Positions 1 to 23,752 of a DNA stretch of 23,752 bases are shown here, one piece after another (the first letter of the stretch is position 1; each line of letters begins with the position of its first letter). The DNA comes from a virus, in the IMG/VR virus record IMGVR_UViG_3300025853_000659, positions 1 through 23,752 of that record. One strand, 5' to 3'. The translations under genes and the position numbers were made by a program. Below the pieces are notes generated by a model. That model saw only the letters and a program-made list of their open reading frames with translations, was not told the DNA's origin and ran no database searches.

Positions 1-8
1 TGCTTGTA

Positions 9-206
9 TCATTTCTTTGTCTCCGAGTTTAGAAACACGGCCAGTGATCCTGTCATTGCACCAGTGACCACACTAATCAGGCTGGCCTGTTGTGTCGATA
101 GGTCTGGTTGGGATAGCGCCCACTCGATGCAGCGCACATAAACCACCGTCATCGTAAAGATCATCAGGCGCGGGATGATCTTGTATTCTAGCAGCGCCTT
201 GCTCAT
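9..206 (-). CDS. Putative holin-type membrane protein, two TM segments (65 aa)
   Basis: This is a small membrane protein with two hydrophobic stretches (about residues 11-32 and 42-60) separated by a polar turn containing PDLSTQQ, and a charged tail SETKK. Size, topology and the place right after the lysozyme fit a phage holin or antiholin; small proteins of this look are common in lysis regions of marine phages (from memory, no search). The start at 206 is chosen because its ATG overlaps the TGA of the upstream 36-aa gene (ATGA); a TTG two codons further upstream at 212 would be a weaker choice. The gene ends in TGA at 9-11, which itself overlaps an ATG at 10-12, so another gene probably begins there and runs out of the window after four visible codons. 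Function as a holin is inferred. Confidence 0.7.
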   Translation of the reverse strand: MSKALLEYKIIPRLMIFTMTVVYVRCIEWALSQPDLSTQQASLISVVTGAMTGSLAVFLNSETKK

Positions 207-313
207 CCCCAATACGCCTTTGGTTTGTTTCTCTTGTTGATGCGTTTCTTGTGTACGCCGGGACGGCGAACCCGCTTCCGTTCGAGACGTACATTTTCAA
301 TCTTCTTTGCCAT
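203..313 (-). CDS. Small, very basic phage protein of unknown function (36 aa)
   Basis: A 36-residue ORF that overlaps the end of the lysozyme gene by 17 nt and reads in another frame. It is extremely basic, with MAKKIENVR at the start, a central RRPGVHKKR segment and an Arg/Lys-rich tail ending KAYWG. Small proteins with an RPG-H-K-R core recur beside lysis or structural genes of marine phages as I recall them, which supports it being real. A GAGGG sequence lies about 10 nt upstream of the ATG, and its TGA overlaps the ATG of the next gene (ATGA). The competing ORF at 73-300 in another frame has no such features and is treated as a shadow. Function unknown; nucleic-acid binding would fit the charge, but that is a guess. 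Confidence 0.6.
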   Translation of the reverse strand: MAKKIENVRLERKRVRRPGVHKKRINKRNKPKAYWG

Positions 314-755
314 CAGCCAGCGCCCTCATTCGTTTGACCAAACGCTCCGAGCGATTGGGCAGTTGACGCGCCCACTTGCTGTCGAGCATTTCCAGCGCAG
401 CACCAGCCCAATCCCTGTCATTGACGCAACGCTTCATGCCTTTAAAGCGCTTCATCGTGGGCAATCCCATATTAAACATCATGTTAGCGATGATGCGCTG
501 TGCCTCTTCTGGTAGCTCGCTGAAATCCTCATATAGCCTGTGACAATCCTCGCGCACAATGGCGATGTCCAGATCAAATAGCTGCTTCATGCGGCGCTCA
601 GTAATCGTGTAGCCCTCTGGCTTGCCGTGTTCTGTGTCGCCCTCAATGATACGATGGCCGACGCCAACAGTAAGATAGCCAGCCGTGCATTTGTAAATGT
701 CGAGCCTCATACCCTCATCAGCAATTAGCTCATCGCGTAGCTTTTCGATATCCAT
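297..755 (-). CDS. Endolysin, T4-type lysozyme (glycoside hydrolase family 24)
   Basis: Hydrolyses the beta-1,4 MurNAc-GlcNAc bonds of peptidoglycan to release progeny. The N-terminal catalytic block DEGMRLDIYKCTAGYLTVGV (residues 13-32), followed by GH, aligns by eye with the T4 lysozyme active site: Glu14 corresponds to the catalytic Glu11 and Thr29 to Thr26. The position of T4 Asp20 is Cys23 (codon at 687-689). The C-terminal half has the family helices with NMMFNMG and W-A-x-E-ML-DSKWARQLPNRSERL. The 152 aa match the family length (T4 lysozyme is 164). No signal peptide is visible, so export should need a holin. The ATG overlaps the TAA of the upstream nuclease gene (TAATG). Confidence in the family is high. 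Confidence 0.95.
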   Translation of the reverse strand: MDIEKLRDELIADEGMRLDIYKCTAGYLTVGVGHRIIEGDTEHGKPEGYTITERRMKQLFDLDIAIVREDCHRLYEDFSELPEEAQRIIANMMFNMGLPTMKRFKGMKRCVNDRDWAGAALEMLDSKWARQLPNRSERLVKRMRALADGKED

Positions 756-1168
756 TACCGCCTCATCTCCAAAACGTGATTAACCGCTTTAGCCCAGCTA
801 TCAATCTCCGCTTCAAGTGTAAAGCGCGTCGGGGACACGCGCATAGATCGTTGGCAGATTGGGTGCGACATGAACAAGCACCGGCGGGCATTGGGGGAAA
901 CAAGGCACAGAACATCGTAATCACTCGGCTTTGGTAAATGTTTTGTTTTGCAACCGTGACCCAATTGGAAATGGTGACGCGGAGATCGACCATCTTTATT
1001 AGACAAAAGATTAGCAGTCTTCGCTTGCACTCTGATAAAGTCATGCGTTCCATTCCACGCCACCAAATCCACTCGATCTTGCTGCGCCATAGAGACGCGC
1101 CAGCCGAGGCCCAATATTGCGGCAGCGGCGATGTATTCGCCAATCAGCCCGGTTGTTGTTTCGCTCAT
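755..1168 (-). CDS. PD-(D/E)XK-type nuclease-like protein (137 aa)
   Basis: The N-terminal half carries the layout of a PD-(D/E)XK endonuclease core. An acidic helix, GLIGEYIAAAAILGLGW, contains Glu11; a strand RVDLVAW contains Asp34; and the strand FIRVQAKTA contains the Gln48-x-Lys50 pair. In this superfamily Q-x-K can stand for E-x-K, as in phage and archaeal resolvase-like members. The second half (H65, H66, several Cys, YDVLCLVSP) is less conserved. Candidate roles are branched-DNA cleavage, host DNA breakdown or genome trimming. The gene sits inside the lysis cassette, overlapping the upstream gene by ATGA and the lysozyme gene by TAATG, so it is expressed late with them. Family assignment rests on motif spacing only. 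Confidence 0.7.
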   Translation of the reverse strand: MSETTTGLIGEYIAAAAILGLGWRVSMAQQDRVDLVAWNGTHDFIRVQAKTANLLSNKDGRSPRHHFQLGHGCKTKHLPKPSDYDVLCLVSPNARRCLFMSHPICQRSMRVSPTRFTLEAEIDSWAKAVNHVLEMRR

Positions 1169-1671
1169 GTAAGGCCGATAGCTTTCGCCGTTGACACCAT
1201 TATTGTTACAAACAAACCTACCACAACTAGCACCAACAAGAAAATAGCCAGACCTATTTTTACGTTTTCAATGGCCTCATCGTGCGCGATGGCCGCAGCC
1301 TTGGCCGCTGCAAGGCGAGCCTCTTTCTGCTCGCGCAAAGCCTGATTGTGGTGGTTGATAATCTCTTGCCACGTCGACGGCTGATCCGCTGGTTTAGGCC
1401 AGCGCATATTGATCATCGTTGCGATTTGCTGCATCTCTTCGTTGAGCCGCTTTGCCTCAAGCACCGCGTCGATGCTTCCCTTAAAGCTAACGTCGCCAAC
1501 CCCGGCCTGCTTGTTTCGTTCCTCGTTCAGTTTCTTTTGCGCCGAGAATAGTGTGCCGATCTGCTCGCCAAGATCAGCCACAGATTGCACATCATTAACC
1601 CGCGCCTTGATAAAGGCTATGGCATTTGAGGCGGCGGTTACTGCCGCTATCGCTGTGGTAATAGGCTCCAT
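1165..1671 (-). CDS. Tail-anchored coiled-coil membrane protein in lysis cassette (168 aa)
   Basis: Unknown function. The N-terminal 30 residues are Ala/Thr-rich (MEPITTAIAAVTAASNAIAF), followed by a long helical, charged region (about 35-135) with coiled-coil character, rich in Glu, Lys, Gln and Ala, and then a single strong transmembrane segment near residues 138-160 (IGLAIFLLVLVVVGLFVTIM). The C-terminal anchor would leave the helical region in the cytoplasm unless it is exported. The start at 1671 is preferred over the longer ORF from 1704 because its ATG overlaps the TAA of the upstream gene (TAATG). Place and topology suggest a lysis accessory such as a spanin-like or holin-regulating protein, but spanins usually have an N-terminal TM or a lipobox, so this remains open. 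Confidence 0.75.
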   Translation of the reverse strand: MEPITTAIAAVTAASNAIAFIKARVNDVQSVADLGEQIGTLFSAQKKLNEERNKQAGVGDVSFKGSIDAVLEAKRLNEEMQQIATMINMRWPKPADQPSTWQEIINHHNQALREQKEARLAAAKAAAIAHDEAIENVKIGLAIFLLVLVVVGLFVTIMVSTAKAIGLT

Positions 1672-1874
1672 TAGGACAGCATTCCTTTCCTGAGCGGCAG
1701 GCACTTGTAAGATTTGGCGATTAGGTCGCCGGGCAGTTCGCCAATGTCCTGTGCCATCTCATGCACTCGCTCAACGCAAGCCTCATAGCTAGGCCAAGGG
1801 CCGCGAAAGTCATGTAGCTCAATGCAATTTTGTGGAGCGCTTAAAGAGCAGGCCAATACAATAGCCTTAAACAT
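1671..1874 (-). CDS. Small Cys-containing protein of unknown function (67 aa)
   Basis: I do not know the function. The protein begins with a short hydrophobic stretch (MFKAIVLACSLSAP) and has four cysteines (residues 9, 17, 33 and 58), a pattern that could give disulphides if exported. The first Cys lies inside the hydrophobic run (VLAC), loosely like a lipobox, though the n- and h-regions are short for a true lipoprotein signal. The middle has FRGPWPSYEACVERVHEMAQ, a layout I recall from small proteins in lysis regions of marine phages. The start overlaps the end of the 57-aa holin-like gene by 8 nt, and its stop overlaps the next start (TAATG), so it is translationally coupled on both sides. 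An outer-membrane spanin-like role is possible. Confidence 0.65.
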   Translation of the reverse strand: MFKAIVLACSLSAPQNCIELHDFRGPWPSYEACVERVHEMAQDIGELPGDLIAKSYKCLPLRKGMLS

Positions 1875-2040
1875 CGTCCTGTCGACCAGTCAACCGCTTG
1901 ACGGTCTCGGTCTCCCAGATACGAAGAAGCCACCAACCCAACGCGACCAGCGCAGTAATCTCAGGCAACGCCTCAAAGAACGCGCCTATCGTAATACCGC
2001 CAGCCGCCATATCCGCAGTTGTTTTGGTTTCTTCGGTCAT
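1867..2040 (-). CDS. Putative holin, single TM segment (57 aa)
   Basis: A short ORF with a polar N-terminus (MTEETKTTADMAAGG), a hydrophobic region from about residue 15 to 41 containing FFEALPEITALVALGWWLLR, and a charged C-terminal tail RIWETETVKRLTGRQDDV. The conserved-looking RIWETETV-RL tail after one TM is a pattern I associate with small holins of marine alphaproteobacterial phages. AGGTG lies 5 nt before the ATG. It is the first gene of the lysis cassette and overlaps the following 67-aa gene by 8 nt. With the two-TM protein at the far end of the cassette it could form a holin/antiholin pair. The holin role is inferred from size, topology and context. Confidence 0.7.
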   Translation of the reverse strand: MTEETKTTADMAAGGITIGAFFEALPEITALVALGWWLLRIWETETVKRLTGRQDDV

Positions 2041-2047
2041 AGGTCAC

Positions 2048-2407
2048 CTATGCGTAAGGGCTGTCACCACAAGCAGCAGGCCAAGCAGCCTTTAACTCAG
2101 CAATGGTTGTTGCGCTGTTACCGGCAGTCGGTGCGTCACGCAAGATTTGCTTTGTTGCTACGATTGCTGTGGTGTCTGCGCTTGTTTCTAGTGCTTTCAT
2201 ATAGTCTGTGTCCAATGCCTCAAGCAAAGGTGCGCGGGCTTCACGGATTTTGTCAGCAAAGATTTCCTTTGCCTTGGTCAAGTCCTCGCTAATCACGTTG
2301 CCTGACAATACCCAAGCACCGCGAAAGTCACGGTTAGCCGGAACGGTTGCAGTTGAAGCGTCAATCTGATTACCGTCCTTATCTACGATGTAAGTTGTAA
2401 CAGCCAT
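2048..2407 (-). CDS. Putative tail fibre assembly chaperone-like protein (119 aa)
   Basis: The protein starts with a short beta-like section (MAVTTYIVDKDGNQI) and the block RDFRGAWVLSGNVISEDL, then a long helical half: KAKEIFADKIREARAPLLEA, YMKALE, TAIVATKQILRDAP and a C-terminal ELKAAWP. The helical half, with an R-x-x-R-A-P-L-x-A-L-D repeat followed by a K-x-x-L-R-D helix, resembles the C-terminal part of phage tail-fibre assembly chaperones as I know them. It follows the fibre genes directly, which fits. A strong AGGAG lies 6 nt before the ATG and overlaps the stop region of the preceding gene. It could instead be a minor tail component. Confidence 0.6.
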   Translation of the reverse strand: MAVTTYIVDKDGNQIDASTATVPANRDFRGAWVLSGNVISEDLTKAKEIFADKIREARAPLLEALDTDYMKALETSADTTAIVATKQILRDAPTAGNSATTIAELKAAWPAACGDSPYA

Positions 2408-2416
2408 TATAATCTC

Positions 2417-2884
2417 CTAAGCGGCTAAGTTTAGTTCATCAGATATGCGCCAAGAATTGCGCCATTCTCTAGTCTGCGGTAATTGTTCCTTGCGGCATAT
2501 TACCATCTTCGGCTTGTTGCCGGTATCCCAATTCTGCCAGACGTGCTGTGGGATGTCCTTCTGAATTAGGTATTCGATTGCTTCTTCTTCAGTCATAGCT
2601 GGCATTGGTTCAGTCTCATGCAGCAAGTAACCTCTGGTGTGCTTCTTAAAGTCAGGCTGCGCCTCGTCCTTTGCCAGTTCCCAGTAGACCCACACCGGAG
2701 GGAGGATGTTTCCGGCAAGCGCACAGGCCATCCAGTTTGGGTCTGCAACGAGGATTTTAGCGCACTCATCAACGCTGTCCTCATAGACAACCCGATAGTC
2801 TGACTGCACACCCTCTAGGTTTTCTTTTGCCCAGCATAGGCGGTCAAATAGGTGTGTGCCTTTGAAATCTGGTGTCTGGGTCAT
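2417..2884 (-). CDS. Phage protein downstream of tail fibre genes, possible fibre-assembly helper (155 aa)
   Basis: No firm family. The protein is soluble, acidic and Trp-rich, with recognisable blocks: FDRLCWAKENLEGV near residue 13, DPNWMACALAGNILPPVWVY near 48, TRGYLLHETEPMPAMTEEEA near 83, and a C-terminal REWRNSWRIS. The final W-R-N-x-W-R helix recalls the end of tail assembly chaperones, and the place immediately after the fibre-tip genes supports a helper role, but this is inference. The start ATG overlaps the TGA of the upstream tip gene (TGATG), so translation is coupled. Proteins with the same DPNWMA and LHETEP blocks are, to my memory, frequent in marine phages. Confidence 0.6.
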   Translation of the reverse strand: MTQTPDFKGTHLFDRLCWAKENLEGVQSDYRVVYEDSVDECAKILVADPNWMACALAGNILPPVWVYWELAKDEAQPDFKKHTRGYLLHETEPMPAMTEEEAIEYLIQKDIPQHVWQNWDTGNKPKMVICRKEQLPQTREWRNSWRISDELNLAA

Positions 2885-3240
2885 CAGGCGAGGTCTCCGT
2901 GTGTTGTGGTGTAAACACCCTCTAAGTCAACACCATTCACACCGACAGTGTGTCCTGTCGTTGCAACGTTGTATAATGCGTGTGCAAAAAATCCCACACT
3001 ATCATAACCACTTGATTGAGGTGCGTGTGCAGAGCTTGACATAGCGTTACTGTATGCGTAATCACTCCGCCCTGTTCCCGCATCAGTGACACTGGCAATG
3101 TTGAAACTGTCAGCAATGTCGTGCGTTGAGTTCTGGTCATTATTACACCACACCTTCGCACTACCATTCACAACGTATTCTGTTGATAGGCTACCTGCGG
3201 TGCTGTGTTCCAGCGTATCTGCTATAATTTTTCCAGCCAT
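2884..3240 (-). CDS. Tail-fibre tip-type protein, HGDLA family, copy 3 (118 aa)
   Basis: The last of three tandem related genes. It starts MAGKIIADTLEHSTAGSL, has the core SAKVWCNN and DSFNIASVTDAGTG, and ends THGDLA. The sequence is Ser/Thr/Gly-rich and probably all-beta, as in trimeric fibre domains. The middle part (about residues 60-110) shares little with the other two copies, which suits a variable, target-contacting region. A receptor-binding or fibre-tip role is inferred from the neighbourhood (fibre adaptor upstream, assembly helpers downstream). One nucleotide separates its ATG from the stop of copy 2, and its own TGA overlaps the next ATG. Confidence 0.7.
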   Translation of the reverse strand: MAGKIIADTLEHSTAGSLSTEYVVNGSAKVWCNNDQNSTHDIADSFNIASVTDAGTGRSDYAYSNAMSSSAHAPQSSGYDSVGFFAHALYNVATTGHTVGVNGVDLEGVYTTTHGDLA

Positions 3241-3241
3241 T

Positions 3242-3658
3242 TTATGCTAAGTCTCCGTGCAAATTAAAGCCATTTTCAGTGGAATCGTAAATGCTTCCAC
3301 CACCACCGCCTTGATAACGGCTAGAAAATTGAAATGCGGATGTCGTCTTAGTATCGGCAATATTTGCAGTTAAAGTGTAAGCATAACCTGTATCGGAACC
3401 ATCTGCCCTTGCAAATCCCGTAATGCCATAAGTTGTGTTTCCCATCGCACTGAAAATCCCGACTGCGTGATTGCCGGTGCTGTTATCTGTAAATGAAGAC
3501 GTATTTAAGCTGTCAGTAATTGCAGATGCACTGGTGTTTGCCCAAACCTTCGCCAGCCCCTGCTGCAACTGCATAGTCGCCGCACCACCTTCAGAGGTCA
3601 CTGTGATGTCACCAGCGGAGGTTTTGCCAGTGAGGGTGTCTACTTTTATCTCACTCAT
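3242..3658 (-). CDS. Tail-fibre tip-type protein, HGDLA family, copy 2 (138 aa)
   Basis: The second and longest of the three tandem related genes. The N-terminus MSEIKVDTLTGKTSAGDITV matches the KVDTL start of copy 1 and is typical of fibre proteins in marine phages as I recall them. The shared core LAKVWANTS and DSLNTSSFTDNSTGN follows. A variable region contains a glycine run (QGGGGGSIYDS), and the protein ends LHGDLA. The composition is Ser/Thr/Gly/Ala-rich without long helices. The start overlaps the stop of copy 1 (ATGA). It probably forms part of a distal tail fibre or tip; whether all three copies are built into one fibre or are alternatives cannot be told from sequence. Confidence 0.7.
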   Translation of the reverse strand: MSEIKVDTLTGKTSAGDITVTSEGGAATMQLQQGLAKVWANTSASAITDSLNTSSFTDNSTGNHAVGIFSAMGNTTYGITGFARADGSDTGYAYTLTANIADTKTTSAFQFSSRYQGGGGGSIYDSTENGFNLHGDLA

Positions 3659-4011
3659 GCTAGGTCTCCGTGTGCTGCGTTCATATTTCTAACATCTTCT
3701 AACGCACTTGGGCTGTGCGTTAGTACAGCCATTTGACTTGTTGTGTGTTGGGAAAAATTTACAGTTGCCAATCTGTTAAGAGAAGTTGTAAAAACATTTG
3801 ATGTTTGAGTAGGGCGAACAGAAAAGGTGCTTGTAACACCGAACCTAAAATTTCCTGTAGCAGCGTCTGTAGTGCTTGATATTCCAAACGAATCTTCATT
3901 AGTGCTGCCCCCTTCGTTTGAAACCCAAGCCTTCGCCGCACTCTGCTTAGTCAGCGTGACAGGACTTGTGCCATCGCTGGCTACTAAGGTGTCTACTTTT
4001 ACTGTACTCAT
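3655..4011 (-). CDS. Tail-fibre tip-type protein, HGDLA family, copy 1 (118 aa)
   Basis: The first of three tandem related genes. The N-terminus MSTVKVDTLVASDGTSPVTL is followed by the shared core AKAWVSNEG and DSFGISSTTDAATGNF, a variable region, and the C-terminal AHGDLA. The predicted character is beta-rich and Ser/Thr-rich, like fibre shaft and tip domains. It sits 1 nt after the 71-aa fibre-type gene and overlaps copy 2 by ATGA. The role in receptor contact is inferred from context and from the pattern of conserved ends with a divergent middle. Confidence 0.7.
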   Translation of the reverse strand: MSTVKVDTLVASDGTSPVTLTKQSAAKAWVSNEGGSTNEDSFGISSTTDAATGNFRFGVTSTFSVRPTQTSNVFTTSLNRLATVNFSQHTTSQMAVLTHSPSALEDVRNMNAAHGDLA

Positions 4012-4012
4012 A

Positions 4013-4228
4013 TCACACCACCGTCCAAGTTTCGCCTGTGCCGACTGTCACAGTCACGCCGCTGGCTATAGTGATTGGCCCTGCCGACATAGCGTTTGTG
4101 TTGTCTGAAATTGTATAATCAGCGTTTACGCTTTGTGCGTTCTGATAAATTGGCACATTGCCGTCAAGTGTCAAAGGCTCCCTAACATTGAGAGTATTTA
4201 AGACAATATCCCTGCCAATATACTGCAT
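4013..4228 (-). CDS. Small tail-fibre-type beta protein (71 aa)
   Basis: The protein contains QNAQSVNADYTISDNTNAMS and then AGPITIASGVTVTVGTG, ending ETWTVV. This NAQ-x-V-x-A-D-Y-T-I ... N-A-M-S-A-G-P-I-T-I-x-S-G-V-T-V block is, to my knowledge, a widespread short beta module in tail fibres of marine phages, normally inside or at the end of a longer fibre protein. Here it forms a gene of its own with a short unique N-terminus (MQYIGRDIVLNTLNVREPLT). Its ATG overlaps the TGA of the 116-aa gene (TGATG), and copy 1 of the HGDLA family follows after 1 nt. It probably assembles with the neighbouring fibre proteins. Confidence 0.7.
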   Translation of the reverse strand: MQYIGRDIVLNTLNVREPLTLDGNVPIYQNAQSVNADYTISDNTNAMSAGPITIASGVTVTVGTGETWTVV

Positions 4229-4578
4229 CAGGTTATCTCCATAATACTCAATGTCGCGTCAATCTTAGCAGATGTGCCACAGTCAATCTTAACAATGTCG
4301 CCAGTCTGCAAGATGTATTTGTTGCCGCTCATTAACTCTAATGATGCGCCAGCTAAGATAGGAACGTCTTTGATAACGCTGACTGTCTCGTTGGTTTCAA
4401 CATCAACGGTTGTAGACACAATTTGCACTGTGGCTGTAACTGATGTTGTGTCGATGTTTGCCAGTGTCAGGCCAATGATAACCGTGGTTGTCGCAGCCGG
4501 AACTGTATAAAGCGTGTCAGGCGTACCAGCACTGGCTGGCATAGCCCCATTAGTCTTGAGTTTGAAGGTGTTAGCCAT
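4228..4578 (-). CDS. Small beta-rich structural protein in tail fibre cluster (116 aa)
   Basis: No named family. The sequence alternates hydrophobic and Thr/Val residues (LYTVPAATTTVIIGLTLANI, ATVQIVSTTVD, SVIKDVPILAGASLELMSGN, YILQTGDIVKIDCGT) as expected of a compact beta-sandwich. Proteins with the LYTVP-A-x-T-T-x-V-I-x-G-L-x-L-x-N start and the P-I-x-A-G-x-S-L-E-L-x-x-G-x-K-x-x-L-x-x-G-D motif are common next to fibre genes in marine phages, from memory. It follows the fibre adaptor by 4 nt and overlaps the next gene (TGATG). It is probably a fibre or baseplate-decorating component. Confidence 0.7.
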   Translation of the reverse strand: MANTFKLKTNGAMPASAGTPDTLYTVPAATTTVIIGLTLANIDTTSVTATVQIVSTTVDVETNETVSVIKDVPILAGASLELMSGNKYILQTGDIVKIDCGTSAKIDATLSIMEIT

Positions 4579-4582
4579 TTTA

Positions 4583-5347
4583 CTATCCTAGTGCTATTGC
4601 CAATGCTGTGGCAGTATCAGCCGCCACGCTCTCAATCAACGCAGTCTGCGCCGCCGAAATATTTACAAACAAATCATAGTTTGCGCTGTTTATGTTTGTG
4701 CTTAATGGCAGCGAACCGCTTGATGTGTGTATGGTATTAACGCGGTAAATGTCTTGATTAGTTGTATCAACCACCAAGTCACCAGCCGCATAGTCAACGC
4801 CCGCCGCCCAATTGCCTCTGAAATCGCCAGCCGTAGTTGTGGCGATTGGGTTGCCGTTGCTGTCAAACGCTAGAAACTTTAGCGCCCGGTCAGCCTTGGC
4901 TGGCAGGGTCATGTCAACGACGCCGCCATCCTCAACCAGTGCAGGGTCATAGACCGGGGCGCGTAGGCCGCGCTTGTTTTCCTCTGCCACTTGCTGATCG
5001 AAGATTGTCAGCGCGTCAAGCTGCTCGTTGAGGCTCGACGCCAGCAAGTCACCGGCTGTCACAAAGTCTGTGACGCGCTCAATGTCACGCGCCCCAACAA
5101 TGACAATCTGATCTGAGGCTGTCGGCGTTGACGGTACGCTGCTGCCAGTGACAATGTTGACGCTGCCAGTGCCGTTGGCGTTGATCGTCACAGTGTAATC
5201 TGTGGTGATCGTCAGGCTGGTCGCGTTAAAGTAAACGGCCAAATCGTCCTGATCTAAAATCTCAAACGAAAACGCATACGGCCCAAGCCCGGCTGACCCG
5301 GTGAACACGACGCGGCGTGTAATTGCGTTAATATTGTAATCAGCCAT
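4583..5347 (-). CDS. Tail fibre protein with T7 gp17-like N-terminal adaptor (254 aa)
   Basis: The N-terminal ~120 residues follow the T7 gp17 attachment-domain plan: RRVVFTGSAGLGPYAFSFEI, a region with LAVYFN and TDYTVTINANGTGSV, and the helix SSLNEQLDALTIFDQQVAEE that usually leads into the fibre shaft. Residues 177-228 (FRGNW-x-x-G-V-D-Y-x-x-G-D-L-V and IYRV) look like a small CBM5/12-type or fibre-associated binding module. At 254 aa it is far shorter than T7 gp17 (553 aa) and lacks a long shaft and tip, so the rest of the fibre is probably supplied by the small genes downstream. GAGG lies 7 nt before the ATG, and a candidate promoter lies just upstream. Confidence 0.88.
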   Translation of the reverse strand: MADYNINAITRRVVFTGSAGLGPYAFSFEILDQDDLAVYFNATSLTITTDYTVTINANGTGSVNIVTGSSVPSTPTASDQIVIVGARDIERVTDFVTAGDLLASSLNEQLDALTIFDQQVAEENKRGLRAPVYDPALVEDGGVVDMTLPAKADRALKFLAFDSNGNPIATTTAGDFRGNWAAGVDYAAGDLVVDTTNQDIYRVNTIHTSSGSLPLSTNINSANYDLFVNISAAQTALIESVAADTATALAIALG

Positions 5348-5372
5348 TTTGGTGCCTCATATGATTGCTGAG

Positions 5373-5401
5373 ATTATACATCATTTTATCATCCCTGATA
5401 A
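5373..5401 (-). promoter_or_regulatory. Candidate sigma70-type promoter for the fibre/lysis genes
   Basis: Reading the minus strand, TTATCA (5401-5396) is followed by a 17-nt spacer and a perfect TATAAT (5378-5373). The fibre gene ATG at 5347 lies about 26 nt downstream of the -10 with a GAGG ribosome site in between. The -35 matches consensus in 4 of 6 positions. The element overlaps the end of the 1064-aa gene, so a chance match in AT-rich sequence cannot be excluded. Confidence 0.4.
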
Positions 5402-8400
5402 GGACGGTTTTTCTGCGTTATCTGGCGCTGTTAATTTTGGAAAACGGCGCTTGTTTTTTTGCTTTGCCAGCTTTTCCGCAAATTCTGGAAACTCAATTTC
5501 TGAGCCAAACAGACCATACTCTGACAAATCTTCTGGAACCAGAGCATATTCAAACAGGCGAGGGTCAGCTTCATTTTCAGACCTAGCGCCAAACATTCTG
5601 ATCTGCGCAATCTTGCGATATTGTCCCACAATGTTATTAACCATTGAACGCATATCGCCAATAGCTAACTCTGTGCCAGAAAACTCAGCATCATCCATCA
5701 TTTCATTCATTGTGGCGTTGATGTTTTCTTTCATCGTCATGCCATCAATGACAATCTCTTTTGCGTAAAGGGTCTTATACCGAGCCTCAATCTCTGGCGG
5801 TATTTTGATGCCGTCAAATTTTCTTTGTGCCGGTGGGATTGCGTGATGGATTGCGTCGAGAAACTCTTTGGTTTCATCGTGTTCACCAAACGTCATAGAC
5901 AATGGCTGCCAAGCTGGCGCATTTGTCATGCCAATAGGGTCACCATAATCATCTAGCTTGATAGGCACATCCTTTGAATATACTGGAATGCGTGAGCGCC
6001 ACCTGTTGTAAGCCTCACCCAAACCAACAAGGGCATCAGGGAAATCCTCGCCGACGCCAACATTGCTAACAGCCGGGTCTATTGCACGTTCAATGCGTGA
6101 CGTTAGTGTGCTGTTTGTAAATCCAAGGACAGGCGTTCCAGAAATAAGGAAGCTGCCATATTGTTGCGCAATTTGGTTAATCCCAGCAACAACCCTATCG
6201 CCGCCATCAGTCTGACGTTGGTTGGCAATCCGCATTATTTTTGCAAAGGTTTGCATCGCCGGTATTGATGTGGAATATTCAGCCAGCGCAGCAACACTTG
6301 CATCAAACACAGCTTGCCCATATGACCCATCTTCGTCATATTCCTGATAGCGCATAGCGTCAGCATATGCAGCGCCCAAAAGCAGCGGCATATTTGCAGG
6401 CTCAAGGCGCTTCATAGAAATATAGATATTGCCTTCAAAGTCTTGGCCTGTGCCTTCTGTCACGTTTTCAGCGCCAAGAATTTCACGCAATTGCTGCACG
6501 TTCTGAGATGTAATTTGATCCTTGCCAATAACAAAAGAGAATGGCTGCCAGCCGCGTGACTGCAAAGCCCGTCGCTGGTCTGTGTCAGCAGGGCCTGCGC
6601 CTGTTGTGGTGCCTTCACCAGCCATAATATAGCCAGCGTAAAGCATACTGCCGCCAAGAGTTAATCGGCTGATAGCAAGGTCTTTGCCTCTGCCACCTTT
6701 TTGCACTTCGCTATAAAAGCGCGGCGACACAAACGCAAGTGGGCCAGCCCTTGCGCTGCTTTCAATCGCAATATTTGTTAGCGTCTTTGAGAACGGCACC
6801 AATGGTTTTATCCACCATTTGTTCATCAGCTTTGATGCGCCAGAATAAATGACTGAGAATGGTGCCTCTCTGTTTAAATCATCTTGCAGCGTGACTTGTT
6901 TGCGCCACGCATTGATGCTCATCTCAATATCTGCCGGGCGCTCTGTCAGCAATTTTTGCACAGCACGTTGTGCAATTGACATAGCCTGCGCCGCGGCTGT
7001 CTTTGGCTCTGCCCCTGCGTCAATCATCTCTTGTAATGTTGTGTCGTAAATTCTGCCGCCTAGCCGGGCAGCCTCTTCGTGCAATTGCATACGTTGCGCC
7101 GTGCCAGCAAAAAACTCATCGGCAGCGCCCAGTGCGCGAAACGGCACAGAGTAAACCAGACCCATACTGTTGAGGACTTTGCCAAGCACGTTGTCTGTTA
7201 AATCAGGAAACTCGCGTATTTGTTTTGTAAACGGTATTTTGTAATTTGCGCCAGCCCAAAACTTTGTCGTCAGCGGGTCTGTCGGTGCGTCTTTGGCGGC
7301 ACCACCCTCTAACAGTTTTGCGCCCATCATAGACCAACCATCAATTATGCCATTTCTAAAACCTGACACCCGCGCATAAAGGTCAGCCCCATAATAACGA
7401 TCTGGGTCTGTCTTATACCCAAATGTTTTTGCGAGGCGCTGGCGCAACATACCAATCGGCACAGACAAGGCCCGCTCAGGAACGTCCATAAATAAATTCA
7501 GCGCGTTACCGGCGGCGTTATACATATGGGTCGCCGGGTCATTCAGCATGACCGATTGAGCCATATAGACAATAGCCTCATAAGACTTGCGGCTGACGCT
7601 GTTTTTTAACAAAGCGTTTCTGGCTGCCGGGCTGTTGGTGTTGTTGTATGTTTCTGCCAACATCCGCAATTGATCGTCGCCGCCAAGATTGTCAAGCGCA
7701 TCACGAACCTCTTTAATGCTTAAGCTGTCGCCGCGATCACGCGCACCCTTAAACACGTTCATTGCTCTAGCAACGTCAGTCTTTGCGCCTGATAGCTGAT
7801 CGAGGATCATATTGTGCTGCGCCATAGCCTCACGCAATTCCAGTTTCCCAACGTCATCTAATTCGCCGCGCCCGGCCATACGCATTAGATCATCAACCTT
7901 GCCTGCGCTAACGTCGTGCAAAACCATCAGGCCAGCCATACGCTGCGCAAGTTCATTGCCCCCAACGCTGCTGCTAATGTCCTGACCAGAAAACACCAAG
8001 TCCAAATTCTCTTTCGGAATGCCAGCGTTTTCTGCGCGATCATAAATTTCTTTGATTGTCATTGGCTTTGACGCGGCAACCTCGCCAGCATCAGCAGCTT
8101 TGGCCGCTGCTTGCACTGTAGCCGCCAAGCCGTCATTGTCATAGAAGCGCGTATTCACTGGCCCTTTAACAAGACCAGCGGCTTTTTGTGCCTTAGATGG
8201 TGAAGGCACCTCACGCGCTGCGCCTAGCTCTTGCTCTCTAGCTGCAAGCCGTGCGTCGACCTCGGCCTGATCAACAGGCGCGGGCTTTACTGGCTGTGGC
8301 TGTGGAACCTCTGCTTTTGGTATTTCAAATGACGGCTCAAACGGCGCATCAATAATGCTTTCCTTTAGCGTTGGGGTTCTTGTTATTTTGCTTTCCGGCG

Positions 8401-8575
8401 AAACACGCGCACCCTTGGCCGTTAGCGGCTCAAGGATGCCCTTGGTTGCTTTGCGCGAAATTGCTGACGTTACCCCTGCGACTTGAACAAGCTCTTCCTC
8501 TGGCACAGGCTGCGTAGTCGTTGGCTGCTCATCCAAGATGGATGGCTGCTCGTTCATGTCTTTAGGTATCGCCAT
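5381..8575 (-). CDS. Large internal virion (ejection) protein, T7 gp16-like position (1064 aa)
   Basis: The last and largest protein of the ejection block. Residues 1-135 are low-complexity, rich in Pro, Glu, Thr and Lys (disordered). A long, mostly helical region follows, with a conserved-looking block NNTNSPAARNALLKNSVSRK at 311-330 and a downstream stretch NDPATHMYNAAGNALNLFMD at 345-364. Several amphipathic or hydrophobic stretches (for example LTLGGSMLYAGYIMAG at 639-654) could insert into membranes. T7 gp16 enters the cell envelope with the DNA and carries a lytic transglycosylase; I see no SLT-type E-S...GLMQ motif here, so this protein would be an ejection component without that enzyme. 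AGGA precedes the ATG by 7 nt. The role is inferred from size, composition and order. Confidence 0.75.
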   Translation of the reverse strand: MAIPKDMNEQPSILDEQPTTTQPVPEEELVQVAGVTSAISRKATKGILEPLTAKGARVSPESKITRTPTLKESIIDAPFEPSFEIPKAEVPQPQPVKPAPVDQAEVDARLAAREQELGAAREVPSPSKAQKAAGLVKGPVNTRFYDNDGLAATVQAAAKAADAGEVAASKPMTIKEIYDRAENAGIPKENLDLVFSGQDISSSVGGNELAQRMAGLMVLHDVSAGKVDDLMRMAGRGELDDVGKLELREAMAQHNMILDQLSGAKTDVARAMNVFKGARDRGDSLSIKEVRDALDNLGGDDQLRMLAETYNNTNSPAARNALLKNSVSRKSYEAIVYMAQSVMLNDPATHMYNAAGNALNLFMDVPERALSVPIGMLRQRLAKTFGYKTDPDRYYGADLYARVSGFRNGIIDGWSMMGAKLLEGGAAKDAPTDPLTTKFWAGANYKIPFTKQIREFPDLTDNVLGKVLNSMGLVYSVPFRALGAADEFFAGTAQRMQLHEEAARLGGRIYDTTLQEMIDAGAEPKTAAAQAMSIAQRAVQKLLTERPADIEMSINAWRKQVTLQDDLNREAPFSVIYSGASKLMNKWWIKPLVPFSKTLTNIAIESSARAGPLAFVSPRFYSEVQKGGRGKDLAISRLTLGGSMLYAGYIMAGEGTTTGAGPADTDQRRALQSRGWQPFSFVIGKDQITSQNVQQLREILGAENVTEGTGQDFEGNIYISMKRLEPANMPLLLGAAYADAMRYQEYDEDGSYGQAVFDASVAALAEYSTSIPAMQTFAKIMRIANQRQTDGGDRVVAGINQIAQQYGSFLISGTPVLGFTNSTLTSRIERAIDPAVSNVGVGEDFPDALVGLGEAYNRWRSRIPVYSKDVPIKLDDYGDPIGMTNAPAWQPLSMTFGEHDETKEFLDAIHHAIPPAQRKFDGIKIPPEIEARYKTLYAKEIVIDGMTMKENINATMNEMMDDAEFSGTELAIGDMRSMVNNIVGQYRKIAQIRMFGARSENEADPRLFEYALVPEDLSEYGLFGSEIEFPEFAEKLAKQKNKRRFPKLTAPDNAEKPSLSGMIK

Positions 8576-8578
8576 TGT

Positions 8579-8737
8579 TTATCCTTTTTTCACAGAACCT
8601 GTGATATATAATTCCTCTGACGTTTTTCCGGTTTCTTCAGCCGCAATCTGCCGCCGTAATTGCTGCACAACCGGGTCATCCTCACCAGCTCCATCTGCTA
8701 ATTCTTCCTCAAGAATTTCCTGCAAGGTACTCATCAT
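8579..8737 (-). CDS. Small acidic protein between the two giant ejection proteins (52 aa)
   Basis: This short ORF begins MMSTLQEILEEELADGAG, continues DDPVVQQLRRQIAAEE and ends ITGSVKKG. It is acidic and probably a single helix with coiled-coil tendency. Evidence that it is real: a strong GGAGG lies 8 nt before the first of two adjacent ATGs; it overlaps the end of the 994-aa gene by 29 nt; and its TAA is 3 nt before the ATG of the 1064-aa gene, so without it there would be an unusual 133-nt gap. Start may be 8737 or 8734. I do not recognise a family; a small chaperone or accessory of the ejection proteins is conceivable. Confidence 0.6.
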   Translation of the reverse strand: MMSTLQEILEEELADGAGEDDPVVQQLRRQIAAEETGKTSEELYITGSVKKG

Positions 8738-11693
8738 AACTAATGCCTCCGTTTATCCATTCTGCACCGGGTCTATCGGTGTTTTTGTAAACCTTTGTAT
8801 CATAGTAAGTAACATCCGCATAACTAATATCCTGTAGCTTTAATATGTCACGCATTGCTCTACGATACTGTTTTGCTTTTTGTTTGTAAATTTGATCTGC
8901 GTTTGTTGCATCAAACGCATCATCAAACTCAGGAACATATTGCATCCTTACACCAGTAAGGCCAGCGGTTTTTGCGCCAGTTTCTATTTGAGCCGCTGGT
9001 TTATCTGCAACCCTATTATCGGTTACAAACGTAAAGCCATCAATTCCATATTTACGCAATATCTCTGTAATTTTTTGAGTAAACGCCTCATCTTGTTTTT
9101 TAACAAAATAAACCTCGATGCCGGGCCGTGCGTTTGGCGTACCGGCTTTAACCACTTTCGACATAAACACAGCGTCCTGATCGTATTTGCGCCCAGCCTC
9201 AACAAGGGCTTTTGTTGCTGGCTCCGGGTTAAAATTGCTACGCGCAACAATCTCATAATTTAATGCGCGTTCAGTTTCCCCGGCAAATTCGCCAAGGCTA
9301 TTGTTCGCCTGATAACCAAGCACAGTGTCATCTGCTTTTAGTGGTGCCGTAATCTCTTCAGCTAATTGCGCCTGTTGCACGTTAGTAGGCACCTGCCCCG
9401 GACGCTCCATTGACACCCCGGCGCTGTATCTTTCAGCAGAGCCAGCCAGTGTTTTTAATTCATCTCTGGCCGCTTTTCTGTCTTTTGGCGTTGTGTTTAT
9501 TGACCCAATGATAGAGCGCAATTCTTTTACACGTTCTGGGTTAGAAGAGCCAGCCAGCCCGGCCTCATAGTCAAACGACCCACCCTCGCCAGCTTTTGAT
9601 GTCCAACCTTTATTCGTCCATTTTTCTTTTTCAGCAAACCAAATAACAGCTTGTAAATCGTCTGCGCCAAGATCGCCCAACTTTTTATCGTAGCTTTTAA
9701 TGATCCCGGATTGATTAATTGCATCACGCGCATCAGCAAACACCTGCTGACCAAAACCAAATTCACCACCAACAACTGGGGCTTCTAATGTGCTTTTTGT
9801 GCCGTGTGTTCCTGTGACGCCTTGCTCTGCCACAGTTGGAATGCGCGGTAAACCAGCCGCATCTCTAAGGTATCTGGCCGCCCAAACATCAATAGTTGCG
9901 TCAAAACCATATCCAATTAAATTACCAGTAAAATTAATTGTCTTTGGCGCTTTCCCGGCTTTTACTTGCCTAAACATATCGAGCAGCGCCGCAGTGGCAG
10001 CGGGGCTGTTTGCGCCAAATAATTTGTCATTATCCTTGACAATAAGGTGGAATGGGTTTTCTGGGTCTTTGTGCAGTTTTGTAATGTCTTTGCTAGATAC
10101 ACTCAACCCAGCATCAAGACGGTCTTGATACAATTTAATAGCATCATCGTAATCACCACGAGAAAATTTTCGTAATATAATAAGCGCATTTTCATAGTTC
10201 ATCTGAACGCCAGTGTTTGCAGATGTAGCTCCTAAAAGATCAGCAAAAACGTCACCAAGACCGCCATATTCTTGGCGCAACCTTGTACGCATAGTGCGAT
10301 ACCAAGTGGCTTCTTTTAAGATTGCTTTTGCTGCTTTGTCACCTGACTTTGCTCTATTAACCAGTGCCTGCACGTCATCAATCATTTTACCAACAAGTGT
10401 CGTTTTATGCTGATCTGGAGTTACGCCTTCTGGCGGTATGTGATAAGCATATGGAATTTTCTTAAAATTAACATCAATAGAGCCGTCTTTCTTTACCTCA
10501 AATGGCGGCGTTGCACTTTCAGTCATAACTTGTGGTTTCACCCAACCGTCGCTTTCTGGGAAACGATTTATAACCCTTTCAGCTTCTGCTGCCACTGCCG
10601 TTGCCTGCTCTGTATTTGCCGCTTTACTAGCAATTGTCGCGGCCTCTAAATCACCAATTGATGGCGCGGCCGCTTTTGCTGCTTGCGTCTCTTCTGGCTT
10701 TTGCCTAACCAACTTACCAGCCGCAGCCAAAGCCGGATCAATCACTTCCATAGGATCAGCGCCAGACATAACACGATCAGTAATAGGCCCACGCTCTGCC
10801 ATACGCGCCTCAGCGGCTTGTCCGGCCTGATCAATGCCACGCGCAATAGCCGGCGCAGCTTCAGTTGCGCCACCGACAAAAGCCTTACTAAGCGTACCAC
10901 CGACAGCAGACCCAACAGTGCCAGAAACGGCCAAGCGAGTTGCTGCCTCGGCCAAGGTAGGCTGATCACCGGCGGCTGTCTCAACGCCCATCAGGCCACC
11001 TTCAAAGCCCATACCATAGCCCGCGCCAGCAGCCATACCTGTCTTGCCCGGCGCAGTCATAGCTTTTTCACCGACAAAGCCAGCAGCCTTTGCTGTCGAC
11101 ATCAACATATTACGCAGGCCGGTCGTTGCTGTTTTACGCGCCATAGCTTTTGCGCCAAGTGAATACAAGCTGCCAACCGGCGTTGCGTATGTTAGCGGGT
11201 CAGCCGCCAAACCACGAAAGGCGCGTTTGATTGTCGCGCCTTCTGTTTTGGTGTCGGCGTATATGTCCAGCATATTTAAAAAGCCATTAGCCGCGTCTGG
11301 CCCGGCGCTCTCTGACATGAGATTGTAAACTTGCACACCAAAGCCGGGAACGCTGATACCGCTTTCGCCGGGGATGCCAGCGGGGCCAGCCATATTCCAG
11401 TTAAACTCAGACATAAGATCAAGGCCATATGATGCGGCCTGCTTGTCAGACCCAATGAACCGCTGCCCATCATTCATAACCTCAAACATCTTCTTTGATG
11501 TTTCAATCCACTCAGGCATCAGCTTCAATTGATCTTCAGTGTATTTTGGCTTTGACGGCGCAGGCGCATCTGTTTCTGACGGCACAAACAATGGTTCAGC
11601 AGGCGCAGGCTGCGCAAGGTCTTGCGGCGAGAATGTCTGAAGGAACGCTAATGCGGCTCCTTGATGATCGTGCATTTCTTCAAATTCATCCAT
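8709..11693 (-). CDS. Large internal virion (ejection) protein with unassigned globular modules (994 aa)
   Basis: In the place of T7 gp15/gp16. Residues 1-50 are Pro/Ala-rich and disordered. Residues about 205-290 are strikingly Gly/Ala-rich with GxxxG-like spacing (AGAGYGMGFEGGLMG, GTVGSAVGG), as in membrane-inserting parts of ejection proteins. Residues about 450-700 form a globular module with ATWYRTMRTRLRQEYGG, FADLLGATSANTGVQMN and INFTGNLIGYGFDATIDVWA. A C-terminal module (about 795-900) has RKYDQDAVFMSKVV, ARPGIEVYF and YGIDGFTFVTDN. I have seen similar blocks in large phage proteins of unknown function but cannot name an activity. The start ATG overlaps the TAA of the upstream gene (TAATG). 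The ejection role is inferred from position and composition. Confidence 0.72.
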   Translation of the reverse strand: MDEFEEMHDHQGAALAFLQTFSPQDLAQPAPAEPLFVPSETDAPAPSKPKYTEDQLKLMPEWIETSKKMFEVMNDGQRFIGSDKQAASYGLDLMSEFNWNMAGPAGIPGESGISVPGFGVQVYNLMSESAGPDAANGFLNMLDIYADTKTEGATIKRAFRGLAADPLTYATPVGSLYSLGAKAMARKTATTGLRNMLMSTAKAAGFVGEKAMTAPGKTGMAAGAGYGMGFEGGLMGVETAAGDQPTLAEAATRLAVSGTVGSAVGGTLSKAFVGGATEAAPAIARGIDQAGQAAEARMAERGPITDRVMSGADPMEVIDPALAAAGKLVRQKPEETQAAKAAAPSIGDLEAATIASKAANTEQATAVAAEAERVINRFPESDGWVKPQVMTESATPPFEVKKDGSIDVNFKKIPYAYHIPPEGVTPDQHKTTLVGKMIDDVQALVNRAKSGDKAAKAILKEATWYRTMRTRLRQEYGGLGDVFADLLGATSANTGVQMNYENALIILRKFSRGDYDDAIKLYQDRLDAGLSVSSKDITKLHKDPENPFHLIVKDNDKLFGANSPAATAALLDMFRQVKAGKAPKTINFTGNLIGYGFDATIDVWAARYLRDAAGLPRIPTVAEQGVTGTHGTKSTLEAPVVGGEFGFGQQVFADARDAINQSGIIKSYDKKLGDLGADDLQAVIWFAEKEKWTNKGWTSKAGEGGSFDYEAGLAGSSNPERVKELRSIIGSINTTPKDRKAARDELKTLAGSAERYSAGVSMERPGQVPTNVQQAQLAEEITAPLKADDTVLGYQANNSLGEFAGETERALNYEIVARSNFNPEPATKALVEAGRKYDQDAVFMSKVVKAGTPNARPGIEVYFVKKQDEAFTQKITEILRKYGIDGFTFVTDNRVADKPAAQIETGAKTAGLTGVRMQYVPEFDDAFDATNADQIYKQKAKQYRRAMRDILKLQDISYADVTYYDTKVYKNTDRPGAEWINGGISYDEYLAGNS

Positions 11694-13441
11694 TATCTTA
11701 TCTCGTCTCTAAGCAAAGCCTGTTGCTCTATAAATCCTAACTTTCGTTTTATGTTTTTTAAATCATCAGTGGACAATCCAAGCGCAACTCTATTAGTGGC
11801 AAAATAATCATATTCTGAATTTTCTGTAATATCTAAGTTTGGATATTTGCTCGCCAGCCCAGCAACAGTTGTGTCAATCTTTTTTTGATGTTCGCTTTGC
11901 AACAATTCCTTGCGGTACTCTTTTGCTATTTTTGCTATCACAGGTTTGTCCTGCAAGCGCCGATCTGGGTTTTCTTCCCACGCATCCATAGCGTCAGCAA
12001 ACCTGTTCTCTACCGCATTGACAAAGCGATTGTGGCGCTCGGCTTTTTTCTTTGAAACATTAAGCATACCCGGCACGATTGCTGCGTGTGCCTTTGCCTC
12101 GCGGTCAACCTCTCTGCGTGTTTCTTTTGTTGTGCTGTCTAAATATGGAACAAGACCCAAGGTTGCTTTTGGGCCAACACCAAGCGCGGCGGCTTCTGTT
12201 TGCAATTCATCAAATGTTGTTATTTGCTCTGCGTTAATCATTTGTTTGATGCGGAACTCTGCAACATAGTTTGGCGTCTCTTCTGCTGCCGCTGCGGTTT
12301 TGGCTTTCTTTAGAGCCAATATACCTTGTGCGCTAATCGCATCGCCGTTGCTGTCAATTGCAATTTGCTGCAAACCATCTAAGGCAAATCTCTCTTCTTG
12401 AGAACCTTCGGGCGCTTCAGCAAACGCCAAGGCTTGAACTGTTGCTGATTTTTTATTTATTTTCAGACCATCTTTTTCAATTTGGTCGTCAGTGGTTTGC
12501 CGCGCAGCTAGTTCTGCTCTCACACCTGACCTAAACTCAGCCTGCTGTTTGCTATCCAACATATTATACAATGGCGTCAAATCACCCATATCGCCACTAC
12601 GCAAAGCGCGGAGCCTTTTGTCTTGCGGCAAATTGATAACGTGATCAGTCAAGACACCAACTTGAACATCTGTAATCACTTTCTGAATTGCTGAAGATTG
12701 AGCCTTGGCATAAACAAGATCGCCTGTGCTGATAACAACGTCATTGGCTGATCGCGCCAAAACAGTCAACTCACCAAGACGGCTCTCAAGGTCAGCGTCT
12801 TTTTTTGTTAAAATGTCTTTTGCTCGCTCTGGTAGCGTCTCCATAAACTCATCAGCGGCAGCAATCTTAACCGCTTTATTGATAGACATTTGCGCTTCAA
12901 GAGCAGACTTGTAAACGGTTGATGCACTTGTATTTGCCGCAGCGTTGTATTTTAGGGCTTGGGCTGGATCGACCCCAGCAATAAGTTCGCTGTGAGCGTC
13001 AATCATTGACGTTAAATCACGGCGCATTTCAGTTATTTGCTCATTGCTGTATAAGCCGCCGCTCTTAATTGCAGCGTTATATTCTGCTATTTTTTTGTTG
13101 GCTCTAATTTCAAGCTCAGTCGTAAGCTGCTGGGCGGCAGTCGCAGTCGTCACCGCGCCAAATATCGTATCTGGATCGCCAACAATTTCTTCAATGTCAC
13201 GACCCTGCGAAATTGCGTCTTGGATTTGTTGTGCCGTTACCGGGTTCTCAAATGCGTACTTTGCCGCCTCGCGCTTGGTTTGTGCGACTTGTCTTTTGTA
13301 AACATAATCAACCATAACATCGACGCTTTTGCCAATGCTGCGATAAACGTCGCCCTGCGCACGACCAGCCGACACAAAGTCGACGTTTGGCACGGTTGGT
13401 ATTGCAACCCCTAATGGGCGATATCTGGGTAGCTCTGCCAT
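11693..13441 (-). CDS. Internal virion protein, T7 gp15-like position (582 aa)
   Basis: Almost entirely helical, rich in Ala, Glu, Lys and Gln, with coiled-coil-prone stretches throughout and no enzymatic motif that I can see. The N-terminus MAELPRYRPLGVAIPTVPNV followed by a helix YRSIGKSVDVMVDYVYKRQV is the usual start of internal virion proteins that line the core or the ejection tube. It follows the gp14-like gene by 6 nt, with an AGGATAGGG ribosome-site region, and overlaps the 994-aa gene. T7 gp15 (747 aa) forms the middle of the trans-envelope channel with gp14 and gp16; that role is transferred here by order only. Confidence 0.75.
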   Translation of the reverse strand: MAELPRYRPLGVAIPTVPNVDFVSAGRAQGDVYRSIGKSVDVMVDYVYKRQVAQTKREAAKYAFENPVTAQQIQDAISQGRDIEEIVGDPDTIFGAVTTATAAQQLTTELEIRANKKIAEYNAAIKSGGLYSNEQITEMRRDLTSMIDAHSELIAGVDPAQALKYNAAANTSASTVYKSALEAQMSINKAVKIAAADEFMETLPERAKDILTKKDADLESRLGELTVLARSANDVVISTGDLVYAKAQSSAIQKVITDVQVGVLTDHVINLPQDKRLRALRSGDMGDLTPLYNMLDSKQQAEFRSGVRAELAARQTTDDQIEKDGLKINKKSATVQALAFAEAPEGSQEERFALDGLQQIAIDSNGDAISAQGILALKKAKTAAAAEETPNYVAEFRIKQMINAEQITTFDELQTEAAALGVGPKATLGLVPYLDSTTKETRREVDREAKAHAAIVPGMLNVSKKKAERHNRFVNAVENRFADAMDAWEENPDRRLQDKPVIAKIAKEYRKELLQSEHQKKIDTTVAGLASKYPNLDITENSEYDYFATNRVALGLSTDDLKNIKRKLGFIEQQALLRDEIR

Positions 13442-13447
13442 TTTGCC

Positions 13448-13855
13448 CTATCCTAAAGTTGCGACTTTAAAGCCGATATCCAATACAGCGCCAAAAGCCT
13501 CGGCCTGTGCGCGTTTTAATCCGGCCTGTGCTTGCAGACCATATTGCATTGCTTGCGCCTCACCAGTTCCAAACGCAATAATCTGTCCATCGCGGCTGCT
13601 GTAGATTTCAGTAGCGCCTTTTTTCTGAGCATATAAGGCAAGCGCCCTTGCGCTGCCGCTGCTTGCCTCAATGCCGCCAGCGCCAGCGCGGGCGTTGATG
13701 GTTGCCTGTGTTGCCAGAATGTTATCCATCACAGCGACGGCTTGCTGCTTGTATTTAAGAACCTCTGACCTAGCCTGCACTCTAGTAAAAGCAGCTTGGT
13801 TGACTAAAGCCTCTGCTTCTTTTTTTGCGGCTGGCCCTGCAAATAATCCGCTCAT
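13448..13855 (-). CDS. Internal virion protein, T7 gp14-like (135 aa)
   Basis: A short Ala/Gln-rich helical protein with AEALVNQAAFTRVQARSEVL, a central segment INARAGAGGIEASSGSARAL, and a C-terminal AEAFGAVLDIGFKVATLG. The Q-A-x-x-N/S-x-R-A-G-x-x-G-I-x-x-S-S-G-S pattern in the middle is characteristic of gp14-type ejection proteins and of related small internal proteins in other podoviruses. In T7 gp14 forms the outer-membrane part of the ejection channel; the hydrophobic C-terminal helix here would fit. It lies between tail tubular B and the gp15-like gene, as in T7, with a 1-nt gap to the former. Confidence 0.82.
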   Translation of the reverse strand: MSGLFAGPAAKKEAEALVNQAAFTRVQARSEVLKYKQQAVAVMDNILATQATINARAGAGGIEASSGSARALALYAQKKGATEIYSSRDGQIIAFGTGEAQAMQYGLQAQAGLKRAQAEAFGAVLDIGFKVATLG

Positions 13856-13856
13856 C

Positions 13857-16397
13857 TTATTGCCCTACACTAATTTTGTAATCAATACCAAGCAGGGTCA
13901 TCTTTAGTGGAACCTCTTGGCCGATTGTTATTTGCCCATCGTAAGTATACCCTAAAATGCCGTGCAATGTCTTGATGCCTGTGTACTCCGGCACGGCACT
14001 GCCAAATACGCCTGTGCCGAACTGCCGAAACGGTATCAGCTTGCCATCAATCGTCAGCGATTGCGTCTCAAACAATTCGGCGTTTACCTCAAAGATACGC
14101 TTCTTAAAGCCCTTTAGGGAGCCGCTGGGCAGGTTTGGCTCAACTGGCAGTGTCTTTACCTCTGGCGTGAAGTTAAGGCCAACCTGATGGCTTGTAGAGG
14201 CCGCTGTGGCAAATGTCACTGTGAATGGGCTAATCCCTACAGTTTGGTCAGGCTCAATGATGCCGTCGCGGATTATCTTAACAGTTTCACCCTCTAGGTG
14301 GCTCATGTTAACAGACGATGCCGCGCCGCCAACAACAGAGCAATCCAGCAATGCGTCTGTATCAAACACCTCAACGTAGTATCTATCAGTCGCGCCAATT
14401 ACAAAATCAACGTCGGTTAGCCTCACCGCGTCACTTGATGTAATTGTTAAATTGCTGCCGCCAGCGGTTGTGCGCGTAATACTGACAACATTAGCAGCGG
14501 GGTTTGGCGCGTAGTACCCAGCAACCGAATTGATGGCCGCTGCCAAATTGTCTGCAACTTGATCATTAGTCAGTGCGCCGCCAACTTGAAACTCTAGCGC
14601 GTTTGCTGGCGCGGCAGTTACCGCAGTAAATGTTGTTGACGTACCGGCGTTGTCGGTTAGGACAACAGTTTCGCCATTAGCTATGTTTGTTGCGTCAGTC
14701 ACAGTAATTGTGGCCGTGGCGTAAGGCACAATAGTTCGCTTTACAACAGTGTAAATATCATCAACGTCAACGCCGATATTTATAAACTCGCCATCGGTTG
14801 TCCACTCTGACGGCGCAATGACGTTCTGGCTGCGTAGCAATGTATAGCAGGCAATGCTGCCGTCGTCGCCATTTACCAGCATCAGGCGGTCGCCTTCATC
14901 GGTTGACGTTGCGACGCGCACCGCCATTTCTTCTGGTGTCTTTAACAAATGCGATGAGAGCAAGGATATCTTTGACGACGTGTAAGCCTGCACCGCGTCA
15001 CTAAAGATAAACTCTTGGATTGCCTTGCCCTGACGCTGAATAAACAGCGTTGAGCCGTCCACGTTCTGCAACCGCAGCCCGGCCTTTGCGCCAAATGCAG
15101 TCTGTTGTTTGACGATCAGATTTGTTGGTGTGATCGGCGTGTCTAGCGTTTGCGGCACATAAAACTCAGCGCCGGTTGTAAATATCTGCAAGTGACGGCC
15201 AGAGTAAATATCAACAATGGCGTTAAATGTGCCAGTGTCCAGCGTCGCCTCAACAGCCGCATCATCGAGGCTCTCGCCCTTATCAAAGTTGAAAAAGTCA
15301 GAAACCCGCGAACCCCAGATAGTTGATGGACGCTGCTTGCTGCCGCCAAAATATAAGCGACCTTCGTGAAATGTGACGCTGCGCGGCCAGCCGCGTGTCG
15401 ATGACCACACATCCTCGTAACCGTGTTCTGTCTCAAAATCTCCGGCATTGATTGTGCTGGTGTCAAAGAATGGTATTTCAACGTAAGCCTTAACCTCGGT
15501 GGCGCTGACATACTGAGTAATACGCGCACGGCCAAAACCATTCAAAGCCACGACAAACTCATCAACCATAGCTGTGCCAAAAGCGTGAACATTATATTGG
15601 CTAGTCGCATCGGGCTGGGTCGTCCAAGCCGGGAACACTGTCAGCACCTTGGTCGCCGCAACGTAATCCTCAACGTGCCGCACCTGACCAGAGCCGGTGC
15701 CACCTGTTATCTGAATAAACATACCATTAGGCGCATCGTCTGTTGTGTAGCTAGTGGCCGCTTTTAGCGTAATTGTATTAGCGCCACCAGCCTGCGCTGT
15801 GCCGGTGTCAGTCGTGACGGCAGACGCGGTTAGCGTTATGTTTCCTGATGTTGCGCTCGGTGTAATATTGTAAGCCGGGATGTGCGTGTCGATATCAAAG
15901 GCATATTTAGGCACAAAGCTAAACGTGATTGTGCTGGCCGTCCAATCGCTGTCTGTTGCACCGCGCAAAATCCTGACTGGCTCCAAATCCTCATGCACGA
16001 CAATCACAGTGTCAGCGGATTGCACCCAGTTCATTTGCGGCAAGATTGCGCTAGTCAGGCTGGCAATCGTCAAATAGTCATTGCCGCTGCCATTGATGTT
16101 TGTGATTTGTGCGCCGTTTTTGAACACATACATTTTGCCGGGCGTAAATACCAGCATATAACTGTCGGAGACGCTGAACTCAAACGACACCATCCGCACT
16201 GCATCAGCCGCGCCGCTGTCTAGCTCGGCAACAAACTTTGTGCCGTCACGACGCTTTGCGCCGCCTTGCGGCTGGATGCTGACATTTCTGGCTGTTGATA
16301 GGCCAGATTTATATTGGCTGATATCAGTACGCGCCCGCAGCTTTGGATCAAGCTCACCAGCCGTAAAATCATTCTGTATCTGAATGATGCGGCTCAT
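13857..16397 (-). CDS. Tail tubular protein B / nozzle (T7 gp12-like, 846 aa)
   Basis: Forms the conical nozzle of the podoviral tail below the gp11-like adaptor. The N-terminus has the family pattern IQNDFTAGELDPKLRARTDI, then SGLSTARNVSIQPQGGAKRR (residues 31-50), which is diagnostic to my eye. The central part has RSVTFHEGRLYFGGSKQRPS (339-358) and the C-terminus ends in beta-rich LGIDYKISVGQ. The length is near T7 gp12 (794). Two Thr/Asn/Ala-rich beta segments, at about 180-268 and 557-668, look like inserted domains. One nucleotide separates its start from the stop of the gp11-like gene. Confidence 0.93.
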   Translation of the reverse strand: MSRIIQIQNDFTAGELDPKLRARTDISQYKSGLSTARNVSIQPQGGAKRRDGTKFVAELDSGAADAVRMVSFEFSVSDSYMLVFTPGKMYVFKNGAQITNINGSGNDYLTIASLTSAILPQMNWVQSADTVIVVHEDLEPVRILRGATDSDWTASTITFSFVPKYAFDIDTHIPAYNITPSATSGNITLTASAVTTDTGTAQAGGANTITLKAATSYTTDDAPNGMFIQITGGTGSGQVRHVEDYVAATKVLTVFPAWTTQPDATSQYNVHAFGTAMVDEFVVALNGFGRARITQYVSATEVKAYVEIPFFDTSTINAGDFETEHGYEDVWSSTRGWPRSVTFHEGRLYFGGSKQRPSTIWGSRVSDFFNFDKGESLDDAAVEATLDTGTFNAIVDIYSGRHLQIFTTGAEFYVPQTLDTPITPTNLIVKQQTAFGAKAGLRLQNVDGSTLFIQRQGKAIQEFIFSDAVQAYTSSKISLLSSHLLKTPEEMAVRVATSTDEGDRLMLVNGDDGSIACYTLLRSQNVIAPSEWTTDGEFINIGVDVDDIYTVVKRTIVPYATATITVTDATNIANGETVVLTDNAGTSTTFTAVTAAPANALEFQVGGALTNDQVADNLAAAINSVAGYYAPNPAANVVSITRTTAGGSNLTITSSDAVRLTDVDFVIGATDRYYVEVFDTDALLDCSVVGGAASSVNMSHLEGETVKIIRDGIIEPDQTVGISPFTVTFATAASTSHQVGLNFTPEVKTLPVEPNLPSGSLKGFKKRIFEVNAELFETQSLTIDGKLIPFRQFGTGVFGSAVPEYTGIKTLHGILGYTYDGQITIGQEVPLKMTLLGIDYKISVGQ

Positions 16398-16398
16398 G

Positions 16399-17013
16399 TT
16401 AGTACCTTATGTCTGAAATCGGGAACTCTTGTATTTGCTGTGCTGGTCGGTCAGCGCCGTCAATGTTAATGGCAACGCGCACCAGACCGCCGCGCATATT
16501 TTCTGCTGGCGCACCATATGCCTTCGTGTGGTAATAATCAGCCTTGGTAATCTGATCAGTGATAGGCTCGGCAAATTCTGCCGCGAGCGCCATCTTTAGC
16601 AGCCGCACAAAGTATGGCGGGAAAATAGCTGGCTCTGGGCGAAACTGGTAATCAATCCAGACATCTTCGTAATTTGTGTAAAGACCTAGGCTGTAAACCT
16701 CAAAGTCACGCACCGGCAGCGCACCAATTGCGCCTGTGTTAAATACAGCCTTTGGGTTTCCAAGGATGTCGCCGGGCAAAGCGTAAGTGTATTTCCATTC
16801 GTTGATCGGCGTACCGGCAAGCTGCGCAAGCCTGACTTTTTTGACTGACCAAGAATAAGCATATTGCATTAAGAGGGTGTCGCGCACGTCGTCATAAAGA
16901 CGGTCAGCGATTTGTGCTTCATCGGTGCCAGTCGCAAACGATGAAAGCGGGGCAGCGCCCAGCATGATCAGAGCCTCGGAACATATAGATAGTTTGGTAT
17001 CGCCCTGCGCCAT
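16399..17013 (-). CDS. Tail tubular protein A / adaptor (T7 gp11-like, 204 aa)
   Basis: The ring that joins portal and nozzle in podoviruses. The N-terminus LSICSEALIMLGAAPLSSFA is the usual head-tail adaptor helix; the next section has YDDVRDTLLMQYAYSWSVKK (residues 40-59) and WKYTYALPGD (73-82), the conserved W-x-Y-x-Y-x-L-P motif of the family. The second half has YVRLLKMALAAEFA-type helices (FVRLLKMALAAEFAEPITDQ). The length is close to T7 gp11 (196 aa). GGAG lies about 8 nt before the ATG, just after a strong hairpin that closes the capsid unit. Confidence 0.93.
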   Translation of the reverse strand: MAQGDTKLSICSEALIMLGAAPLSSFATGTDEAQIADRLYDDVRDTLLMQYAYSWSVKKVRLAQLAGTPINEWKYTYALPGDILGNPKAVFNTGAIGALPVRDFEVYSLGLYTNYEDVWIDYQFRPEPAIFPPYFVRLLKMALAAEFAEPITDQITKADYYHTKAYGAPAENMRGGLVRVAINIDGADRPAQQIQEFPISDIRY

Positions 17014-17021
17014 TACGCCAC

Positions 17022-17058
17022 TCCAAAATGGGGAAATGGGGCGGCTTGCGCCGCCCCA
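17022..17058 (-). terminator. Strong hairpin after the decoration gene (terminator or mRNA stabiliser)
   Basis: On the minus strand a perfect stem GGGGCGGC/GCCGCCCC (plus strand 17038-17045 with 17050-17057, extended by one T-A pair at 17037/17058) encloses a GCAA tetraloop. It is followed by ATTTCCCCATTTT rather than a clean T run. The hairpin begins 7 nt after the stop of the 90-aa gene, and the gp11-like ATG follows it closely. It may act as a partial terminator that limits readthrough from capsid to tail genes, or protect the 3' end of the capsid message. Confidence 0.65.
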
Positions 17059-17064
17059 CTATTA

Positions 17065-17337
17065 TTAGTCTGTGTCGGTCATGCTGATGGCTGTGCCATC
17101 GGTCACGTCGACCACACCAGAAGCGTTTGACGCCACCATCACAATTGACAGTGTTGGTGTCGCGCTGTCGTGAACGAAGATGATGTCGCCGACTGCCAGA
17201 GTGTCTGACAGATCATTGAAATATCCCGCTGTGTTCACAGTCGCAATCGCGTCTGCTGATGTGTAAGTGTACATTGATGGTGCGTTGCCTTTTTTAGCTG
17301 CACCGATCACGTTCCAACCTGCTGAAGAGAAAGCCAT
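17065..17337 (-). CDS. Small head protein, probable capsid decoration protein (90 aa)
   Basis: A small beta-rich protein lying directly after the major capsid gene. Recognisable blocks are SMYTYTSADAIATVNTAGYF (residues 21-40), LAVGDIIFVHDSATPT (47-62) and ASGVVDVTDG. This layout (M-Y-x-Y-x-T-x-D-x-x-A-T-V-N-x-x-G-Y-F, then D-x-L-x-V-G-D-x-I-F-V) is frequent for small proteins encoded next to phage capsid genes, often annotated as decoration or head-stabilising proteins; the exact role here is inferred. A consensus AAGGAG overlaps the end of the capsid gene, 8 nt before the ATG, so strong translation is expected, in line with a high-copy structural protein. Confidence 0.75.
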   Translation of the reverse strand: MAFSSAGWNVIGAAKKGNAPSMYTYTSADAIATVNTAGYFNDLSDTLAVGDIIFVHDSATPTLSIVMVASNASGVVDVTDGTAISMTDTD

Positions 17338-17351
17338 TGTCTAAACTCCTT

Positions 17352-18185
17352 CTATTCAGTTGCGCTGATGGCAACGATACCTTCGGCGTCAATGGCTACT
17401 GCACCAGCAGAGAACATTGAAGCTACCAAAAAGCTCGTTTTTTCAGCGACATAGTTGATTTCAGTCTTTTGGTTCATGCCAATGCCCATACCGACTGCAT
17501 CTTTATGGAATGCAAAGCAGGTGCGGGTTGATGGCTTTGGCAGGCCGCCTTCGTCGCGGTCGCCAATTGTGATGAACTTAAAGCCAAGGAAGGTATCAAG
17601 CTGGCCTTGAACAAGAGCTTTAACGGCAGCGTAATCGCTAGATGCGATCTTGGTGTCGTCAAGCAATGCAGCCAGACCTGATGCGTGGATCAGCATACAG
17701 CGATCCTGTGCTGGTACGTTGCCAGTGTCGAGAAGCTCTTTAGCCTCAAGCAACTTAGCAAGGTTCATGTTTGTACCCGCGCCACCAACTGTTGTAGCAA
17801 CAGTCAATGCTGTACCAGAGCCAGACAGCGCATCAATCACTAGCTGATCCATACGACGCCCGATTGCACCTGACACTACCTGCACCAATTCACGACGCTC
17901 ATCAAAGTTGATTTTCTGCTGTGAAAAGATGTCTGAGTATTCAGCAGCAATGTAGTCTGACATTGTTGCGGTTACTTGTGAGTACGACACATTCAGAGGT
18001 GTTACGTCTGTCTGTGGTACGCGAATGGTCGCGGTTCCCTTACCGATTTTTGGGAACTTGACCTGTGAGCCTTCGACATTTGTCCGCTCACGCACTACGC
18101 CAGCAAGGGCGCGTTGAGCGGCATAGGCTTGTTTGACCTCTGCATCGAAGAGCTGCACAAACGCATTTGAAACGCCTACAGCCAT
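17352..18185 (-). CDS. Major capsid protein (HK97-fold type, 277 aa)
   Basis: Builds the icosahedral shell. The N-terminal part has SNAFVQLFDAEVKQAYAAQR and a V-E-G-S-Q-V-K-F-P-K-I stretch (E-loop region, about 38-48). The middle has RRMDQLVIDALSGSGTALTV, and the end has INYVAEKTSFLVASMFSAGA (244-263), where the family has its P-domain strand and the conserved closing A-V-x-x-D-x-E-G-I-V-x-I. There is no obvious N-terminal pro-segment. The 277 aa are on the small side for the fold (T7 gp10A has 345). AGGA precedes the ATG by 9 nt. The gene has its own candidate promoter and follows a terminator. There is no slippery site near the stop that would suggest a T7-like 10A/10B frameshift. Confidence 0.9.
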   Translation of the reverse strand: MAVGVSNAFVQLFDAEVKQAYAAQRALAGVVRERTNVEGSQVKFPKIGKGTATIRVPQTDVTPLNVSYSQVTATMSDYIAAEYSDIFSQQKINFDERRELVQVVSGAIGRRMDQLVIDALSGSGTALTVATTVGGAGTNMNLAKLLEAKELLDTGNVPAQDRCMLIHASGLAALLDDTKIASSDYAAVKALVQGQLDTFLGFKFITIGDRDEGGLPKPSTRTCFAFHKDAVGMGIGMNQKTEINYVAEKTSFLVASMFSAGAVAIDAEGIVAISATE

Positions 18186-18252
18186 TTCTCTATTCCTTTT
18201 GTAAAAGTTAAAGCACGATTTAACGCCAAACAGGTATCCTAAAAGGGCTGCG

Positions 18253-18281
18253 GCTTGGGCATATACGCTACGCCCCCAAGC
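18253..18281 (-). other. Hairpin in the capsid leader region
   Basis: An inverted repeat gcttggg (18253-18259) and cccaagc (18275-18281) gives a 7-bp stem with a 15-nt loop. The loop and stem contain part of the candidate -10 element, so the pairing and the promoter share bases. It could be a leader structure of transcripts that come from upstream, for example a processing or stability element, or be coincidental to a palindromic operator-like arrangement. Confidence 0.4.
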
Positions 18282-18288
18282 GGGTCAA
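18260..18288 (-). promoter_or_regulatory. Candidate sigma70-type promoter for the capsid unit
   Basis: On the minus strand TTGACC (18288-18283) is separated by exactly 17 nt from TATATG (18265-18260). The -35 matches consensus in 5 of 6 positions and the -10 in 4 of 6. It lies about 75 nt upstream of the capsid ATG and downstream of a terminator, in the only sizeable intergenic region of the window, where an independent promoter would make sense. A second TTGACA occurs at 18312-18317 on the same strand but has no good -10 at the right distance. A phage RNA polymerase promoter of unknown consensus could also lie here. Confidence 0.5.
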
Positions 18289-18328
18289 ACAGGCCGCAAA
18301 GCGGGTATCTGTCAATAGGGATTGTATA

Positions 18329-18359
18329 AGAAAAAGCGAGGGCTGTAAACAACCCTCGC
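18329..18359 (-). terminator. Rho-independent terminator after the scaffold gene
   Basis: On the minus strand GCGAGGG pairs perfectly with CCCTCGC (plus strand 18353-18359 and 18336-18342) around a 10-nt loop that can pair further (TGT with ACA), followed immediately by TTTTTCTT. The hairpin begins 7 nt after the scaffold stop codon. The form is a classical intrinsic terminator for leftward transcription, ending the terminase-portal-scaffold unit. The noncoding region 18186-18365 holds this element, a leader hairpin, a candidate promoter and the capsid ribosome site; I see no gene in it. Confidence 0.8.
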
Positions 18360-18365
18360 AATTGG

Positions 18366-19136
18366 TTAGATTGTTGAATATTCATCGTTACCGTAGGCTT
18401 GCTCAAAGAGCTTTTCAACCTTGGCACGATACGCCGGGTCGGTCTGATATTCTGGCTTTCCGACCATTGACATCAATTCATCTTTTGACGGCGCACCAGC
18501 GGCAGGCCCGACATCAACAGGGATGGTTTTGTCGCCGTAGTAATTGCGAACCTTTTGCAAGGCTTTCATGCCTTGCGCCGTGCCACCCATAATGCGGAAC
18601 TCTTCAAAGTCATCCGCTGACCAGACGCCCTTGCGAACCAGCCCCGACGCCCAGTCTGTCATCGACTTAATAACAACGTCGGCGTTTTTGCCGAGCTTTT
18701 CGTATTCTTCCTTATACGAAATCTCTGCGGCCTCTGCCTCATCGCCAGCCATTGAGATGAACTTGCTGGCAAGCTCTTCAAAGGCTGCTTGGCTTACGCC
18801 ATTCTCTTTAGCCCAATCCTTGTATGTAGCGTAAAGCTCGTCATCCTCTGGGATGCCTGCCTCTTTAAATACGCTATCATCATATTCCTCTGGGGCTTTG
18901 TGCTTGCCTTGGCTAAATTTCTTTTGCAATTCAGCATAGGCATTTGCCAAATCTTCCGGCTGATTAAATTTTTCCGGCAACCACTCTGGCCGGGCATCAG
19001 CCTCTTCAGATGCAACTGCATCACTTGCAACCGTCTCATTATCAGGTTTGATGTGTGAGATTGTTTCTTCTGCTTGCTGCTGGTTATCGTCGCTCTCAAT
19101 TTGAGCATCGGCCAGCAGGCCATCAGTTTCGTTCAT
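18366..19136 (-). CDS. Scaffolding / capsid assembly protein (256 aa)
   Basis: An acidic, largely helical protein lying between portal and capsid, the expected place of the scaffold (T7 gp9, 307 aa). Residues 1-50 are disordered and acidic (Asp/Glu/Gln/Ala). Then comes the block WLPEKFNQPEDLANAYAELQ (52-71) with KKF, followed by APEEYD, typical of podoviral scaffold or capsid-assembly proteins. Residues 95-190 are helical (KDWAKENGVSQAAFEELASK), and the C-terminal part (KPEYQTDPAYRAKVEKLFEQ) contains the basic helix that usually binds the shell. The ATG overlaps the TGA of the Bbp19-like gene (ATGA). Confidence 0.87.
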   Translation of the reverse strand: MNETDGLLADAQIESDDNQQQAEETISHIKPDNETVASDAVASEEADARPEWLPEKFNQPEDLANAYAELQKKFSQGKHKAPEEYDDSVFKEAGIPEDDELYATYKDWAKENGVSQAAFEELASKFISMAGDEAEAAEISYKEEYEKLGKNADVVIKSMTDWASGLVRKGVWSADDFEEFRIMGGTAQGMKALQKVRNYYGDKTIPVDVGPAAGAPSKDELMSMVGKPEYQTDPAYRAKVEKLFEQAYGNDEYSTI

Positions 19137-19402
19137 AGTGATCTCGCTCTTTTCATGCGCCGCTCAATTTCTCTGACCAGACTATTCTGGCCTTCCCTAG
19201 CATAACCGTGTGAAGCATCCTCGCCGGGATACCACGTTGGCTGCTCTATCGTCAGTGACCTTAGATGAGTGAGCAGCTTTGCCCCATCGTCACTGGCGAA
19301 TACGCGCAAATACAGACGATCAACGTCGTCTTTATCTACCTGCTGTTTTTCTGCAATTGTCGGGTCTACGTTTTGTAGACCTTCCCACCCTGTCGCGTTC
19401 AT
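19133..19402 (-). CDS. Bbp19-like small phage protein (89 aa)
   Basis: A small conserved protein of the type first named in Bordetella phage BPP-1 (Bbp19). The diagnostic stretch is DVDRLYLRVFASDDGAKLLT (26-45), then HLRSLTIEQPTW and the C-terminal REGQNSLVREIERRMKRAR. The function is not known to me; its genomic place between portal and scaffold suggests a head-assembly or minor structural role. The start at 19402 is preferred over the ORF's upstream Met (19429), because AAGGGG lies 8 nt before it and it follows the portal stop by 1 nt, whereas the longer form would overlap the portal gene. Confidence 0.8.
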   Translation of the reverse strand: MNATGWEGLQNVDPTIAEKQQVDKDDVDRLYLRVFASDDGAKLLTHLRSLTIEQPTWYPGEDASHGYAREGQNSLVREIERRMKRARSL

Positions 19403-19403
19403 A

Positions 19404-20966
19404 CTACACCCCTTCTGGCGGTGCCTCACCTTGTGGCATTTCGCCCGCCTCTGCTTGCGCCGCCATCTGGGCGGCTTCCATTGCCTGCTGCATCATCTCG
19501 GCGCGTTCCTCTGGCGTAGTGCGTAGGCTCGCCGGAATGCCGAGCTTGTCAGCAACATAGTCTGCAATGCTGCCAGTCTTGACAGCCATCTGACCCTCTG
19601 GGCCAAGGGCTGACGACATTTGCACCCACTGCATAATTTTCTCGATGTCGCCCATATTCTGAGCCTGCGCAATTGGGCTGACCGGCGTTACCTTTACCTC
19701 TAGCCCATTGACGCGCAGTGGCATCTCAATCATGCCGCGCTCATCCATCACATATAGGATGCGGCTAATCAGCGGCACCATAGTCTCAGTGATCAGACGG
19801 CCAAAGGCAGACCCAAGGTTCTGTGCCAACTCTTTCATACGTTCTGCAATTTCTGTGGCTGACCGGGCTGACATATTATCTGGCGGCAGTGTGTCGTCGA
19901 GCAAAATCTTTTTTACGTTCATGCGCAAGTCATTGATGATGATCTGCGACACGTTGAAATCACCAGAGCGCGGCAACATCCGCAAGCTCTCGCCTGACGG
20001 CCCGCCGTTACGCGCAACAGGGATAATTGCACCCGGCGCAATGCGAATTGCCTGCGGGTTTAGGACGCCATCGTCAGCCGCCGTGTAAACGCCGGCAATA
20101 GACAAGCTGGCATTTTTCAGCAGCAACTCTAGCGTTTTGTTTAGCGTCTTGATGTCAGGAATAGCTGTCACAAGCGGCCCGCGACCGTAAACCTCACCGG
20201 CGACCTTCATATAACGCGCCACAATCCAAGGCGACGATTTCATGCGGCGCATTAGCAAGCCCTCTTTGCCTTCAGCCCAGATGACGTGATAGCAATAATC
20301 GCCTTCCTCTGGGTCATACAAGGTCGCCTCTACAAGCTCGATTTCTTCTGTCGGCTTGTCGTCAATCATGCGCTGCAAGCGTGGTGGGATTTCAGCGTCA
20401 GCCCAATGCTGGTTGATGGCCTCGCCCTTCATGCGCATACGCCGGTAAACATTATCGACCTTGCCGTGCGCACCTTCCTCAATGCTGACAAGGTACTGCG
20501 GCACGGCAGTAAAGCGGATTGGCGTCAAATCATCGCCGGGCTGCACCAGCATACAAGCGGTGCCAACCGCCAGATCAAGCAAGAACTCGCCCATAGCCAA
20601 GTCAAAGTTAGACTGGCGCAACACGCTGAACATTGTGTCGGCATACATATCCAGCGCAATCTGCGCCTCAATGCGGCGATCCTCTGGGATATCTGGCCCC
20701 GGCTCTAGGCGGCACCACGGCGCGTAAGGTGGGAACAGGCCAGACTGGATGCGGTTCGCAAAGCGCTGCGTCGCATTGATGGCGGTACTGTCGAACACGC
20801 GCACCATTTTATTTTGCCCCGGAGAGCCGCCACCCTCATAGTAGCCATCGTAAAGATTGCGTTGCGGCAAGCCGAACTCGTAGCAATCTTCATAAATCTG
20901 ACGCCAGTTATCTTTGCGACGCTGCGCCACGTCGTGACGCTTTAGGATATCTTCAACACTATGCAC
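19404..20966 (-). CDS. Portal protein, head-tail connector (T7 gp8-like, 520 aa)
   Basis: A dodecameric ring at the DNA-entry vertex. The N-terminus DNWRQIYEDCYEFGLPQRNL (19-38) and the motif FDSTAINATQRFANRIQSGL (58-77) are the usual start of gp8-type portals. The clip/stem part has GEVYGRGPLVTAIPDIKTLN (257-276) and PPDNMSARSATEIAERMKEL (361-380). The C-terminal tail (485-520) is a Gln/Ala/Glu-rich helix, also typical. The length is near T7 gp8 (536). The start is a GTG that overlaps the TAG of the 99-aa gene by 8 nt. The scaffold and Bbp19-like genes follow closely. Confidence 0.95.
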   Translation of the reverse strand: MHSVEDILKRHDVAQRRKDNWRQIYEDCYEFGLPQRNLYDGYYEGGGSPGQNKMVRVFDSTAINATQRFANRIQSGLFPPYAPWCRLEPGPDIPEDRRIEAQIALDMYADTMFSVLRQSNFDLAMGEFLLDLAVGTACMLVQPGDDLTPIRFTAVPQYLVSIEEGAHGKVDNVYRRMRMKGEAINQHWADAEIPPRLQRMIDDKPTEEIELVEATLYDPEEGDYCYHVIWAEGKEGLLMRRMKSSPWIVARYMKVAGEVYGRGPLVTAIPDIKTLNKTLELLLKNASLSIAGVYTAADDGVLNPQAIRIAPGAIIPVARNGGPSGESLRMLPRSGDFNVSQIIINDLRMNVKKILLDDTLPPDNMSARSATEIAERMKELAQNLGSAFGRLITETMVPLISRILYVMDERGMIEMPLRVNGLEVKVTPVSPIAQAQNMGDIEKIMQWVQMSSALGPEGQMAVKTGSIADYVADKLGIPASLRTTPEERAEMMQQAMEAAQMAAQAEAGEMPQGEAPPEGV

Positions 20967-21258
20967 TGGCTTCGTTCCTTTTGCTTATAGCTGCCGCTTT
21001 TTTCTTGGCGTCTGCCTTGGAGCTTGCGCCCCAAGCGCGAAGCGACAAGAGCAGGCGCGTTGGTTCGCCGTTCTTATATTCCGGCCCCGGCATCCCGCCC
21101 ATACGCGCCAAGAATGATGCGCGGCGCGGATTGTCGCCAGACTTGACTGGCGCTTTTAGGTTCATGCCCTCGGCTTTAGCTGAAGCCCTGCCTTTGGCGT
21201 TCAAGCCGCCGGATGGGTTCTTGCCCTCAGACCGTTGCCAAGCTGGTGTTTTAGCCAC
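20959..21258 (-). CDS. Conserved phage protein, DUF6321-like (99 aa)
   Basis: A basic, Gly/Ala/Lys-rich protein with a very recognisable sequence: AWQRSEGKNPSGGLNAKGRA (residues 6-25), a SGDNPRRASFLARMGGMPGP block (40-59), and RLLLSLRAWGASSKADAKKK (68-87). This matches my memory of the DUF6321 family, found in many phages between packaging and head genes or elsewhere; its function is unknown to me. The gene uses a GTG start overlapping the preceding 53-aa gene by 8 nt, and itself overlaps the GTG start of the portal gene by 8 nt. A minor virion or nucleic-acid-binding role would fit the charge, without further evidence. Confidence 0.8.
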   Translation of the reverse strand: MAKTPAWQRSEGKNPSGGLNAKGRASAKAEGMNLKAPVKSGDNPRRASFLARMGGMPGPEYKNGEPTRLLLSLRAWGASSKADAKKKAAAISKRNEASA

Positions 21259-21412
21259 GCGCTGCCCTCATGTTATCAACGAGGTTTGGGTATGGACGCC
21301 CAGCCTTTGCTGCCGCCCGCATAGCCTTGCGCTTCTGTGCTGGGCTTAAACCTTTCGGCTTACCCAAGCCCTTTGGCCGGTCTTTATCCCAAACCTCTTT
21401 TTTCTTTTCCAT
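21251..21412 (-). CDS. Small basic phage protein (53 aa)
   Basis: The ORF begins MEKKKEVWDKDRPKGLGKPK and continues LSPAQKRKAMRAAAKAGRPY before a C-terminal PNLVDNMRAARG. The L-S-P-A-Q-K-x-K-A-x-x-x-A-x-A-G-R-P-Y-P-N-x-V-D-N segment is one I recall from small phage proteins encoded near terminase and portal genes. Its ATG shares a base with the stop of the 11-aa ORF (TAATG), and its own stop overlaps the GTG start of the next gene by 8 nt. Unknown function; strongly basic, so nucleic-acid contact is possible. Confidence 0.65.
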   Translation of the reverse strand: MEKKKEVWDKDRPKGLGKPKGLSPAQKRKAMRAAAKAGRPYPNLVDNMRAARG

Positions 21413-21447
21413 TACTTGCCGTAACCCTTGCCTTTTTTCTTACCCAT
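21412..21447 (-). CDS. Possible micro-ORF MGKKKGKGYGK (11 aa)
   Basis: An 11-codon ORF reading MGKKKGKGYGK. AAAGGTG lies 7 nt before its ATG. It overlaps the end of the 44-aa gene by 8 nt, and its TAA overlaps the ATG of the 53-aa gene (TAATG). Tiny Lys/Gly-rich peptides of exactly this type occur as separate ORFs in many phages in my memory. It may be a real peptide or a coupling device that carries ribosomes from one gene to the next. It is too short to prove from one sequence. Confidence 0.45.
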   Translation of the reverse strand: MGKKKGKGYGK

Positions 21448-21574
21448 TTTTTTTCACCTTTCCCGCCTCTTGCATTGCAATGGCGATAGCTTGCTTCAAT
21501 GGTCTGCCTTCGCGCCGCAACATAGATATATTTTTGCTTACGGCTTTCTTGGATTTGCCTTTAGCCAGCGGCAC
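21440..21574 (-). CDS. Small conserved phage protein, DUF6496-like (44 aa)
   Basis: Reads VPLAKGKSKKAVSKNISMLR and then REGRPLKQAIAIAMQEAGK, closing VKKNG. The P-L-x-K-G-K-S-x-K-x-x-S-x-N-I ... G-R-P-x-K-Q-A-x-A-I-A pattern is that of a widespread small basic phage and bacterial family I know as DUF6496; function unknown. It starts with GTG sharing a base with the TAG stop of the 97-aa gene (TAGTG), so it depends on coupled translation. A run of eight A residues lies just before its stop codon and could permit slippage. The pattern match makes it convincing in spite of its size. Confidence 0.7.
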   Translation of the reverse strand: MPLAKGKSKKAVSKNISMLRREGRPLKQAIAIAMQEAGKVKKNG

Positions 21575-21867
21575 TAGGCTGACCCAAGCGTGTCTTGAGT
21601 ATCACCCCGACCGCCGCCACGTCCACCCAAACGGCTGGCGTAAAGCAAACCGCGCTGACCTACTCTGCCGCCGCGTTTCTTTCTTGCTGCGGCTGCGCCA
21701 GTTTGCGCCTTTGTTTGATCTTGCGCAGCAGACAATTCGTCGGTCATGCTTTTGACAGATGTGTCGGTGGCAATTTCAGCCATAGCAACAGTATCGGCTG
21801 CTTTTTGACCGCCGCCAACACCGACAGCCTTGCCAACTTTTTTAATCATTTTTTTTGCTGAACCCAT
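21574..21867 (-). CDS. Small basic structural-type protein ending in a TLG motif (97 aa)
   Basis: The N-terminus KKMIKKVGKAVGVGGGQ is basic and Gly-rich, the middle (about 24-65) is an Ala/Thr/Asp/Gln-rich helix, and the C-terminus has RVGQRGLLYASRLGGRGGGR followed by GDTQDTLGSA. A Gly/Arg tail with a leucine pair and a final TLG occurs in small proteins encoded between terminase and portal in many podoviruses; I do not know the function. The neighbouring 75-aa protein ends in a related pattern (see findings). It lies 5 nt after that gene and overlaps the next start (TAGTG). Confidence 0.7.
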   Translation of the reverse strand: MGSAKKMIKKVGKAVGVGGGQKAADTVAMAEIATDTSVKSMTDELSAAQDQTKAQTGAAAARKKRGGRVGQRGLLYASRLGGRGGGRGDTQDTLGSA

Positions 21868-21872
21868 AACAC

Positions 21873-22100
21873 CTATCCTAATGTTGATTGATCTTCGGCT
21901 GTACCGCCGCGAATGCTTGACAGCAGCATACGAGTGCCGCCCATACGCCGTGCGCGTTGACGCGCCGCAAGCTGCCTTGACTGCAATTGCTCTTGTGCAT
22001 CAAGGCGTTCCTCTTGCCGTTTCTGTGCTTCAGTCACCTCTGGCGCGACTTGCTCCGGCTTTGGCATCGCTGGCATTTTAGGTTTGAAAAGATTGCTCAT
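21873..22100 (-). CDS. Small structural-type protein ending in a TLG motif (75 aa)
   Basis: The N-terminus is Pro/Lys/Met-rich (MSNLFKPKMPAMPKPEQVAP), residues 22-50 are a charged helix with coiled-coil character (AQKRQEERLDAQEQLQSRQL), and the C-terminus is RMGGTRMLLSSIRGGTAEDQ followed by STLG. The G-T-R-x-L-L-x-S...T-L-G ending recurs in small proteins between terminase and portal genes of podoviruses as I recall them. Unknown function. The ATG overlaps the TGA of the GNAT-like gene (ATGA). Confidence 0.7.
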   Translation of the reverse strand: MSNLFKPKMPAMPKPEQVAPEVTEAQKRQEERLDAQEQLQSRQLAARQRARRMGGTRMLLSSIRGGTAEDQSTLG

Positions 22101-22573
22101 TCATAAATCCTTGCGAACATCATGTGATCTATACCGCCCGCACCATATTTGCGCATGACGCCTTCTGGCGTGAATTTTAACATCTTTGCCCAGCGCATCG
22201 CAAGCTCGTTTTCCACGTCGACAGTGATTTGCAATCTTTTTAATTTATCTTCTGTAGCAATCTTATCGAAATATCTAATAGTTGCTCTAGTCAATGTAGA
22301 AGCCAGTGATACTATTTCTACAGATGTTATTAACCAAGCCTCTGAGACGCCCGGCCACATATTATTGCAACCCCAACAGGCGACGATCTTGCCGCGCCAC
22401 AAGGCAGTACAAGCGCCGCCCTCGGCTTGAAACGCCTTTAGCATATCCTGATAATTCGGAATATTGTCAAACGCCCGCTTGTCAAACTCGCGCAAATCCA
22501 TTGCGTAGGGGTGCGCCCAGTGAAACGGCACAATCTGAACCTGACGATTGTTTGTTATTTCGCGCTGCCACAT
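22097..22573 (-). CDS. GNAT-like protein, T7 gp13 (internal protein A) type (158 aa)
   Basis: The fold looks like a GCN5-type acetyltransferase: an N-terminal strand-helix unit (QVQIVPFHWAHPYAMDLREF), the core strands ACTALWRGKIVACWGCNNMW (54-73), a helix followed by LKRLQITVDVENELAMRWAK (112-131) and the end strand FTPEGVMRKYGAGGIDHMMF. A clear acetyl-CoA R/Q-x-x-G-x-G/A loop is missing at the usual place, so catalysis is doubtful. T7 gp13, a small morphogenesis protein, has the same reduced GNAT-like form, and such genes occur widely in marine podoviruses. Its position just after the terminase differs from T7, where gene 13 follows gene 12. The start overlaps the terminase stop (TAATG). Confidence 0.75.
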   Translation of the reverse strand: MWQREITNNRQVQIVPFHWAHPYAMDLREFDKRAFDNIPNYQDMLKAFQAEGGACTALWRGKIVACWGCNNMWPGVSEAWLITSVEIVSLASTLTRATIRYFDKIATEDKLKRLQITVDVENELAMRWAKMLKFTPEGVMRKYGAGGIDHMMFARIYE

Positions 22574-23752
22574 TAGAATATGCTAAAATCCATATTGGCT
22601 GTGGCCTGCTTAAACTGCTTGCTGAACTGGCTGTTGCGCGTGATGTTCCGCACCTCGCCAGCGCCAAGCATCAAATAGCCAAACGCATCGCCAACGTGCG
22701 AGTGCTGGTTTTTATTCGGCACATCGCGGAACCGTTCCTGCCCAGACCCGACGGCCATACGCTTGAAATGATACCCGCCAGCCAGCGACTTACGCACCTT
22801 GGCGCAAGAGCGATTAACCAAAAGCCCCGGCTTGCCGTCGATCAGCCTATTCATCGGCATAGCCCCAGCCTCGCGTCGCACCATAAAATCGTTGGTGCTG
22901 GTCGGCCTAGCGTGAAGCCCCATCGTGCGCAAATGCTCAAACGCCGTGACCTCAAATATCTCGTCACGCTTGACGCCCGCCGGATCGCCCCAGATCAGCA
23001 CGTCCGACTTTGGAAAGTGCTGCTGTATGTCAGCCAGCAAGTGATGGCAAAACCTTTCCAAGCCCATATCAAACGCAACAAGCTCATGCACGACGTGCCA
23101 CCGCCCATTCTGCATCTTCTGCCCAAACACAGCCGCGGGGGTCAAACCAAAGTCAAGCCCGATATGCACCGGCCAGCCTTCCTCGATGCGCACGTCAGCC
23201 GACATCAGGCTATCAGAAAACTCATGCCAGACAGGCTTGCCGTCCTGCACAAACACATATTGCGCCCCAGCGTAGCATTGTATCCAGTCAATGCTCTTAC
23301 CGGCTAACTGCTGCTCGTAATAGCCGGGCGGCAGATTATTCGTATTCTCGGCCTTCGGGTTATTGATCCAGTATTTATCAGCCGCAAATATTGCGTTCTC
23401 ATGTTCTTTCGTACCCTCGACCACACCGCCGGGCTGCTTGTAAAATTTCCAAGGATACTTTCCGCGAATGGGGTTCTTCTCAGCCAACTGGTGCCACCAG
23501 TGATCGCTATCCATTGGGTTTGTACTCATCCACACGCCGCGCCAAGTGCAGCCCGCATTCGCCCGCGTCGGGTAACGACCGACACGCGACGTCAATCCAT
23601 CAACCACCGCCTTCGGGAGTTCACGAGCCTCATCTATGAAGCCGCCGGTCAATTCCAAAGATAAAAGTTTCCGCACATCGCGTGGCTGATCCAACGCCAA
23701 AAAGATCACCTCACAATCAAGCCCAGCCGCGCCATCGCGCGGCGGCAGCTTG
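22573..23752 (-). CDS. terL: Terminase large subunit, C-terminal part (runs off the window)
   Basis: The DNA-packaging motor. The reading frame is open to the window edge, so the N-terminus (with the Walker A loop) is missing; about 392 residues are visible. A Walker B-like segment GGFIDEARELP lies near visible residue 36-46, and the coupling-type STNP follows near 76. The RNase H-like nuclease domain shows its three acidic motifs: HIGLDFGLTPA (about 196-206), WGDPAGVKRDE and, near the end, SHVGDAFGYL. This is the T7 gp19 type of layout. In T7 the gene is at the end of the late region after the lysis genes; here it precedes portal. The next gene overlaps the stop (TAATG). Confidence 0.96.
   Translation of the reverse strand, partial: KLPPRDGAAGLDCEVIFLALDQPRDVRKLLSLELTGGFIDEARELPKAVVDGLTSRVGRYPTRANAGCTWRGVWMSTNPMDSDHWWHQLAEKNPIRGKYPWKFYKQPGGVVEGTKEHENAIFAADKYWINNPKAENTNNLPPGYYEQQLAGKSIDWIQCYAGAQYVFVQDGKPVWHEFSDSLMSADVRIEEGWPVHIGLDFGLTPAAVFGQKMQNGRWHVVHELVAFDMGLERFCHHLLADIQQHFPKSDVLIWGDPAGVKRDEIFEVTAFEHLRTMGLHARPTSTNDFMVRREAGAMPMNRLIDGKPGLLVNRSCAKVRKSLAGGYHFKRMAVGSGQERFRDVPNKNQHSHVGDAFGYLMLGAGEVRNITRNSQFSKQFKQATANMDFSIF

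Follow-up and report, generated by a model that had tools for sequence, protein, structure and literature searches.

A predicted PD-(D/E)XK nuclease gene usually co-inherited with the endolysin in a group of environmental phages

Phage lysis is usually described in terms of holins, endolysins and spanins. In phage T7, a nuclease gene lies directly before the lysozyme gene and overlaps it by 1 nt, the order being SSB gene 2.5, gene 2.8, endonuclease gene 3 and the lysozyme gene (gene 3.5). The T7 nuclease–lysozyme pair is located in the middle region, and the product of gene 3, endonuclease I, is annotated as a Holliday junction resolvase and has roles in host DNA breakdown. Enzymes relevant by fold are the PD-(D/E)XK homing endonuclease I-Ssp6803I (PDB 2OST), the archaeal Holliday-junction resolvase Hjc (1GEF) and DREN, the SPARDA defence nuclease. 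According to a published structure, the catalytic residues of DREN are Asp41, Gln60 and Lys62, of which Asp41 and Gln60 bind Mg, and an Asp-to-Ala change abolishes activity (PMC12205087). Here, we compare these systems with a small gene, named NUC, in the lysis region of a 23,752-base virus record, the whole of which we refer to as the window.

NUC is a real open reading frame of 137 aa with an ATG start at positions 755-1168 of the minus strand, as the initial annotation had placed it, and it indeed sits between a putative tail-anchored protein and a lysozyme, to both of which it is joined by overlapping junctions. The upstream neighbor (1165-1671, minus strand; longest ORF to 1704) encodes a protein of 168 aa that carries a hydrophobic segment at its C-terminal end, the strongest such stretch, residues 141-159, fitting the description as tail-anchored. 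Its stop codon overlaps the NUC start by 4 nt (ATGA), and the NUC stop codon overlaps the start codon of the lysozyme gene by 1 nt (TAATG). The latter gene (297-755, minus strand) encodes a 152-aa phage lysozyme, or endolysin, matching PF00959 (E 1.3e-12) and phrog_7 (endolysin). Also on the minus strand are a 67-aa small protein of the cassette with no family match in Pfam or PHROG (1671-1874), a 57-aa protein with one possible membrane segment and a weak holin-family match at E 0.21 (1867-2040) and, downstream of the lysozyme, a 67-aa protein matching phrog_10198, again with one possible membrane segment (9-212). Among 81 NUC relatives, the downstream junction overlapped in 71 of 79 scorable cases and the upstream junction in 69 of 78, counting a neighboring gene of any identity. 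The large genes of the window lie on the minus strand and lead from the terminase large subunit (22573-23751) toward the low-coordinate lysis region. The best match to this terminase among annotated phages is in Methylophilales phage MEP301 (60.7%).

The assignment of NUC to the PD-(D/E)XK nucleases was assessed by profile searches, structure prediction and structure comparison. In Pfam, the window protein matched PDDEXK_5 (PF11645; E 4e-4, 20.9 bits, gathering cut-off 26.1) and nothing else at E 1 or better. The cut-off was exceeded in seven of ten related records, with no match in G001, whose NUC is 99% identical. PHROG searches aligned residues 1-116 with positions 2-116 of the 134-position phrog_5018 model (E 3.2e-14), a family without a functional name that thereby gains a likely activity. 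The best AlphaFold2 model reached a pLDDT of 86.7, with low confidence in two of the five models (56.2 and 53.5). It contains a helix (residues 3-20) followed by strands 24-27, 35-38 and 44-51, that is, the helix-strand-strand-strand core of PD-(D/E)XK enzymes, and not a fold lacking this core. I-Ssp6803I has the same fold over nearly the whole NUC chain: Foldseek matched the model to 2OST at E 3.7e-6 with a TM of 0.73, and VIA-align ranked I-Ssp6803I first (Z 13.4 over 126 residues, 17% identity). The next structural matches were archaeal Hjc (Z 9.2 over 101 residues), whose likeness to NUC is one of fold, and SPARDA DREN (Z 9.2). The parallel with I-Ssp6803I extends to PDDEXK_5, the only Pfam family that NUC members match, with 21 of the 25 aligned ones reaching E 0.01 or better. 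When solved structures were searched by sequence, no significant relative came up, only chance matches such as hydrogenases, and 2OST surfaced at E 0.68 with the wider NUC profile only; the likeness to I-Ssp6803I therefore stays at the level of the fold.

In the model, Glu11 (codon 1136-1138, minus strand here and below) lies in helix 1, Asp34 (1067-1069) just before strand 2, and Gln48 (1025-1027) and Lys50 (1019-1021) on strand 3. All four residues, found exactly where the initial annotation had put them, were shared by all 53 distinct aligned sequences of a first set and by 96 of the 97 rows in a wider one, both including the window. Asp34, Gln48 and Lys50 occurred in 97 of 97 rows and Glu11 in 96, the remaining row being cut off by a contig end. 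Such invariance is not due to chance. Gln48, flagged earlier for checking because it stands in place of the usual glutamate, is a family feature and not an oddity, given its presence in every aligned row. Hjc carries Glu at the place where the NUC family has Gln. An Asp...Gln-x-Lys active site is shared, together with the fold, by SPARDA DREN (PMC12205087), and by this analogy Gln for Glu is a known functioning variant. Unlike the SPARDA enzyme, NUC is a 137-aa protein on its own, lacking the remaining SPARDA components. Taken together, the predicted fold, the invariant residues and the profile match support the earlier assignment, and NUC is very probably a PD-(D/E)XK nuclease.

We then evaluated selection on the gene and its distribution. 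The median dN/dS of NUC was 0.22 (1482 pairs, 64 distinct sequences), a sequence-level demonstration of purifying selection; the value for the lysozyme was lower (0.066; 100 pairs, 19 sequences). Frames were full length (136-162 aa) in all 81 relatives first collected, in a locus search that favors intact copies. No NUC relatives were found on plasmids, and none was confirmed in bacterial genome contigs, for which two short patterns served as the only query. Among 50,697 annotated phages searched with the window protein, one record, phage C72C1, carried a relative. No paper on C72C1 was found, and neither the literature on lysis-cassette nucleases nor that on Gln variants described this gene in its titles and abstract openings, which is not proof of absence. 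Five tailed halovirus records contain a distant PD-(D/E)XK match (29% to the NUC of locus L339, E 2e-3). In one of them, HSTV-4 (L344, 3962-4423), the match is flanked by a tRNA gene on one side and by genes leading to a DNA primase on the other, and no endolysin is annotated in the stretch shown around it.

The neighborhood of NUC was surveyed in relatives from three starting points, using loci that are environmental contigs, many of them short, with some contigs shared among the surveys. Among the best 80 of 123 loci seeded with NUC, the prevailing order was membrane protein, NUC, lysozyme, as in the window. Seeding with the lysozyme (best 80 of at least 598 loci) gave 30 loci with a lysozyme identity of 76% or more. 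Four of these begin only at the lysozyme gene or within it; the remaining 26 have upstream sequence and all carry NUC there, one of them partially. NUC was present in none of the 50 loci with a lysozyme at 57% or less, a few of which are cut close upstream. The third survey ignored NUC and endolysin and was seeded with p155 and a 180-aa tail protein, yielding 160 loci. An even rule demanded 1.8 kb beyond a membrane-protein anchor of every locus, which left out 72 without the anchor (none with NUC) and 24 that were too short (17 with NUC, 6 of these without an endolysin before the contig end). NUC occurred in 53 of the 64 scorable lysis regions, and all 53 also contained an endolysin, either a lysozyme or an M15 peptidase, directly adjacent to NUC on the same strand in 42 cases. 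An endolysin without NUC was seen in 9 of the 64 regions and neither gene in 2. Dereplication at 95% (n = 52) gave 42 regions with NUC, 8 with an endolysin without NUC and 2 with neither. An alternative six-frame count found NUC in 64 of 75 loci, but it retained a short locus solely when that locus showed both genes, which favors linkage. NUC is dispensable, since some regions have an endolysin only or neither gene and since MEP301 is without NUC. Judged from these gene neighborhoods, it is usually co-inherited with the endolysin in this group of environmental phages, of whose endolysin/holin module it is a regular, though non-universal, component.

Three layouts were observed. In the first, on the late strand, a membrane protein is followed by NUC and an endolysin (lysozyme or M15 peptidase), often with a small membrane protein and a holin. 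In the second, found in C72C1, L271, L281, L289, L295 and L319, the tail genes occupy one strand and a NUC-lysozyme-holin block the other; in C72C1, this block is downstream of a Sak-like annealing protein and an SSB. The third, seen in four loci seeded with the tail protein, including L339, has the order holin, M15 peptidase, NUC. The late placement that the initial annotation had assumed is hence not general, given the opposite-strand block in C72C1 and five metagenomic loci, and NUC may be made earlier on the SSB-bearing strand of C72C1. The block also occurs in two clearly different genome backbones, one represented by G001, which has the window's structural genes, and by G010, a distant variant with common portal, capsid and tail genes, and the other by G002-G008, with C72C1-like head genes.

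The NUC-endolysin linkage could reflect exchange of the whole block rather than a shared function. NUC would then be a replication or recombination nuclease that stands beside the endolysin merely as a passenger, as its position opposite the tail genes in six loci, and behind Sak and SSB in C72C1, might suggest. In those same opposite-strand loci, however, lysozyme and holin adjoin NUC on the same strand, and the adjacency persists with the other endolysin type, so that we regard this explanation as very improbable.

Within the block, the lysozyme immediately adjoining NUC changes its alleles independently. Eight loci combine a NUC below 80% with a lysozyme at 88% or more, whereas the reverse is seen in L005, with a NUC at 96% and an adjoining lysozyme at 39%. 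Widely divergent alleles in one slot, as in L112 (NUC 49%, lysozyme 94%), resemble the outcome of an arms race and, together with the fold common to the SPARDA defence nuclease, would agree with an enzyme that destroys competing DNA, be it from superinfecting phages or from other mobile elements. Such a role would not need a place beside the endolysin, though; moreover, no self-protection factor was identified and NUC had no PADLOC match, and we consider it improbable.

The nearest fold being that of a homing enzyme, we also weighed whether NUC is an I-Ssp6803I-type homing endonuclease, free-standing and able to spread itself together with the lysis genes on its flanks. The occurrence of the block in two backbones is in line with this, as are short group I introns in the capsid gene of three NUC-bearing phages. 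These introns split the major capsid protein gene at L082 2190-2430 (C72C1), L092 7695-7944 (G005) and L095 13234-13480 (G007), at one of two positions, inside roughly the first 25 codons (G005 and G007) or close to residue 105 (C72C1). With a length of about 0.2-0.25 kb, the introns seem too small to contain the gene of an endonuclease, and that of C72C1 is far from NUC. In contrast to what defines an I-Ssp6803I-type homing endonuclease, NUC is not encoded inside a group I intron: at gathering level, neither the window nor L003, L053, L309, L339, L271 and L319 over their full length gave an intron match, and around NUC no match reached E 1. NUC further differs from I-Ssp6803I in being only 17% identical to it and in being tied to endolysin genes. 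Its presence in every scorable close lysozyme-seeded locus (26 of 26, among the best 80 of at least 598) and the full-length frames of the first 81 relatives, albeit from a search favoring intact copies, argue against homing as well. The same holds for conservation, which does not peak at NUC, as in L005, where a closely similar NUC adjoins a divergent lysozyme. Finally, G006 and G008 carry NUC along with an uninterrupted capsid gene. Overall, homing appears quite unlikely. A link between NUC and the introns as such was given low weight, as introns occurred in only 3 of 11 NUC-bearing phages scanned nearly whole (G001-G010 and C72C1), with intact capsid genes in G006 and G008.

Complementarily, we searched the same records for other nucleases. 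All 14 NUC-bearing records tested encoded PDDEXK_15, as did 2 of 12 records lacking NUC, some of the 12 being fragments; PDDEXK_14 was found in 9 of 14 and 0 of 12, respectively. The replication region of G006 contains a YqaJ exonuclease, a GIY-YIG gene, PDDEXK_15 and PDDEXK_14, and its PDDEXK_15 protein matches phrog_244 ('RusA-like Holliday junction resolvase'). The GIY-YIG gene of this region (L094, 9642-10955) is homing-endonuclease-like; it adjoins the YqaJ exonuclease and is on the other strand than the tail genes. A profile comparison between NUC and one PDDEXK_15 sequence revealed no relation. Replacement of a resolvase by NUC had been considered because MEP301 encodes RusA and is without NUC, whereas none of ten NUC-bearing records has RusA; it was set aside in view of the PDDEXK_15 distribution.

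These data bear on the proposal that NUC is a structure-selective resolvase, debranching replicated phage DNA before packaging, with late placement providing the timing. Hjc is among the structural matches following I-Ssp6803I, and the T7 nuclease that adjoins the lysozyme is annotated as a Holliday junction resolvase. With PDDEXK_15 in all 14 NUC-bearing records tested, including the G006 match to phrog_244, NUC is therefore not the sole resolvase candidate, which weakens the pre-packaging role put forward in the initial annotation. NUC also accompanies the endolysin, not terminase or recombination genes. A resolvase function hence seems unlikely.

T7 provides the closest parallel in gene order. 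As in T7, the nuclease gene precedes the lysozyme gene directly with a 1-nt overlap, and an SSB gene lies upstream of the nuclease in T7 and in C72C1. The two nucleases are apparently unrelated, as hhalign between NUC and a single T7 endonuclease I sequence gave a probability of 0.03% and no visible relation. A nuclease beside a lysis gene had earlier been read as a departure from classic phages; as T7 has the same layout, the pairing is less surprising. Of that first interpretation, the nuclease assignment thus stands on fold, residues and profile, whereas general late placement and the lack of a classic nuclease-lysozyme precedent do not.

What the sequences show is the gene itself, the conservation of its four residues, purifying selection, junctions that overlap and inheritance together with the endolysin. 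The account we tentatively prefer, at somewhat less than an even chance for all its parts jointly, is that NUC is a PD-(D/E)XK endonuclease, a regular part of the endolysin/holin module, and that it serves a role comparable to that of T7 endonuclease I. With a complete active site resembling those of I-Ssp6803I and DREN, the enzyme would be active, made together with the endolysin, and would cut DNA in the second half of infection. In the cytoplasm, either before lysis or as it occurs, it would cleave the DNA of the host as well as phage DNA that is left over or tangled, and a separate nuclease of the replication region would serve recombination. Counting against the T7-like job, the closest fold is that of a homing enzyme. 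A possible but less probable reading is a dedicated DNase of the lysis module, made with the endolysin as a regular lysis component alongside holin, endolysin and spanin. Its task would be to fragment the nucleoid of the host along with unpackaged DNA, keeping the lysate fluid for departing virions, or else to destroy competitors' genomes. Here, the persistence of the NUC-endolysin pairing through a change of endolysin type and a strand switch of the block is of relevance.

Because NUC goes with two endolysin types and has a T7-like layout with an apparently unrelated enzyme, the pairing of a DNA-cutting enzyme with an endolysin may, as these observations suggest, have arisen more than once. 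This raises the question of whether DNA cutting at lysis helps virion release, nucleotide supply or competition.

Two further regions of the window were observed. Directly after the terminase gene, positions 22097-22573 encode a protein that matches phrog_4177; its similarity to phrog_308 ('internal virion protein') is weaker and that to GNAT acetyltransferases marginal (E 0.067). Three successive small genes (2884-3240, 3242-3658 and 3655-4011) encode products that all end in HGDLA. Additional copies are present in relatives such as L209, L240, L249 and L253, which suggests a variable tandem array close to the tail genes.
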